This document shows, piece by piece, positions 1 through 64,000 of a DNA stretch of 64,000 nucleotides. The notes below the pieces were generated by a model. It was not told where the DNA came from and made no database searches. It was given only the letters and a program-made list of their open reading frames with translations. The stretch covers positions 3,615,501 through 3,679,500 of the forward strand of contig NC_014623.1 in assembly GCF_000165485.1 (NCBI RefSeq), in the 5' to 3' direction. The stretch comes from Stigmatella aurantiaca DW4/3-1 (lineage in GTDB: Bacteria > Myxococcota > Myxococcia > Myxococcales > Myxococcaceae). The stretch's first letter is position 1. Each line of letters starts with the position of its first letter. Made by a program: the position numbers and the translations under genes.

Positions 1-1252
<1,252 letters not shown>

Positions 1253-1396
1253 GATCTGGTCCTTCTTCTTTTGAAATGCCTGAGGGAACAGGGCAGGCGG
1301 GGCCTCTACTTCCCACAAGTTCAAGTTTCCAGCCAAATCCGCATGTCGGTGGGGCACTGACTGCTCCCACCTCCGCCTACCAGCCTGGCTTGCATC

Positions 1397-1402
1397 ATTA
1401 TA
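1397..1402 (-). promoter_or_regulatory. Possible -10 element of fusA
   Basis: On the minus strand this reads TATAAT, the only AT-rich island in the 213-base gap upstream of fusA, and lies about 145 bases before its start codon. No good -35 hexamer is visible at the normal distance, so this is a weak call. Confidence 0.3.
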
Positions 1403-1465
1403 TAGGAGAGGCGCTGGAACCCTGCGAAGGGGCCTGCGGGACGCCTTTCCGAGGGTTCCTAACAC

Positions 1466-1828
1466 ATGAGTGCCACTGAAAACTTCTCCCTCGCGCGTGC
1501 GTGGTTGCGCGCCTTCAACGCCCACGATGTGGACGCCTTGGTGTCCCTGTACGCCGAGGACGCGACGCACACCTCTCCGAAAATCCGGGTTTTGCACCCG
1601 GAGACGGGAGGGAAGCTCGTGGGCAAGCCCGCCTTGGCCCGGTGGTGGAAGGACGCCAACGCCCGGTTGCCCGGGCTGCGCTACGAGGAGACGGCGCTCA
1701 CGGCCAGCGAGGAGCGGGTCTTCATGGAGTACCTGCGCCACGCGCCGGGGGAGCCGCCCCTGCCGGTGGCCGAGGTGCTAGAGGTGCGGGGCGGGAAGAT
1801 CGTCGCCTCGCGCGTCTACCACGGCTGA
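1466..1828 (+). CDS. NTF2-like / SnoaL-like domain protein
   Basis: A 120-residue protein made of one alpha+beta NTF2-like domain. It begins with the usual helix-loop pattern ([20 protein letters not shown], then DA), which in this superfamily forms the cone-shaped pocket, followed by strands ending in [12 protein letters not shown]. Such proteins are small-molecule-binding folds or isomerase-like enzymes in the cytoplasm; the exact role cannot be read from the sequence. Length is normal for a stand-alone SnoaL-like protein. It is divergent from fusA and stands alone. The neighbouring ATP-grasp remnant on the other strand ends just after it. Confidence 0.85.
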
Positions 1829-1844
1829 GCGGGGGCTCGGACGC

Positions 1845-2304
1845 CTGGGCAGGGCGCCGTGCGAGCAGTGGGCGCGGCCCTGCGCGAGCAGGGCGCACAT
1901 CGCCTTCAACAGGGGCAGGGTGTCCACCCACTCTTCGAGGAAGAGGAACTGGCGGCCTTGATTGACCTCCAGGAAGTGGACGCCTCCCGCGCTGTCCACC
2001 ACACGGTCCCGCCACGTGTGCGGCATGAAGGTCTTGTCGATGACCCGGCCGTGCCGGGCGATGAACGCCCGGATGGCACGCGTCGTTGGACATCAGGGTG
2101 TCGGGAACCTGGAGCCCCGCGCTGCGAGCGGCCCTGAGCTGGAGGAGCTTGTTCTCGGCTGCCAGTGCGGCGCCCGGAGGGTTGACCCACAAGGCGCCGG
2201 TCAGCGCACCGGCCAGGGCAACTTGGGTGCGGTCGTGGATCGATATGGCCCTGGTGGAACGCCGAAGAGGGACGGATTCCAGAGCGGCTCGATTCCAGAC
2301 TGCT
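1845..2304 (-). pseudogene. Remnant of MvdC/MvdD-type ATP-grasp peptide maturase
   Basis: Two reading frames together give a shrunken ATP-grasp ligase of the family that crosslinks microviridin-like peptides. Frame one (about 2304-2079) carries EAVWNRAALES, then GALWVNPP, AENKLLQLRAARSAGL and QVPDTLMSNDA. Near 2078 the frame shifts and the match resumes as IRAFIARHGRVIDKTFMPHTW. After this only RDRVVDSAGG remains before the C-terminal signature VHFLEVNQGRQFLFLEEW and LPLLKAMCALLAQG. The family is normally 300 or more residues; here the N-terminal part and about 100 residues of the central ATP-binding body are missing. It therefore cannot be active. Family assignment is from the remembered NPP...AENK...SND...FLEVN...FLFLEEW pattern. 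Confidence 0.75.
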
Positions 2305-2367
2305 TCAGTTTTCCCGCACGTGCTTGGCAAACTCCACTGGCGGGGGGGCATGGGCGATGCGCTTCAT
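2305..2367 (-). CDS. 20-residue leader-like peptide upstream of the ATP-grasp remnant
   Basis: A short frame (MKRIAHAPPP followed by VEFAKHVREN and a TGA) with a purine-rich site (GAAGAAG) 5-11 bases before its ATG. The segment FAKHVREN resembles the FARFLEEQ-like helix of microviridin leader peptides, which the ATP-grasp ligase binds. No crosslinkable core follows: the stop comes at once and the ligase remnant begins in another frame. It may be a graspetide precursor whose core was lost in the same deletion that removed the ligase N-terminus. This is an inference from a very short match, so chance is a real alternative. Confidence 0.3.
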   Translation of the reverse strand: MKRIAHAPPPVEFAKHVREN

Positions 2368-2481
2368 GGTGTCTTCTTCTCGGTATGGGCACTCCGGAGA
2401 GACAGCGTGACGGCCACGCGGGTGTGACGGCTGCGGCTGCATGGACACTGTCCAGAGGCCTATGCCAGCCTCACGCCATCG

Positions 2482-4521
2482 ATGCTCTCTCGTGCAAGCT
2501 CCTCGATTCTTCGCCACCGGTGGTTACTCCCGCTGCTGGCGGCGCTGGCCCTCTCCTCGTGTCGGGAAGAGTCCAAGTCCGGGGGAGCCGCCGCCGAGGC
2601 ACCGCGCGACGCAGGTCCACGGCTCTACGTTCTCGGCTCCAGCGTTCACTTGCGCAAGGCGCCCTCCCCGGAGGCGGAGAGTCTGGAGCAGCTCCGGATC
2701 GGCATGGAGTGTGTCCCGCTGGAGCCCACACAGGGCGAGTGGCGCAAGGTGCGCTGTGGAGACAAGGAGGGCTATGCCTCGGCCGCCCTCCTGGGCTCGG
2801 AGAAGCCCTCGCTGGAGAAGCTCAAGGCGGAAGCAGGTGACCCCCAGCTCAAGCTCGCTCAGCGGATGGACAGCGCTCAGCGGGCGGCGACACTCGCTCC
2901 TGAGGAGGCCTCTTTGAGCAAGCAGTTGGGCGACCTCTTCTTCGAGCGCCACTTCGAGCTCCTCGCCGGGCTGAAACAACCGCTGAAGGGCCCGAAAATC
3001 GAGTCCCCCTGTGTCGTCGACAAGGACGTCGCCGATTGCATCCTTGAGAGCGCGGGTCGCCTCCGGGCCATGAAGCGCCGAGCCGTGATCAAGGACCCGA
3101 TGTTCGTGGCCGCCTTCGGGGACTCCGAGCAGGTTGCGGTCTACCGGGGCCGGTTCCGGTACGCCCGGGAGAGCCAGTTGCTGACCGTGGAGGTGCTGGA
3201 GCGGACGCGCTTCTCGCCGACGCCCGTGCTGGATCAGGCCCTCTTCGAGGCCACCGAGGAGGACGACTTGGGGGCCGACACCGGGGGCCCGCGCCTCGGA
3301 GAGTTCGTCCTGGATGCGCCCGCTCAGAACCTCCTGGGAAAGCTGCCCCTGGCGTGGGAACTCTTGGTTCGCTCGGAAGAGGGCCATCAGGGGATACGGA
3401 TCAACGGGTGCAACCAGCGGTCCTACGTGTTGCAACTCTCACCGGATCTTCACGGGCGCTGGCTTGCCGTGGTCGACACGCCCGGTGCTCCCTTCCCCGA
3501 CGAGCGTTGGGTCACCGCCGCTTCCAGGACAGAGCGCGGCACGAAGCTGACCCTCTCCAGGAGCGCCGAAGACACCGCACCCAAGGTGTTCGAGGTTCCC
3601 GCCGAGGCCAATGCCCTCGCGTCCCTGGGACAGGCGCTCTACACCCACCAGACTGAAAAGTATCCGGATCATCACGAGCCGTGCGGGAGTGTCGAGGCGG
3701 GAGCAGGGCCTGCGTTCAGCGGGGAGTTTCTACCTGGGAAAGCCATGGCCGCGCTGTATGGCCGCTTCGACGCGGCGGAGGGCTCCTCCCAGTGGGTTCC
3801 TTCGCATGCGGAGCGATGGCGGCTCCAGCGGTTCGACGCCTTCGACCTCCCGGCCTCAGGGCTGCTGGCACGTCCCTGGAAGTGGGAGACTTACCGAGAG
3901 GGTGAGCAGGAGAAGCTTCTGTTCCTCACGGAGACGCGTTCATTCTCGGTGCTCATCGGCGGCGGCATTTTTTCCAAGACGGAGGACGGATGGCGGCTGG
4001 AGCGGGCCAATCGCGTCATGACCGTGTTGCTGCCCCGCGCTGAGTTCCAGGACACCCTTTCCGTCCAGGCCATAGGCGAGAGAGGGGTCGTGGCCGTCAT
4101 GACGGTCGGCTACACCACCTCTGCGAGCAGCAGCTACGACGAACTCGTCGTGTTCTCCGACGTGGGGGGGCAGGAGAGCCTGGACAGGGTGGGAACCCTT
4201 CCGCATCTCCGCGAGGACATGGCCGTCTGTCCGTGGGACAGGGGGAAAGAGGGCCATCGCGCGGATGCGGATTGCTACGCGTACAACTCCGAGTGGACGT
4301 TCGTTCCGGACCCAGAGCACGCGCTGCCGCAGATCGCCGTCACCTCCCGGGGCACCCGCCTGAGGGAAGGCAAGAGCCAGGAGGTCGAGTCATTCCACGA
4401 CTTTCGTACCTTCTCTTTCCAATCGGGCGAGTACACACTCTCCTCCCGTCAGGACGTGCCTCCTGAGGAGAAGGGCACGGCCGTGACGGGCGAGAGGGAT
4501 TCGAGGGACTCCACGGAGTAA
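2482..4521 (+). CDS. Large lipoprotein with N-terminal SH3-like domain
   Basis: A 679-residue predicted lipoprotein. The N-terminus has a basic head, a hydrophobic stretch and the lipobox LSSC with the acylated cysteine at residue 27. Residues about 45-105 look like a bacterial SH3 (SH3b) domain: LYVLGSSVHLRKAPSPEAE, then GMECVPLEPTQGEWRKVRC and GYASAALL. The rest has no motif that I recognise; it includes a conserved-looking Cys pair region (SPCVVDKDVADC) and beta-rich stretches. It likely sits in the outer membrane or periplasm; SH3b domains often bind cell-wall peptides. The gene is followed after 8 bases by a short fragment and then by a convergent lipoprotein gene. Confidence 0.8.
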   Translation: MLSRASSSILRHRWLLPLLAALALSSCREESKSGGAAAEAPRDAGPRLYVLGSSVHLRKAPSPEAESLEQLRIGMECVPLEPTQGEWRKVRCGDKEGYASAALLGSEKPSLEKLKAEAGDPQLKLAQRMDSAQRAATLAPEEASLSKQLGDLFFERHFELLAGLKQPLKGPKIESPCVVDKDVADCILESAGRLRAMKRRAVIKDPMFVAAFGDSEQVAVYRGRFRYARESQLLTVEVLERTRFSPTPVLDQALFEATEEDDLGADTGGPRLGEFVLDAPAQNLLGKLPLAWELLVRSEEGHQGIRINGCNQRSYVLQLSPDLHGRWLAVVDTPGAPFPDERWVTAASRTERGTKLTLSRSAEDTAPKVFEVPAEANALASLGQALYTHQTEKYPDHHEPCGSVEAGAGPAFSGEFLPGKAMAALYGRFDAAEGSSQWVPSHAERWRLQRFDAFDLPASGLLARPWKWETYREGEQEKLLFLTETRSFSVLIGGGIFSKTEDGWRLERANRVMTVLLPRAEFQDTLSVQAIGERGVVAVMTVGYTTSASSSYDELVVFSDVGGQESLDRVGTLPHLREDMAVCPWDRGKEGHRADADCYAYNSEWTFVPDPEHALPQIAVTSRGTRLREGKSQEVESFHDFRTFSFQSGEYTLSSRQDVPPEEKGTAVTGERDSRDSTE

Positions 4522-4529
4522 CTCCTGGA

Positions 4530-4784
4530 GTGCACGCTGAGAGTGGCCCGCACCTGAAAGCAGGCGCGCAGGGGGAATCACGGTGCCCCGGGGCGAAGGA
4601 TTACTTCGAACTCGAGTCTGGCTTCTCCGTGGAAACCAGTGTCGATGTGTCGCGGACCTACAACCTGAAGCAGCAGGAGACCTACCGCATCACGCTTCGG
4701 GGCCGGCTGATGGACGTCGCCACGAAGAAAGAGGAACTGCCTCGTTCCCCGGACCAATTTCAGCTGTGCTCGTTCTGCTTTTAG
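4530..4784 (+). CDS. Short ORF, probable fragment of a secreted protein
   Basis: An 84-residue frame whose C-terminal 60 residues look like one beta-sandwich: YFELESGFSVETSVDVSR, TYNLKQQETYRITLRGRL and EELPRSPDQFQL. The pattern (L..G.S...VD.S..Y.L...G.Y.I) resembles the small N-terminal beta domain found before M35-type metallopeptidase domains in myxobacteria, but no peptidase follows and there is no signal peptide. The first 20 residues look like non-coding sequence. It is probably a leftover piece of a larger gene. It overlaps the 3' end of the convergent lipoprotein gene by 4 bases. Confidence 0.4.
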   Translation: MHAESGPHLKAGAQGESRCPGAKDYFELESGFSVETSVDVSRTYNLKQQETYRITLRGRLMDVATKKEELPRSPDQFQLCSFCF

Positions 4785-5269
4785 TCGCCGCAGAGTCTGG
4801 TCGTCTTGTCTGAGGCTTCGGAGAACTGTTCCGTGTGGGTCAGCGCATAGCTGAAGCACTGCGAAATCACTCCCTTTTCCGTATCCGCTTTCATCAGGAC
4901 CGCGCACGCTCCAGGGCCGTCCATCCTCAGTTCGAACGAACAGATCAATGAGCAGTCTGGCTCAGTGGCCACACCGCAGGCGGAGCCGTCCGGGATCGTC
5001 AGCGTCAGGGTCCGGATAGGAATGATGGGGGTCTCCTCTGCCGTGTTCTCTTCCGCGGAGACGGCGACAGGGATGCTCACCGGCCACTGAGGCGCCGGGG
5101 TGTCGTAGCTCTGGCCTCCTCCCCCTGTGCCGTTGCCATAGCTACGGCCCGTTGTATCTCTGACGGAGTAGCTCGTCTGAAGCAAGATGTTGTCGCCGCA
5201 GCCGGCGGCTCCAATGAGCAACAGCGCGCACACCTGGAGGGGGGCCATTTTATGGAGAGAGTGACGCAT
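4781..5269 (-). CDS. Small cysteine-rich lipoprotein, function unknown
   Basis: A 162-residue predicted lipoprotein with signal LQVCALLLIGAAGC; the lipidated cysteine is at residue 24. After a Gly/Ser/Tyr-rich linker (SYGNGTGGGGQSYD) there is a beta-rich domain with six cysteines (CGVATEPDC, CSF, CAVL, CFSY, C-terminal LCGD), suggesting disulfides in the periplasm or at the cell surface. I do not recognise the family. The ATG at 5269 lies inside a 31-base stretch that is repeated imperfectly at 6029-6059, so its 5' region takes part in the local duplications. Confidence 0.7.
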   Translation of the reverse strand: MRHSLHKMAPLQVCALLLIGAAGCGDNILLQTSYSVRDTTGRSYGNGTGGGGQSYDTPAPQWPVSIPVAVSAEENTAEETPIIPIRTLTLTIPDGSACGVATEPDCSLICSFELRMDGPGACAVLMKADTEKGVISQCFSYALTHTEQFSEASDKTTRLCGD

Positions 5270-5286
5270 GGTTTCGGCACTCTACC
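5256..5286. repeat. Imperfect direct repeat, copy 1
   Basis: Begins agagagtgacgcatggt and matches 6029-6059 at 25 of 31 positions. It covers the start codon of the small lipoprotein gene. Both copies flank the block of kinase debris. Confidence 0.6.
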
Positions 5287-5299
5287 AGCGGTGAGGCCA

Positions 5300-6090
5300 C
5301 GCGGGGATTGAGAACCTGAAGTGACCAGGACCCTGCGTCTAGTCAGGGGGGCCTGCTGGAAATCGAGGTCAGAGCCACCTCCCCCTGACCTGACTGCTCG
5401 GTTGGAAGTGGGCATCGGCGCCATGGTGCAGGACGTATTTTTCGACTTCCGGATTGAGCCGCATCCTGAAAATGGTGAAGCGTGGCTTCGGTGCTCGTTC
5501 TTGAGTGGACCGCTCTCGGGCGAAGACATCGCCGACGCCCCATCACGGGCTTCTCGGCTTGAGGGCTGGCTGACTTGTTCCAATTGTGACTGAGGGTACA
5601 GGACTGAGCAATTCCCCCCTCGGAATCTCCGTAAGAGCAGGGCCCGCCGTCAGGCGATCTCCACCTTCTCTGCCGCCGGGCGCTTCCGGGCTGGCGCGGG
5701 CGCCGAGCGCTTCGGCTTTTGTGGCTCTCCCGCACTTGGTGTGGATCGCGTTCTGAGGCATTCACAAGGGCGTCGTGCAAGTCGCAGCCGCGCGGAACCT
5801 GACTGCTTGTCGGACAGGTTCGTGCCTTCCCTGTCGGGAGGGGCGAAGCGCAGGCTCCTGGCGGGCAGCCACACATAGGGCGGGAGAGCCACCCCATCGG
5901 GGCAAGCCCAGTTGCCGCCCTTGGGCTGCCTGGGAGAGCGTGCGCGAACGGCTAGGTCGATGGCGCCATAGGCCCCCCTGGTGGTGCCAGCGCACCATGC
6001 GCCATGGGCCGGTGAGGGTACCTACCAGAGAGAGTGATGCACGGTGGCGGCACGCTCCCCCGTAGACTTTGGGCGCGCAGGGGCTTGGCA
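5300..6090 (-). pseudogene. Scrambled serine/threonine kinase fragments
   Basis: This 860-base gap between genes has no intact frame but holds short pieces that match the intact kinase at 7144-8607. (a) 5303-5342 is nearly identical to 7827-7866 and encodes DAGSWSLQVLNPRV (intact copy: DAGPWSLQVLNPRV). (b) About 5925-6030 encodes GPWRMVRWHHQGG, matching the glycine-rich loop region GPWLLVGWHHQGA. (c) 6062-6085 resembles 7630-7655, the linker after the kinase domain. The pieces are not in the order of the gene: the linker piece lies upstream of the N-terminal piece. Most of the catalytic domain is missing. The remaining sequence, including 5345-5920, shows nothing I can assign. Confidence 0.65.
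6029..6059. repeat. Imperfect direct repeat, copy 2
   Basis: Begins agagagtgatgcacggt; partner of 5256-5286 with six mismatches in 31 bases. No start codon use is apparent here. Confidence 0.6.
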
Positions 6091-6134
6091 CGCCCCTGCC
6101 CGATATCGTTGGGCTCAGCCGTTCGATACGGGCT

Positions 6135-7213
<1,079 letters not shown>

Positions 7214-8655
7214 CGGCCTTTGTAGATGTAACTGGTGTCAGTGTTATCGTTGCATGCTTCTGAATCCAATGCGAATTGCTCTATCCAGCAGCCTCCGTTG
7301 ATAGCGATTTGGCCTCGTCGGGCACATCTGCCATTCGCATCGGGTTTGTTCTGCCCAGGAAGGGGCTTGGGAGGAAGCTCCAAGGCAATGGTTGCCGAGG
7401 AGGGAGGGGCAGCAGTCGAAGCACTGGGGGCCGTCAGCGCGGAATCTCCCACGGCCACGCTGCCCGCATCGCGGACGCTCGCATCCCCGCCTGCTCGCCG
7501 CTGCTGGGAAGAAGCGGGCTGACGTTCGGAGAGGGATTGCCCAAGCCACAAGAGCAGCAGAAGTCCCCCAGCGAGGGCTGCGCAGCGCGGAATCCACGTG
7601 GAGAGAGGTGCCCGGACGGTGCTCCGCGCGGGAGACTTTGGGCGCACAGGGGATTGGGCCATCTCCGGCAGAGCAGGGGGCGCGTCAAAGAGGGGGAGGT
7701 CGGCCGTCGTGTCAGAGCGAGCTGCTGCGAGTTCGAGGGACTCGGCCAGTTCCTTCGCCGTGCCGCGTGCCTCGGGTTGGATGGAGAGCATGCGCAGGAC
7801 GAGGGCGTTGAGCTGTGGAGTCACTCGGGGATTGAGAACCTGAAGTGACCAGGGCCCTGCGTCTTCAGGGTTCCAGGCAAGAGCCTCGGCCGAAGGCAAC
7901 TGGGTGGGGGGATAAGCGCCGGTGAGGAGGCGGTAGGCGGTGACGCCCAGAGAGAAGAGGTCGTCGGAGGGCTGGGCGACGTAGTGGGATTCGGGTTCGA
8001 GAATGAAGCGGTAAGCGAAGCGAGAGGCCTCGGGAGGGCGGTAGGGGAGGGTAGCGGGCGGCATGGAGCGCCAGGTGAGGCGTTCTGCGCCTTGGTAGAT
8101 GCCAGAGCCGAAGTCGGTGAGGAAGGGCCGGTCATCCGAAGGACGCACCAGGATGTTGCCGCCCTTCACGTCGCGGTGAACGCCGTGAGCGGCATGGATG
8201 GCTTGGAGGGCGCGTGCCAACTGAGCGAGCAGTTGAAGGACCTGCCGGGAGGAGGGAGCGCGAGCCCGGACCCAGTCATACAGGGAGGTGCCCTCCACCC
8301 ATTGCATGGTGAGGTAGGGGTAAATCGGTCCCGAGGGATGACGCCAGTGCCCATGGTCGATGAGGCGGGGGACACAGGGGTGGCGAAGACGGGAGAGCAA
8401 CTCCACCTCGCGAGCGAAACGAGGGTCGTTGGGGAAGAGGGCCAGCTTGAGCGCGACGGAGGGCTGCCTGGGCGATTTCGCGCGAACGGCTTGGTAGACG
8501 GCCCCATAGGCCCCCTGGTGGTGCCAGCCCACCAGGAGCCAGGGCCCGATTCGGGTTCCCGCTGGGAGAGGGGCCAGCGCTCGCCCAGGATCGTGCGTGT
8601 CATGCATGGAGTTCAGGCATCGTACACGGAGTGCCCATCGTCGCTGGAGCGCGGT

Positions 8656-9018
8656 TTAGGGACAGCCGAGACCGTTGCACGGTCCGGCCGGCGGGCAGTA
8701 GCTGCTGGCCGCGGTACAATTGCTGAGGCCGCCACCGCAGGGAGCGTTGAAGAATGTGAACCGTGTCACGTCGCTCTTGAGGCCTCCAACGACGACGTAG
8801 TTCTCCCAGCCCCCCAGGTTCCGTTCGGTGCATGTGAATGGGGCGCTCGTCGGGTAGGAAATGGTCAACTCGCCGCTTGGCGGAATCACGTATCCATCGA
8901 AGCCGGTGTCGCGCCACCATTTGGCCGCGGAGCCACACGAGAAGTGGCGGTTGTACTTTGCGACGCTCGCGCCTGGTTTGCCGGAGATCGTCACGCTGGA
9001 TCCCTCGGACGCGGCCAT
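8656..9018 (-). pseudogene. C-terminal piece of a secreted protein
   Basis: The frame encodes 120 residues but only those from about 8994 onward look like protein: VTISGKPGASVAKYN, then CGSAAKWWRDTGFDGYVIPP, SGELTISYP and a Cys-rich end (CGGGLSNCTAASSYC, CNGLGCP). This is a beta-rich, disulfide-bearing C-terminal part of an exported protein, but there is no signal peptide, and the residues before it are only the antisense of the LuxR-like gene. The N-terminal part was evidently lost at a breakpoint near 8990-8996. Family not recognised. Confidence 0.5.
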
Positions 9019-9523
9019 CGCGAGCCTGGGAGTGTGCTCCTACACGCGCAACAGGGAGGAACTCGCAACCGATCGAAGCTGGTACAGATCCGTGATCTTC
9101 AACGATCATTACCGGCCTGCACAGATCAATCACTATCTGCTGTCACATCTCCATATTCCCGGGTACCGGGCGGCGCACGATGTGTTTCTGTTCAAGGCAC
9201 GGTCCGAGGGCCCCTTCACCGGGCGCGAACGGCAGATCGTCCACCACTTGCATGAGGAGCTGGGCGAGTTGTGGATGGCGGCGAGCCAAGCGCGGCTCCC
9301 CCGGCGGCTCCAGCAGACCCTGAGCCTCCTTCAGGCGGGCTACAGCGAAAAGGAGGTGGCGGGGAGGCTCGGGATCAGTCCTGGGACGGTTCACGATTAC
9401 TGCAAGGCCTTGCACAAGCGGTGGAAGGTGCGCAGCCGCGCCGAATTGCTGGCACGGACGCGGGTTCTTCCCCAGGCCCCCCAGCTGATGATGCAGGAGC
9501 AGACCGGCGCGTGCTTGGCGTAA
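8990..9523 (+). pseudogene. 5'-truncated LuxR-type regulator
   Basis: Sequence like a myxobacterial LuxR/GerE regulator starts abruptly at VTLDPSDAAIASLGVCSYT, continues through WYRSVIFNDHYRPAQINHYL and FTGRERQIVHHLHEELG, and ends with a complete helix-turn-helix (LLQAGYSEKEVAGRLGIS, PGTVHDYCKALHKRW). Full-length relatives have roughly 150 further residues in front. The open frame does reach an ATG at 8861, but that part is the antisense of the neighbouring truncated gene and is unlikely to be native protein. It may still make a DNA-binding C-terminal fragment, so a working truncated product cannot be excluded. Confidence 0.65.
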
Positions 9524-9559
9524 GGGAACTGGATGAGCTCTTTCTGAGGCGGGCGCGGC

Positions 9560-10027
9560 TCACCGGGCCTGGGGCGGCTGCCGCAACGTCTGGGCATGGC
9601 GGTAGGCGACGAGCTGGAAGATGTTCCGGTTGGCCATCAGCTCGGTGGTGGGATTCTGGGCCGGGCACGCGCGGCGGGCCGCCATGAGCTGCTGGGTCAA
9701 GCCCAGCAGCTCCCGGGAGCTGTCCGCCCGTTGGACGAAGCCCCAGAGTCCGTTGAGCCCGGGGCGGCTGAGAAGGTGGGTGGCGAGGCCGAGAAACCGG
9801 CTGGCGAATCCCGAGAAGGCGCTCAGGAGCTTGCCCGGCCCGCGCAGTTGACTCAGTGGTCCCAGCCCCTGGCTCAAGGCAGAGCCCAAGGCCGCTGTCA
9901 CCTGGGACAGCCCGGCCCACTGGGCCTTCTGGCCCAGAGGAGATCGGGCGTATCCGGCAATCCCTTGAGGTGCCCGGCCCATGATGGCGCTCAGCCGCTT
10001 GAGGAAACCGTCGAGCTTTAGCTCCAT
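9560..10027 (-). CDS. Unknown protein, helix-rich, second gene of a pair
   Basis: A 155-residue protein starting at the ATG at 10027 (MELKLDGFLKRLSAIMGRAP), chosen because AGGAGTG lies 7 bases upstream. It is rich in Leu, Gly, Ala and Ser in amphipathic stretches (SQVTAALGSALSQGLGPL, LLSAFSGFASRFLGLATHLL) with no charge-free span long enough to call a membrane helix with confidence, and it ends in a Gln/Arg-rich tail. I do not recognise it. It lies 52 bases after the 10080-10484 gene on the same strand, so the two are probably cotranscribed. Confidence 0.6.
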   Translation of the reverse strand: MELKLDGFLKRLSAIMGRAPQGIAGYARSPLGQKAQWAGLSQVTAALGSALSQGLGPLSQLRGPGKLLSAFSGFASRFLGLATHLLSRPGLNGLWGFVQRADSSRELLGLTQQLMAARRACPAQNPTTELMANRNIFQLVAYRHAQTLRQPPQAR

Positions 10028-10079
10028 GGACAGACACTCCTGGGTGCTGCGTGGATTGCAAGGGCTGGAGGGGAGGGCT

Positions 10080-10484
10080 TCAGTCCAGCGTGATGCGTGC
10101 CTTGAGGCGCTGAAGCTCCAGATAGGCCTGGAGTTCTTCTCGCTGGAGATCCGGCTCCTGGGCGTCCCGGGTCTCGCCGGTGGGGGAGACGGGCGCGCGC
10201 TCTGTGGGGGGAAAGTTTGTGGAGGGCTCGGCACTGGCGACGAGCACGGCCCGCTCCAGGTAGCGCGCCATCTCCTCTTCCCGGGGCGGGGCGTGGCCCT
10301 GGGCGAGCAGCTCTTCGTTCAGCACCACGGCGAGCTGGGGTTCCTGCTGGGGGTGAAGCGCGAAGCGCGCGACCTGCTCGATGTACTCCTCCAGGGAAAC
10401 GCCCAGCTCCGTGGCCAGCTCCGGGATGAACGGCGATTGGCGGAGCTGCTCTCGAAGGGATTCCAGGGAAGGCAGTGTGGCCAT
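10080..10484 (-). CDS. Unknown acidic protein, first gene of a pair
   Basis: A 134-residue soluble protein. The first 60 residues are helical and acidic (SLESLREQLRQSPFIPELA, TELGVSLEEYIEQVARFALH); the middle is Pro/Thr-rich and the end is a helix (DLQREELQAYLELQRLKA). There is no signal peptide and no motif I recognise. With the following 155-residue gene it forms a two-gene unit divergent from the secreted lectin-like gene at 10764; the 279-base gap between them shows no clear promoter to my eye. Confidence 0.6.
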   Translation of the reverse strand: MATLPSLESLREQLRQSPFIPELATELGVSLEEYIEQVARFALHPQQEPQLAVVLNEELLAQGHAPPREEEMARYLERAVLVASAEPSTNFPPTERAPVSPTGETRDAQEPDLQREELQAYLELQRLKARITLD

Positions 10485-10763
10485 GGCGGAACATGGTGTT
10501 CTCTCGACCGGCCCGAGGGCAGTCCCGTCACCGCCTTCCCGGACCCGACTGTTTTTCGGAAGCCGCTCCGTGTGGCGGAGGCCCCGCTTCCGGACAGCGG
10601 CCTGCCCCCGGGGCAGGACGAACGTTCAAGGCTTTACGGCAGAACCCTGTTCTTGGAGCACCTTTTTCAAGTACACGTGCGCTCCCACGTGGCCTTGGGC
10701 TTCGCGCAGGCGCGTTCGCCGGTGGCTCCCGTGTGAGTTCATGGATTTCTCGAGGAGTGAGAC

Positions 10764-12110
10764 ATGCGTTTGAACCGTCGTCGAGGGCACTTCGCAGGGT
10801 TGGCCCTTCTGGGGGCGTGGGTGGTTGCATTGGCCGCGTCAGGTGCCTGGGCTCAGCAGGAGGAGTCGGCGCTGCAAGCCGTGAGGATCCCCGGGGGCCA
10901 GGCGTGGGGCGGCGGGAACTCTGGCTGGGAGGCGGCCCTCCGGGACACCCCAGCCTTCCGCTTTCAGGATTCCGCCCGCTTCACCTTCCTGACCACCCGC
11001 AACGCTGGCTACCCGCGCGTCGAGAGCGATCGCCTCGTCCTCATTCCCGAGAACCGTGCCAACGCCGCGGGGGCGGTCTTCCTGAACGAGCCGGTGCGGC
11101 CTCCCTTCGCGGTGCAGTTCCAGTTCTCCACGTTCAACCGGGGCGGTGGAGGGCCTTGGGCGGTGGGCGATGGGGTGGTGCTGATGTTTGGCCGCCGGGT
11201 TCCCTCCCGCCGGGAGACCCTGCCGACGGGCGGAACGCGGGGCTTCAACAACGATGGGGTGGGCTTTGGGGTGCACCTGCCGCTGTATGGCAATGAGCGA
11301 GGGGTGTTACTCACCGATGGCTCGGGGCGTTCGCTGGCCTCGCGTCCCAACCCCGCCGTCTACACCGGTGGCGAGTGGGCCACCCTGCGGGTCGAGGTGG
11401 AGCGGGATGGCATCCGCGTCTTCTTGAATGGCGAGCAGCAGATCGACTGGCGCGGACCGGTGCAGTTGTCCTCGGACCGGCTGGCCCTGTCCGCCGCCAC
11501 GGGCGCCGCGGGCGCCCTGCATGCCGTGCGCGACCTGCGCTTGACCTTCCAGCCGCGGCAGGCGCCGCCTTCACCGCCGCCGGGTCCTCCGCCGGGTCCT
11601 CCGCCGGGCCCGCCGCAGCGCGGGGAGCTGCTCATCAACGGTGGGTTCGAGCAGCCCTCCCTGCCGCGGGGCAACTACCGCTCCTTGCCCTCGCTGCCCG
11701 GGTGGAATCGCACGGTGGGCCGCTCCATCGAGTTGCAGAACCGCGTCGCCGGGAACCCCGCCTCGGGGGACCAGTACATCGAGCTCGATGGGGACGACAA
11801 CACGGGCATCTTCCAGGAGGTCTCCACGCGGCCGGGGACCGAGTACGAGCTGCGGCTGGCCTTCTCGGCGCGCCCGGGCACCGATGTGTCGGACAATGCG
11901 CTGGATGTGGTGTGGAACGGCCGGGTGTTGACCCAATTGCAGGCCAGCGGCCAGGGTCTCTCCGACACCGCGTGGACCTACGCGATCTTCCGGGTCCGGG
12001 CCGAGGGCCCCAGCTCCCGCCTGGAACTGCGCGATGTGGGCTCGTCCAATGGGTCGGGCACCTATGTGGATGACGTCTCCTTGCGCCAGGTGACCGACTC
12101 GCGCCGCTGA
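10764..12110 (+). CDS. Secreted two-domain lectin-like / galactose-binding-like protein
   Basis: A 448-residue exported protein with signal peptide cut after AWA at residue 30. Residues about 45-260 look like a concanavalin-A/L-type lectin sandwich (FTFLTTRNAGYP, AVGDGVVLMFG, FNNDGVGFGVHL, GGEWATLRVEVERDGIRVFL). A proline hinge (PSPPPGPPPGPPPGPPQ) leads to a second beta sandwich of DUF642/galactose-binding type: LINGGFEQP, SGDQYIELDGDDNTGIFQEV, PGTEYELRLAFSARPG, GTYVDDVSLR. Such proteins bind extracellular glycans; there is no catalytic domain. GAGGAGTGAGAC precedes the ATG. A strong hairpin follows the stop codon, so it is transcribed alone. Confidence 0.8.
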   Translation: MRLNRRRGHFAGLALLGAWVVALAASGAWAQQEESALQAVRIPGGQAWGGGNSGWEAALRDTPAFRFQDSARFTFLTTRNAGYPRVESDRLVLIPENRANAAGAVFLNEPVRPPFAVQFQFSTFNRGGGGPWAVGDGVVLMFGRRVPSRRETLPTGGTRGFNNDGVGFGVHLPLYGNERGVLLTDGSGRSLASRPNPAVYTGGEWATLRVEVERDGIRVFLNGEQQIDWRGPVQLSSDRLALSAATGAAGALHAVRDLRLTFQPRQAPPSPPPGPPPGPPPGPPQRGELLINGGFEQPSLPRGNYRSLPSLPGWNRTVGRSIELQNRVAGNPASGDQYIELDGDDNTGIFQEVSTRPGTEYELRLAFSARPGTDVSDNALDVVWNGRVLTQLQASGQGLSDTAWTYAIFRVRAEGPSSRLELRDVGSSNGSGTYVDDVSLRQVTDSRR

Positions 12111-12119
12111 GCCGCCCAG

Positions 12120-12148
12120 GGACCGCTCCCGGACACAGGGGGCGGTCC
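12120..12148 (+). terminator. Stem-loop after the lectin-like gene
   Basis: An 11-base stem (ggaccgctccc pairing with gggggcggtcc, one G-T pair) with a 7-base loop starts 10 bases after the stop codon. No T-run follows, as is common in high-GC genomes. Confidence 0.6.
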
Positions 12149-12219
12149 TGACCGCTTGTCCCTTGCGTGGCCTGGCGGCGGGTGGGGTAGCGTGGGGCGC
12201 ATTCCTCCGGAGGGCTCCC

Positions 12220-12531
12220 GTGGCCAACCCCAACGCGTTCGACAGAGATTTTGGCTACCTCCTGCCGTTCCTCGACAAGGTCGCGGCCGCGGCGGGAGGG
12301 CTGGAGAATCCCGGGGCGCGGGAGGAGCTGGCCCGCCTCGTGGCGGATGAGAAGGTGCGCTGGCAGCGCATCCGCGAGCTGCTCCAGGGCGCACCCGGCA
12401 GAAGCACCCCGGTCTCGGCGGCGCCCGCCACCGCCACCCCGCCGCTGGCCCGCGCGTCCGCGGATGGCGTCAACCGCGTGGCGCCCCTGATCGCGGGGCT
12501 CACGGTGGGCAGCCTGAAGCCCTCGCGCTGA
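12220..12531 (+). CDS. Small unknown cytoplasmic protein
   Basis: A 103-residue protein from the GTG at 12220 (VANPNAFDRDFGYLLPFLDK), chosen over an upstream ATG at 12163 because GGAGGG lies 7 bases before the GTG. The first half is helical with aromatic residues; the second half is a Pro/Ala/Thr-rich stretch and a short C-terminal hydrophobic piece (APLIAGLTVGSLKPSR). No family recognised. It ends 12 bases before the convergent transhydrogenase gene. Confidence 0.6.
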   Translation: MANPNAFDRDFGYLLPFLDKVAAAAGGLENPGAREELARLVADEKVRWQRIRELLQGAPGRSTPVSAAPATATPPLARASADGVNRVAPLIAGLTVGSLKPSR

Positions 12532-12543
12532 GCGCTCCGGTGG

Positions 12544-13944
12544 CTACCGCGTCCCGGACGCCGGGTGGAGGAGGGCGTTGTGGGTGGCCGTCTTGTAGGC
12601 CTCCGACAGCGTGGGGTAGTTGAAACACGTCTCCATGAAGAGCTGCGCCCCCGCGCCCGCCACCATCGCGGTGAGGCCCACGTGCACCAGCTCCGTGGCC
12701 AACTCGCCCAGCACGTGGACCCCCAGCAGCTTCCAGCTCTCGCGGTGGAAGAGCAGCTTGAGCAGCCCATGCTGCTCTCCGATGATCTGCCCCCGGGGGT
12801 TGGTGGAGAACGGGGCCCGGCCCGCCACGTAGGGGATGCCCTTGGCGCGCAGGGACTCCTCGGTCTCCCCCGCCATGGAAACTTCCGGGATGGTGTAGAT
12901 GCCGTAGGGCAGGATGGGCGAGAGCGTTTGAGGTGCCCCGAAGGCATGCAGCACCGCCACGCGGGCCTGCTCCATGGAGGTGGAGGCCAGCGCGGGAAAG
13001 CCGATGGCGTCGCCCACCGCATACAGGTGGGGAACCGCCGTCTGGTACGTGGCGCCCACCTCCACGTGGCCGCGGGTGCCCAGGCGGACGCCCACCTCCT
13101 CCAATCCGAGCCCCGCGGTGTTGGCCGTGCGGCCCGAGGCCACCAGCACCTGGTGTGCCTCCAGCACCTCGCCGCCCGAGAGCGTCAGCTGGAGCAGGGC
13201 CGGGGGGGACTCGGGCATGTGGAGCGCGTCCACCGTGTGGCCGAAGCGCAGCTGGATGCCCAGGGCGCTCATCCGCTGGGCCAGCAGGGCGGAGAACTCG
13301 TCATCGAGGAAGGGCAGCAACTCCTTCTTCGCGTCCACCAGCGTCACGGGGATGCCGAGGGCGGCGAACATGCACGCGTACTCGCAGCCGATGACCCCTC
13401 CTCCCACCACCACGATGGAGCGGGGCAGCTCGGCCAGCTCGAGCACCTCGTCCGAGTCGTGCACCCGGTCATCCCCGAAGGGGTAGAGCGGGGGGCGGTA
13501 GGGCGATGAGCCGGTGGCCACCAGGATGAAGGAGGCCGTGAGGCGGCGCTCGGGCTGGCCCTCCCGGCGGACCACCACCGTGTGCGCATCCTCGAGCGAG
13601 CCGACCCCCTGGAGGACTTCCACCCCGTGGCGCTGGAGGTTCTGCCCGATGCGCAGTCGCTCCATGTCCTTCACCCGCCGCTCGCGGTAGAGGAAGTCCG
13701 ACACGGTGGCCTGGTGGAGCAGCGTGGTCTCCACGCCGTAGAGCCCCCGGGCCCGGTAGCCGGAGAGGTAGAGCGCCGTCTCGCGCAGCGTCTTGGAGGG
13801 CAGGGTGCCGGTGTTGGCGGCCGTGCCTCCCAGCACGGGCTCCTTCTCCACCACCACCACGCGCTTGCCCATGCGCGCGGCCTGCACGGCGCCGCTCTCG
13901 CCCGCCGGGCCCGAGCCGATGACCACCAGATCCCACTCAGCCAT
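12544..13944 (-). CDS. sthA: Soluble (Si-specific) NAD(P)+ transhydrogenase
   Basis: A 466-residue flavoprotein that balances NADPH against NADH in the cytoplasm. FAD-binding motif GSGPAGE at residues 10-16, then GGTAANTGTLPSK where the related lipoamide dehydrogenases carry a redox disulfide; the missing cysteines are the mark of the SthA/UdhA group. A second nucleotide motif (VVVGGGVIGCEYA), the FAD-contact motif YAVGDAIGFPALAS and a C-terminal dimerisation domain with FNYPTLSEAYK are all present. The start at 13944 has GGAAGACACC in front and overlaps the end of the pseudouridine synthase gene by 8 bases, so the two form an operon. Confidence 0.92.
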   Translation of the reverse strand: MAEWDLVVIGSGPAGESGAVQAARMGKRVVVVEKEPVLGGTAANTGTLPSKTLRETALYLSGYRARGLYGVETTLLHQATVSDFLYRERRVKDMERLRIGQNLQRHGVEVLQGVGSLEDAHTVVVRREGQPERRLTASFILVATGSSPYRPPLYPFGDDRVHDSDEVLELAELPRSIVVVGGGVIGCEYACMFAALGIPVTLVDAKKELLPFLDDEFSALLAQRMSALGIQLRFGHTVDALHMPESPPALLQLTLSGGEVLEAHQVLVASGRTANTAGLGLEEVGVRLGTRGHVEVGATYQTAVPHLYAVGDAIGFPALASTSMEQARVAVLHAFGAPQTLSPILPYGIYTIPEVSMAGETEESLRAKGIPYVAGRAPFSTNPRGQIIGEQHGLLKLLFHRESWKLLGVHVLGELATELVHVGLTAMVAGAGAQLFMETCFNYPTLSEAYKTATHNALLHPASGTR

Positions 13945-14749
13945 GGTGTCTTCCCGCGTAACCCAGTCCTTCGGTGACTTCCTCGGGCGTGAGCAGGCGG
14001 AAGGTGCCCACGGGCACATCCAGCGCCACGCCCCCAATGGCTTCCCGGTGCAGCGCCCGCACGGGCAGCCCCACCGCGCCGAGCATCCGCTTCACCTGGT
14101 GGTTGCGGCCCTCGGTGACGATGACTTCCACGGTGTGCGCGTCCCGGATCCGCACCTGCGCGGGCCGGGTGGGGCCATCCTCCAACTGCACGCCCTGGCG
14201 CAGCGGCGCCACGCGGGCCTCGTCCGCGGTGCCCTGCACGGTGGCCACGTAGCGCTTGGCCAGGTGCGTCTCCGGGGAGGTGGCGTGGGCGACCAGCTTC
14301 TCGTCATTGGTGAAGAGGAGCAGGCCCGTGGTGCCCCGGTCCAACCGGCCCACGGCGTGCCAGGTGTAGCGGGCCAGCTCGCTGGGAAGCTGGGGCAGGA
14401 GCACCTCGTACACGGTGCCCGTGCGGTGCTGGCTCACGGTGGAGGTGAGCAGATCCGCCGGTTTGTGGAAGGCCAGCACCCGGGTCTCCACCTCGCGGCG
14501 GACCTCGGTGCCATCGACGCGGAGCACGGCCCCCTCGGGCACCGGGGCGAGCGGCTGGCGCACCACGCGTCCATTGACGGTGACCCGCCCCTCCTGGATG
14601 GCGTCTTCGGCTTCCTGGAGGGGCAGTGCGCCCGCCCGGGCGAGGGCCCGGGACAGCCAATCCGGCTTCGTCTTGCCCTCCCAGCGGGCCGGGCGAGACG
14701 TCTTGTCCTGGAGGGCCGGCGCGCGGCGGGGCGGGGATTTTCGGGGCAT
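13937..14749 (-). CDS. RsuA/RluB-family pseudouridine synthase
   Basis: A 270-residue RNA-modifying enzyme. A Lys/Arg-rich N-terminus is followed by an S4 RNA-binding domain (WLSRALARAG to GRVTVNGRVV, residues 31-62) and the catalytic domain with GRLDRGTTGLLLFTND at 134-149; D137 is the nucleophile expected in this family. GRNHQVKRML is the conserved C-terminal motif. It should isomerise one uridine in rRNA; whether the 16S or a 23S site cannot be decided here. It is the first gene of a two-gene operon with sthA, overlapping it by 8 bases. Confidence 0.92.
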   Translation of the reverse strand: MPRKSPPRRAPALQDKTSRPARWEGKTKPDWLSRALARAGALPLQEAEDAIQEGRVTVNGRVVRQPLAPVPEGAVLRVDGTEVRREVETRVLAFHKPADLLTSTVSQHRTGTVYEVLLPQLPSELARYTWHAVGRLDRGTTGLLLFTNDEKLVAHATSPETHLAKRYVATVQGTADEARVAPLRQGVQLEDGPTRPAQVRIRDAHTVEVIVTEGRNHQVKRMLGAVGLPVRALHREAIGGVALDVPVGTFRLLTPEEVTEGLGYAGRHHG

Positions 14750-14792
14750 GGGCGGGAGGCACTGTAGCCGGTCACCCAGGCCTGGCGGGGGC

Positions 14793-15008
14793 TCAGTAGG
14801 GGGGGGGAGCAGGGCGGCGCGGGAGATCCTCCCCCTCGGCCGAGCCGGGGGTCTTTCCAGGCTCGCCGCCGGGCATCCTGCGCTCCTCGTCGTCCTTGCC
14901 CTCGGCGGAGTTGGGCGTGCGTCCGGGCGCCTCGTCCGGCGCCGCGTCCTGGGAGGGGCCCGCCTCGTGCTCGCCGAGCTGGGTGTCTTCGTAGGGCATG
15001 TGCGTCAT
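14793..15008 (-). CDS. Small acidic, disordered protein
   Basis: A 71-residue frame rich in Glu, Asp, Pro and Gly, with a repeated phrase (GRTPNSAEGKDDEE and GKTPGSAEGEDLP). A strong ribosome site (GGAGGGAGCC) sits directly before the ATG. There is no signal or hydrophobic core; it is probably intrinsically disordered. Function unknown. Confidence 0.5.
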   Translation of the reverse strand: MTHMPYEDTQLGEHEAGPSQDAAPDEAPGRTPNSAEGKDDEERRMPGGEPGKTPGSAEGEDLPRRPAPPPY

Positions 15009-15116
15009 GGCTCCCTCCGCCGCGAAAGGTGTTTCCTGGAAGGTAGGGCCTTCGGGGTGCCTTGACCGGAGGGGACGGCGCTTGCCTGCTGTGCGAGCGG
15101 AGGCGGGGGGGGGCGT

Positions 15117-15839
15117 TCAGCCCGACGCCAGGCGCTTGCGCAGGGTGTGGAGCGCGGCCAGCCACAGCCGGGCTTCATGGTGGGTCAGCCGGGAGCGCCG
15201 CAGGGGGGCGAACACGTCCCGCAGCCCCGTGCGCCCCGCGTGGGGGTCCACGAGGAACCCTCCGGCCTTGAGAAGTGTCTCCAAGGTCTCTTCCACCCGT
15301 GCCAGCTCCGCGTCCGAGGCGGCCACGGGCAACGGGGCCGGAGGGGGAGGGGCCGCCGCGAGGGAGGCCATCCGGACTTCATAGGCATACAGCAGCACGG
15401 CCTGCGCCAGGTTGATGGAAGGCTGGGAGGGATCCGTGGGGACGGCGGAGAGATCATGGCAGCGCTCCACCTCGGCGTTCGTCAGCCCGCTGCGCTCGTC
15501 TCCGAAGACGATGGCCACGGGCCCCTGCGCCGCCCGGGCCACCAGCTCTTCCCCCACGGCCCGGGGCAGCAACCTTCGTTTGCCCTCCACCTTTCGGGAG
15601 CTCGTCCCCACCACCCAGACGCAGTCAGCCACCGCGGCCTCCAGCGAGTCCTCCCGGCGAACGCCGTCGAGCAGCTCCTCGGCGTGGACGGCCAGGCGGC
15701 GCGCGGGCCCCAGGTCCTCCGCCTCGGGACGGACCCAGGTCCACTCGGACAGCCCGCAGTTCTTCATCGCCCGGGCGGCGGCACCGAGGTTCTCCGCGTT
15801 GCGCGGACGCATCAGGACAAAGCGGATGGGCAGCACCAT
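15117..15839 (-). CDS. trmJ: SPOUT RNA 2'-O-methyltransferase, TrmJ-like
   Basis: A 240-residue enzyme of the SpoU/TrmH superfamily. It begins with FVLMRPRNAENLGAAARAMK, the TrmJ-type RNA-binding start, and carries the knot motifs VAIVFGDERSGLTNAE and PSQPSINLAQAVLLYAYEV. These bind S-adenosylmethionine in a trefoil knot, and the enzyme should methylate a ribose 2'-OH in tRNA (position 32 in TrmJ). The C-terminal helical extension fits TrmJ (about 240 residues). The exact substrate is inferred from family resemblance. It is divergent from the alpha-2-macroglobulin gene, with 286 bases between. Confidence 0.88.
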   Translation of the reverse strand: MVLPIRFVLMRPRNAENLGAAARAMKNCGLSEWTWVRPEAEDLGPARRLAVHAEELLDGVRREDSLEAAVADCVWVVGTSSRKVEGKRRLLPRAVGEELVARAAQGPVAIVFGDERSGLTNAEVERCHDLSAVPTDPSQPSINLAQAVLLYAYEVRMASLAAAPPPPAPLPVAASDAELARVEETLETLLKAGGFLVDPHAGRTGLRDVFAPLRRSRLTHHEARLWLAALHTLRKRLASG

Positions 15840-16125
15840 GGGCGCGGGCCTTCTACTCCTGAAGTATCAAACATCGAAACATCTCCAGGCGGCCTGGGGG
15901 AAATGGCCCGGCCCGTTGACCCGGGCGAGGGGGGCGCCTAGCGTCCGCCGCGGTCATTGCCTGCGCGGCGCCGGGGCCTTTCGTGGCTCCCTGGACACCG
16001 TGTGGGCCCCAAGACGCGCGGGGGGCGCCGTCGAGCCGTGGGTCCACAACCACACTTCCCCCAAAACCTGGCGCCGGTCCCCCGGCATGCCGCGTGAAGT
16101 ATCGAAGCCGTCCTTCGGAGGAAAT

Positions 16126-19100
16126 ATGAAGCCGCAGTCTCTCAAGACGCCGAGTCTGCCCCGCCCCGCACGTGCGCGGTGGCTGGTCGCAGCGCTGCTG
16201 GTGGGCACCGCGCTCGCCGGTTGCAAGAAGGAGGAAGGTGCGTCCCCCGCGACGCCGGGAACCTCCTCCACCCCCCCGGGTCCGGTCTCGCCGGGAACGT
16301 CTGCCCCGGCCACCCCGGCGGGGGCGGAGCCTCCCAAGCCCGAGGCGTATACGCCCACCATCCGGGAGGTAGGGCCCGCCGAAGGGGTGGTGCCCAACCA
16401 GCTGGTGTTCGAATTCCCCCGCAACGTCCAGTACTCGAGCGGGGATGGGACGGCGGGCACGGTCATTCAGGTCACCCCGCCGGTGGCAGGCCAGCTCGAG
16501 TACTACCGAGACAACACCGCGCTCTCCCTGACGCCCGGCAATGGGTTCGAGCTGGGGACGACGTACACCGTCTCCGTCGAGGCCGTGGAGACGCCGGCCG
16601 GCGTGGTGAAGCCGCCCCAGCCGGGCCAGTGGTCCTACACCTTCACCACCCCGGCGTTCGCCTTCCTCCGGATGGCCCCGCGGCAGGTGGACACGGACAA
16701 GGGCCTGGTCACCGTGGACCTCGTCTTCTCGGGGCCCGTGGATGTGGCGAAGGCGCGCCGGTACAGCGCCTTCCTGGTGGACGGCAAGCCCCTCACCACC
16801 TTCAAGCTGAGCACCGATCCCCAGCACCGCCACGTCCTCTCGGCACAGCTGAGCAGCCCGCTGCTCAAGCCCGGTATCCGCGTGGACTACGCCCTCAAGG
16901 CGGGGCTCACGTCGCTCCGCGGCGGAGGCGCCGCGCCCGTGGGGAAGGGATCCTTCGAGCTTCTGGGCGGCAAGCGCCTGGACATCACCCGCGTCTCCGT
17001 GGAGGAGGGCAACAGCGGGTTCTACCTGGAGGTGCAGTGCCGGGACGTGGAGATGAACGCGCCCCTGAGCCAGGAGTATGACCACTGGTATTATAGCAAC
17101 CAGCCCGGGTGTGTGTTCGACGAGGATGTGGCCGCCGAGGCCATCCACTTCACGCCCCCCGTGAAGTTCTCCCTGGCGCCGGCCCACCGGGGCTTCCGCA
17201 TCTTCGGAGACTTCAAGCGCGGCAAGTACGCGATGAAGATCGACGCGGGCGCCATCTCCGAGGGCAATGGCCGGTTGCTGGCCGATTTCGAGAACACCTA
17301 TTCCATCAGCGCGCGCAAGCCACAGCTGTCCTTTACCTCCTCGGGCCGGTACCTGCCGCGCAGCGCCTGGCGCAACCTGCCCTTGAGCCACCTCAACGTG
17401 GACGAGGCGGAGCTCACCGTGCGGCAGGTGCCCCCGGAGAACCTCATCTTCTGGATGAGCAATGACTCTCAAGAGACCGCCGATGAGCGGACCTCCAATG
17501 TCCTCATTCACCAGATGCTGCCCCTGAAGGGGGCTCGAGACGTGCTTTCCACCACCTACCTGGATGTCGGCAGCATGGTGCCCGCAAGCACCCGGGGGTT
17601 GGTGGAGGTCTCCGTGTCGCGAGACAACACGCGGGCCAGCACGCGCATCCTGCTCACGGACCTGAGCCTGGTGGCCAAGCGCGGGGCCATCTCCCAGACC
17701 GTCCCAGGACAGGAAGAAGTCCTCGTCTGGGTGCTCGGCATGGAGTCCACCGAGCCGCTGACGGGCGTGGAAGTCTCCCTGGTGAAGAAGAGTGGCCAGG
17801 CGGTGGCCCGCTGCACCACCTCGGGCGCGGAGGGGTGCAAGCTCCAGGTGCCCGGGCAGACGGTGGATCCGAATGCCCCGTTCGCCCTGGTGGCGCGCAA
17901 GGACGGCGAGCTGACGTACCTGAAGTACAGCGAGCTGAAGACGGAGATCGCCAACTCGGACGTGCAGGGCGAGCCGTACCGGGCCCAGGTGCCCTACCGC
18001 GCGTCGATCTACTCGGACCGGGGCGTGTACCGGCCGGGGGACACCGCGCACGTGGCGGCGGTGCTGCGGGGGCAGGAGGGGGTGGCGCCCCCGGTGGATC
18101 TGCCGGTGGAGCTGCGCGTCGTGGATCCGCGTGAGCGCGAGTTCAAGAAGGTGTCGCTCAAGACGAACGAGGCGGGGCTGGTGTCGCTGGATCTGCCGTT
18201 CGCGTCTTTCCAGGACACGGGCCGCTACCGGGTGGTGCTGCGCGTGGCGGACCGGGAGGTGGCCCAGTACTCGCTGAGCGTGGAGGAGTTCGTCCCCGAG
18301 CGGATGAAGGTGACGGCCAGCACGGAGAAGCCGGGCTATGCGCAGCGCGCGCCGGTGCCGGTGATGGTGGAGGCGGCCTACCTCTTCGGAGGCTCGGCCG
18401 AAGGCAGCCCGGTGGAGGTGACGTGCCGGCTGGAGCCGTCCACCTTCACGCCGAAGGAGAACGCCCAGTTCGCCTATGGCGTGTGGCGCCAGGGAGGCAC
18501 CGAGGCGAAGGCCGTCACGCTGGGGCAGGTGAAGGGGGAGTTGAACGCGAAGGGCCAGGCGGTCCTCGACTGCCCGGCGCAGGAGGCCACGGGCGGTTTC
18601 AAGGGCCCGGCGAAGCTGGTGGCCCAGGCCAGCGTCTTCGAGGCGGGCAGCGGCCGCTCCACGGTGGGAGAGGCCACCGTCCCCATGCACCCGGAGCAGT
18701 ATTACGTGGGGCTCCAGACGGGCATCCAGAAGGTGGAGGCGAACAAGCCCTTCACCGTGACGGGCGTGGTGGTGGACTGGGAGGGTCGGCTCATCACCGA
18801 CGCCCGGAGCCTCAAGCCCCTGGAGGTGGAGTACCTCCGGCTGGAGGAGGAGTACGGGTCCTTCTACGACGAGTCCGAGGGGTATGAGCGCTACCAGCGC
18901 TACCTGCGCCCGGTGCGCGAGGGCAAGGGCACCGCCAAGGTGGAGGGCGGGAAGTTCCAACTCCAGGTCACCCCCACCCAGGATTCCGCCGGGTTCATTG
19001 TCCGCGTGCGCTCCGGTGGCGCGCAGACGGACCTTCAGCTCGAGGGCCGGGGCGAGTACTACTGGTGGGGGGATGGGGAGGAGCGCGTGGACCAGACGCC

Positions 19101-21855
19101 GCGCCCGATGAAGCCCACCTCCATTGCCCTGGACCTGCCGCGCTCGGGCAAGGTGGGCGAGCCCGTCACGGTGAAGCTCAAGGCGCCCTACCGCGGCCGG
19201 GTGCTGCTCACCGCGGAGACCGACCAGGTCATCGCCGCCGAGTGGAAGGCGGTGGAGCCGGGCGAGGTGTCCTGGTCCTTCACCCCGAAGGGTTTCGCGC
19301 CCAACATCTACATCAGCGCGTTCATGGTGAAGGATCCGCACCTGGAGTCCGCGCAGGCCTTCATGCCGGACCGGGCCTTCGGGGTCGGCAACGTCACCCT
19401 GGAGCCCACGGACTTCACGCAGACGGTGAAGCTGGCGGTGCCGGAGGAGGTTCGCTCCAACAGCACCCTCACGGTGAACCTGGAGCTGGGGGCGCTGGAG
19501 GGGCCCACCTACGCCACGGTGGCCGTGGTGGATGAGGGCATCCTGTCCCTGACGCGCTTCCAGAGCCCGGATCCCCTCAAGGAGCTGTTCGCCAAGCGCG
19601 CCCTGGGCGTGGAGACGTACGAGACCATTGGTTGGACGCTGCTCGTGCCCCCGGCGGGCAACTCGCGCAGCACGGGCGGTGACGAGGGGGGCGATGCCTC
19701 CGGCCGCGTGCAGCCGGTGAAGCCCGTGGCGCTGTGGAGCGGCGTGGTCCCCGTGCCGGCCAACGGCAAGCTGAGCCTGCCCTTCCAGTTGCCGCAGTAC
19801 CGCGGCGCGGTGCGGGTGATGGCCGTCACGACAGGGGCCAAGCGCGTGGGCCGCGCCAGCGCCCAGGTGCTGGTGAGGGATCCGCTGGTGCTGCAGACGA
19901 CGCTGCCGCGCTTCCTCACCCAGGATGACGAGATCCAGATCCCCGTCTTTCTCACCAACCTCTCGGGCAGCACGCAGGAGGTGAAGGTGTCCCTCACGGC
20001 CGAGAACCTGCCGGTGCCCGGCATGGCGATGCCGGCCGCCTCGATGGGCTCTCCGCTGCGGCTGCTGGGCAAGAGCGAGGGGCGCACGAAGCTGGAGAAC
20101 GGCAAGGCGGCCACGCTCGTCTTCCAGGCGAAGGCCATCATGGCCGTGGGCGCCGCCCGCTTGAAGGTGACGGCGGAGGGAGGGGGCCACACGGCCTTCG
20201 AGCAGCTCGACGTGCCGCTGCTGCCCGCGGGCCCGCGCGAGCGCAAGGTGCAGCGGCTGGAGCTGGCCGCGGGGCGCATGGACCTGACGCCCTATCTCCA
20301 GGGCTGGGTGCCCACCACCGAGCGCAGCACGTTCTGGGTGACCACCAACCCCTACGCCGAGTCGCTCCAGCACCTGAGCTACCTCATCCGCTACCCCTAC
20401 GGCTGCATCGAGCAGACGACGTCCTCCACGCGCCCGCTGCTCTTCGTGTCTCAGCTCATCGACAACGTGGATCCGTCGTTGACGGGCGACAAGAAGGTGG
20501 AGGACATGGTGATGGCGGGCGTCAACCGCATCATCTCCATGCAGACGCCGTCGGGCGGCTTCGGCTACTGGCCGGGCAGCACCGAGCCCGTGGCCTGGGG
20601 CACCGCCTACGCCACGCACATGCTGCTGGATGCGCAGAAGCTCAAGTACCCCGTGCCGCAGGATCGGCTGGACGATGCCCTCGCGTGGATGGGGCAGGAG
20701 CTCACCCGCAAGGAAGGAAGCAGCGTCCGGGACAACCACTACGGCCGCGAGGCGGAGCCCTACATGCACTATGTGCTGGCGATGGCCGGCAAGGGCCGGA
20801 AGGCCCGCGTGCAGAAGATGGTGGAAGAGCTGGCCAGCCAGAAGGCCCTCTCCGGCGAGGAGCGCGAGCAGGAGTACATGCTCAAGACGGCGCTCTACCT
20901 GGCGGGAGACCGGCGCTACGAGAAGGATCTTCGCAACCCGGTCCTCGAGCCGGTGACCGATGAGCGGCGCAACTCCTGGTCCTTCTACTCGGACCGCCGC
21001 CGCCGTGGGTTCATGCTCAGCACCTTCCAGGACCTGTTCGGCAACGATCCCACGGGCGAGTCGCTGGCGCAGCAGGTGGCGCAGGGGCTCCAGGGCCACT
21101 CCAGCGGCTGGTACACCACGCAGGAGCTGGTGTGGGGCATCACCGGCCTGGGCAAGCGCGTCTCCGGCGCGGCCTCGGACTTCACCCCGCCCACGCTGGT
21201 GGCGGATGGCAAGGAGGTGGCGCCCCAGGCCAGTGGCGGCGCGAAGACGGCGCGCGCCTCGGACAAGACGTGGGCGCTGGTGCGGGCCAGCGAGCGCTCG
21301 GGCGTGGCGCTCGATCTGAAGGAGAAGGGTGAGGGCAAGCTCTACCTCATCCTCAACAGCGATGGCGTGCGCACCGGTGGCCAGGTGAAGACGGGCGGAG
21401 AGGGGCTGTCGATCCGCCGCACCTACCGCAAGCTGGACGGCACCCCCGTCCGTCCGGGCGAGGCGGTGAACCTGGCGGACCTCCTCTATGTGGAGGTGGA
21501 GCTCTCCAACACCACGGGCGAGCGCATCCAGAACATCGCCCTGGTGGACCGGTTGCCCGCGGGCTGGGAGATCGAAAACGCCCGGCTTGGGCGCGGCGGC
21601 AGCGTGGAGTGGGTGGACACCGAGAGCCTCTGGACGGCGGACTACGTGAACATCCGGGATGACCGCATGGAAGTCTTCGGCCACCTGGAGGCCCGCGAGT
21701 CGAAGAAGGTGGTCTACGCGGTGCGCGCGGTGACCTCGGGCAAGTTCACCCTGCCGCCCGTGGAGGCGGAGGCCATGTACGATCCGCGCATCTGGGCACG
21801 CGAGGCGGGGCAGCAGGTGGAAGTGTCCGGTCCCTGGAAGGACTTCCTGCTGTAG
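16126..21855 (+). CDS. Bacterial alpha-2-macroglobulin lipoprotein with thioester
   Basis: A 1909-residue protease trap anchored in the periplasm. The ATG at 16126 follows GGAGGAAAT; the protein starts with a basic head, a hydrophobic stretch and the lipobox ALAGC (Cys33). A Pro/Thr/Ser linker precedes a long series of MG-type beta domains (such as SIYSDRGVYRPGDTAHVAAV) and a bait-like region. The thioester motif PYGCIEQT is intact at Cys1427-Gln1430, followed by the alpha-helical thioester domain and a C-terminal receptor-like domain. Attacking proteases cut the bait and become covalently trapped. It lies 8 bases upstream of pbpC, the classic YfhM-PbpC arrangement, in which defence against proteases is paired with cell-wall repair. 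Confidence 0.95.
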   Translation: MKPQSLKTPSLPRPARARWLVAALLVGTALAGCKKEEGASPATPGTSSTPPGPVSPGTSAPATPAGAEPPKPEAYTPTIREVGPAEGVVPNQLVFEFPRNVQYSSGDGTAGTVIQVTPPVAGQLEYYRDNTALSLTPGNGFELGTTYTVSVEAVETPAGVVKPPQPGQWSYTFTTPAFAFLRMAPRQVDTDKGLVTVDLVFSGPVDVAKARRYSAFLVDGKPLTTFKLSTDPQHRHVLSAQLSSPLLKPGIRVDYALKAGLTSLRGGGAAPVGKGSFELLGGKRLDITRVSVEEGNSGFYLEVQCRDVEMNAPLSQEYDHWYYSNQPGCVFDEDVAAEAIHFTPPVKFSLAPAHRGFRIFGDFKRGKYAMKIDAGAISEGNGRLLADFENTYSISARKPQLSFTSSGRYLPRSAWRNLPLSHLNVDEAELTVRQVPPENLIFWMSNDSQETADERTSNVLIHQMLPLKGARDVLSTTYLDVGSMVPASTRGLVEVSVSRDNTRASTRILLTDLSLVAKRGAISQTVPGQEEVLVWVLGMESTEPLTGVEVSLVKKSGQAVARCTTSGAEGCKLQVPGQTVDPNAPFALVARKDGELTYLKYSELKTEIANSDVQGEPYRAQVPYRASIYSDRGVYRPGDTAHVAAVLRGQEGVAPPVDLPVELRVVDPREREFKKVSLKTNEAGLVSLDLPFASFQDTGRYRVVLRVADREVAQYSLSVEEFVPERMKVTASTEKPGYAQRAPVPVMVEAAYLFGGSAEGSPVEVTCRLEPSTFTPKENAQFAYGVWRQGGTEAKAVTLGQVKGELNAKGQAVLDCPAQEATGGFKGPAKLVAQASVFEAGSGRSTVGEATVPMHPEQYYVGLQTGIQKVEANKPFTVTGVVVDWEGRLITDARSLKPLEVEYLRLEEEYGSFYDESEGYERYQRYLRPVREGKGTAKVEGGKFQLQVTPTQDSAGFIVRVRSGGAQTDLQLEGRGEYYWWGDGEERVDQTPRPMKPTSIALDLPRSGKVGEPVTVKLKAPYRGRVLLTAETDQVIAAEWKAVEPGEVSWSFTPKGFAPNIYISAFMVKDPHLESAQAFMPDRAFGVGNVTLEPTDFTQTVKLAVPEEVRSNSTLTVNLELGALEGPTYATVAVVDEGILSLTRFQSPDPLKELFAKRALGVETYETIGWTLLVPPAGNSRSTGGDEGGDASGRVQPVKPVALWSGVVPVPANGKLSLPFQLPQYRGAVRVMAVTTGAKRVGRASAQVLVRDPLVLQTTLPRFLTQDDEIQIPVFLTNLSGSTQEVKVSLTAENLPVPGMAMPAASMGSPLRLLGKSEGRTKLENGKAATLVFQAKAIMAVGAARLKVTAEGGGHTAFEQLDVPLLPAGPRERKVQRLELAAGRMDLTPYLQGWVPTTERSTFWVTTNPYAESLQHLSYLIRYPYGCIEQTTSSTRPLLFVSQLIDNVDPSLTGDKKVEDMVMAGVNRIISMQTPSGGFGYWPGSTEPVAWGTAYATHMLLDAQKLKYPVPQDRLDDALAWMGQELTRKEGSSVRDNHYGREAEPYMHYVLAMAGKGRKARVQKMVEELASQKALSGEEREQEYMLKTALYLAGDRRYEKDLRNPVLEPVTDERRNSWSFYSDRRRRGFMLSTFQDLFGNDPTGESLAQQVAQGLQGHSSGWYTTQELVWGITGLGKRVSGAASDFTPPTLVADGKEVAPQASGGAKTARASDKTWALVRASERSGVALDLKEKGEGKLYLILNSDGVRTGGQVKTGGEGLSIRRTYRKLDGTPVRPGEAVNLADLLYVEVELSNTTGERIQNIALVDRLPAGWEIENARLGRGGSVEWVDTESLWTADYVNIRDDRMEVFGHLEARESKKVVYAVRAVTSGKFTLPPVEAEAMYDPRIWAREAGQQVEVSGPWKDFLL

Positions 21856-21863
21856 GCCGCGCC

Positions 21864-24242
21864 ATGCCCTTGCCCCGCCTTACGCAGAAACGGTTCATGC
21901 GGGCCCTGCTGCTCCTCCTCTCCCTGGTGGGAGCAGGGGGGGCGGCGGCCTGGTGGGTGCCGTTGCCGGAGCGCCTCGCGTCGCCGCACTCGGCGGTCAT
22001 CGAGTACCGGGATGGGACGCCCGCGCACGTCTTCCTCGCCCCGGATGAGCGGTGGCGCGTGCTCACCCGGGTGGAGGACGTGGATCCCGCGTATGTGCGG
22101 GCCCTGCTCGCGCTGGAGGACAAGCGCTTCCCCTGGCATCCGGGCGTGGATCCCCTGGCGGTGGTGCGGGCGGGGATCTCCAACGTGGCGCGGGGCCGCC
22201 GGGTGTCCGGGGCCTCGACCCTCACCATGCAACTGGTGCGCGTGCTGGAGCCCCGGCCGCGCACCCTGTTCTCGAAGGTCATCGAATCCCTCCGGGCCCT
22301 GCAGCTCGAACTGCGCATGTCCAAGGACGCGCTCCTGGCCGCCTACCTCCAGTTCGTCCCCTACGGGCGCAACGTGGAGGGGGTGGAGGCCGCGTCCCTG
22401 GCGTACTTTGGTCACCGCGCCACGCACCTGAGCGCGGCGGAGATCGCCACGCTGCTGGCGGTGCCGCAGAACCCGAACCGGCGGTTTCCCACCCCCGGCA
22501 ACGAGGGCCGGTTGAAGGCGGCCCGGGATGACATCGCGCGGCGGCTGCTGGCGGAGGACGCGTTGCCGCTGGGGCCTTCGGGGCAGCGGGTGACGCCCGG
22601 GGAGGCCCAGGCCGAGGTGCTGGCCACGCCCGTGCCGCGGACCTTGATGCCGTTTCCCCGCGAGGCGCCCCATGCGGCGGTGTGGCTGCGGGCCCAGCGG
22701 CCGGAAGTGTCCCGGTTGCGCACCACGCTGGACGCGGGGACGCAGCGGCTCACCGAGCGGCTGATGCGCGATGCGGCGGGGGAGCTGGGCCCCCGGGGCA
22801 TCCACAATGGGGTGGCGGTGGTGGTGGATCACACGAGCGCGGAGGTGCTCGCGCTGGTGGGCAGCTTTGACTTCTTCGACCAGCGTCACGGGGGGCAGAT
22901 TGTCGGCTTCGCCCTGCCGCGCTCGCCAGGCTCGGCGCTCAAGCCACTCCTGTACGCGATGGGCATCGACCGGGGGCTGATGTTGCCGGAGCACCTCGTG
23001 GCGGACACGCCCGAGTCCTATGGCGGCTACTCGCCGCGCAACTTCGATGGGCGCTTCCTGGGGCTGGTGCGGATGGAGTTCGCGCTGTCCCAGTCGCTCA
23101 ACATCCCCTTCGTGCGGCTGCTGAAGGACATGGGCGTGGAGCGCTTCCTGGGCACGCTGCGCCGGGCCGGGGTGGACAGTCTGGCGTCCGAGCCTGGCCA
23201 CTACGGCCTGTCCGCGGCGGTGGGCGGCCTGGAGGTCACGCCGCTGGAGCTGGCGGGGGTGTACGTGGCGCTCGCGCGGGAGGGCCGCGCGGCCCCGCTG
23301 AAGGTGCTGGAGGAAGGGGCGCCCGCGTCCGAGCCCGTGTCCCAGGAGCTGTTCTCTCCCGGGGCGGCCTGGCTCACCCGGCGGGCGTTGTCGCTGAAGG
23401 ACCGGCCTGATTTCCCTGCCCGGCGCCGGCTGACCGGCATTCCCGCCCAGGTGCATTGGAAGACGGGGACGAGCTTTGGCCACCGCGATGCGTGGGCGGC
23501 GGGCTCGGGCCCCCGGCACACGGCGGTGGTGTGGCTGGGCAACTTCGACAGCTCGCCCAGCGTGCACCTCGTGGGCGCGGAGGCGGCGGGCCCGCTGCTC
23601 TTCGACGTGCTGGAGGCCATCGGGCCTCGGGGGCTGGCTTCGGAGGCGGACGCGGCGGTGCCCCCCTCGGACCTGACGCGCGTGGAGGTCTGCGCCTACT
23701 CCGGGCACCTGCCCACGGACGCCTGCGTGCAGCGCCGCGAGGTGTACGCGCGGCGCGAGTCGGTGCCCACGAAGCGCTGCCCCTACCACCAGCAGGTGGA
23801 GGTGGACGCGCGCACGGGGCTGTCGGTGAGCCCGCTGTGCCGGGCGGGCCGCGAGGTGGAGTCCCGGGTGTATCTCACCTGGCCGGCGAGCATCCGCCGC
23901 TGGCTGACGGAGCAGCATCGCAGCCTGCCCACGCCACCCGCGTACGCGCCTGGGTGCGAGCCCGGGGGGGCCGAGCACCCGCCGGAGATCCTCTCCCCCT
24001 CCGAGGGCCAGGTGGCGCTCCTGATTCCGGGCGTGGCCCCCGAGCAGCAGGAGGTCCCGTTGGAGGCGGAGGCCGCGAACGACCGTGAGCTGACGTGGTT
24101 CGTGAACGGGAAGTTCCTGGGCCGCGCCAAGGCGGCCGAGCGGGTGTGGTGGACGCCTGCCCAGGGCACGCATGAAATCCTCGTCACCGACGACCGGGGA
24201 CTCACCTCCCGGCGCCTCCTGGTGGTGCGCGAGCGGCGCTGA
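21864..24242 (+). CDS. pbpC: Penicillin-binding protein 1C
   Basis: A 792-residue bifunctional peptidoglycan synthase. One N-terminal membrane helix (residues 12-32). Glycosyltransferase domain (GT51) with ALEDKRFPWHPGVD (catalytic E85) and SGASTLTMQLVR. Transpeptidase domain with SALK (S357-K360), SLN (411-413) and KTGTS (533-537), all intact. The C-terminal part (from about residue 690) is the Ig-like BiPBP_C domain typical of PBP1C. It acts at the outer face of the inner membrane. Cotranscription with the thioester alpha-2-macroglobulin 8 bases upstream suggests that it repairs wall damage where the trap works. Confidence 0.95.
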   Translation: MPLPRLTQKRFMRALLLLLSLVGAGGAAAWWVPLPERLASPHSAVIEYRDGTPAHVFLAPDERWRVLTRVEDVDPAYVRALLALEDKRFPWHPGVDPLAVVRAGISNVARGRRVSGASTLTMQLVRVLEPRPRTLFSKVIESLRALQLELRMSKDALLAAYLQFVPYGRNVEGVEAASLAYFGHRATHLSAAEIATLLAVPQNPNRRFPTPGNEGRLKAARDDIARRLLAEDALPLGPSGQRVTPGEAQAEVLATPVPRTLMPFPREAPHAAVWLRAQRPEVSRLRTTLDAGTQRLTERLMRDAAGELGPRGIHNGVAVVVDHTSAEVLALVGSFDFFDQRHGGQIVGFALPRSPGSALKPLLYAMGIDRGLMLPEHLVADTPESYGGYSPRNFDGRFLGLVRMEFALSQSLNIPFVRLLKDMGVERFLGTLRRAGVDSLASEPGHYGLSAAVGGLEVTPLELAGVYVALAREGRAAPLKVLEEGAPASEPVSQELFSPGAAWLTRRALSLKDRPDFPARRRLTGIPAQVHWKTGTSFGHRDAWAAGSGPRHTAVVWLGNFDSSPSVHLVGAEAAGPLLFDVLEAIGPRGLASEADAAVPPSDLTRVEVCAYSGHLPTDACVQRREVYARRESVPTKRCPYHQQVEVDARTGLSVSPLCRAGREVESRVYLTWPASIRRWLTEQHRSLPTPPAYAPGCEPGGAEHPPEILSPSEGQVALLIPGVAPEQQEVPLEAEAANDRELTWFVNGKFLGRAKAAERVWWTPAQGTHEILVTDDRGLTSRRLLVVRERR

Positions 24243-24540
24243 CAGACGCGCCTGCCCAGGCGGGAGAAGGCCCACTGCAGAGCCTGTCGTCCGGGCACCG
24301 CCTCGCCGTGCCCGCCGCTCCCATGGCCGTGGGGCAGAGAGGCGTTGAAGGCACCGCACCGTGAAGGAGACTGTGCGCGGGGTGACGCATGACGTCACGA
24401 AACGCTCGGCAGGGCCCAGTCGGCATTCATGGAAGTAAGCGCTATCGTGGGGAGAGCGGACGGACGGGTGTTGTGGAGGAGCTTTGCCTGCCCTTGGACC
24501 GTCCTGATCGCTCCCTCTTCGCGACGTTAGGGTCACCTGG

Positions 24541-25638
24541 ATGAGGTGGTTGGAGACCGTGATTCGGTTGGGGCAGGTGCTCACCTTCCTCATGGTGGTG
24601 AGCCCTGTGGGCGGATCAGCGGAGCCCTGGCGTGCCGTGGTCCGGGTGTCCTCGGAAGAGGATCGCATCCTGCTCGAGCGCGTCCGTGGACAGAGCAGTG
24701 ATTTGCCGGTGCGCCTCCTCGTGGATCCGGGCCCTCCGCTGGAGGAGCAAGAGCCGGCGCGGTGGAGGGGCGCGGTGGGGCTCGCCGAGGCGCACCAGGC
24801 GCGGGCGGTGCTCTGGTTTCTGCGCACGGGGGCCACGCTGCGGATTCACCTGGCCGAGCCGGGCAGCCGCCACCTCTTCGTGCGCAAGGCCCAGGTGCAG
24901 GGACGCCCGGGGAGCCTGGAGTGGTCCGCTGGCGCCGAGGCCGTGGCGTTGGTGGTGCGCTCCGCGCTTCGGGCCGTGGAGGTAGGCGAGCCCTTGGGCG
25001 AGGAGGTGACGGTGGCGCCGCCTCCGCCCGCGCCCGCACCGCCGCCCCCGCCCGTGAGCGAGGCCCCCGCGGCGCCGGTGGTTCCTCCTCCTTCCCCTCC
25101 CAGCCCGCTTCCGGGCCCTTGGCAGCTCGCGCTGGGGGGCCTGGCTTCCCTCGATGGCTACGGCTCCGGGGGATACCAGGGCGTGTTGCTCGGCGCGGGG
25201 CGAGAGGCCGGACGCTTGCGCCTGCGGCTTCAACTCACCGTGGGGCTCCCGGCCACCTTGGAGGATGGGCGGACCCGGGTGGCGCTGAGCCAACTGGGAA
25301 GCACATTGTGGGCAGATGCCACACTGGTGGCCGCGGGTCGCTGGCGGTGGGCATTGGGAGGTGGCGTCGGTCTGATGACCTTCGCGCGGCGGACGGAGTC
25401 CCTGGTCCCGGAGGTGGAGGCGACCCCGTCCCGGAGGGTGTGGGCGCTGGTCACCGGCCCCGAGACCTCGGTGCGCTGGCAACTGGCGCGTCGCTTTGCA
25501 CTGGAGGTGGCGGTAGCGGCCGAGGGGGTCTGGGGCCGGCCGGTCCTGGGTTACATCCAGGAAGGAGAATTCGTGAAACACAGGGATGGGTGGTCCGTGC
25601 GGCCTCGCCTCGGTGTGACGGGGGTGTTTTTTCCGTGA
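24541..25638 (+). CDS. Exported protein with proline hinge and beta-barrel-like C-terminus
   Basis: A 365-residue protein with a signal peptide (cut near GGSA, residue 26). Residues 27-155 form a small alpha/beta domain (LRIHLAEPGSRHLFVRKAQV). A Pro/Ala hinge at about 158-190 leads to a C-terminal half made of alternating strands (LRLRLQLTVGLPATL, ADATLVAAGRWRWALGGGV, FALEVAVAAEGVWG) ending in Phe-Pro, as in outer-membrane barrels. Family unknown. It is the first gene of a unit of four: its TGA overlaps the GTG of the sigma factor gene, so they are translationally coupled. The 298 bases before it contain no gene and no clear promoter. Confidence 0.65.
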   Translation: MRWLETVIRLGQVLTFLMVVSPVGGSAEPWRAVVRVSSEEDRILLERVRGQSSDLPVRLLVDPGPPLEEQEPARWRGAVGLAEAHQARAVLWFLRTGATLRIHLAEPGSRHLFVRKAQVQGRPGSLEWSAGAEAVALVVRSALRAVEVGEPLGEEVTVAPPPPAPAPPPPPVSEAPAAPVVPPPSPPSPLPGPWQLALGGLASLDGYGSGGYQGVLLGAGREAGRLRLRLQLTVGLPATLEDGRTRVALSQLGSTLWADATLVAAGRWRWALGGGVGLMTFARRTESLVPEVEATPSRRVWALVTGPETSVRWQLARRFALEVAVAAEGVWGRPVLGYIQEGEFVKHRDGWSVRPRLGVTGVFFP

Positions 25639-26273
25639 ATCCCACTGACCCGAAGTCACCCCCACCGCTCTCCATCCCGGAAACAAGAAAGGGAAGCCTG
25701 GAGGCGGCAAGGCGGCAAGAAGATCCCCGGATCCAGGCGGTCATCCAGGGGCACCGCGAGGCGGCCGAGTCCTTGCTGGAGGACATGCTGCCCCGGGTGC
25801 GCAACCTGGTTCGTTATCTCGTAAAGGGAGACTCAGAGGCTGAGGATCTTGCCCAGGAATCGCTGCTCGCCGTGCTGCGAGGGCTGCCGTCATACCGGGG
25901 TGAAGGCACGTTCCGGTCCTGGACGGATCGGGTGGTGGCCCGGACGGTTTTCTCAGGGCTCAAACGGGAGCGCGGGGAGAGCCCGCGCCGGAGCGAGGAG
26001 CCGGTGGAGCTGATGGCGGTGGCCTCGGCGGATGCGCCCTTGGACGAATACGTCCACCGGCGTCACATGGTGACGCTGCTGGACCGCATCCCCGCGGAGC
26101 AACGCCACGCGTTGGTGCTCCACCACGTGATGGAGTTGAGCGTGCCGGAGATTGCCTCGGAGTTGGGAGTCCCTTTCGAGACAGTGAGGAGCCGGCTCCG
26201 GCTGGGGCGTACCGCCCTGCGGACCTTGGCGGAGAAGAAGGCGGTGAAGGAAGCGGAGGAGAAGGAGTCCTGA
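25635..26273 (+). CDS. ECF-type RNA polymerase sigma factor
   Basis: A 212-residue sigma-70 family protein of the extracytoplasmic-function type. Region 2: VRNLVRYLVKGDSEAEDLAQ, then SYRGEGTFRSWTDRVVARTV. Region 4 with helix-turn-helix: IPAEQRHALVLHHVMELSVP and EIASELGVPFETVRSRLRLG. Start taken as the GTG at 25635, which shares four bases (GTGA) with the stop of the barrel-like gene. The following gene starts on the last base of its TGA. That gene has a cytoplasmic head and one membrane helix, so it may act as the anti-sigma partner. Target promoters are not evident. Confidence 0.9.
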   Translation: MNPTDPKSPPPLSIPETRKGSLEAARRQEDPRIQAVIQGHREAAESLLEDMLPRVRNLVRYLVKGDSEAEDLAQESLLAVLRGLPSYRGEGTFRSWTDRVVARTVFSGLKRERGESPRRSEEPVELMAVASADAPLDEYVHRRHMVTLLDRIPAEQRHALVLHHVMELSVPEIASELGVPFETVRSRLRLGRTALRTLAEKKAVKEAEEKES

Positions 26274-27091
26274 TGAGCCACTTCAAGCAGGACGACGAAG
26301 AGCCATGGGATCTCCTCTCCCCGTTGGACGACCGCTCCGGACCGGCGCGGCGGATCTCCCGCCAGAAGGCCGCGGACATGGTGCGCGCGGCGCTGGACGC
26401 GGCCGAGCAGACGCCCCCTCCCTCGAGGCCCGTGAGCCGGCGCTGGCCCCGGGCCGCGTGGGTGGGTGGGTCGATCCTGGTGGCCGCGGCGGCGGTGGCG
26501 GGCATCGGCCGCCTCATGGGGGAGCCGCCCCCCGCCCCTCCCTCCGCCGGGGAGTCCCCGATGCCAGCGGACGTGAGCCCCCCTGCCGCTCCGGAGGCGC
26601 CCGCGCCGGCCCATGTGGAACCCCCGCCGGAGGAAGCGCGGGAGGACACCCAGGAAGCACTCCCTCCGCCGGAGCCGCCCCGGAAGGAGTCCCGGCCCGC
26701 GAGGATCCTGGCACCCGAGGATCTGCTGCGCATGGCCAACGCGCATCGGATCGCGGGCCGGTGGAAGGAGGCGGAGGCGCTCTACCAGCGCGTCATCCGG
26801 GCGCACCCCAAGGGAATGTCCGCCTACGTCGCGCGGGTGGCCTCTGGCTCGCTGCGGCTGGAGCACCTGGGGGATGCACGGGGGGCCTTGCGCCAGTTCC
26901 AGGAGGCGCTGCGGCAGCAGCCCAACGGCGTGCTGAGCCATGAGGCGAGCCACGGGGTGGCGGAGGCGTGGAGGGCCCTGGGAGACAAGGCGCAGGAGGC
27001 CCGGGCGCTCGAGCAGTTTCTGGCGCACCACCCGGACTCTCCTCTGGAGGCGGCTGCCCGGAAGCGGCTGCGGGAGCTCTCTCGGCCATGA
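26273..27091 (+). CDS. Single-pass membrane protein with TPR-like tail, possible anti-sigma factor
   Basis: A 272-residue protein. A 57-residue cytoplasmic head (DEEPWDLLSPLDDRSGPARR) is followed by one membrane helix (about 58-82, WVGGSILVAAAAVAGIGRLM), a Pro/Glu-rich spacer and a periplasmic C-terminal part with tetratricopeptide-like repeats (AHRIAGRWKEAEALYQRVI, LGDARGALRQFQEALRQQP, LGDKAQEARALEQFLAHHP). No zinc-binding anti-sigma motif (HXXXCXXC) is present. Position after the ECF factor, with a one-base overlap, and the topology suggest an anti-sigma or sensor role; this is inference. TPR repeats may read an envelope state by protein contact. Confidence 0.75.
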   Translation: MSHFKQDDEEPWDLLSPLDDRSGPARRISRQKAADMVRAALDAAEQTPPPSRPVSRRWPRAAWVGGSILVAAAAVAGIGRLMGEPPPAPPSAGESPMPADVSPPAAPEAPAPAHVEPPPEEAREDTQEALPPPEPPRKESRPARILAPEDLLRMANAHRIAGRWKEAEALYQRVIRAHPKGMSAYVARVASGSLRLEHLGDARGALRQFQEALRQQPNGVLSHEASHGVAEAWRALGDKAQEARALEQFLAHHPDSPLEAAARKRLRELSRP

Positions 27092-28335
27092 GCAAAGGGC
27101 TGTCACACAGGGTTCACGGGGCCCTCTGGGTGGGGCTGCTGATCAACGTCTGGGCGGTGGGGTGCACCGTGAGGGATCCGGTGGCGCGCGTGCGGGAAGA
27201 AGACGCCGGACCCACGCCAGGGGAGGAGGATGGCGGGCCGACCCTTCCCGAGGACTGGGTGACGTACTGCCAGGGCAGCGGCCCTCCGGTGCTGGTCGGC
27301 CATGGCGGAACGGGGAGCGTGTGCAGCGCGCAGGTGGCCCAGCAAGCGTTTGCCCACGCCCTGTGCACGTGTGAAACGCTCGCGTTGAATGCCCCCCTGC
27401 GGGTGGATGGATTCCACAGCTCCCAGGGTCCCTACACGGTGGGGGAGCGCGGCGGGGCGCTGGCGGTGAACGGCAACCTGACGTCCGACAACGTGGTGGA
27501 CGTGGGGGGGGCGTTGAGCGCCGAGGGGCTCATCCGGATGGGCTTCTCGCTCTCGGTGGGAGGCGACCTGCACGGCAGCGGCTCGCTCATGGGCAATGGC
27601 ACCTTCACCGTGGCGCAGAACGCCCAGGTCCGGGGCAACGTGGAGGTGGGCTCCCTGAAGGTAGGGGGCCGCCTCACCGTGCCCTCCGGGTTCGTCCTCA
27701 CGGGCCCCATTCAGGCCGCCGAGGTGTTGCGGCAGCCGGTGGAGGCCCTCTCGCCCTGTGATTGCGCGCCGGCGGCGCAGGTGGACATCGCCGGCTTCGT
27801 CGCGAACCACGAGCGGGTGAACCACAACGCGGACATCGGCTTGGAGCCGTCGGCGCTGGAGGGTTTCTCCGGCTCCCGGACGCTGGAGCTTCCCTGCGGC
27901 CGGTTCTACCTGAATCGCATCGAGGGGCAGGGCGGCTTGACGCTCGTGGCCCAGGGCCGGACGGCGCTCTTCGTGGGGGAGGGGGTCCGCCTGGGCGAGC
28001 AGCTCGCGGTGGAGGTGAGCGGCCCCGAGGCCGAGTTGGATCTCTTCATCGGAGGCGATGTGGAGGTGACGGGACCCCTGCTCCTCGGCGGGGGAACCCG
28101 GACACCGCGGATGCGCGTCTACATCGCGGGGACGGGCATCCTCACCCTCCCGGTGGACAGCGCGATCGAGGGCCATTTGTATGCACCCCAAGTGCTCTTG
28201 CGCCTGAGCGGCAATGCGGAAGTCTTTGGCTCGGTGTTTGTGCGCCGCGTCGAGGCGTCGAGCACGGCCCTGCTCCACCATGATCTCGACGTGCTCAACG
28301 CGGCGGGCACGTGTGTGTCGTCTTCGACCCGTTGA
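27088..28335 (+). CDS. Lipoprotein with beta-helix-like repeats
   Basis: A 415-residue predicted lipoprotein; lipobox AVGC with Cys26. Its start overlaps the preceding gene by four bases (ATGA). The middle part has short repeated strands with Gly and Asn turns (GALAVNGNLTSDNVVDVG, LSVGGDLHGSGSLMGNG, AQVRGNVEVGSLKVGGRL), the pattern of a right-handed beta-solenoid like that of bactofilin or DUF7305-type proteins. It has a Cys cluster (CETL, CDCAP, LPCGRFYL). Likely at the outer membrane; last gene of the ECF unit and perhaps its main product. Precise function unknown. Confidence 0.75.
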   Translation: MSKGLSHRVHGALWVGLLINVWAVGCTVRDPVARVREEDAGPTPGEEDGGPTLPEDWVTYCQGSGPPVLVGHGGTGSVCSAQVAQQAFAHALCTCETLALNAPLRVDGFHSSQGPYTVGERGGALAVNGNLTSDNVVDVGGALSAEGLIRMGFSLSVGGDLHGSGSLMGNGTFTVAQNAQVRGNVEVGSLKVGGRLTVPSGFVLTGPIQAAEVLRQPVEALSPCDCAPAAQVDIAGFVANHERVNHNADIGLEPSALEGFSGSRTLELPCGRFYLNRIEGQGGLTLVAQGRTALFVGEGVRLGEQLAVEVSGPEAELDLFIGGDVEVTGPLLLGGGTRTPRMRVYIAGTGILTLPVDSAIEGHLYAPQVLLRLSGNAEVFGSVFVRRVEASSTALLHHDLDVLNAAGTCVSSSTR

Positions 28336-28446
28336 CGCAGCCCAGTTCCAATGTGTGAATAAAATTGGAAGCAGGGGCGTCCTGACGGGGGCGGCAACAC
28401 GCGACCCGCGACATGCCGCTGACCTTCCCCACCCCCGAGGAACTCC

Positions 28447-29091
28447 GTGAAACACATTCTGCGTGCCGCCCTGGTGTCTTCCCTGTTCACCGCTTCCGCG
28501 GTCCTGGCTCAGGACATGAACATGGAGATGAAAGTCCATGTCGATGAGGACGGCATGCCCTCCACGCAGATCCACATGCAGGTGCCCGACGAGGACGGCC
28601 ACCCACAGGGCATGCGGATGGACAGCTCCAGCACGCACATGGAGGTGAAGGTCAAGGGCGCGCCCCCCTCCGGCCGCCGGGAGCGGGTGGACATCGTGGA
28701 GGAGCAGCACGAGCCGCGCCGCCGTCCCCCCGCGCCGGAGCCCGTGTACCGCGACTGTGGCACGCAGCGGGACCCGGGGTGCAGCATGTCCCGCGATGGC
28801 CAGTACGCGATGGATGGGGAGACCTTCCGGGGCTTCATGAAGGCGCTCAAGTCACAGGCCAACGAGATTTCCCGGCAGGAGATGACCGAGAAGATGCTCA
28901 AGCGGCAGTACCTCACGGCGATTCAGTTTGGCCAGGTGCTGGATCTGTTCGCCAATGAGATCTCCCGCCTGGAGGTGGCGAAGTTCGCGGCGCCCCACGT
29001 GGTCAATCCGCAGCACGCGTTGGGCTTCGCCTCGAAGTGGCGCAACTCCATCTCCAGCGAGGAGTACACGGAGATCATCTCGGAGCAGTAG
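28447..29091 (+). CDS. Exported DUF4476-type protein
   Basis: A 214-residue exported protein with signal peptide ending AVLA-QD. A Met/His/Asp-rich segment (MNMEMKVHVDEDGMP, STQIHMQVPDEDGHPQGM) could bind metal. A basic Pro/Arg linker follows, then a C-terminal DUF4476-like helical domain: GETFRGFMKALKSQANEI, LTAIQFGQVLDLFANEISRL, KFAAPHVVNPQHALGFA. This domain is common in myxobacteria, but its function is not known. A weak inverted repeat (ttccaat and attggaa, 28346-28371) lies between the ECF unit and this gene. Confidence 0.8.
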   Translation: MKHILRAALVSSLFTASAVLAQDMNMEMKVHVDEDGMPSTQIHMQVPDEDGHPQGMRMDSSSTHMEVKVKGAPPSGRRERVDIVEEQHEPRRRPPAPEPVYRDCGTQRDPGCSMSRDGQYAMDGETFRGFMKALKSQANEISRQEMTEKMLKRQYLTAIQFGQVLDLFANEISRLEVAKFAAPHVVNPQHALGFASKWRNSISSEEYTEIISEQ

Positions 29092-29118
29092 CCGGTCATC
29101 TCCGTGCCCCCGCGAGGC

Positions 29119-30861
29119 TCAGTGAGCCTCCCACCCTTGGGGGCCGCGCGTGTAGCGCTGGCCGTAGGGCAGGGGCCCGTAGAAGAGCAGGTCGAACACC
29201 CCCACCACGCGGGTGCCATCGAAGAGGCCGATCTCCCCCTTCTCGGGGAAGGTCAGCCCCAGCTCCGCGGCGGTGAAGCGCCGGGTCTCCCCAGGGGCCA
29301 GCGTGCTGCTGGGGAGGAGCGTGCCCGTGGGCGCGCTCACCAGGTTCGGGAGGCTCAGGCGCAGCTGGGTGGTCAGGATCTTCCCCTCCAGGGAGAGGCT
29401 CTGGGAACCCCGGTTGCCAAGGACGATGACCCCCGCGCGGGGATCGAACTCCTCGATGACGAGGGTGGGCTTCCGGGTGCTGTAGCGCTCCAGCTCCGAG
29501 AGGATGAACTGGCGGCGCTGGGCGACGAAGTTGCGCATGAAGGCGCGCCCCTCGGCGAACTTCGCGTAGTCCATGAACGGGTCCTCCTTCATGGCGTCAT
29601 TCACCAGCGCGTGGATCGCGTCGATGTAGGGGTTCATCACCTCCGGGGTGAAGACCTCGTCCAGCGCCTTGCGGAGCCGGGCGGTGAGCCGCGCGTTCAG
29701 CTCGGGGTTCATCACCACGCGGGTGCCCAGGTTGGAGAAGACCGGCAGGTAGCCCGGGTAGCTCGGCTCGTTCTTGCGCCGGTCGTACATCTTCTGCGTC
29801 CACGCATCCGTGAGGGTGAATGGGAAGAGGGGGTGGTTGACCAGCGGCCGGTTGCCGAGCGTGCTCTCGTACCACCAGCGCGCGTCCACGTTGTTCAAGT
29901 CCCAGGGCACATAGACCCAGCGCTTCGTCACCCGGTCGTTGATGAAGTAGCTCTCCGAGTCCTCCACGTAGTTGTTGGACATCAGGGCATCCAGCACCAT
30001 GGAGCGCAGGAACCACTCCACCTCCAGGTTCTGCTCCAAGGCGGAGACGAACTGGGGCTCGGGCGTGTGGTTGATGATGTCCAGGACGGTGGGCAGGGCG
30101 TTGTCGGCTTCCTTCTCGTTCGTCTTCTTCGCCCAGTTGCCCTGGTAGGGAACCTTGACGGTCTTGAACTCGCAGTCCTTCCAGCCGCAGCGGTAGATGG
30201 AGGCGTCGTCGTCGCTGAAGTCATGCGCCGTGAGGAAGGCCTTGTTCACCTGTTCGATGTCGAGGAACGGCCCCTGGTACACGCCGTTGACCTTGACGCG
30301 GACGAAGGTGGCCTTCGGCGCCGGCACGCGCAGGGCGGCCAGCAGGTCGTAGCTCATCTTCTCCGCGAGCAGGGTGGCGTCGGCATACTCGGCCACGAGG
30401 TTGAGCGAGGTGCGGCCCTGGAACGGGGTGCCCTTCTCGAAGCCCACGTTCCAGCTCTTCTTGACGAAGAAGCGGGCCGAAGCCCCCCGGAGGCGGACCT
30501 TCACGTTGTACGTCTTCCCCCCGCTCACGAAGCGCGCGTCCTGCTCGGGCGTCCACGGATCGGCCTCGAACTTCTGCATCGTCTCAGGAGGGATGAGCAG
30601 CTCGTATTCCGGCAGGGATGTCTGCACGGACGGCAACTCGAAGCGGCGCTGCACCTCGGGTGTGGGCGGCGGCGGCTCGGGAGGAGGTGGCGGCTCCTCG
30701 GGGCCCACGGGATCCGGGGTCGGGGGGGGCGTGACGGGCGTCACGGGCGCCGGGTCCTCCACGAGCGGAGGATCATTCATGTGAGGCGGACGGCTGCCGG
30801 AGCCATCACAGCCATAGACGAGCGCGAGAAGAGGAATCAGCCAAAATCGCAGGTGTCTCAT
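29119..30861 (-). CDS. CotH-family kinase-like lipoprotein
   Basis: A 580-residue exported protein of the CotH family, named after the spore-coat kinase of Bacillus. The ATG at 30861 gives a signal peptide ending in VYGC (Cys18, a slightly unusual lipobox because of Tyr), followed by a Pro/Glu linker. The CotH domain starts with YELLIPPETMQKFEADP and includes VRLRGASARFFVKKSWNVGF, LNLVAEYADATLLAEKMSYD, GVYQGPFLDIEQVNKAFL and YVPWDLNNVDARWW, which hold the ATP and Mg ligands of the family. A small C-terminal beta domain (VIEEFDPRAGVIVLGNRGSQ) resembles a lamin-tail-like sandwich. It should phosphorylate secreted or surface proteins; its substrate is unknown. Confidence 0.88.
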   Translation of the reverse strand: MRHLRFWLIPLLALVYGCDGSGSRPPHMNDPPLVEDPAPVTPVTPPPTPDPVGPEEPPPPPEPPPPTPEVQRRFELPSVQTSLPEYELLIPPETMQKFEADPWTPEQDARFVSGGKTYNVKVRLRGASARFFVKKSWNVGFEKGTPFQGRTSLNLVAEYADATLLAEKMSYDLLAALRVPAPKATFVRVKVNGVYQGPFLDIEQVNKAFLTAHDFSDDDASIYRCGWKDCEFKTVKVPYQGNWAKKTNEKEADNALPTVLDIINHTPEPQFVSALEQNLEVEWFLRSMVLDALMSNNYVEDSESYFINDRVTKRWVYVPWDLNNVDARWWYESTLGNRPLVNHPLFPFTLTDAWTQKMYDRRKNEPSYPGYLPVFSNLGTRVVMNPELNARLTARLRKALDEVFTPEVMNPYIDAIHALVNDAMKEDPFMDYAKFAEGRAFMRNFVAQRRQFILSELERYSTRKPTLVIEEFDPRAGVIVLGNRGSQSLSLEGKILTTQLRLSLPNLVSAPTGTLLPSSTLAPGETRRFTAAELGLTFPEKGEIGLFDGTRVVGVFDLLFYGPLPYGQRYTRGPQGWEAH

Positions 30862-31185
30862 GGACACACGCTTCAGCAAGGTGTGTGCCCCGCCGTCCGG
30901 GGGGACAGCCGCCCCATTCGTACCAGGGTCGTGGAAGGCCTGTCGTACGGGCGGGAGGGGCTGCTTTCCCGGGCAAGGCGGGCCGTCTCTTGGGAGGGAA
31001 AACCCGGCGTCTGGGCCGGGAAATGTTTTTCCGTGCAAGGAGGCCTGTCCCGCCGGGCAGGAAGGCCCGCTTGCTCCCTTGCTGTCCGGTGGAGAGGACG
31101 GAGGGGCAAGGGGGTAGGCGATCGCGGAGCGAAGGGCACTCCTACCCTTAGCGGAGGCTCTGCCTGCGACAGCAAGGGAGTGACG
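30862..31185. other. Intergenic region between divergent genes, with hairpin
   Basis: This 324-base gap has no coding-like frame. It holds a compact stem-loop at 31003-31020 (cccggc, 6-base loop, gccggg) flanked by AAAA on the left and AAATGTTTTT on the right, so it would look like a terminator on either strand. As it lies in the 5' region of both divergent genes it may be an attenuator, or a leftover terminator. No promoter motif is clear. Confidence 0.4.
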
Positions 31186-31659
31186 ATGGAGTCCTGGAAC
31201 CAGATGTCGGCCGACGTGGTGCGCTCGCATGCGGCTTCGGACGTGAACAAACGCATCGATGAGCGCGTGGAGCGCTGCGTGCGCTACATGGCGCAGCAGG
31301 ACCGGAAGGAGATCTCTCCTTACTTGGAGAAGCTCGAACGCGAGTGGGACGTGGGCCGTGCGGCCCTGGTGGCGGGCTCCGTGGCCACCCTCGTGGGGTT
31401 GTGGTTGGACCAGCGCGCGGGGAACCGCTGGAGACTGCTCAGCGGCGTGGCCGCGGGGTTGATGCTCCAGCAGGGACTGTTCGGCTTCGGCCCACTGGCC
31501 GAGCTGGTGCGGGCCATGGGCGGCGTGCGGACCCGCCGGGAGATTGATCTGGAGAAGTTTGCCCTCAAAGCCCTGCGGGGGGACTTCGAGCGCATTCCCA
31601 AGAACGACGGAGGTCCGCTGGCGCGGGCCAACGCGGCGCTCGTGGCCGCCCAGTCCTGA
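31186..31659 (+). CDS. Small membrane-associated protein, DUF2892-like
   Basis: A 157-residue protein. The start at ATG 31186 has AAGGGAG five bases upstream; a GTG two codons earlier is less well placed. An N-terminal helical, charged part (RIDERVERCVRYMAQQDRKE) is followed by two hydrophobic segments (VGRAALVAGSVATLVGLWLD and LLSGVAAGLMLQQGLFGFGP), the pattern of the YgaP/DUF2892 inner-membrane hairpin, and a basic C-terminal tail. It carries no rhodanese domain. Role unknown. Confidence 0.7.
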   Translation: MESWNQMSADVVRSHAASDVNKRIDERVERCVRYMAQQDRKEISPYLEKLEREWDVGRAALVAGSVATLVGLWLDQRAGNRWRLLSGVAAGLMLQQGLFGFGPLAELVRAMGGVRTRREIDLEKFALKALRGDFERIPKNDGGPLARANAALVAAQS

Positions 31660-31707
31660 GCGCTCCAGGAAAGAGGTCAGGGGAGGGCCGAGACGCCCGG
31701 CCGCACA

Positions 31708-31806
31708 TTAATCAACAGTTCTCTCAGGCAGAGCCCATGGAGCGGGCTGCCCGTGTGCTACGCGAGCCTCCACGGGCCCGCCACACAGCGGGCAGTGCTC
31801 CATCAT
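31708..31806 (-). CDS. Possible 32-residue zinc-knuckle microprotein
   Basis: A short frame beginning MMEHCPLCGGPVEARVAHG with a CXXCGG zinc knuckle, like the start of YgiT-type zinc-finger proteins, but ending after 32 residues. An AGGAGA ribosome site lies about 10 bases upstream. It may be a real microprotein with half a zinc site (dimer-bridged) or the 5' remnant of a longer zinc-finger gene. It is divergent from the hybrid kinase gene. Confidence 0.35.
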   Translation of the reverse strand: MMEHCPLCGGPVEARVAHGQPAPWALPERTVD

Positions 31807-31920
31807 GACAGTCGTTCTCCTGTGCGGTAACCGCGGGCTCTTCTTCCGCGGAGGGCAGTGTCGAAGTGAGGGTGTCCCGGGTGGTGCGGGCCGTTCTGTG
31901 CGGCAAGGGCGGCAAGGCCC

Positions 31921-35436
<3,516 letters not shown>

Positions 35437-35452
35437 GAGCCCTGGACCCGTC

Positions 35453-36271
35453 ATGGCCGCGAAGGACATCGACATCGAGCTGAGGCTCCTGCTCGACGCC
35501 ATCTATCTGAAGTACCACTACGACTTCCGGGGCTACGCCATGGCCTCGCTGAAGCGCCGCCTCACGCAGGCCGCGGAGCACTTCGGCTGCCGCAGCCTCT
35601 CGCTGCTCCAGGACCGGCTGCTCCACGAGCCGCCGACCTTCCCCGCGCTTCTCGACTTCCTCACCGTGCAGGTGAGCGAGATGTTTCGAGATCCGAGTTA
35701 TTTCCGCTCCTTGCGGGAGCGGGTCGTCCCGTTTCTGAAGACCTATCCTTCCCTCAAGGTTTGGGTGGCCGGGTGCAGCACCGGCGAGGAGGTATACTCG
35801 CTGGCCATTCTGTTGCATGAGGAGGGCCTGCTGGAGCGCACGTTGATCTACGCCACGGACATCAATACGAACGCCCTGCAAAAGGCCGAGGCGGGGGTTT
35901 ACCCCGTGGACCGGATCGCCACGTTCACCCAGAACCACCACAAGTCGGGCGCGCGCACCTCGCTGTCCGACTACTACACGGCGGCTTATGGGCGCGCGGT
36001 CTTCGACAAGTCCTTGAAGACGCACATCGTCTTCTCGGACCACAGCCTCGCCACCGACAGCGTCTTCGCGGAGGTGCAGCTCCTCTCGTGCCGCAACGTC
36101 CTCATCTACTTCAACCGGGAGTTGCAGGAGCGCGCCATCGGGCTGTTCCGAGAGGCCCTCTGCCGCAAGGGGTTCCTGGGGTTGGGTTCCAAGGAGTTCC
36201 TGCGCTTCTCCGCACACGAAGAAGCGTTCTCGGAAGTGGTTCGAGACGATCGGATCTTCCAGAAACGGTAG
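35453..36271 (+). CDS. cheR: CheR-type protein-glutamate methyltransferase
   Basis: A 272-residue enzyme that methylates glutamates using S-adenosylmethionine. N-terminal helical domain (LLLDAIYLKYHYDFRGYAMA), then the methyltransferase fold: VSEMFRDPSYFRSLRE, the SAM-binding VWVAGCSTGEEVYSLAILL, IYATDINTNALQKAEAGVY and LLSCRNVLIYFN. All key motifs are intact. There is no TPR extension. It starts 16 bases after the hybrid kinase and is followed 8 bases later by CheB. No chemoreceptor is encoded nearby, so it may act on a receptor elsewhere or on the neighbouring kinase. Confidence 0.93.
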   Translation: MAAKDIDIELRLLLDAIYLKYHYDFRGYAMASLKRRLTQAAEHFGCRSLSLLQDRLLHEPPTFPALLDFLTVQVSEMFRDPSYFRSLRERVVPFLKTYPSLKVWVAGCSTGEEVYSLAILLHEEGLLERTLIYATDINTNALQKAEAGVYPVDRIATFTQNHHKSGARTSLSDYYTAAYGRAVFDKSLKTHIVFSDHSLATDSVFAEVQLLSCRNVLIYFNRELQERAIGLFREALCRKGFLGLGSKEFLRFSAHEEAFSEVVRDDRIFQKR

Positions 36272-36279
36272 GACTTGGC

Positions 36280-36909
36280 GTGGACTCCTTGGACATCTAC
36301 AGCCGCACGGGGATCAAGGCCCAGTCGCTCTACGGCCGCATCGAGGCCGTCGTCCTGGGTGTGTCCGCGGGGGGCGTGGATGCCCTGTCGGTTTTGCTTC
36401 CCGCCCTCCCGAAGGACTTCCGTCCCGCCCTCCTCATCGTCATGCACCTGCCGCGAGAGCGGCCCAGCCTCCTCATCGAGATCTTCGAGCGCAAATGCGC
36501 GCTGCCGGTCCGGGAGGCGCAGGACAAGGAGCTTGTACAGCCCGGGACGGTCTACTTCGCGCCTCCCGACTATCACCTGCTCGTGGACGTGGGCCCTTCC
36601 CTGGCGCTCTCGGCCGATGATCCCGTCTATTTCTCCCGTCCGTCCATCGACGTGCTGTTCGAGTCGGCCGCGGACATCTACGGCCCCCAACTCGCGGCCA
36701 TCATCCTCACGGGCGCCAACGCCGATGGGGCGCGAGGCACCGCGGCGGTGCGGGAGGCGGGAGGCATCACCGTGGTGCAGGCCCCTGAGACCGCGATGTC
36801 CGCCGCGATGCCCACGGCGGCGATCGCCCAGGGGCCCATTGATTTCATTCTCCCTCTGGATCAGGTGGCCCGCGTGCTGCGGGCCATGGGTTCGGCCACT
36901 GGGAGCTGA
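36280..36909 (+). CDS. CheB-type methylesterase without receiver domain
   Basis: A 209-residue protein comprising only the CheB catalytic domain. Start taken as the GTG at 36280. The active-site triad is visible: S29 in LGVSAGGVDAL, H56 in VMHLPRERPS and D149 in LTGANADGARG. It removes methyl groups (or amide groups) from receptor glutamates. Classic CheB has an N-terminal receiver that blocks the active site until phosphorylated; this one lacks it and must be controlled otherwise, perhaps through contact with the hybrid kinase or the REC-kinase protein downstream. Confidence 0.92.
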   Translation: MDSLDIYSRTGIKAQSLYGRIEAVVLGVSAGGVDALSVLLPALPKDFRPALLIVMHLPRERPSLLIEIFERKCALPVREAQDKELVQPGTVYFAPPDYHLLVDVGPSLALSADDPVYFSRPSIDVLFESAADIYGPQLAAIILTGANADGARGTAAVREAGGITVVQAPETAMSAAMPTAAIAQGPIDFILPLDQVARVLRAMGSATGS

Positions 36910-36939
36910 CGCGAACTTTTCAGGAGGAAAGCAGTCCCC

Positions 36940-38061
36940 ATGTCCACGTCCACACGGGTGAAATGCCTGCTCGTCGATGACCTCGAGGAAAACCTCCTCG
37001 CGCTCGGAGGTTTGTTGCGCCGGGATGACGTGGAGGTTCTCCAGGCCCGATCCGGCGGCGAGGCCCTGGAAATGTTGCTGCTTCATGACGTCGCCCTGGC
37101 GTTTGTCGACGTGCAGATGCCGGAGATGGACGGCTTCGAGCTGGCCGAACTCATGCGAGGCATGGAGCGCACCCGCCATGTGCCCATCATCTTCGTCACC
37201 GCCGGGGTGAGGGATCAGCACCGGCTCTTCAAGGGCTACGACGCGGGGGCGGTGGATTTTCTCTACAAGCCCCTGGAGCCCCACGTCCTGCGCAACAAGG
37301 CGGAAGTCTTCTTCCAGCTCTACCGCCAGAAGCAGCAACTGGCGCAGCAGCTTCACGAGCTCACCGAGACGCTGCGCCTCAACGAGATGTTCACGGCCGT
37401 GCTGGGGCACGACCTGCGCAATCCCCTGAGCGCCATCCTGACGTCGGCGGATCTGCTCCATCGCCGCACGACGGACGAGGCCGTCCGCAAGGCCGCGGGC
37501 CGCATGCTGTCCAGTGGCAAGCGCATGGGGCGGATGATCGAGGACGTGTTGGACCTGGCGCGGGCGAGGCTCGCGGGGGGCATCAGCCTCAAGCGGGGAG
37601 AGACGGACTTCGGGCAGCTGGTTCATCGCATGGTGCAGGAGCACCAGGCGGCGTTTCCCCAGCACCGCATCGAGGTGCTGCAAGAGGGCAACCTGGTGGG
37701 AGATTGGGACTCGGACCGCCTGGCCCAGGTGGCCTCCAACCTCATTGGCAATGCCCTCCAGCACGGGGATGCCGGCGAGCCCGTGCAGATTCGGCTCGAT
37801 GGCACGCACGGGGACTTCGTCCTCTTCTCCGTGGCGAACCTGGGGGCCATCCCTCCGGAGCTGAAGGGCTCCCTGTTCGATCCGTTCCGGGGCGGACAGC
37901 GGCAGCGGGGGCGCAGCGAGGGGCTGGGGCTTGGCCTCTACATCGTCCAGCAGATCATCCTGGCGCATCAGGGCAGCGTGAACGTCCACGATGGCTCCGG
38001 GCGCCACACGGTGTTCCGGGTGGAGATTCCGCGCCAGGGGCGCGATGTCATCAAGCTGTAG
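36940..38061 (+). CDS. Response regulator-histidine kinase fusion (REC-HisKA-HATPase)
   Basis: A 373-residue soluble protein with the receiver in front of the kinase. Receiver: LLVDDLEENLLALGG, D57 in FVDVQMPEMDG, K110 in LYKPLEP. A short coiled coil leads to HisKA with H157 (VLGHDLRNPLSAILTSAD) and an ATP-binding domain with NLIGNALQHG and EGLGLGLYIVQQII. AGGAGGAAAG precedes the ATG. It could take phosphate from the three-receiver kinase at the head of the operon and pass the signal on. It is the last gene of the unit; two hairpins follow. Confidence 0.93.
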   Translation: MSTSTRVKCLLVDDLEENLLALGGLLRRDDVEVLQARSGGEALEMLLLHDVALAFVDVQMPEMDGFELAELMRGMERTRHVPIIFVTAGVRDQHRLFKGYDAGAVDFLYKPLEPHVLRNKAEVFFQLYRQKQQLAQQLHELTETLRLNEMFTAVLGHDLRNPLSAILTSADLLHRRTTDEAVRKAAGRMLSSGKRMGRMIEDVLDLARARLAGGISLKRGETDFGQLVHRMVQEHQAAFPQHRIEVLQEGNLVGDWDSDRLAQVASNLIGNALQHGDAGEPVQIRLDGTHGDFVLFSVANLGAIPPELKGSLFDPFRGGQRQRGRSEGLGLGLYIVQQIILAHQGSVNVHDGSGRHTVFRVEIPRQGRDVIKL

Positions 38062-38071
38062 GCGCGCACGG

Positions 38072-38122
38072 CCCGTGACCGGGTCTGCCCGGCCACGGGT
38101 GGGGGCCCTGCTCAGGGCCCCC
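38072..38122. terminator. Two tandem hairpins between convergent genes
   Basis: First hairpin 38072-38099 (cccgtgaccggg against cccggccacggg, one mismatch, 4-base loop). Second 38101-38122 (gggggccct, loop gctc, agggccccc), a perfect 9-base stem. Both lie between the stop codons of the REC-kinase gene and the subtilisin gene, so they can serve both directions. There is no T-run. Confidence 0.6.
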
Positions 38123-38136
38123 GTGGCGCCGCTGGG

Positions 38137-39678
38137 TTACCGGCAGCGGGTGTTGCTGGCCCAGAGCGGGGTGTTGTTGGGGCTGTACACGACGAAATTG
38201 CAGTCATCCTGCATCTGCGCGTAGGCCCCCGGATTGCCCTGGGTCCCGGAGTACCAGAGGGCCGCGCCCGTGCTCGAGTACAGCACGAGGTTGCCATCGG
38301 TCTGCATGACGAAGGTGGACGTCGCGCGGCCGGAGGTGTTCGAGGCCCAGCTCGCGCCCAGCCGGTCGTAGACCACCACGTTCCCATCCCCCTGGTGGGC
38401 GACGAAGGAGTTGCCGGCGCAGGCGTTGAGCACCTGAGCTGGTGCGAGTGCCTGGCCGCTCGCGAGCACGCCACAGGTGGGCGGCGGCGTGGACGTGGAG
38501 CGGCTGTAGAGCAGGCGGTTGGGGGAGCCGGCGCCCGGGTTGGCGACCTTGTTGGCGCTGGTGTTGGCGAGCAGCGCGGAGGTCACGGCGCTGGGGGAGG
38601 CGCCCGGGTTGCTCTCCAGGTACAGCGCCGCGGCGCCCGCCACGTGGGGGGACGCCATCGAGGTGCCGCTCAGCACCGCGGTGCTCCCGTTGTTGTAGGC
38701 CGAGGTGATGTTCACGCCGGGGGCGAAGAGGTCCAGGCAGGTGCCCGAGTTGGACCAGGACGCCCGGGTGTCCGTGTTGTCGGTGGCGCCCACGGTGATG
38801 GCCTCGGGCGTGCGTGCGGGGGAGCGCGTGCAGGCATCGGTGGTCTCGTTGCCCGCGGCCACCGCGTAGACGACGCCCGCGGCGATGGAGCGGCGCACCG
38901 CATCGTCCACCGCTTGGTTGGCGCCACCCCCCAGGCTCATGTTGGCCACGGCCGGCTTGACGTGGTTGCCCGCCACCCAGTCGATGCCCGCGATGACGCC
39001 AGACCAGGCGCCGGAGCCGGCACAATCGAGCACCCGTACCGCGTGCAGGCGGACGTTCTTCGCCACGCCCCAGGTGGCACCGCCCACGGTGCCGGCCACG
39101 TGCGTGCCGTGCCCGTTACAGTCGCTGGCGCCCCGGCCGTCGTTGATGGCGGAGTAGTCTCCGGTGGCCCGGCCTCCAAAGTCCGAGTGGGTCGTCAGGA
39201 TGCCGGTGTCGATGATGTAGGCATGCACCCCGCTGCCGGACGTGTCGTAGGTGTAGGTGCCGTTCAGCGGGCGGTCACGCTGGTCGATGCGGTCCAGGCC
39301 CCAGGTGGCGTTGGGCTGGGTGGCGATGGCCTGCGCCTGGCCGTCCTCCACCACGTAGTCGACCTCGGGCTCGTTGGCGAGCGCGCGGGCGCCCACCTCA
39401 TCGGTGCGGACCACGAAGCCCCGGAGCGCATGGGAGTAGGTGCGGGAGAGGGACGCGCCGTGGCGGGTGGCCAGTGCCTGGGCCCGCTGGGGCACGTGGG
39501 CGGTGCTGACCTCGGTGTCCTTCAGGACGACGATGTACTGCCCGGCGATGGCGTCGGGGGACCTGAGGAACTTGCTGGAGGTGACCTGGGAGGACGTCTC
39601 GTTCTCGGAGGCCTCCTGGGCGCAAGCCGTCAGGACGAGGCACGTGACTGCCAGCGCGGGCTTCTTCGGGATTCGCAT
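38137..39678 (-). CDS. Subtilisin-like serine protease with bulb-lectin tail
   Basis: A 513-residue exported S8 peptidase. Signal peptide with lipobox-like LTAC (Cys19). Inhibitor I9 propeptide about 45-112 (GQYIVVLKD ... VDYVVEDG). Catalytic domain with D157 (YIIDTGI), H190 ([10 protein letters not shown]) and S340 ([12 protein letters not shown]), close to the proteinase K branch. The C-terminal 110 residues form a bulb-type (mannose-binding) lectin domain with repeats of the type [10 protein letters not shown] and [10 protein letters not shown]. This domain would hold the protease on a glycan surface, fitting a predatory lifestyle. It is transcribed alone; a TATAAA-like sequence lies about 100 bases upstream on the minus strand. 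Confidence 0.93.
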
Positions 39679-39822
39679 GGGGGATGTCTCTGGGGGAATG
39701 GAAGCCGGTCCATCCGGTGGGACCAGGGTGCTTCCCCTGGTTGCGCTCGCGATGGACCGAGAGGCGAGCGCAACCTGCTTTATATGTCATCCATGCGAAA
39801 GAGGTAATTCTCGGGTGGCTGT

Positions 39823-42800
39823 TTAGAGCCCTGTCCGGGAGCCTCCGATGAAGCCTGGGGGAGGCGTGAGGGAAGGCTTCCGGCGGGTCTCGCCCCGCTG
39901 GTCGAAGAAGCCGTTGAGCCCGGCGATGCCGATCGAGAAGTTGGTCACCCAGTTGGGGTCGGGCTTGCCGAAGTCCGAGCCAATGTCCACGGGGCGGGCG
40001 AAGTGCAGCCGCAGCAGCAGGGGGCCCAGGGCGATGTTGGCGCCCAGGACGAAGTCCAGCACGCGCCGGTCCCACATCTGGCGGGACGAGTTGCCCACCC
40101 CGCCCACGTCGACGGCCGCGACGGCCTCCAGATCGCTGAGGAAGGCAATGCGGATGAGATCATTGAGCGGGAGTTGCAGCTCCACCGTGGAGTAGGCGAA
40201 GTGCCGGCCGAGCAGCCAGTCCTCATCGCGGAAATTCACCCCGCGCAGCGTGTCGAAGCTGGAGAGGTAGTAGGAGCGCGCGTAGCGGCCGCCGACCGTG
40301 GTTCCCCCCGCGGCGCGGAAGAGGAGGTTGCTGCGGCCATAGATGGAGAAGTAGCGCTCGAGGTCCAACCGCACGTTGCTGTAGGTCTGTTGGTCGAAGG
40401 GCTGCGCGCCCGCGGTGAGTTCCAGCAGTGCCGAGGTGCCGGTGAGGGGGCCAGTGGCGTAGTGGTAGCGGATGCTGTTGTAGCCAATCTGGCCGGTCAG
40501 CTCCGTCTGGAAGCGCACCTGATCGTTGGCGGCGATCCAGGGGGTGTACAGGTCCATGCCCGCGTTGTTGAACGACGGGTTGTTCAGGCGGAAGGCCGTG
40601 TACGAGTCAATGAAGTACGAGGCGCCACCGGCCGTGAGGTCTCCTTGCAGGTAGAGGAAGGTGCTGAGCGGATAGCGCAGGCTGCCCGTCGCGCCGAAGT
40701 AGCGCTCGCCCGAGAAGAAGGTGACATCCTGGTCCGCGTAGCTCTCATCGAGCCGGAAGCGCAGGGACTGGAAGAGGCCGGTGGCCCAGGTCGAACGCTT
40801 CTCCTGGTTCACGTAGAGCAGCACGCCGTCGGCCAGCTCGAAGGAGCCGTAGACCGCGAGGTTGAGCAGCAGCGCGTGATCGCTCAGGCGGTCCGTCGCC
40901 ATGGCGAAGACCTGTCCGAAAAACCCTCCGCTGCCGGCCCCGGCGAAGCCGAGGAAGGGGCCAAACTCGATGTTCTCCCAGGCCAGCGGCTGGTAGTCCT
41001 GGGCGTTGGTCAGCGGGCGGGAGGCCAGCGGTTGGGGAGGCTCGGCGGGCACGTCCGTGGCCGTCATGGCCAGGTTCAGCATCTTGGGCGCGCGCAGCAG
41101 CGCGGGCCTTCGCTCCCCGGACTGGTGGAACAGCATCCACAGGCTCCCCTCGGGGCCGGGGCCGGGCTCGAAGACGCCGGTGGTGAGGTCCGTGCGCCGG
41201 ACGATGGAGCCCCCGGGCATGAGCTCGTGCAGGTCCGAGCTGCTGTTGCGGTAGGCCACGAAGAAGATGCGGCCATCCGGCAGGGCCACGGGATCCGCCT
41301 CGTCGCGCTCCTCGGTGGTGAGCCGCTCGATGGCGCCGGGCGCGCTGGATTGCACCCGGAAGAGGTTGAAGTGGCGGTGGGACGTCGCATCCGAGGTGTA
41401 GATGATGCCGCTGGGACCCCAGGTGATCTGCCGCTCGGTGTACTGGTCGTCCGTGAGCTTCACGGGCTTCGCGTCCTTACCCCCGGCCAGGGAGAGCACG
41501 TACACATCCCGGAAGCCCGCCTCGTTGATGCCAATGAATGCCAGGGACTGGCCGTCCGGAGAGAAGGCCACCGAGGACACGCCGAGCAGCCCATGCTGGC
41601 CGACGCGGTAGGCGGTCTTGTCTCCCAGATCGATGTCCACCGAGACGTTCGTCTCACGTTCAATGCCGGTCCGGATGGCGCTGCGGCGGACCAGCGCATC
41701 GATGGTCTTCTGCTGGGAGACGTACGTGTAGCGCTGCACGTAGATGACGTCCCGTCCGTTCACCTCCGCCACGTAGGCCAGGCTGTCCTTGGCCAGGGAG
41801 AAGTTGCGCCCGAAGATGGGGTGGAGGGACTCGGCGCCCGGCTGCCCATCGCTCACCACCTTCTCCGCGCTGTTGGGGGCCTTGGGATCCACCAGGTACA
41901 GCCGGCTCTCGCCCGTCTCCGGGATGATGGTGCGGTAGGCGATGAGCTTTCCGTCCGGGGAGCTGTTCAGCGCGGTGATGATGCCCGAGCGCTCCTCCAG
42001 GAGATCCAACGCGGGCGCGGACTGCTCGGAGCTCAGGTACGACTTGAAGGCGCGCCGCTTCATCCAGTTCTCGAAGCGGGAAGAGATCCGCTTCGGCTCG
42101 TCGCCGGTGAGCCGCTCCAGCAGCTCCTCGAACTTCAGGGCCTGCGAGCCCTTGCCCGAGGAAATGAGCCGGGGGGACTCGTTGAGCACCCGCTGGGTGA
42201 AGCCCTTGCCGTACTCATCCTCCAGGAAGGCCACGCGCGTCTGGCCGACCTTGTAGATCCACAGGTAGCCGTAGGGCCCCGGCGAGAAGAAGTCCAGGAA
42301 GGCATAGCCCTTCATCAGATCCGGGTTCACCATCAGGTCCCGGACGAGCATCTCCGCCTCGGGATCCAATCCGCGCTTGGCGTAGAACTCGGCCAGCCCC
42401 TCGATGAACCAGAGCGGGATGGACTGGAGCGGATCTCCGAACGTCTTCTTGGAGTCCGCCAGGGTGCGGACCTTCTGAATGGTGAACTGGTGCGCCAGCT
42501 CGTGCGTGCTGATCTCCTCGAAGAGCTGGTGGTCTCCCAGGTACGGCAGTGACAGCTTGAGGTCCTCGGTGCTGGTGACGCCGAGCGTGCCTTCCTGCAC
42601 GAAGAAGACGTTGGTCTGGAGGAACTCCTGGTAGGAGTTATAGAGGATGTAAGGGAACGTCTTCGTGGGCACGTACTGGAACTGCTCCACGAGGTACCGG
42701 TAGGCCTCCTCGATGAGGGGGGTGGCGCGTTCGGCGACCGTGCGCTCCCGCTCGTAGAAGTAGAAGCGCACGCCGCCGGTGGCCGCCCCCAGCGAGGTGG

Positions 42801-43320
42801 CGTACGTGGGCCCCCCATCCGGGCTGCCCCCATCCGTGAGTTCGATCGTGAGCGTGGTTCCCCCGTCCGCGCCCGCGTCGACCGACGCCTGCAAGGGACC
42901 GGACGGGACTGTCGCCACCACGGGGCCCCCATCCGAGCCCCCATCCGGGCCAGGCGTCCCACCGTCCGGTGCGCCTGCCTGGGTCGTATCGACCCCCCCG
43001 TTGGGGGGCTCCGAGAGGGTCTCCCGGGTTTCCACAGGGGGCGGCGGGGTGGCGACCGGGCCCCCGGGGGTGTCCGTGGTGGGGGCGGTGGTGACAGGCC
43101 CCGCCGGGGCGCCGGGCGGTTGGGGGAAGGCGGTGCGCTCCGGGGCATCCGCGACGCCCTTGGCGGCGGGGCCCACGAGGATGTCGACGTGCCGCCACTC
43201 GAAATCGAAGGTGTTGACGGCGCTGCGCTCCGCGCGGCGAGGGACGACGAAGACCTGAGCGAGCGCGGCGCTGGGGAGCAGCACCAGGAGCGCGGCGACG
43301 ATGAGGGGGCGACGGTTCAC
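39823..43320 (-). CDS. Gluzincin-like peptidase / beta-propeller / outer-membrane barrel fusion
   Basis: A 1165-residue exported protein. Start taken as GTG 43320 (AAAGG 8 bases upstream); signal peptide ends at AALA-QV. Residues about 50-190 are a Pro/Thr/Asp-Gly-Gly-rich spacer. A peptidase_MA-like domain follows with zinc motif HELAH at 273-277 and WFIEGLAEFYA about 30 residues later, which would supply the third ligand. Then comes a TolB/PD40-like beta-propeller (ALNSSPDGKLIAYRT, VAFSPDGQSLAFIG, ITWGPSGIIYTSD). The last 350 residues are amphipathic strands typical of an outer-membrane barrel (FRLDESYADQDVTFFSGERY). The whole is probably a surface-anchored protease. Confidence 0.82.
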   Translation of the reverse strand: MNRRPLIVAALLVLLPSAALAQVFVVPRRAERSAVNTFDFEWRHVDILVGPAAKGVADAPERTAFPQPPGAPAGPVTTAPTTDTPGGPVATPPPPVETRETLSEPPNGGVDTTQAGAPDGGTPGPDGGSDGGPVVATVPSGPLQASVDAGADGGTTLTIELTDGGSPDGGPTYATSLGAATGGVRFYFYERERTVAERATPLIEEAYRYLVEQFQYVPTKTFPYILYNSYQEFLQTNVFFVQEGTLGVTSTEDLKLSLPYLGDHQLFEEISTHELAHQFTIQKVRTLADSKKTFGDPLQSIPLWFIEGLAEFYAKRGLDPEAEMLVRDLMVNPDLMKGYAFLDFFSPGPYGYLWIYKVGQTRVAFLEDEYGKGFTQRVLNESPRLISSGKGSQALKFEELLERLTGDEPKRISSRFENWMKRRAFKSYLSSEQSAPALDLLEERSGIITALNSSPDGKLIAYRTIIPETGESRLYLVDPKAPNSAEKVVSDGQPGAESLHPIFGRNFSLAKDSLAYVAEVNGRDVIYVQRYTYVSQQKTIDALVRRSAIRTGIERETNVSVDIDLGDKTAYRVGQHGLLGVSSVAFSPDGQSLAFIGINEAGFRDVYVLSLAGGKDAKPVKLTDDQYTERQITWGPSGIIYTSDATSHRHFNLFRVQSSAPGAIERLTTEERDEADPVALPDGRIFFVAYRNSSSDLHELMPGGSIVRRTDLTTGVFEPGPGPEGSLWMLFHQSGERRPALLRAPKMLNLAMTATDVPAEPPQPLASRPLTNAQDYQPLAWENIEFGPFLGFAGAGSGGFFGQVFAMATDRLSDHALLLNLAVYGSFELADGVLLYVNQEKRSTWATGLFQSLRFRLDESYADQDVTFFSGERYFGATGSLRYPLSTFLYLQGDLTAGGASYFIDSYTAFRLNNPSFNNAGMDLYTPWIAANDQVRFQTELTGQIGYNSIRYHYATGPLTGTSALLELTAGAQPFDQQTYSNVRLDLERYFSIYGRSNLLFRAAGGTTVGGRYARSYYLSSFDTLRGVNFRDEDWLLGRHFAYSTVELQLPLNDLIRIAFLSDLEAVAAVDVGGVGNSSRQMWDRRVLDFVLGANIALGPLLLRLHFARPVDIGSDFGKPDPNWVTNFSIGIAGLNGFFDQRGETRRKPSLTPPPGFIGGSRTGL

Positions 43321-43501
43321 AAGCACGACCTTTGGGACGGGGGACGGGCGGCGGAGCGTCCTGACGGGCAGAGGCTCTCTCCCGGGCAAGGGCGGCACAA
43401 GTCCCGCGTGCGGTTTTGCTCAGCTCTGCACTTCCGGGCGGTGGGGCGGTGTTGCACGGGTAGGGCTTTCGTCCTGGCGAGACGCCCGGTATGGAAGAAC
43501 C

Positions 43502-44959
43502 ATGAATCGTCTCCTGGCCCTGTCCCTCGGTGCGCTGCTCCCCCTGGTGGGATGCGGGAAGAATGAAACCCCCCTTCGGCAGGACTGTGAGCTCGAGGCG
43601 CTGGAGCTGTCCACGTGTGACGCCGCCAGCCTCGCCACGGTCCAATCCGAGGGCGTTTGGAACATGGATTTTGACTTCGGGGATGGGGAACACGCCCCCG
43701 GGGTCATTCAGTTTCAGGGAAGCACCCCCCATGTCGCGGGGCTCCCCATGAGCCAGAAGCGGGTGGAGCCGGGGCTGCTCCTGCTGACCAGCGACGTGAC
43801 GAACGCCAACGGCGTTCCGTTGCGGTACCTGTTCGCGGGGTGCCGCTCCTCCCGGCCGACGCAGCTGTCGGGGGTCTTCCGCCGGTGTTCCAACGGCACG
43901 GCGGATCTGAACGGAACCTTCGAGGCGGCGCGGGTCACCCGCCGCGCGGGAGAGGACGAGGCGTCCAAGGTGGAGCTGGTGCTGGAGGTCCCCCTGCCGA
44001 GCGGCTCCGCCCGGGATGTGTTCGTGGCGGGCGGGCATGCCTATGTGTCGGCGTACGAGGGCGGGCTCCACATCGTTGATGTCTCGGCACCCACGGAACC
44101 GGGCCGCTCGCGCCTGGTGGCGTCGCTGAAGCCCAGCTCGGGCGACGTGTGGAACGAGGTTTGGGTGCAAGGCCAGACCCTGTACGTGGCCTCCTCCACC
44201 AAGGGCGTCCTGATCTACGATGTGACGAAGCCCTCGGAGCCGCTCTACAAGAAGACGGTGCCGGGCACCGCCCTGGATGCCCGGGCGCTGTCCTTGGACG
44301 GGAACTGGCTGTACGTGGCCGCGCCCTATCCCAACGCGGAGGTGCTCGTCTTTGACGTGACGAAGCCGCAGGAGCCCACCCTGTCCAAGCGCTACTTCGT
44401 CGAGAACGCCCAGCCCCTCCTGGGCGACCGGCCCTATGGCGTTCATGCCCGCAACGGCAAGTTGTACGTGAGCAACTGGTCGTACGGCCTGGCGGTGGCC
44501 GATGTGACCACCCCCTCCAACCCCAAGCGCGTCGGGTCCTTCTCCTACACGGGGGCGACGTCGCGCACGGCGGTGGTGGGCACGTTCGGAAGCCGGACGC
44601 TGGCCTTCGAGGCAGGTCAGGCCTGGGACTCGCACCTGCGCGTGCTGGACGTGACGTCGCCGGAGAACATCACCCAGGCGGGGGAGTTCAAACTGCGCCC
44701 GGAGGTGTCGGTCCAGGCGTTGGCGCTGTCGGGCGAGCGGCTCTACGTGGCCCATTACCAGGATGGGCTCCGGGTGCTTCAGGTGTCACCCTCCGGGGCG
44801 CTGGAGCAGGTGGGCTACTACAACACGTGGCGTGAGGCCGACAGTGGACGTGGTGCGTCCTTCTATGAAGGCCTCAGTGGCATCAAGGTTCCGGGTGACG
44901 GATTCATCTATGCCTCCGAGACCTCCCGGGGTCTCCTTGTTTTCCGCGAACAACCCTGA
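43502..44959 (+). CDS. LVIVD-repeat (beta-propeller) lipoprotein
   Basis: A 485-residue lipoprotein with lipobox LVGC (Cys18). After a Cys-containing N-terminal domain (DCELEALELSTCD, FAGCRSS) come several LVIVD-type propeller blades: GGLHIVDVSAPTEPGRSR, KGVLIYDVTKPSEPLYKK, YGLAVADVTTPSNPKRVG, SHLRVLDVTSPENITQAG. Such propellers are common surface proteins of myxobacteria and probably bind other proteins; no enzyme motif is seen. It is followed after 11 bases by the EAL-domain gene, so the two are probably cotranscribed, possibly linking surface state to c-di-GMP turnover. Confidence 0.88.
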   Translation: MNRLLALSLGALLPLVGCGKNETPLRQDCELEALELSTCDAASLATVQSEGVWNMDFDFGDGEHAPGVIQFQGSTPHVAGLPMSQKRVEPGLLLLTSDVTNANGVPLRYLFAGCRSSRPTQLSGVFRRCSNGTADLNGTFEAARVTRRAGEDEASKVELVLEVPLPSGSARDVFVAGGHAYVSAYEGGLHIVDVSAPTEPGRSRLVASLKPSSGDVWNEVWVQGQTLYVASSTKGVLIYDVTKPSEPLYKKTVPGTALDARALSLDGNWLYVAAPYPNAEVLVFDVTKPQEPTLSKRYFVENAQPLLGDRPYGVHARNGKLYVSNWSYGLAVADVTTPSNPKRVGSFSYTGATSRTAVVGTFGSRTLAFEAGQAWDSHLRVLDVTSPENITQAGEFKLRPEVSVQALALSGERLYVAHYQDGLRVLQVSPSGALEQVGYYNTWREADSGRGASFYEGLSGIKVPGDGFIYASETSRGLLVFREQP

Positions 44960-44970
44960 GACCGGCCTTC

Positions 44971-46065
44971 ATGAGTGACCCCCTCCTCGCGCAGTGTGGC
45001 CGGTGCCAGACGCTCCCCTCCAAGGTCGAGCAGACCGGGCAATTGTTTCTCTGGCCGCCGTTGGGGCACAGCCTGGGCAAGCTGGTGGCGTTCATGCGCG
45101 GCTCGGGCCTGGAGCACCAGCTCCGGCCGGAAGCGCAATGTGTGGTGGTCCAGCTGGAAGAGGGGGCCGCGGGGGCGCTGGCGCTCCGGTTGGCGGATGT
45201 CCTCACGCGCGAGGAGATCCGTGGAACGCGGGCGCTGTTCAAGCAGGGCACGGGCGAGCCGGACCTGACGGACTTTCCCAAGGTGGGGCCGCTCCAGCAG
45301 TTTCTCTCCCTGAGCCGGGCCGGATGGCTGGTGGACATGCTCGCCGAGCAGCGCGTCACCTCGCATTTCCAGCCCATCGTCCACGCGAACGACACGCGCC
45401 GCATCTTCGCCCACGAGGCGCTCATGCGGGGGGTCGAGCAGGACGGCTCGTTCGTACCGCCCTCGAAGATGATGGAGACGGCCCGAGGGGCGGACATGCT
45501 CTTTCAGCTGGATCTCGCGGCGCGCGCGGCGGCCATCCGCGAGGCCGTGCGCCATGGGCTGGACGGCGCGCTCTTCATCAACTTCACCCCCACGGCCATC
45601 TATGATCCGGCGTATTGCCTGCGCTCCACGGTCTCGGTCATCAAGGACGCGGGCTTGGAGCCACGCAAGGTCGTCTTCGAGGTCATCGAGTCTGATCACG
45701 CGCAGGACACCCGCCACCTGCGCGCCATCATCGACTTCTACCGGAAGGCGGGCTTCCTGGTGGCGCTGGATGACCTGGGGGCGGGGCACTCCTCGCTGAA
45801 CCTCATCCACCAGCTGCGGCCCGACATCATGAAGCTGGACATGGAACTCATCCGCAACATCCACGAGGATGAGTACAAGGCGTCCATCACGCAGAAGCTG
45901 CTGGAGATTGCCCAGAAGCTGAACATCCTCACGGTGGCGGAGGGCATCGAGACCCTGGAGGAACTGCGCTGGGTCCGGGCGCACGGGGTGGACTACCTCC
46001 AGGGGTACCTCATCGCCCGGCCCCAGAATCCACCCGTGCAGAGCACGCCGCACTTCACGGGTTGA
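44971..46065 (+). CDS. EAL-domain c-di-GMP phosphodiesterase
   Basis: A 364-residue cytoplasmic protein. The first 120 residues are a separate small domain with a CGRC zinc-like pair. The EAL domain (125-355) has the catalytic motifs: HEALMR, FINFTPTAIY, VFEVIESD, DDLGAGHSSL, MKLDMELI, VAEGIET and QGYLIARP, so the metal ligands and the general-base Glu appear intact and the enzyme should cut c-di-GMP to pGpG. There is no GGDEF domain. It follows the LVIVD lipoprotein by 11 bases. Its 3' end overlaps the convergent coiled-coil gene by 11 bases. Confidence 0.9.
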   Translation: MSDPLLAQCGRCQTLPSKVEQTGQLFLWPPLGHSLGKLVAFMRGSGLEHQLRPEAQCVVVQLEEGAAGALALRLADVLTREEIRGTRALFKQGTGEPDLTDFPKVGPLQQFLSLSRAGWLVDMLAEQRVTSHFQPIVHANDTRRIFAHEALMRGVEQDGSFVPPSKMMETARGADMLFQLDLAARAAAIREAVRHGLDGALFINFTPTAIYDPAYCLRSTVSVIKDAGLEPRKVVFEVIESDHAQDTRHLRAIIDFYRKAGFLVALDDLGAGHSSLNLIHQLRPDIMKLDMELIRNIHEDEYKASITQKLLEIAQKLNILTVAEGIETLEELRWVRAHGVDYLQGYLIARPQNPPVQSTPHFTG

Positions 46066-46933
46066 GGACGGAGGAGTCCTCGCGGTCGAGGGTGTTGCTG
46101 CTGGCGGCCCGGAGCTGGACCACCGCATCGAGCAGCGCCCAGCGGGCATAGTAGACGTCGCGGCGTCCCGCAGCGTCGAGCGCCTGGGCAATGGCGCTGC
46201 GAGCGGCCTCGACCTGGAGGGCGGCATTTCCGCGGCCGGAGGCGGAGGCATTTTGGAGGGCCGCCGCGAGCGCGGCATCCGCCTCCTCCAAGGCGCCGTC
46301 CACGGCCAGCTCTCCGGTGCCGAGGGCTTGGTCGGCGGCGGCCAGCCAGGTCGCGGCACGCTCCAGCAAGGCCAGGTTCTCGGTGCGCAGGCGCTCCAGC
46401 TCCTGGGCGCGCTCGCGCATGCCCGACAGCTCCTGTTCCATCTCTTGCGCCACCGAGGCGCTTTCCTGTTGCTGGGTCTGGAGTTGGGTCTGAAGCGACT
46501 GGACCTGGGCCAGCAGGCGCTGCATCTCTTCGGCCATCTGCTCAGGGGTCGCAGGGGGCTCCCCGGGGGCAGTGGTTTCAGGGGCTGCGGTCTGCGGGGC
46601 AGCGCCTTCCTCGGAGGTGCCCAGGCCCGCCCCGCCGGTGCCTTCGTTGCTCACGGGGGCCGTCTGGGGAAGCGCGTCGGCTGGTGACGTCAGCGTCACG
46701 GGAGGGGACAGGGCGATCTCGGTCGTCAGCGACGGGGGTTGTGCGAAGGTCTCCGACGTGCCCGGCCCCGTATCGAAAGGGGATGCTTCCTCCAGGGCTT
46801 GTTCCCACGCTTCCCGCAGGGCGATGGCGGCGGGCTCCTGAATGTCCGCGTCAGGAGGCAGGGCAGGGGTGACCTGGGGCGTTTGCCCGAGCAACAAGCC
46901 AAAGGAGAGTGCGAGCAAGGGCTTCATCGCCAT
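46055..46933 (-). CDS. Exported coiled-coil protein, unknown
   Basis: A 292-residue protein with a signal peptide (PLLALSFGLLLGQTP). Residues 30-125 are Pro/Thr/Ala-rich and disordered. A coiled coil of about 70 residues follows (MAEEMQRLLAQVQSLQTQLQ, QESASVAQEMEQELSGMRER), then an Ala-rich helical domain (AATWLAAADQALGTGELAVD, AARSAIAQALDAAGRRDVYY). Similar helical domains count as periplasmic scaffolds; no family is recognised. It is convergent with the EAL gene, overlapping it by 11 bases. Confidence 0.75.
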   Translation of the reverse strand: MAMKPLLALSFGLLLGQTPQVTPALPPDADIQEPAAIALREAWEQALEEASPFDTGPGTSETFAQPPSLTTEIALSPPVTLTSPADALPQTAPVSNEGTGGAGLGTSEEGAAPQTAAPETTAPGEPPATPEQMAEEMQRLLAQVQSLQTQLQTQQQESASVAQEMEQELSGMRERAQELERLRTENLALLERAATWLAAADQALGTGELAVDGALEEADAALAAALQNASASGRGNAALQVEAARSAIAQALDAAGRRDVYYARWALLDAVVQLRAASSNTLDREDSSVLNP

Positions 46934-47026
46934 TCAAGGTGTTCATCCCCAGACGGAATGAATATCAGGAAGGAGGGCATGGCTCGGCTGCCTTCCTGCT
47001 CAGCTGGAACATTGGGGCGTGGGGCG

Positions 47027-47575
47027 TCAGTCCTGGGTCTCATCGCGAAGCAACTGCTCGGCCCAGCGCAACTCTCCCTGCCAGACCTCCACGAGGTGGC
47101 CAAAGAGGGAGGCGAAGCGCTGCCCATGCGCCAGGGAGTGCCCATAGCTGGAGCCATGCTCCGAGAGATCGCGGGCTTGGGTCATCAGGTGCTCGGCGTG
47201 AGCGCGGCAGAAGCCAGCGTAGTGCCGGATCAAGGCCAAGCGGTCGCTGGCTTCGATTTGATCGAACGCGGTGACCTTGAAGGCGAAGAGTTCGCGGTAC
47301 TCGCGAGGGCTGGAGGAGGTGTCCCGCATCAGTTCGAGGAAGCGTGCCCGGCCGGGGCTGGTGATGGCGAAGGAGCGTGAGATCCGGCCTCCATCGCTGG
47401 CCGCTTCCTCCTGGACGGAGATCACCCCGGACGCCACCAGCTTCGTGAGCAGCGGGTACAGCCGTCCATTGCTGGCACGCGCGAAGGGGCCAATGACGTC
47501 ATTGATGACCTGCGCGATGAGGTAGCCGTGGGTGGGGGCGCGCATCAGGAGCGACAGGATGATGAGCTCGTACAC
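47027..47575 (-). CDS. PadR-family transcriptional regulator
   Basis: A 182-residue regulator. The N-terminal winged helix is typical of PadR: ELIILSLLMRAPTHGYLIAQ, then GRLYPLLTKLVASGVISVQE and SRSFAITSPGRARFLELM. The C-terminal half is a helical dimerisation region (HYAGFCRAHAEHLMTQARDL). It lies 7 bases downstream of the VOC gene, forming an operon with it, and the 32-bp palindrome in front of that operon is the obvious candidate for its own binding site, giving autoregulation. The effector is not known; PadR proteins often answer phenolics or drugs. Confidence 0.9.
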   Translation of the reverse strand: MYELIILSLLMRAPTHGYLIAQVINDVIGPFARASNGRLYPLLTKLVASGVISVQEEAASDGGRISRSFAITSPGRARFLELMRDTSSSPREYRELFAFKVTAFDQIEASDRLALIRHYAGFCRAHAEHLMTQARDLSEHGSSYGHSLAHGQRFASLFGHLVEVWQGELRWAEQLLRDETQD

Positions 47576-47582
47576 GGCGGGC

Positions 47583-48113
47583 TCAGGCCTTCCATTGATA
47601 GGCGAGCCGCTTCCAGTCCGGCGCGCCCACGGGGGGGGAGCCGGGGTAGGCGCTGGTCATGAACTCCAGGTTGTTGCCAAACGGATCCATGAAGTAGAGC
47701 GACGCCTGGCCTGGAGGTCCCAAGCGGCGGGGCCCGTCGGTGGGGACGCCCGCGGCCTCCAGCGCGTTTTTCACCCTGTCGAGATCCGGCCCTGCCACGG
47801 CGAATGCGATGTGGGGATGCGCTTGTTCGAGCCCCGGCTGGCCGAAGGCCTGGAGGAACAGGTCGAGACGGGGGCCGTGACCCAGGCGCACCGACACGTG
47901 CAAGGGGCTGTTGCGAGGGTTCTCCAGCTCGTTGGCCCGGTCGGGGCGGAAGCGCAGGAAGGTTTCGGCATCGAAGCGCTCGAGGAACTCCGCTCCGAGG
48001 AGATCCACATAGAAGCGCTCGGCGAGTTCGAGGTCGCTCACCGGCAGGGTGAGGTGGTCGATGCCGAGGCTGACGCCATGAAGGGGGCCAGTGCGGGGAG
48101 CATGCAGGGACAT
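47583..48113 (-). CDS. VOC-superfamily (glyoxalase/dioxygenase-like) protein
   Basis: A 176-residue protein with one vicinal-oxygen-chelate unit pair: GIDHLTLPVSDLELAERFYV (first metal His), SPLHVSVRLG, HPHIAFAVAGPDLDRVKNAL (second His) and YFMDPFGNNLEFMTS (metal Glu). These supply the His/His/Glu metal site seen in glyoxalase I, ring-cleaving dioxygenases and antibiotic-binding proteins; the substrate cannot be told. It is the first gene of the operon with PadR and starts 11 bases after the large palindrome, so repression by a regulator bound there would block the promoter or the translation start region. Confidence 0.88.
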   Translation of the reverse strand: MSLHAPRTGPLHGVSLGIDHLTLPVSDLELAERFYVDLLGAEFLERFDAETFLRFRPDRANELENPRNSPLHVSVRLGHGPRLDLFLQAFGQPGLEQAHPHIAFAVAGPDLDRVKNALEAAGVPTDGPRRLGPPGQASLYFMDPFGNNLEFMTSAYPGSPPVGAPDWKRLAYQWKA

Positions 48114-48124
48114 GGGGCCTCAAG

Positions 48125-48156
48125 ATAGGTTATCAAGACCGGTCTTGATGACCTAT
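48125..48156. promoter_or_regulatory. Near-perfect 32-bp palindrome, probable operator
   Basis: Left half ATAGGTTATCAAGACC, right half GGTCTTGATGACCTAT; 15 of 16 positions pair and the core AAGACCGGTCTT is perfect. It lies 12 bases before the start of the VOC-PadR operon. Its symmetry without a loop argues for a protein operator rather than an RNA hairpin. The encoded PadR protein is the likely binder. Confidence 0.8.
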
Positions 48157-48226
48157 AGCACAAACAGACCCTGGGTGCACGGGGTGCAGGTTTCGGGCAG
48201 GCGTTTGGCGCGAGGGGGAGGGGGCC

Positions 48227-48439
48227 TCAGAACTTGAGGAGGCGATGCGGGTCGATGCGGCGGTGGGTCCTCATGCGTCGCAGGGGCATGGGGGACCAGG
48301 CGATGCAGGCGTATTCGCGATGGGGGAGTTCGGCGTGTTGAGGAGGGAGCAGCGGGCTCATGCCACTGTCGGGGGGCATGCGCCCACCGCTGGCGTCCTG
48401 AAAGCGGCGATTCGGGTTATCGGGCCCACCTGCATCCAT
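48227..48439 (-). CDS. Possible small basic protein, unknown
   Basis: A 70-residue frame (MDAGGPDNPNRRFQDASGG...) ending in a basic stretch (MPLRRMRTHRRIDPHRLLKF). AGGA lies 8 bases before the ATG at 48439. Pro/Arg/Met-rich, with no signal or known domain. The ending DPHRLLKF recalls the tail of FAD-linked oxidoreductases of the berberine-bridge type, so it might be the end of a lost gene. Otherwise the 48157-48551 stretch shows nothing I can assign. Confidence 0.35.
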   Translation of the reverse strand: MDAGGPDNPNRRFQDASGGRMPPDSGMSPLLPPQHAELPHREYACIAWSPMPLRRMRTHRRIDPHRLLKF

Positions 48440-48551
48440 TGAAATGTCCTGAGGGAGGGAGGTGCCATGGACACCTCCCCAGATAAGCCGAGCATCTATC
48501 TCCTTTTCGACGGATCGCGTCAACGCACAGAAGACCGGCTGGACAGCGGCC

Positions 48552-49172
48552 TTAGTAGTTCCCGTTGCGGTTTCCCTGATTGACGCCGATGTCGGTGCCG
48601 AGGTCGGAGCCCGTGCCCTGCTGGCTGACATCCGGAGGCGTCAGGGGGCTGCCGCCGGTGCCGCTGCCGGTGCCGTCATCCAGGGGGGCGGGGGGCAGCG
48701 CATTCGTGCCTTCCGCGGGGAACTGTACCTCCCCGCTGCCACCCGTGCCGGACTGGGCCATGCCGATGCTCTTGGCGATGTTGTCCGTGTCCTTCACCTC
48801 GAAGCTGGCGCGGATCTCATCGCCTTGCTTGATGTCCTTGGCCCGTTTGAGGCTGGTGTCGGTGAACTGCGTGCTCTTGTCGATCTTCAGCGAGACGATT
48901 GCGCCCGCGTGCTCAACCCACACGGTCTTGTTGTCGCTCTTCACCACGCGTCCCGTCAGTTGCTGGCTGGTGGTGCTCAGCCCCGAACCTCCGGTGGCAT
49001 CCAGCCCCGTGTCCTTGGACAGGGAGGAGCCCTGGTCCCGGCCGACCGCGCCGATGCTGTCCTGCGAGTGTCCTGCTGCCTGGTCGCCCTTCTTCCAGGT
49101 GTCACCTGCCATGGCCACGCTTGAGCCCATCAGCGCCACGGATGCAACCAGTCCAATCAGTTTCCGAGTCAT
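48552..49172 (-). CDS. Exported OB-like small protein
   Basis: A 206-residue exported protein. The ATG at 49172 is preferred to one at 49187 because GAGGAAG stands 8 bases before it. Signal peptide ends SVAMA-GD. A Gly/Ser/Asp-rich segment precedes a small beta-barrel domain of about 75 residues (LTGRVVKSDNKTVWVEHAGA, IVSLKIDKSTQFTDTSLKRA, GDEIRASFEVKDTDNIAKSI), the pattern of periplasmic OB-fold/DUF5666-like domains. A Gly/Thr/Asp/Asn-rich disordered tail follows. Binding partner unknown. It is divergent from the secretion cluster. Confidence 0.75.
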   Translation of the reverse strand: MTRKLIGLVASVALMGSSVAMAGDTWKKGDQAAGHSQDSIGAVGRDQGSSLSKDTGLDATGGSGLSTTSQQLTGRVVKSDNKTVWVEHAGAIVSLKIDKSTQFTDTSLKRAKDIKQGDEIRASFEVKDTDNIAKSIGMAQSGTGGSGEVQFPAEGTNALPPAPLDDGTGSGTGGSPLTPPDVSQQGTGSDLGTDIGVNQGNRNGNY

Positions 49173-49433
49173 GGCCGTCTTCCTCATTGGTTGATGGTGA
49201 GTTGGGCGGGGGCGGCGAAGGCCCCCGCTGAGAAAAACGTAGGTGCGATGGTGGAAGGAGGCAGGCCTCATCGGTCCACCGCGCGAGCATGCTTGCTGAA
49301 CGGCCGTCGCTTGAAGCCCCCGTTGCCGAGGATCCCCCGGTGGCTTGAGTCCAAGGGGGGTTTTCCCCTAGCGTGCCGGTGTCCTTTCGCGCCATCCGTC
49401 AGGCCGGCGCCCCGTCAGGAGACCCTTCCCACG

Positions 49434-49715
49434 ATGCCTCCTCCCTCCAAGCAGCAGACCGCCCCCGAGCCCGAGCCGCTTCCCACGCCCTCCTACCCCG
49501 CCATCGAGGGGTTCATCGAGCGGGCGTCCGCCGAGGAGATCCAGTCCTTCTTCACCCCCATCAAGGAGGAACTCGGCGCCCTCAAGGGCCCCAAGGCGGA
49601 GCAGGGCAAGAAGGTCCAGGCGGCCCTGGCCAGCGCCGAGGAGCTGCTGGGCCTGCTGCTGGAGACGCGCGAGCGGCTGGTCGCGGAGTCCCAGGGCAAC
49701 AAGGGCCGTCGTTAG
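49434..49715 (+). CDS. Small helical protein at the head of the T3S cluster
   Basis: A 93-residue soluble protein: a Pro/Glu-rich N-terminus (SKQQTAPEPEPLPTPSYP) and two amphipathic helices (EGFIERASAEEIQSFFTPIK, KKVQAALASAEELLGLLLET). No known family. An AGGAGA site is rather far (about 12 bases) from the ATG. It stands 155 bases before the first clear T3S gene on the same strand; its size and helices would suit a small T3S cochaperone, but that is only a guess. Confidence 0.6.
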   Translation: MPPPSKQQTAPEPEPLPTPSYPAIEGFIERASAEEIQSFFTPIKEELGALKGPKAEQGKKVQAALASAEELLGLLLETRERLVAESQGNKGRR

Positions 49716-49796
49716 TTTCTGAGAAGTCTGGAAGTTCTTGGATTTGCGTGCCAAGGTGACAAACCACCCGATGCCAGGCAACCCAAGGACATGATC

Positions 49797-49804
49797 GGCG
49801 ATAA
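49797..49804 (+). promoter_or_regulatory. Possible sigma-28 (FliA-type) -10 element
   Basis: GGCGATAA matches the sigma-28 -10 consensus GCCGATAA at 7 of 8 bases and lies 67 bases before the needle-like gene. The expected TAAA -35 motif is not at the right distance. Mentioned because a FliA-like sigma gene is in the same cluster. Confidence 0.3.
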
Positions 49805-49870
49805 TCCTTTGTGAGAGCGTCGGAACGGCCGGGCTCTAACTCTTTATTTGATTCGCGTGCTGGAGGAAAA

Positions 49871-50440
49871 ATGAAGATCGACGGAAACATGATGGGCCCC
49901 CGGATGTCCACCAACCTGACGGTGAACAAGCAGACGCCGAACAACGAGTTCGGTCACCGGGTGCAGGCGGGTCTGAACGCCGCCGCGGGCGCCGTGTCCA
50001 GCGGCGTGGGAATGGCCACCAGCATGATCCCGGGCGGGGGCATCGTGTCCGCCGCGGTCTCCTCGGTGAACACCTTTGCCTCGGGCGCGACCGGCTCGGC
50101 GAGCACCCCGTACACCGGTGCGGTCACCGGCGGCGTGACGGGCGGCGTCACCGGCGGCGTGACGGGCGGCGTTCCCTCGGTGAACACCACCGTGGGCGTG
50201 GGCGGCGGGGTGGGGATCCCCGGCACGGCGACCACGGGCGGCCCGAACTACCTGGGCGGCGCCACCGGCAGCGTGGGCAGCGAGTTCAACGGTGAGCTAT
50301 CCAGCATGTTCACCCAGCAGAAGGAACTGCTGAAGCTCCAGACCCAGATGCAGAACGAGCAGCAGCGCTACCAGGCCATCTCCAACGTGCTGAAGTCGCG
50401 CCACGAGTCGGCCAAGAACTCGATCGGCAACATCCGCTAG
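49871..50440 (+). CDS. Probable T3S needle-like or secreted protein
   Basis: A 189-residue protein after a strong GGAGGAAAA site. The N-terminal two thirds are Gly/Val/Thr/Ser-rich and without charge, including four VTGG repeats at residues 85-100 and hydrophobic Ala/Gly helices (AGLNAAAGAVSSGVGMA). The last 50 residues are an amphipathic helix: SMFTQQKELLKLQTQMQNEQ, then RYQAISNVLKSRHESAKNSI and GNIR. That end recalls the C-terminal helix of T3S needle subunits (which typically end like AIIQNFR). A hairpin follows and then a TPR chaperone gene, as expected for a needle or translocator. Needle proteins are usually only about 80 residues, so it could also be a translocator or substrate. Confidence 0.6.
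   Translation: MKIDGNMMGPRMSTNLTVNKQTPNNEFGHRVQAGLNAAAGAVSSGVGMATSMIPGGGIVSAAVSSVNTFASGATGSASTPYTGAVTGGVTGGVTGGVTGGVPSVNTTVGVGGGVGIPGTATTGGPNYLGGATGSVGSEFNGELSSMFTQQKELLKLQTQMQNEQQRYQAISNVLKSRHESAKNSIGNIR
50123..50170 (+). repeat. Four 12-bp tandem repeats encoding VTGG
   Basis: Units alternate between gtcaccggcggc and gtgacgggcggc, so the amino-acid repeat is exact while codons alternate. It lies inside the needle-like gene and is prone to slippage. Confidence 0.8.
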
Positions 50441-50472
50441 ACTCTGGCGGAGAGATCGAGTCGGATCCAGGG

Positions 50473-50492
50473 GGGCGGCCATTGTGCCGCCC
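50473..50492 (+). terminator. Hairpin after the needle-like gene (attenuator)
   Basis: Stem gggcggc, 6-base loop, gccgccc, then TCTTGCCTTCT. It lies 32 bases after the stop codon and before the chaperone gene, so it probably lowers transcription of the downstream genes relative to the abundant first product. Confidence 0.55.
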
Positions 50493-50529
50493 TCTTGCCT
50501 TCTGGGCCTGATCAAGGAGAAGGACGTTC

Positions 50530-50964
50530 ATGGCGGAGTCTGCGTCGGAGATCGCGGGCAGTCTGGTTCCCCTGGCCAAGCAGCAGGCCATGGTCTTGCT
50601 GGAGTCCGGCTATGTCTGGATGGACATGGGCAAGTTCGACAAGGCCAAGGACGTCTTCGCGGGTGCCGCCACGTTGATGCCCAAGAGTGAGGTGCCCCAG
50701 TTGGCGCTCGGAGCGCTGGAGTTCGCCCAGGGGCGCCACGACAAGGCCTTGCAGGCCTACCGTGCCGCCCAGCGGCTGGCGCCTCAGTCCTCCCTGCCGC
50801 GCGCGCACGCGGGAGAAGCGCTACTCTTCATGGGCAAGGTGCCGGAGGCGGTCAAGGAACTGAAGGCGGCGATCGATCTGGAGCCGGACAGTGATGGGGC
50901 CCGGCTTGCCCAGGCCCTGATAGATGCCAAGGAGGCGGGGATTCTCCCGCCCGCGAAGAAGTAG
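50530..50964 (+). CDS. TPR protein, T3S chaperone-like (SycD/PscG type)
   Basis: A 144-residue cytoplasmic protein made of about three tetratricopeptide repeats: AMVLLESGYVWMDMGKFDKA, ALGALEFAQGRHDKALQAYR, AGEALLFMGKVPEAVKELKA. Size and repeats match class II T3S chaperones (SycD/LcrH), which hold translocators, and PscG, which holds the needle subunit. Its place right behind the needle-like gene supports a chaperone role for that product. Starts 90 bases after it, beyond a hairpin. The specific client is inferred from position. Confidence 0.8.
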   Translation: MAESASEIAGSLVPLAKQQAMVLLESGYVWMDMGKFDKAKDVFAGAATLMPKSEVPQLALGALEFAQGRHDKALQAYRAAQRLAPQSSLPRAHAGEALLFMGKVPEAVKELKAAIDLEPDSDGARLAQALIDAKEAGILPPAKK

Positions 50965-50997
50965 CCGAAGCAGTCAAGGATACGAGGAGGACGGGCG

Positions 50998-51393
50998 ATG
51001 TCTGTCGGTGGAGTCGGACGAGGGGGCGGTAAGGGCCGGGCCGGTGGGGCGAAGGGTGCCTCTGGCAAGGCACCGGCGGGAGGAGCCAGCTTCGGGGGCA
51101 AGGTCGACAGGACCGAGTCTCTCGTGGGGCCGTCGGGTCTGGTAGGCTCTTCCAATGTTCAGGGAGCCCAGGCTGCGGATCCCATCGCCTCTCAGGCCAT
51201 GGCCATCGCCAAGCAGCTCAAGAACGGGGGCTTCAAGAACAAGGATGAGGCGACACGGCAGCTCGTCGCCGAGGTTCTCAAGGAGAAGCTCCACATGAAG
51301 TCCTCCACGCTATCGACCAAGATCGCAGACGCGCTCCAGGAGGATCCTCGGCTGAACCAGGTTCTTGAGCGGCTGTGGTCAAAGGCCGAGTGA
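50998..51393 (+). CDS. Small protein before the sigma factor, FlgM-like?
   Basis: A 131-residue protein with a Gly/Lys/Ala-rich N-terminus (SVGGVGRGGGKGRAGGAKGA) of the kind seen in T3S-exported proteins, then a helical C-terminus: DPIASQAMAIAKQLKNGGFK, NKDEATRQLVAEVLKEKLHM, LNQVLERLWSKAE. The phrase LKNGGFKNKDEATRQLVAEVL resembles the sigma-binding part of the anti-sigma-28 factor FlgM (LK..I..G.Y.VD...IA..ML). It lies directly before a FliA-like sigma gene, as flgM often pairs with fliA functions. This match is weak and made by eye; it might also be a substrate or an unrelated T3S protein. It shares the phrase VQGAQAA with SctI. Confidence 0.6.
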   Translation: MSVGGVGRGGGKGRAGGAKGASGKAPAGGASFGGKVDRTESLVGPSGLVGSSNVQGAQAADPIASQAMAIAKQLKNGGFKNKDEATRQLVAEVLKEKLHMKSSTLSTKIADALQEDPRLNQVLERLWSKAE

Positions 51394-51400
51394 GCGGCGC

Positions 51401-52234
51401 TTGGGGTTCGGCGACGACAAGAAGGCGATCCTCGAAAAGTACGGCCCGTATGTGAGGTCGCTGGCGGCCACCGTCCGCAAGCAGTTCAACGCCCAGCTGG
51501 AACTCGATGAGCTGGTGTCCTACGGCCAGATCGGGCTCCTGGAGGCCGCTGACCGGTTTGATCCCAAGGTTGGGGCCAACTTCCTCACCTTTGCCCACTA
51601 TCGCATCAAAGGTGCGATCTTTGATGGGTTGAGGAAAATGGGCATCTTGCGCGGTGGGGATGCCCGGTCCGCGTTCGTGGGAGAGCGCGCGGCGGCGTAT
51701 CTGGGAAATCTTTCGGATCGCGAACAAGGGGGAGGCAACCGCGGGGGGTCATTCGACGATGATGTCAATGACATCTCCAACGCCGTTGCGGGGCTGGCCA
51801 TGGTGTTTGCCACCAGCCTCGAGGGAGCGGACAGCGCCGGGTATTCCGACGAGTCCCTGCCGGCCGATCAGCGGTTGGAGATGGAGCAGTTGAAGCGGCG
51901 GGTGAGGGCGGCGATCGAAAGGCTCCCGGACAAGGAGCGCCAGCTGTTGCAGGGGTATTACTTCCAGGGGCGGACCCTGGAAGAGGCGGGCTCGGAGATC
52001 GGGCAATCGAAGAGCTGGGCCTCGCGGCTGCACGCACGGGCCATTGAACGGCTCAAAGAGTTTTTGGATGAGGAGGAAGCTCCTGCTTCTTCCGACGAAC
52101 TAAGGAGGCAGTCACATGGCGGGTCCAATGGCGGGCGTCTCGGCCGCGCAGATCGCTCAGCAGAAGCTGCAGGATCAGGGCGCGCAGCAGGTGAACAAGC
52201 AGGGAGCCTCGAAGTTCGACGGGGTTCTCGCTAA
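51401..52234 (+). CDS. FliA-like (sigma-28 family) sigma factor
   Basis: About 277 residues. Region 2: KYGPYVRSLAATVRKQF, LDELVSYGQIGLLEAADRFD, NFLTFAHYRIKGAIFDGLRK; region 4: IERLPDKERQLLQGYYFQGR, TLEEAGSEIGQSKSWASRLH. Region 3 is poorly kept. This pattern is FliA/WhiG-like rather than ECF. Start uncertain: TTG 51401 follows GAGTGAG and the stop of the previous gene; TTG 51365 would overlap that gene by 29 bases. At the 3' end the frame runs 119 bases into sctI; the last 40 residues are Arg/Gly/Ser-rich and may be a non-conserved tail. It probably directs RNA polymerase to T3S promoters. Confidence 0.82.
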   Translation: MGFGDDKKAILEKYGPYVRSLAATVRKQFNAQLELDELVSYGQIGLLEAADRFDPKVGANFLTFAHYRIKGAIFDGLRKMGILRGGDARSAFVGERAAAYLGNLSDREQGGGNRGGSFDDDVNDISNAVAGLAMVFATSLEGADSAGYSDESLPADQRLEMEQLKRRVRAAIERLPDKERQLLQGYYFQGRTLEEAGSEIGQSKSWASRLHARAIERLKEFLDEEEAPASSDELRRQSHGGSNGGRLGRADRSAEAAGSGRAAGEQAGSLEVRRGSR

Positions 52235-52676
52235 CAAGAGCCAGGCGGCTGGCGGGGCCGAGCAGGTCCAGGGCGCTCAGGCGGCGCAGAAGGCCCAGGC
52301 GGCGCAAGCGGCCCAGCGCGTCGACCAGGTGCGTCAGGTGGAGACCGTCAACAAGACGGAGAAGGCGGCCCTGAACAAGGTCAACGCTTCGGGCAGCGAG
52401 CAGCTCACCTCGCGCGCCGCCGAGCCGGTCACCGCCAAGGCGGAGACCTCGAAGGCCGGCAACATGATGTCCAGTGTGGTCAGCTCGCTGGAGAAGGGCC
52501 AGCTCAACCTCGAGAAGCTCATTCAGCAGGGCTCCTCGGGCAAGCAGTTCTCCAACGGCGAGCTGCTGTCGCTCCAGGCCTCCATGTACAAGTACACCCA
52601 GGAGCTGGACCTGACGAGCAAGGTGGTCGAGAAGGCCACCAGCGGCCTCAAGGACGTCGTCAAGACCCAGGTGTAG
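52116..52676 (+). CDS. sctI: T3S inner-rod protein SctI
   Basis: A 186-residue protein. The N-terminal half is Gln/Ala-rich (AAQKAQAAQAAQRVDQVRQV). The C-terminal 45 residues are the signature of the SctI/YscI/HrpB rod family: FSNGELLSLQASMYKYTQEL, then DLTSKVVEKATSGLKDVV ending KTQV. The rod (adaptor) links the export gate to the needle and is itself exported. AAGGAGG precedes the ATG and lies inside the sigma factor frame. A strong terminator follows, ending the first T3S transcription unit. Confidence 0.85.
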   Translation: MAGPMAGVSAAQIAQQKLQDQGAQQVNKQGASKFDGVLANKSQAAGGAEQVQGAQAAQKAQAAQAAQRVDQVRQVETVNKTEKAALNKVNASGSEQLTSRAAEPVTAKAETSKAGNMMSSVVSSLEKGQLNLEKLIQQGSSGKQFSNGELLSLQASMYKYTQELDLTSKVVEKATSGLKDVVKTQV

Positions 52677-52711
52677 CTCTCCTGGCTGCTGGCCATGCCA
52701 GCGCTTCACAC

Positions 52712-52756
52712 GAAGGGCGATTCCTCCTCGCGGAGGGGTCGCCCTTCTTGTTTTCC
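52712..52756 (+). terminator. Rho-independent terminator after sctI
   Basis: A 9-base perfect stem (gaagggcga and tcgcccttc) with an inner 5-base stem (cctcc, loop tcgc, ggagg), followed by TTGTTTTC. The clearest intrinsic terminator of the window. Confidence 0.85.
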
Positions 52757-52805
52757 GGGGCCCTGTTGGAACGGAACGGCCACGCCGCTAAGCTAGGCGC
52801 CGCAC

Positions 52806-53615
52806 ATGACTCACCGATCGCACGCGCGCGTCATTCCCCTTCTGGCCCTGATCTTCGTCACGGGCTGTTCCATTGATCTTCAGCATGGCCTGACAGAGCA
52901 GGATGCCAACGAGATCTACGTCCTGCTCAGCAAGAATGGGATCAGCGCCGTCAAGCTGAAGGAGGGGGAAGGCCAGGACGTCCAGTTCTCCATCCAAGTG
53001 CCCAAGGCGGATGCGGCCCAGGCGGCGGAGCTGCTACGGGCCAACTCGCTGCCACGCCCGATGGAGAAGGGCTTCAACCACTTCGCCAAGGGCAGCATGG
53101 TGCCCACCGCCGCCGAAGAGCGCGCGATGATGCTCAAGGCGATCGCGGGCGAGGTCTCCAACGCGCTCAACAAGATCGATGGCGTGCTCGAGTCCAACGT
53201 CATCGTCAACATCCCCGAGAACAATGATCTCACCCAGCCGGAGAACAAGCCGATGCCCTCCGCCTCGGTGATGATCCGCTACCGCCCCTCGCTGGAGGGC
53301 AAGGCGCCCGTCGAGGAGCCCCAGGTCAAGCAGTTCGTGGCCTCCGCGGTTCAGGAGCTCAAGCCCGAGGCGGTCACCGTGCTGTTGACGCCGGCGCTCG
53401 TGTCTTCGGCGGAGACCAGCCCCGAGAGCCGGCTCCAGGATGTGTTCGGCATGCGGATGACGGCGGCCAGTGCCAGCCAGTTCCGGATCCTGGTCGGGGT
53501 CGTCTCCCTCATCGTGCTGGCCATGATTGGGTTGTCGGCCTGGGTCTTCATGAGAGGAGGTTCGTCCAGCGGCGCCTCGGTGCGGGCCGCTCGTCCGCGT
53601 CCTCCCCAGGCCTGA
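52806..53615 (+). CDS. sctJ: T3S inner-membrane ring lipoprotein SctJ
   Basis: A 269-residue lipoprotein (lipobox VTGC, Cys21). The family core is clear: LTEQDANEIYVLLSKNGISA, PRPMEKGFNHFAKGSMVPTA, EERAMMLKAIAGEVSNALNK, GVLESNVIVNIPENNDL, SASVMIRYRP. A C-terminal membrane helix at about 225-245 (ILVGVVSLIVLAMIGLSAWV) and a short basic tail complete it. It forms the periplasmic face of the basal-body ring and is homologous to the first half of flagellar FliF. It opens the second T3S unit, right after the terminator. Confidence 0.95.
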   Translation: MTHRSHARVIPLLALIFVTGCSIDLQHGLTEQDANEIYVLLSKNGISAVKLKEGEGQDVQFSIQVPKADAAQAAELLRANSLPRPMEKGFNHFAKGSMVPTAAEERAMMLKAIAGEVSNALNKIDGVLESNVIVNIPENNDLTQPENKPMPSASVMIRYRPSLEGKAPVEEPQVKQFVASAVQELKPEAVTVLLTPALVSSAETSPESRLQDVFGMRMTAASASQFRILVGVVSLIVLAMIGLSAWVFMRGGSSSGASVRAARPRPPQA

Positions 53616-53666
53616 TCCCTTTCTGGAGCGCACCCTCGCCCGAGCCCGAGGCTCGCCAGGTGACCG

Positions 53667-55358
53667 TTGGATCAATTCTTCACCTCGCTCAACAAGCGCC
53701 AGACCATGCTGCTGCTGACCGCCATCACCTTCGGCGGCCAGGAGGGCGTGTCCGCGCTCGAGCACCTTTCCCAGGAGCAGGCCGAACTGCTCGGGCATCG
53801 CGCGCAGGGAATCATGCAGATTCCCCGCGAGAAGCGGATCCCCTTGCTGGTGCAGGAGCTCAAGCGGCTGGTGAAGGACCGGCGTGGCCAGTTGTGGAGC
53901 GCTGACCCGGAGCGGCTGGCCCTGCTGCTGCGGCGGGAGCGCGGGGCGCTGGTGGAGGTGGTGTTGCGTGCCCTGCCCGCGGGGCTCGCGGACGCGATGC
54001 GCTCCCACGTTCCGCAGCGGCCGGTGAAGCTGGCGCGCGAGGTGCGGCCCCAGATTCTGGACATCGTCCGGTGGAAGCTCGAGGAAGGGCTGACGCGCAA
54101 CGCGGGCCCCCAGGCGAGCCTCAAGTTCACCGACGTGTTGCTGTTGCAGCCCCGGGAGCTGCTCACCGTGTGCGATCGGCTGGGGGCGCGGGTGCTGGGC
54201 CCGGCGCTGGCGGGGTTGCCCGAGGCGCTCCGGGATGGGCTCATCGCCGTGCTGCCGCCCGATCAAAAGCAGCTGGCCACCAAGTCCATCACCGCCAACG
54301 CTCCGCGCAAGCTGTCCGAAGAGGAAGCCCAGGAGCAGCTTGCCGCGCATGATGGTTTGAAGAACCTCTCGGGTGCCATCCGCAGCGCGGGTGTCCAGCG
54401 GCTGGCCCGTGCGTGCGTGTCTCAGTCGGCGGAGTTCGCCGCGCGCATGCTGGAGCGGCACCGGGGCGATTTTGGCAGCTTGCTGGCGAAGTGGGTCCGC
54501 GATGAACGCTCCAAGCCGGCCTCCCGCACCGCGGATGGTGGCCGAGCGGACATCCTGGCCGACATGGAGCGGTTGGCGGTCCGGGGCCTCATCGAGCGTC
54601 CGATGCGGCTTACCCCTCAGCGCCCGGTCTTGAACCCGCCTCCTGGCCGTCCGGCCGCGCCCCCTGCGAGTCGCGAGCCCTCCCGGGTGTCCGCGGGCCG
54701 CGCGGGTGCGGTGCCGGCGCCGCCCGCGCGAAGGGACCCCATGGCGGAGCGCGAGGCGCGGCGTGCGGGTGCCGTGTCCTCCGGGCCCGCGGATGCCTCG
54801 GTGCGCAGGGGCGACCCCATGGCCGAGCGCGCCGCCCGGCGAGCCGGAGCCCTTTCGGCCCGCGAGCCTTCCCGGGTCTCCCCGGGGGCCCGGGAGGCGG
54901 GGGGCGCCCGCCGAGATTCCTTGGCCTCCATGCCCGCGCCTTCACGAGATGCGGAGCGAGGCGCGGCCCGGAGCAGTTCCGCGGAGCCCGCGGACGTCTC
55001 GCGCGCCAGCTCGCGGCTTCCCCCTCCCAGGGCGGGGACCCGGCGGGAAGGCGGGCGTTCAGAAGTGGCCCCCGCGCGCATCCCTCCGCGCATCGCGGAC
55101 CGGTCCAGCGGCCCCGCGGACCCCGAAGGGTCCCGGGTCATTAGCTCGCCGGGCATCCGCAGTGTCAGCAGGACCGGACTCCGGGCGGCGCTGCCCGATG
55201 AGCCGGAGCGGCCTCCCCGCGTGCTTTCTGGCAAACCTTCGGCGTCCCCTCGGACGGCTGATTCCTCGCAAGGGGAGGGGAAGAGCGTGCAGCGTCGTCC
55301 CCCGTCTTCCCCGCCTCCAGGGAATTCCGGGCGTGGACCTCGTGGCGGATCGCGCTAG
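53667..55358 (+). CDS. FliG-like protein in the SctK position
   Basis: A 563-residue protein from TTG 53667 (AGGTGA upstream). Three helical blocks look like FliG domains: LLTAITFGGQEGVSALEHLS (N), PERLALLLRRERGALVEVVL and RALPAGLADAMRSHVP (middle), FTDVLLLQPRELLTVCDRLG and PALAGLPEALRDGLIAVLPP (C; compare F-D-L...LALKG....LR....N). From about residue 310 the protein is a long, low-complexity Arg/Ser/Pro/Ala tail with related phrases (DPMAEREARRAGAVSSG, DPMAERAARRAGALSA). Injectisomes have SctK between SctJ and SctL; flagella have FliG after FliF. The FliG likeness is judged by eye and needs a profile search. Confidence 0.65.
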   Translation: MDQFFTSLNKRQTMLLLTAITFGGQEGVSALEHLSQEQAELLGHRAQGIMQIPREKRIPLLVQELKRLVKDRRGQLWSADPERLALLLRRERGALVEVVLRALPAGLADAMRSHVPQRPVKLAREVRPQILDIVRWKLEEGLTRNAGPQASLKFTDVLLLQPRELLTVCDRLGARVLGPALAGLPEALRDGLIAVLPPDQKQLATKSITANAPRKLSEEEAQEQLAAHDGLKNLSGAIRSAGVQRLARACVSQSAEFAARMLERHRGDFGSLLAKWVRDERSKPASRTADGGRADILADMERLAVRGLIERPMRLTPQRPVLNPPPGRPAAPPASREPSRVSAGRAGAVPAPPARRDPMAEREARRAGAVSSGPADASVRRGDPMAERAARRAGALSAREPSRVSPGAREAGGARRDSLASMPAPSRDAERGAARSSSAEPADVSRASSRLPPPRAGTRREGGRSEVAPARIPPRIADRSSGPADPEGSRVISSPGIRSVSRTGLRAALPDEPERPPRVLSGKPSASPRTADSSQGEGKSVQRRPPSSPPPGNSGRGPRGGSR

Positions 55359-55382
55359 CATCCAGGCGACAAGGAGCAGTTC

Positions 55383-56048
55383 ATGGCGATCGGCAAAGTA
55401 ATCAAAGGTGACGTGGCCCCGGAACCCGTCCCCGAGCGGTCCGCGCCGCGCCCTGCACGCGCGGGCGTGATGAACGCCGAGATCTTCGAGGCGCGTCAGT
55501 CTGCCCAAGGCATCGTCGAGGAGGCCCAGCGGGAGAGGGAACGCATCCTCGCGGAGGCCCAGCGGGAGCGGGAGGACGTGCTGGCCAAGGCGCGCGAGCA
55601 GGGGCGCCAGGAAGGCATGGCCCAGGCCACGGAACTGCTCTTGCGCGCCAAGATGCAGGCGGGGGAGATGCTCGCTGGCCAGGAGAAGGACGTCATTGCC
55701 CTGGCGTGCCGGATCGCCGAGAAAATCATTGGCCGTGACATCGAGCGTCAGCCGGAGCTCTTGGTGGACATGTGCGCCTCGGCCATCGAGCAGCTGCGCA
55801 ATGCGCGCGCGATGGTGCTCCGGGTCCACCCGAAGACGGCGCAGGTGCTGCGCTCGCGCAAGCCCGAGCTGATGGAACTCATTGGCCGCGCGGTGGACCT
55901 CGCCATCCGCGAGGACCAGGACGTGGCGCCCGTTGGCTGTATCGTCCAGACGGAGTTCGGCACGGTGGACGCACAGTTGCCGACCCAGTTCGAGATGCTT
56001 CAGAACGTGCTGCTGCCCGATCTCAGCAAGACGGAAGGACCGGCCTAG
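55383..56048 (+). CDS. sctL: T3S ATPase regulator SctL (FliH/YscL family)
   Basis: A 221-residue stalk protein. The N-terminal half is a charged coiled coil (AQGIVEEAQRERERILAEAQ, REREDVLAKAREQGRQEGMA), the C-terminal half is the conserved ATPase-binding domain (LACRIAEKIIGRDIERQPEL, RVHPKTAQVL, DVAPVGCIVQTEFGTVDAQL). SctL forms the peripheral stalk that tethers the SctN ATPase to the sorting platform and restrains its activity. It ends 3 bases before sctN, in tight operon order. Confidence 0.93.
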   Translation: MAIGKVIKGDVAPEPVPERSAPRPARAGVMNAEIFEARQSAQGIVEEAQRERERILAEAQREREDVLAKAREQGRQEGMAQATELLLRAKMQAGEMLAGQEKDVIALACRIAEKIIGRDIERQPELLVDMCASAIEQLRNARAMVLRVHPKTAQVLRSRKPELMELIGRAVDLAIREDQDVAPVGCIVQTEFGTVDAQLPTQFEMLQNVLLPDLSKTEGPA

Positions 56049-56051
56049 GCC

Positions 56052-57362
56052 ATGGCGATTGACCTGTCGCGGTACTACGCACTGCTGAAGGACGCCTCGC
56101 TGGTCCGCGTGCGCGGGCGTGTCACCGAGCTCACCGGTCTGGTCATCAAGGCCAGCGTGCCCAACGTGCGCGTGGGCGAGGTGGTCTACATCAAGAGCCG
56201 CGTCCGCGGTCAGGTGAAGGCGGAAGTGGTGGGGTTCCAGGGCGACGAGGTGATGCTCATGCCCCTGGGCGAGCTGTACGGCATTGGCCCGGACAGCGAG
56301 GTGATTCCCAGCGGCAAGCCGCTCACCATCAAGTGCGGGGAAGGGCTGCTGGGGCGCGTGCTCGGGGGCACGGGCGAGCCCATCGATGGCAAGCCCCTGC
56401 CGGATGACCTCATCGACTGGTCGGTGGACCGGGATTGCCCGGACCCCTTCACGCGCATGCGCATCGAGCACCCGCTGCCGCTGGGGGTGCGCTGCATCGA
56501 TGGGCTGCTGACCGTGGGCGAGGGGCAGCGCGTGGGGCTCTTCGCAGGCTCCGGCGTCGGTAAGTCCACGCTCATGGGGCAGATTGCCCGGAACACCAAG
56601 GCGGAACTCAACGTCATCGCGCTGATCGGCGAGCGTGGCCGCGAGGTGCGTGAGTTCATCGAGGACGCACTCGGCGAGGAGGGGCTCAGGCGCTCCGTGC
56701 TGGTCTGCGCCACCTCGGACCAGCCCAGCCTCGTGCGCTTGAAGGCCGCCTACGTGGCCACCGCCATCGCGGAGTACTTCCGGGAGCGGGGCGGCAACGT
56801 GATGTTCATGCTGGACACTGTGACGCGTTTGGCACGTGCCCAGCGTGAAATCGGCTTGGCCGTCGGTGAGCCCCCGGCTCGCCAGGGCTACCCGCCCAGC
56901 GTCTTCTCCATGCTGCCGCGCATCCTCGAGCGCACGGGCAACTCGGCCAAGGGCAAGTGCACCGCCATCTACACCTGCTTGGTGGCCGGTGGTGACATGG
57001 AAGAGCCCATCGCCGACGAGGTCCGCGGTATTCTCGACGGTCACTTCATCCTCAACCGTGCCCTGGGCGAGCGCAACCAGTGGCCCGCCATGGACGTGCT
57101 GGCCAGCCTCTCCCGTGTGATGAGCGGCATCGTCTCCAAGGACCACAAGAAGGCGGCCGGCAAGCTGCGCGAAACACTCTCGACGTACGAGAAACAGCGC
57201 GACCTGATCCTCCTGGGCGCCTACCAGTACGGCACCGACCCCCGGACGGACTACGCCATCGACAAGTACGACGCCATCATCGACTACCTCAAGCAGGACA
57301 CCCACTCGAACTCGACCTTCGAAGAGACGGTCAACGGGCTGGTCGGTCTCTTCGAGGACTGA
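56052..57362 (+). CDS. sctN: T3S ATPase SctN
   Basis: A 436-residue hexameric ATPase homologous to FliI and F1-beta. Walker A AGSGVGKS at 165-172 (K171), GERGREVREF, Walker B region NVMFMLDTVTR, and the PSVFSMLPRILERTG segment typical of the SctN/FliI group. The N-terminal beta-barrel and C-terminal helical domains are complete, and length is normal. It strips chaperones from substrates and unfolds them for export. Located between SctL (3-base gap) and SctO. Confidence 0.97.
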   Translation: MAIDLSRYYALLKDASLVRVRGRVTELTGLVIKASVPNVRVGEVVYIKSRVRGQVKAEVVGFQGDEVMLMPLGELYGIGPDSEVIPSGKPLTIKCGEGLLGRVLGGTGEPIDGKPLPDDLIDWSVDRDCPDPFTRMRIEHPLPLGVRCIDGLLTVGEGQRVGLFAGSGVGKSTLMGQIARNTKAELNVIALIGERGREVREFIEDALGEEGLRRSVLVCATSDQPSLVRLKAAYVATAIAEYFRERGGNVMFMLDTVTRLARAQREIGLAVGEPPARQGYPPSVFSMLPRILERTGNSAKGKCTAIYTCLVAGGDMEEPIADEVRGILDGHFILNRALGERNQWPAMDVLASLSRVMSGIVSKDHKKAAGKLRETLSTYEKQRDLILLGAYQYGTDPRTDYAIDKYDAIIDYLKQDTHSNSTFEETVNGLVGLFED

Positions 57363-57398
57363 CGCGGGCGGGGTTTTCCGGGTTAGGATGGTGCTCCC

Positions 57399-57887
57399 AT
57401 GCCCCCGTACCGGTTAGAGACCCTCCTGGAGATGCGCGCCCGCGCCAAGGAGGAGGCGGAGCAGGCCTTCTCCGCGGCCATCAAGGCGCTGGAGAAGGAG
57501 AAGGCGGAACTCAAGCGTCTGGAGGACGAGCTCACGCGGCGCAAGGCCGAGCGCAAGGCCAAGGTCATGGCCTACCTCAACGAGGTGATGGCCAAGGGCG
57601 CCGGCATCAACGGCATGAACATGATGGGCCGCTTCGAGCAGCGCCTGAAGGACGAGGAGGCGCAGGTGGCGCTCGACATCGAGCGCCAGCGCGAGGTGGT
57701 GAAGGTGGCCGAGAGGACCGTCGAGCAGAAGCGCCAGCAGATGGCGGAGGCCGCCAAGGAGCTCAAAGCCATCGAGAAGCACAAGGAGACCTGGCAGAAG
57801 CAGATCAAATACGAGCGGCAGCAGCGCGAGGAGCTGAACCAGGAAGAGATTGGCAGTGCCTTGTTCCTCGCCCGTCAGCGCAAGTAA
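57399..57887 (+). CDS. sctO: T3S central stalk SctO (YscO/FliJ-like)
   Basis: A 162-residue protein that is almost wholly two long antiparallel charged helices (RARAKEEAEQAFSAAIKALE, LKRLEDELTRRKAERKAKVM, KVAERTVEQKRQQMAEAAKE). Start PPYRLETLLEMR is FliJ-like. In this position it is the rotor-like stalk that couples the SctN ATPase to the export gate SctV. A short loop with Gly/Asn/Met (GINGMNMMG) separates the helices. Confidence 0.88.
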   Translation: MPPYRLETLLEMRARAKEEAEQAFSAAIKALEKEKAELKRLEDELTRRKAERKAKVMAYLNEVMAKGAGINGMNMMGRFEQRLKDEEAQVALDIERQREVVKVAERTVEQKRQQMAEAAKELKAIEKHKETWQKQIKYERQQREELNQEEIGSALFLARQRK

Positions 57888-57917
57888 TCTTTCCTCCTTT
57901 TCTCCAGGTGTGAAGAG

Positions 57918-58928
57918 ATGAGCCGAGTCGAAGACGATCGCGACGCAGAGCGGATTGCCCAGCGCCTCATCCAGGAGCGGCAGCTCGCCGAGGCCAAGGG
58001 CAAGCAGCGCAAAGAGGGGGAGACGGCCTTCTCGAAGCTGGTCCAGCAGTCCCAGACGGAGAAGGGGCAGACCCAGCAGAAGCAGGAGACCAAGCAGACC
58101 TTCGCCCAGGCCACGCTCGCCCGGCTCATGAAGGAGGCGGGGACGAAGGAGGCCGGGGCGGAGATGCGCCAGCAGGAGGGCGCCAACACGAAGCAGTCCG
58201 GGCTGCGTCAGGACACCACCCGCGCCCAGGGCCGCCAGGAGGCGAAGTCCCTCGACGAGCGCGTGTTGCTGGGCCAATCCGATGAGGCCCGGCAGACCTC
58301 CGAGGGCCGTCAGACAGAGTCGTCCCAGGGCGGGGCGGCCAGTGCCAGCCGCAGGCACGACGAGGGCGTCTCCGAGGCCCGGACCGAGGCCCGCCACACG
58401 GAGGGCAAGGCGGAGAGTGACTCGGAGGCGGACGAGAAGAGTTCATTGTCCCGGAGCGAGGGGCGCGCGGGCCAGAAGGGCTCGCTCAAGGCGGACGCGG
58501 ACGCTGGCGGTGGTCAGGGCGGTGGGGGCAAGGACAAGAAGGAAGGCGGGGGCGAGGCCGCGGCGGCGGCGGGCTTCCGCTTCAACCCCGCGCTGATGGC
58601 CCCGGTCCCCGTGGCCAAGCCCAAGCCCAACACGGGCTCGGAGCGGATGCGGGCCATTGCCAACGAGATCGCCCAGAAGATCGTCGAGCGGGCGCGCGTG
58701 GGCACCAATGGCGCCGGGCAGGCGGAGTTCCAGATCGATCTGCGCAGCAACGTGCTCAGCGGACTGTCCATCAAGCTCTCCGCCAAGAACGGGAAGATCC
58801 AGGCCGTCTTCAGCGGCAGCGACCGTGACGTGCTCAAGATGATCGAAGAGCAGAAAGAGGGCCTCAAGAGCGCCCTGACAGGCCGTGGCCTGAAGCTCGA
58901 GGATCTGCGCTTCGAGGTTCGCGCATGA
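57918..58928 (+). CDS. sctP: SctP-like / FliK-like length-control protein
   Basis: A 336-residue protein. Residues 1-220 are highly charged and Gln/Glu/Ser/Gly-rich, hence disordered (KQRKEGETAFSKLVQQSQTE). The C-terminal 90 residues form the FliK/SctP substrate-switch domain: QAEFQIDLRSNVLSGLSIKL, SAKNGKIQAVFSGSDRDVLK, MIEEQKEGLKSALTGRGLKL. The domain is closer to flagellar FliK (LxPxxLGxLxVxL-type) than to most SctP. It should measure needle or rod length and switch the gate SctU to late substrates. Its last four bases overlap the start of sctQ. Confidence 0.8.
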   Translation: MSRVEDDRDAERIAQRLIQERQLAEAKGKQRKEGETAFSKLVQQSQTEKGQTQQKQETKQTFAQATLARLMKEAGTKEAGAEMRQQEGANTKQSGLRQDTTRAQGRQEAKSLDERVLLGQSDEARQTSEGRQTESSQGGAASASRRHDEGVSEARTEARHTEGKAESDSEADEKSSLSRSEGRAGQKGSLKADADAGGGQGGGGKDKKEGGGEAAAAAGFRFNPALMAPVPVAKPKPNTGSERMRAIANEIAQKIVERARVGTNGAGQAEFQIDLRSNVLSGLSIKLSAKNGKIQAVFSGSDRDVLKMIEEQKEGLKSALTGRGLKLEDLRFEVRA

Positions 58929-60250
58929 GTCTCAGCCGGGATGATGGGCCCGGAACCTATGATCGGACGATGCTGGTGGACTTGCGCCAGATCCGTCCGA
59001 CCCGGCCCTGGAAGCCGTTCTATTTTCAGAACCTGGAGCGGGTGAGCCGCACTCAGGTGGGGCTGTCGCTGCAAGTGCAGCGCATGCTGCCGCCCGCGAG
59101 CGCGGCCGAGCCCTTGTATGCCCGGCTCAAGGCGCTCTTTGACGCCGAATCCCGCGTGAATCTGGTGTCCGTGCAGATCCGCCCCTTCCAGGAGCTTCAA
59201 CGCTACCTGGGAGACCCCTCCTTCCTGGCGGTGCTCGCCCCGGGCGCGCTCAAGGAGCGGGTGGTGCTGGAGGTGGAGCTGCCGCTGGCCCACAACCTGG
59301 TGGACATGCTGCTGGGCGGGGTGGGCGAGACCGTGGGCTTGCGGCCCTTGACCGACATCGAGGAGGGCGTGATGAGCTTCGTCGTCCTCGAGGCACTCAA
59401 GGCCCTCGCGCCCGCGCTGGACCCCAGCCTGCCCAAGCTCCGCCTGGAGACGGTGGCCCGTGGGGCGGAGGAAGTGGCGGACCGGCTGGGGGAGGAGGAT
59501 CGGGTGGTGGTCATCCACCTGAACGCCTCGCTGGGCCCCCATACCGGGCTGGTGCGTCTGGTCATCCCCACCGGGGTGGTGGGGGCGGCCGAGTTGGCGC
59601 AGGCCGCCGCGGAGCGGCGCTCCCAGGTGAACACGGATCTCCAGCTGAACCGGTGGATGCTGTCCACGGTGCGCACCTGGTTGCGCGCGGAGATTGGCCA
59701 GGCGGAGATCGCCAGCCAGGACTTGGCCTACATCCGCGTCAAGGACGTGGTGCTGCTGGATGCGCTGACCGCCCGGCCGGACCGGGGCGAGGAGGGCACC
59801 GCGGTGCTCCGCGTGGGCATGGGCAGCTCCCGGGTGGAGGCGGAGGTCTTCCTCGAGGACGGCCAGTACAAGGCGCGTGTCACGTCCATCGTCATTGGCG
59901 AGCCGGCCTTTCAGCGCGCCGTTCCCCCATCGCCCGAGGGGGAAGAGGCTTTTACCCAGCCGGAGACCGATGGGTCTTCGGAGTCGGAAGGACAGTCCTT
60001 GGACACGATGAACAAGTCGGAGGGCAGCGACCTGCTGGCCGACATCCCGCTGCAAATCGCCGTGGAGCTTGCCCGGGTGCCCGTCACCGCGGACGAGGTG
60101 GTGTCGCTGAGGGTGGGCCACGTCCTCGAATTGCACCGGTCTCCGGGAGAGCCGGTGGAGTTGTCGGTCAACGGCAAGGTGGTGGCCCGGGGTGAGCTGG
60201 TGGAGGTGGAAGGCCAGCTCGGCGTGCGGGTGCTCTCCCTGGCCGGGTAG
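58925..60250 (+). CDS. sctQ: T3S sorting-platform protein SctQ (FliM/FliN-like)
   Basis: A 441-residue protein. The N-terminal two thirds resemble the FliM middle domain (LPLAHNLVDMLLGGVGETVG, LRPLTDIEEGVMSFVVLEAL), then a first SPOA-like domain (RTWLRAEIGQAEIASQDLAY). After a Glu/Ser linker (SEGSDLLADIP) the C-terminal SPOA domain is clear: LQIAVELARVPVTADEVVSL, RVGHVLELHRSPGEPVELSV, NGKVVARGELVEVEGQLGVR. The order is that of a FliM-FliN fusion, as in SctQ. It forms the cytoplasmic sorting platform with SctL and the SctK/FliG-like protein. ATGA overlap with sctP. Confidence 0.9.
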   Translation: MSLSRDDGPGTYDRTMLVDLRQIRPTRPWKPFYFQNLERVSRTQVGLSLQVQRMLPPASAAEPLYARLKALFDAESRVNLVSVQIRPFQELQRYLGDPSFLAVLAPGALKERVVLEVELPLAHNLVDMLLGGVGETVGLRPLTDIEEGVMSFVVLEALKALAPALDPSLPKLRLETVARGAEEVADRLGEEDRVVVIHLNASLGPHTGLVRLVIPTGVVGAAELAQAAAERRSQVNTDLQLNRWMLSTVRTWLRAEIGQAEIASQDLAYIRVKDVVLLDALTARPDRGEEGTAVLRVGMGSSRVEAEVFLEDGQYKARVTSIVIGEPAFQRAVPPSPEGEEAFTQPETDGSSESEGQSLDTMNKSEGSDLLADIPLQIAVELARVPVTADEVVSLRVGHVLELHRSPGEPVELSVNGKVVARGELVEVEGQLGVRVLSLAG

Positions 60251-60300
60251 CCCTGGCGGGGGGGCGGGCAAGGGGGCACCCCCCGAATCCAAGGGCGGCC

Positions 60301-61014
60301 ATGGCGGTCCCGCCTCCGGATGGACTAGCCTTCGTCCCATTCATGGCGGTTTTCCCTGTGTCGAACGTGCGCCCCCTCGTGGCCTGTGGCTGGTTGTTGA
60401 TCGCGCCATCGCTCGCCGCGGCGCAGGCGGTCTCCTCTCCTTCGCCTGCGGTCCCGGCGGAGGCGGCCCCCGCTCCGCCCGCGGAGTCCTCGCCCGCGCC
60501 TGGCGTGCTCGCGCCTGGGGCTCCGGCCGCGTCTTCTCAACCCACGCCCCTGGCCCCGGCCCCGGCCACATCCCCTTCGGCGGCGGGCGGGGATGAGCTG
60601 CCGGACCCATTCGCCACCGACGCGAGCCCGGAGGAGCCCGAGAGCATGGGGTGGACCCTGGTGCGCACCGTGCTGCTGCTGGCCGCGGTGGTGGCCTCCA
60701 TCTACCTGACGCTCAACGTGGGGCTGCGCCGGTTGATGGGGCTGCAGGGCGTGCCGGTGGGGCGTCCCTCCGTGGTCGCGGTCCTGGAACGCTTGCCGCT
60801 GGACCAGCGCCGGACGCTCTTCGTGTTGAAGGCGGCGGATGAGTATCTCCTGGTGGGGGGCGGGGAGGGGGGCCTCCAGCTCTTGTCCAAGCTCGACACC
60901 GAGGCCGTCGAGCGCATTCGCGCCGAGCGCCCGCAGACGCCCGCCATCCCCTTGAGCCCCTTCCTTCAAAAGCTCCTTTCCCGCCGCACCGGCTCCACGC
61001 CGCCGCGTTCCTGA
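60301..61014 (+). CDS. FliO-like membrane protein
   Basis: A 237-residue protein. The first start (ATG 60301, AAGGGCGG upstream) gives a signal peptide ending SLAAA-QA; starts at 60343 or GTG 60358 are possible. A Pro/Ala/Ser-rich periplasmic part of about 75 residues is followed by one membrane helix (TLVRTVLLLAAVVASIYLTL) and a cytoplasmic domain of FliO type: VVAVLERLPLDQRRTLFVLK, ADEYLLVGGGEGGLQLLSKL. FliO helps assemble the FliP/SctR ring in flagella; injectisomes generally do without it. It sits right before sctR, as fliO sits before fliP. Confidence 0.75.
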   Translation: MAVPPPDGLAFVPFMAVFPVSNVRPLVACGWLLIAPSLAAAQAVSSPSPAVPAEAAPAPPAESSPAPGVLAPGAPAASSQPTPLAPAPATSPSAAGGDELPDPFATDASPEEPESMGWTLVRTVLLLAAVVASIYLTLNVGLRRLMGLQGVPVGRPSVVAVLERLPLDQRRTLFVLKAADEYLLVGGGEGGLQLLSKLDTEAVERIRAERPQTPAIPLSPFLQKLLSRRTGSTPPRS

Positions 61015-61024
61015 AGACTGCCCC

Positions 61025-61858
61025 GTGAGACCTTCGTCCGTCCGACCGCTCCTGTCGTCTCGAATCATCCCCTGGCTCTTCGCCACCACGGTCGCGCTTC
61101 AGCCCGCGGTGGCGCTGGCGCAGCGCCGCCGTGGGGGCGGGGACGACCCCATTCCCGACAGCGTCGTCCAGGCCGCGACCAGCAACGAGTCCTTTGCCTC
61201 GCGGCCGCTCATCCTCATCCTGGCGCTGGCGGCCCTGTCGCTCGTGCCCTTCATGCTGATGATGGTGACGAGCTTCGTGAAGATCTCGGTGGTGCTCTCC
61301 ATCGTCCGCTCGGCGCTGGGCACCCAGCAGATTCCGCCCACGCAGGTCATCACCGGCCTGGCCGTCATCCTCACCGTCTACATCATGGCCCCGGTGGGGC
61401 AGGAGATGTACAAGGCGGCGAAGGTGGACATCTGGGCCAAGGGCCCCAGCCTGCTGTCCTCGGAGACGGTGGGCACGCTGCTCGAAGCCGCCGACCGCTC
61501 GAAGGAGCCGCTGCGCGACTTCCTGGTGAAGAAGGTCAAGAACAAGGACCGGGCCTTGTTCTTCCACCTCGCCAAGAAGATGCGCAAGGCGGAGGACCGC
61601 AAGGACATCGGGGACCGGGACTTCATGATCATCATCCCGGCCTTCGTGGTGTCCGAGCTGAAGGAGGCCTTCCAGATCGGCTTCCTGCTCTTCGTGCCCT
61701 TCATCGTCATCGACATGGTGGTGGCCAACATCCTGCTCGCGCTCGGCATGCACATGTTGTCGCCGACCACCATCTCCATGCCGTTCAAGCTCTTGCTCTT
61801 CGTGCTCGTGGACGGCTGGTATCTCATCGCCAAGGGCCTGGTCGTCGGCTACCTGTAG
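61025..61858 (+). CDS. sctR: T3S export gate SctR (FliP/YscR) with signal peptide
   Basis: A 277-residue inner-membrane protein from GTG 61025. It has an N-terminal signal-like segment ending VALA-QRRR, a feature of flagellar FliP rather than of most SctR. Conserved motifs: LVPFMLMMVTSFVKISVVLS, RSALGTQQIPPTQVITGLAV, FMIIIPAFVVSELKEAFQIG, HMLSPTTISMPFKLLLFVLV, DGW. Five copies form the core of the export gate with SctS and SctT. It is followed by sctS after 10 bases. Confidence 0.95.
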   Translation: MRPSSVRPLLSSRIIPWLFATTVALQPAVALAQRRRGGGDDPIPDSVVQAATSNESFASRPLILILALAALSLVPFMLMMVTSFVKISVVLSIVRSALGTQQIPPTQVITGLAVILTVYIMAPVGQEMYKAAKVDIWAKGPSLLSSETVGTLLEAADRSKEPLRDFLVKKVKNKDRALFFHLAKKMRKAEDRKDIGDRDFMIIIPAFVVSELKEAFQIGFLLFVPFIVIDMVVANILLALGMHMLSPTTISMPFKLLLFVLVDGWYLIAKGLVVGYL

Positions 61859-61868
61859 GAGACGCTCC

Positions 61869-62135
61869 ATGCACCAACTGTCCGTCATTACCCAGCAGGC
61901 GTTGTTCCTGGTGCTCATCGTCTCGGCGCCGCCGGTGCTCATCAGCCTGGTGGTGGGCTTCATCATCGCCTTGTTCCAGGCCACCACGCAGATTCAGGAG
62001 CAGACGCTGACGTTTGCTCCCAAGGTCGTCATCGTCTTCATCGTGTTGGCCATGGCGGGGCCGTGGATTGGCCACCAGCTCCTGCGCTTCACCTTCCACG
62101 TCTTCGACCGGTTCCCGGCCCTCATCAACGGATGA
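61869..62135 (+). CDS. sctS: T3S export gate SctS (FliQ/YscS)
   Basis: An 88-residue protein of two membrane helices: ALFLVLIVSAPPVLISLVVG and KVVIVFIVLAMAGPWIGHQL, joined by the loop IALFQATTQIQEQTLTFAPK, the FliQ/SctS signature. Length is standard. Four copies complete the gate with SctR and SctT. Its stop overlaps the sctT start (ATGA). Confidence 0.95.
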   Translation: MHQLSVITQQALFLVLIVSAPPVLISLVVGFIIALFQATTQIQEQTLTFAPKVVIVFIVLAMAGPWIGHQLLRFTFHVFDRFPALING

Positions 62136-62953
62136 ACAACGTCCAGGAAGCCTTCACCCGGCTGATCGAACAGTCGAACCTATCGCTGATGATCTTCACG
62201 ATAGGGCTGCTGATGTGCCGGATCATGCCCGTGCTCATCTTCTCCCCGTTCCTGGGGGGCGAGGTGGTTCCGCCCGAGGTGCGCATGGGCGTGGGCGTCA
62301 CCCTGTCGCTGGTGCTCTTCCCCTCGGTGGCGGACCGGATGGGGGCGCTGCCCACCAGCGCGCTGCCCTACATCGCGCTGCTGCTCAAGGAGGTCTTCAT
62401 CGGCGTCTCGCTGGCGTTCATCGTCAACATCATCTTCGATGCGGCGCGGGTGGCGGGCACCTTGGTCGACACCATGGCGGGCAGTAACAACGCCCAGCTC
62501 TACGTGCCCCAGCTGGGCCAGCAGGTGTCGCTCTTCTCCAGCCTCAAGGTGCAGCTGTCCGTGGTGCTGTTCCTCACGCTGGACGGCCACCACATCGTCA
62601 TCTCGGCCTTGGCGGACAGCTTCGCCATCGTCCCGCTCGACAGCTTCCCGAAGTTCAGCAAGGGGACCTGGGCCTTCTTCGAAGTGATCAGCCGTGCCTT
62701 CGCCAACCTGTTGGCGATCAGCCTCTCGTTGGCCGCGCCGCAGATGCTGTCCGCCTTCCTCACGGACCTGGCCATGGGCGCCGTCAACCGCGTCGCGCCC
62801 AACCTTCAGGTCTTCTTCATCGCCATGGCCATCAAGCCCATGGTGTCGGTGCTCATCGCGGCGCTGGCCCTGCACATGCTCATCGGACGGTTCCAGTCGG
62901 AGTTCGTCCACATGCTCGAGCTCCTCCTTCGCGCCGTGCACTTGCTGGCCTGA
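62132..62953 (+). CDS. sctT: T3S export gate SctT (FliR/YscT)
   Basis: A 273-residue membrane protein with about six helices. Start ATG 62132 overlaps the sctS stop by four bases. Signature stretches: LLMCRIMPVLIFSPFLGGEV, LLKEVFIGVSLAFIVNIIFD, AARVAGTLVDTMAGSNNAQL, FLTLDGHHIVISALADSFAI, APQMLSAFLTDLAMGAVNRV. One copy closes the SctR5-S4-T1 gate. The segment AGSNNAQLYVPQLGQQVS corresponds to the plug-near loop of FliR. Confidence 0.95.
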   Translation: MNNVQEAFTRLIEQSNLSLMIFTIGLLMCRIMPVLIFSPFLGGEVVPPEVRMGVGVTLSLVLFPSVADRMGALPTSALPYIALLLKEVFIGVSLAFIVNIIFDAARVAGTLVDTMAGSNNAQLYVPQLGQQVSLFSSLKVQLSVVLFLTLDGHHIVISALADSFAIVPLDSFPKFSKGTWAFFEVISRAFANLLAISLSLAAPQMLSAFLTDLAMGAVNRVAPNLQVFFIAMAIKPMVSVLIAALALHMLIGRFQSEFVHMLELLLRAVHLLA

Positions 62954-62965
62954 CCCCGAGCCGTC

Positions 62966-64000
62966 ATGTCCGACGAGAAAACAGAGGAACCGAGTCAAAA
63001 GAAGCTCGATGACGCCCGGAAGAAAGGGCAGGTCTGGAAGAGCAAGGACCTGACAGGTGTCTTCGTCTTCCTCGTGGGCCTGGGTGCCGTGAAGGGCATG
63101 TGGGACACGATCGTCGAGGAGCTGAAGACGCTCTTCCTCTTCACGTTCCAGTACATCTCGCAGCCAGAGGAGTTGTCGCGGGCCACCTCCAACGCGATGT
63201 CGATGGCGGTGCACACGGTGCTGTTCCTCACGGCCCCCATCGTCGCGGGTGGGGCGGTCATCGCGGGGCTGGTGGAGTTTCTCCAGGTGGGGGCGCTCTT
63301 CACCATGGATCCGCTGATCCCCAAGCTCGAGAAGCTCAACCCCATCCAGGGCATCAAGAACATCTTCTCCAAGAAGACCGTGGTGGAGATGATCAAGAAC
63401 CTGGTGAAAATCAGCGTCGCGGCCTACGTCGTCTTCGGCGTGGTGCGGGACATGCTCGACATGCTGGTCCAGACGGTGCGCATGGACACCTCGGGCCTGC
63501 TGGCGGTGATGGGGGAGATGGTCTACCGCGTCTGCACCCGCGTGGCGCTCGTGTTCTTGCTCTTCTCCATTTTCGACATCTGGTGGCAGCGCAAGGCCTT
63601 CATGAAGGAAATGATGATGTCGAAGGACGACGTCAAGAAGGAGTACAAGGAGAGCGAAGGCGACCCGCACCACAAGGCGCACCGCAAGCAGATGCACCAG
63701 GAGATCATGGAGGGGGCGCAGATGGAGGCCGTCAAGGACGCCGACGTCATCGTCACCAACCCCGACCACGTGGCGGTGGCCCTCCAGTACGACCGCGACA
63801 AGGACGCGGCGCCCCGGGTGCTGGCCAAGGGCATCGACTTCAAGGCCGAGCGCATCAAGGCGATTGCCCGCGAGTCGGACGTGCCCACGCTGCGCAACGT
63901 GCCGCTGGCGCACGCGCTCCTGCGGGTGGACGTGGGCCAGGACATCCCCGAGGAGCTGTACGACGCGGTGGCCGAGGTCCTCAACTTTGTCTACGGGCTG
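62966..64000 (+). CDS. sctU: T3S substrate-switch protein SctU (FlhB/YscU), 3' end cut
   Basis: 345 codons are present and the frame is open at the window edge, probably a few residues short of the end. N-terminal signature EEPSQKKLDDARKKGQVWKS, four membrane helices, the linker FDIWWQRKAFMKEMMMSKDD and VKKEYKESEGDP, and the cytoplasmic domain. The self-cleavage site is NPDH at 265-268 (in VIVTNPDHVAVAL) instead of the usual NPTH; the cleaved Asn and Pro and the His are kept. SctU clamps SctR-S-T open and switches export from early to later substrates after cleavage. sctV would be expected next, outside the window. Confidence 0.95.
   Translation, partial: MSDEKTEEPSQKKLDDARKKGQVWKSKDLTGVFVFLVGLGAVKGMWDTIVEELKTLFLFTFQYISQPEELSRATSNAMSMAVHTVLFLTAPIVAGGAVIAGLVEFLQVGALFTMDPLIPKLEKLNPIQGIKNIFSKKTVVEMIKNLVKISVAAYVVFGVVRDMLDMLVQTVRMDTSGLLAVMGEMVYRVCTRVALVFLLFSIFDIWWQRKAFMKEMMMSKDDVKKEYKESEGDPHHKAHRKQMHQEIMEGAQMEAVKDADVIVTNPDHVAVALQYDRDKDAAPRVLAKGIDFKAERIKAIARESDVPTLRNVPLAHALLRVDVGQDIPEELYDAVAEVLNFVYGL

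What the first reader, a model, noticed from the sequence alone, without database searches (positions are those of the whole stretch)
50998..52234. Possible FlgM/FliA-type checkpoint inside a type III injectisome cluster
A FliA-like sigma factor lies between T3S genes, directly after a small Gly-rich protein whose helical part resembles the sigma-binding stretch of FlgM. In flagella, FlgM is exported through the completed T3S channel, which frees FliA. A pair of this kind in a non-flagellar system would link injectisome completion to late gene expression, and would be a relic of flagellar origin.
Basis: inference. Interest (0 to 1): 0.75.

Follow-up and report, generated by a model that had tools for sequence, protein, structure and literature searches.

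The report
Sigma factor for predatory secretion genes
A predatory soil bacterium carries, inside its type III secretion gene cluster, a relative of the flagellar sigma factor that appears to switch on part of that cluster and a scattered set of likely prey-digesting secreted enzymes; whether the small protein beside it is its exported brake, as FlgM is in flagella, remains open.

Summary
The pair is real: a 131-aa protein (P3, 50998-51393) and a FliA/WhiG-like sigma factor (conserved start TTG 51401) inside a myxobacterial non-flagellar type III cluster. P3 is not a recognisable FlgM: no Pfam match at P3 in any of 145 genomes, and profile comparison is at decoy level. The predicted link to gene expression fares better. 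A promoter-like motif, GCAAC-N16-CGATAA (sigma-28-like -10, altered -35), precedes the operon GLY-TPR-P3-sigma-sctI; its core is exact in 42 of 51 loci. This genome has 18 sites against 2 for a backward control. In 90 of 90 genomes of the order with the sigma, sites exceed the control (1031 against 115); in 55 without it, 63 against 37 (median 0). Sites sit before gene starts more often than random positions (30 of 41 against 17%). Many products have disordered, signal-less N-termini with amidase, protease, nuclease or DUF1521 domains: candidate effectors of T3SS*, which a 2023 review calls unknown. P3 keeps an FxxxPhi motif resembling the signal of early type III substrates and is tightly coupled to the sigma gene. 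An exported anti-sigma role is plausible, unproven; adjacency is broken in three distant genomes.

The parts
49778..49804 (+). promoter-like motif GCAAC-N16-CGATAA upstream of the operon
   Evidence: site G000:C1:3665278-3665304; conserved upstream of the same gene in relatives
49871..50440 (+). first gene of the operon (called GLY here): Gly-rich, no Pfam match; carries FGHRV (FxxxPhi)
   Evidence: relatives in 115 of 145 genomes of the order at E<=0.001, weak ones included
50530..50964 (+). TPR protein, LcrH/SycD-like chaperone (TIGR02552 3.6e-14, below cut-off)
50998..51393 (+). P3, the 131-aa protein: disordered Gly/Ala/Lys/Arg-rich N-terminus, four predicted helices (62-130); candidate exported regulator or early substrate
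51091..51105 (+). P3 residues 32-36, FGGKV, an FxxxPhi motif like the gate-recognition motif of early type III substrates
   Evidence: F32 and V36 invariant in 25 close rows; FxxxPhi in 57 of 59 non-redundant P3 sequences
51401..52234 (+). sigma factor, FliA/WhiG-like, regions 2 and 4 conserved, canonical region 3 replaced; TTG start inferred from conservation
52116..52676 (+). sctI-like inner rod gene, last gene of the operon, overlaps the sigma ORF; carries FDGVL (FxxxPhi)
   Evidence: PF17001 8.3e-4 and NF038054 0.013, both below cut-off
52712..52757 (+). intrinsic-terminator-like hairpin (16 pairs) and T-rich tail between sctI and sctJ
   Evidence: a hairpin of -17.9 kcal/mol or lower with T-run in 39 of 39 loci with a short sctI-sctJ gap
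52806..53615 (+). sctJ
   Evidence: TIGR02544 2e-43
53667..55358 (+). protein in the sctK position with a FliG_C match
   Evidence: PF01706 6.6e-7, 30 bits, cut-off 23.3
55383..58928 (+). sctL, sctN, sctO (YscO-like), sctP (FliK hook-domain match just below cut-off)
58925..62953 (+). sctQ (FliM and FliN_C matches), FliO-like protein (60301-61014), sctR, sctT

Best explanation
The sigma is a dedicated, FliA/WhiG-related sigma factor of the myxobacterial non-flagellar T3SS. It recognises promoters of the form GCAAC-N16-CGATAA, i.e. a sigma-28 -10 element with sigma-28 spacing but an altered -35. It transcribes its own operon (GLY-TPR-P3-sigma-sctI, ending in a terminator before the basal-body gene sctJ) and, in this genome, up to some 15 scattered genes, many of which look like type III substrates without signal peptides, including peptidoglycan, protein and DNA hydrolases that would digest prey. 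This mirrors the flagellar layout, in which FliA transcribes late, exported products. P3 is most likely itself an exported early substrate; coupled translation with the sigma makes it the best candidate in the operon for an export-sensitive regulator. Shown by sequence: the motif, its enrichment, its genome-wide association with the sigma, its positions, operon and terminator conservation. Inferred: that this sigma reads the motif, that the products are exported, and any regulatory role of P3 (I put P3 as an anti-sigma at about 0.3).
For: Motif conserved upstream of GLY: core CAAC-N14-18-CGATAA exact in 42 of 51 long-locus copies, including five from other families of the phylum; a near variant in 8 of the other 9; 0 of 2 paralogous short loci that lack the sigma. 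18 sites in the own genome against 2 for the backward pattern. In the order, 90 of 90 genomes with the sigma have more sites than control, 1031 against 115; 55 without it have 63 against 37, median 0. Sites precede a closed ORF start within 100 nt in 30 of 41 cases in three genomes, against 16.6% of 4000 random positions. Products in the own genome: PG_binding+Amidase_2, thermolysin M4, two S8 subtilases, Endonuclease I, DUF1521, PG_binding+CHAP-like (below cut-off); an amidase again in G118. S+T+P richer in the first 60 residues than in 21 window proteins (36 products, p 0.0013). Region 2.3/2.4 resembles flagellar FliA while the -35 helix (SKSWASRLHARA) is invariant and different (10 sigmas against 12 FliA). 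Conserved hairpin terminator after sctI. P3-sigma coupling in 48 of 48 loci.
Against: No binding or transcription data. Ten of 55 genomes without the sigma have 3-8 sites; four of them (G088, G124, G128, G138) are 78-90% complete and carry a YscO-like gene, so a missed sigma is possible, but G009, G010, G037, G041, G140 and G141 are not explained that way. Eight sigma-positive genomes have only 1-3 sites. Of 18 own sites, one has no convincing gene (L138), one lies inside a 606-aa frame (L144), and four or five precede proteins with a hydrophobic N-terminus (L133, L134, L140, L147, L131 borderline), unlike type III substrates. The -35 GCAAC also resembles some ECF-type -35 elements (recalled). 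Genomes in the comparison are related, so counts are not independent. In G182, G184 and G185 the sigma lies on another contig than P3 and has no motif nearby. The P3-sigma AlphaFold2 model has pTM 0.31.
Confidence: 0.78

Rival explanations
1. P3 is an early exported assembly or structural substrate of the T3SS (a counterpart by position of the secreted proteins encoded between needle/chaperone genes and sctI in other systems), with no effect on the sigma. The sigma regulon stands without any anti-sigma partner here.
For: P3 sits between a TPR chaperone gene and sctI, shares an FxxxPhi motif with GLY and sctI, is in an operon of likely exported proteins, and in three of five distant genomes stays with the TPR gene while the sigma is elsewhere. 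No FlgM match.
Against: P3 and the sigma are present or absent together in the order (89 and 90 of 145) and also in the five distant genomes followed, and both are missing from the two paralogous short loci looked at, so P3 is not a general part of such machines.
Confidence: 0.42
2. P3 is an exported anti-sigma factor, FlgM-like in function: it holds the sigma until the secretion channel works, is then exported, and frees the sigma.
For: Translational coupling in 48 of 48 loci, strict co-occurrence, FxxxPhi motif, disordered N-terminus and helical C-terminus as in FlgM, weak colinear hhalign pieces, and a sigma-28-type regulon of cargo genes.
Against: No profile or fold match to FlgM; gene separation in three distant genomes; the canonical sigma region 3, part of the FlgM-bound surface in the flagellar complex (recalled), is replaced.
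Confidence: 0.3
3. The motif is read by another sigma factor (for example an ECF type) that controls the T3SS operon and its cargo; the T3SS sigma is only one of its targets.
For: The -35 half GCAAC(T) resembles ECF -35 boxes (recalled); some genomes without the T3SS sigma have 3-8 sites; no motif next to the relocated sigma in G182, G184, G185.
Against: The -10 CGATAA and the spacing fit sigma-28 promoters (recalled consensus TAAA-N15-GCCGATAA); site number follows the T3SS sigma in 90 of 90 genomes.
Confidence: 0.13
4. The cluster is a decaying relic and the pair has no function.
For: Older annotation as a relic, reported in Abby and Rocha 2012 (PMC3459982, section 9 read).
Against: Conservation of P3, sigma, motif and terminator across families; T3SS* is needed for prey lysis in M. 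xanthus (PMC12075869, passages).
Confidence: 0.02

Closest known systems
Flagellar FliA (sigma-28) / FlgM checkpoint
   Same: FliA/WhiG-like sigma inside a type III locus, sigma-28-like -10 element, a regulon of likely exported late products, a small exported-looking protein coupled to the sigma
   Different: no flagellum genes in this genome's FlgM search, -35 helix and -35 box differ, canonical region 3 replaced, P3 is not a FlgM homologue by sequence; anti-sigma function not shown
Myxobacterial needleless T3SS* (mxan_2434-2464) / 'Myxo' long NF-T3SS locus
   Same: same kind of locus: sctI, J, L, N, Q, R, T, LcrH-like chaperone, found across the Myxococcaceae-like genomes; Myxococcus xanthus AM003 (L064) has GLY-TPR-P3-sigma-sctI-sctJ and the motif
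   Different: the papers seen do not mention a sigma factor or promoter class for it (word 'sigma': 0 occurrences in PMC12075869 and PMC10433427); correspondence to the MXAN numbers is inferred, not checked gene by gene
WhiG / RsiG (Streptomyces sigma-28-type sigma with a non-FlgM anti-sigma)
   Same: FliA/WhiG-family sigma outside flagella; WhiG chains are among the solved matches
   Different: no sign of RsiG in P3; different biology
SctH/YopR-type early secreted proteins encoded before sctI (recalled)
   Same: gene position between a chaperone and sctI, small helical exported protein
   Different: no sequence match seen in the PDB profile search with P3; not compared directly

Membership tests
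FlgM (PF04316) | profile match to FlgM | tested here: not met
   no match at P3: own genome, order of 145 genomes at E<=0.1, while 28 genomes have FlgM over the cut-off elsewhere; Pfam and NCBIfam scans of P3
FlgM (PF04316) | profile-profile similarity to FlgM of relatives | tested here: not met
   hhalign probability 7%, score 21.1; 1 of 60 column-shuffled profiles scores as high; SctL scores 20.5 against P3 21.2
FlgM (PF04316) | disordered N-terminus and helical C-terminus | tested here: met
   AlphaFold2 on P3 alone: residues 14-59 pLDDT under 50, helices 62-75, 82-97, 103-114, 117-130; mean pLDDT only 55
FlgM (PF04316) | binds its sigma factor | tested here: inconclusive
   model of a read-through P3-sigma chain: pTM 0.31, no coordinates or PAE available
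FlgM (PF04316) | exported through the T3SS | not testable with these tools
   only indirect: FxxxPhi in 57 of 59 P3 sequences
FliA/WhiG sigma factors | best match among sigma families, regions 2 and 4 | tested here: met
   TIGR02479 6.4e-32 first of 76 families; PF04542 and PF04545 over cut-off; 6pmi FliA first in PDB
FliA/WhiG sigma factors | score over the curated cut-off of TIGR02479 | tested here: not met
   111.1 bits against 189.6
FliA/WhiG sigma factors | canonical region 3 | tested here: not met
   no Sigma70_r3 match; stretch differs from 12 flagellar FliA of the order
FliA/WhiG sigma factors | promoter TAAA-N15-GCCGATAA | tested here: not met
   -10 part found (CGATAA), -35 part differs; TAAA-N14-16-GCCGATAA has 0 sites in 12 genomes, flagellated relatives included
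Myxobacterial long NF-T3SS (T3SS*) | sctJ, L, N, Q, R, T, U, V and rod protein in one region without secretin or needle match | tested here: inconclusive
   sctI, J, L, N, O, P, Q, R, T by profile; sctU and sctV read by eye from ORFs; secretin, needle and sctD not searched for

The most novel reading that the evidence does not exclude
A flagellum-type checkpoint survives in a non-flagellar, prey-killing type III system: P3 is an exported anti-sigma, unrelated in sequence to FlgM today, that ties production of prey-digesting effectors to a working secretion channel. The promoter motif then gives, for the first time in this system, a genome-wide list of candidate T3SS* effectors in each of 90 genomes.
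Probability: 0.3. Interest if true: 0.9.

Novelty: new variant of a known kind. Interest (0 to 1): 0.78.

Why it matters
The effectors by which the myxobacterial T3SS* lyses prey are described as unknown (PMC10433427, passages; PMC12075869, passages). A promoter motif tied to the sigma factor encoded inside the T3SS locus turns that question into a short list of genes per genome (18 sites here, 11 and 12 in two other genomes), with lytic domains among them. It also offers a test case for the idea that non-flagellar type III systems descend from flagella (Abby and Rocha 2012), since a FliA-type sigma controlling exported products would be a regulatory, not only structural, trace of that descent.

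Tried and rejected
FlgM homology of P3: Pfam, NCBIfam, PHROGs, PDB profile search, hhalign with shuffled, reversed and real-family decoys: nothing above noise. Fold search of the P3 model: no match with E<=0.001. Fold search of the read-through model returned sigma chains, which says nothing about P3. AlphaFold2 of the read-through pair: uninformative. Literature: nine paper searches; none of the listings showed a sigma factor or FlgM-like protein of the myxobacterial T3SS, but listings are capped (search 103 found 200 papers and listed 10) and Thiery et al. 2022 (Cell Rep) is not held, so I cannot say that it is not in print.

Rows dropped: L112 (same contig as L076) and L121 (no GLY in the held DNA); the three GLY sites, L138 and L144; sites in 87 of the 90 sigma-positive genomes were counted but their downstream genes not examined; one of six distant P3 matches (G170, E 0.003) was not followed. 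The first pick of downstream genes by frame and third-position GC gave a frame at 38 of 41 sites, partly by choice of start; the stricter count with control is 30 of 41.

Full report
What is there. The window lies in a 10,260,756-base single-contig genome of an unnamed myxobacterium; the length fits Stigmatella aurantiaca DW4/3-1 as I recall it, unchecked. From 49871 the + strand reads GLY (my name; Gly-rich, no Pfam match), a TPR protein close to LcrH/SycD chaperones, P3 (131 aa), the sigma factor, sctI-like, sctJ, a protein with a FliG_C match, sctL, sctN, sctO, sctP, sctQ with FliM and FliN matches, a FliO-like protein, sctR and sctT; sctU and, past the window, sctV were read by eye. The sigma starts at TTG 51401: in 48 of 48 loci compared an in-frame TTG, GTG or ATG follows the P3 stop within 5-35 nt. 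Such close packing suggests translational coupling.

Is P3 a FlgM? By sequence, no. PF04316 has no match in this genome. In the order of 145 genomes it finds FlgM over the cut-off in 28, and none of its listed matches lies at P3. Several of those genomes, such as G053, G087 and G136, carry both a FlgM elsewhere and P3. I built a FlgM profile from those relatives (27 rows used). hhalign against P3 gives two short colinear pieces, probability 7%, pairwise E 0.005; one of 60 shuffled P3 profiles scores as high and SctL nearly so. AlphaFold2 predicts a disordered first half and four helices (mean pLDDT 55), with no fold match at E<=0.001. A read-through P3-sigma chain gave pTM 0.31, which neither supports nor excludes binding.

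The promoter. Aligning the DNA upstream of GLY in 27 relatives and the window showed a nearly invariant block: GCAAC, 16 or 17 bases, CGATAA. The -10 half and the spacing match sigma-28 promoters, TAAA-N15-GCCGATAA (consensus recalled); the -35 half differs. Accordingly, the sigma keeps the region 2.3/2.4 sequence of flagellar FliA but has an invariant, different -35 helix (10 T3SS sigmas against 12 flagellar FliA). The core CAAC-N14-18-CGATAA stands within 300 nt upstream of GLY in 42 of 51 long loci and as a near variant in 8 of the other 9; it is absent in 2 of 2 short loci. These loci include many close relatives, but also five from other families of the phylum.

Does the motif go with the sigma? 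In the own genome GCAAC-N15-18-CGATAA has 18 sites, its backward form 2. Across the order, the 90 genomes with the sigma have 1031 sites against 115 backward, more than control in each; the 55 without it have 63 against 37, median 0. Within the same family, G042, G086, G092, G122 and G123 lack the sigma and have no site. Against this, ten genomes without the sigma have 3-8 sites, and eight with it have only 1-3. The genomes share ancestry, so the Mann-Whitney value (1e-21) overstates the evidence.

What follows the sites. I examined 41 sites in three genomes (18 own, 11 in G118, 12 in G059). A frame of at least 60 codons with high third-position GC, closed upstream and starting within 100 nt, follows 30 of 41, against 16.6% of 4000 random positions. 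In the own genome the products include an amidase with peptidoglycan-binding domain (Amidase_2 1e-39), a peptidoglycan-binding protein with a CHAP-like stretch below cut-off, a thermolysin-type M4 protease with P-domain, two subtilases, an Endonuclease I, and a DUF1521 protein just downstream of sctU. DUF1521 occurs in type III-secreted NopE proteins (PMC6506597, search listing only). G118 has an amidase of the same build; G059 an annexin-repeat protein; most others match no Pfam family. The first 60 residues are richer in Ser, Thr and Pro than those of 21 window proteins (36 products; p 0.0013), and 31 of 36 lack a hydrophobic N-terminus by a crude test, against 17 of 21. Four or five own products do look Sec-exported and one site lies inside a gene, so some sites are chance or belong to something else.

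The operon. A strong hairpin with T-run follows sctI in the window and in 39 of 39 loci with a short sctI-sctJ gap (no shuffled control for the relatives). In four held loci (two of them the same contig) sctJ is 1.5-2.4 kb away. So GLY-TPR-P3-sigma-sctI is one unit, separate from the basal-body genes. In two paralogous short loci (G035, G122) GLY and sctI occur with no TPR, P3 or sigma between them.

P3 in that light. P3 has FGGKV at residues 32-36; FxxxPhi is kept in 57 of 59 non-redundant sequences. GLY (FGHRV), sctI (FDGVL) and small regulon products (FGSLV in L142, FGALV in L168) have it too, read by eye. Early type III substrates dock at FlhB/SctU by a short hydrophobic gate-recognition motif (PMC10936197, passages; the FxxxPhi form is recalled). 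P3 therefore looks like an early substrate. A profile of 19 P3 sequences finds relatives in six genomes outside the order among the 195 of the phylum searched. In the five followed, P3 follows the TPR gene each time; the sigma is adjacent in two, and in G182, G184 and G185 it lies on another contig. Presence stays linked, adjacency does not. That weakens, but does not remove, the anti-sigma reading.

Known context. The locus is of the type called T3SS* in M. xanthus (mxan_2434-2464), recruited at prey contact and needed for prey lysis (PMC12075869, passages). Its effectors were called unknown in 2023 (PMC10433427, passages). Abby and Rocha place the Myxo systems at the base of non-flagellar T3SS and state that they lack FliG, among others (PMC3459982, section 9); the FliG_C and FliO matches here bear on that. 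I saw no mention of a sigma factor for this system in what I could search (nine searches, capped listings).

Verdict. The finding points to something real and interesting, though not for the reason given. The sigma and its regulon are well supported by sequence (0.78). P3 as an exported anti-sigma stays a hypothesis (0.3), P3 as an early substrate without sigma control is somewhat likelier (0.42).

Noticed in passing
window 53667-55358, 58925-60250, 60301-61014: FliG_C (6.6e-7), FliM/FliN_C and FliO (3.7e-9) matches in a non-flagellar T3SS; Abby and Rocha 2012 list FliG among the missing parts.
   Followed up: no
L128, window coordinates about 68186-70289: Four near-identical small tandem ORFs (MSLNGIVNSVAGGVRGN...) between the DUF1521 gene and sctV, possibly repeated secreted or filament subunits.
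   Followed up: no
window 49871-50440: GLY lies beside an LcrH-like chaperone and its C-terminal helix looks needle- or filament-like by eye; the label needleless may deserve a check. It has a paralogue in the short T3SS locus.
   Followed up: partly
L199 4599-5072 (G050): A second, separate match to the C-terminal part of the P3 profile (7.9e-8), frame uncertain.
   Followed up: no
L139 and L164: A short conserved product (MWIEAIVMPR...) follows a motif site in both the own genome and G118 but has no substrate-like leader.
   Followed up: no
L195 3398, L196 5226, L198 6742: In distant genomes a further motif copy lies directly before sctI (L195, L196) or before P3 (L198), so the operon has been split there.
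   Followed up: partly
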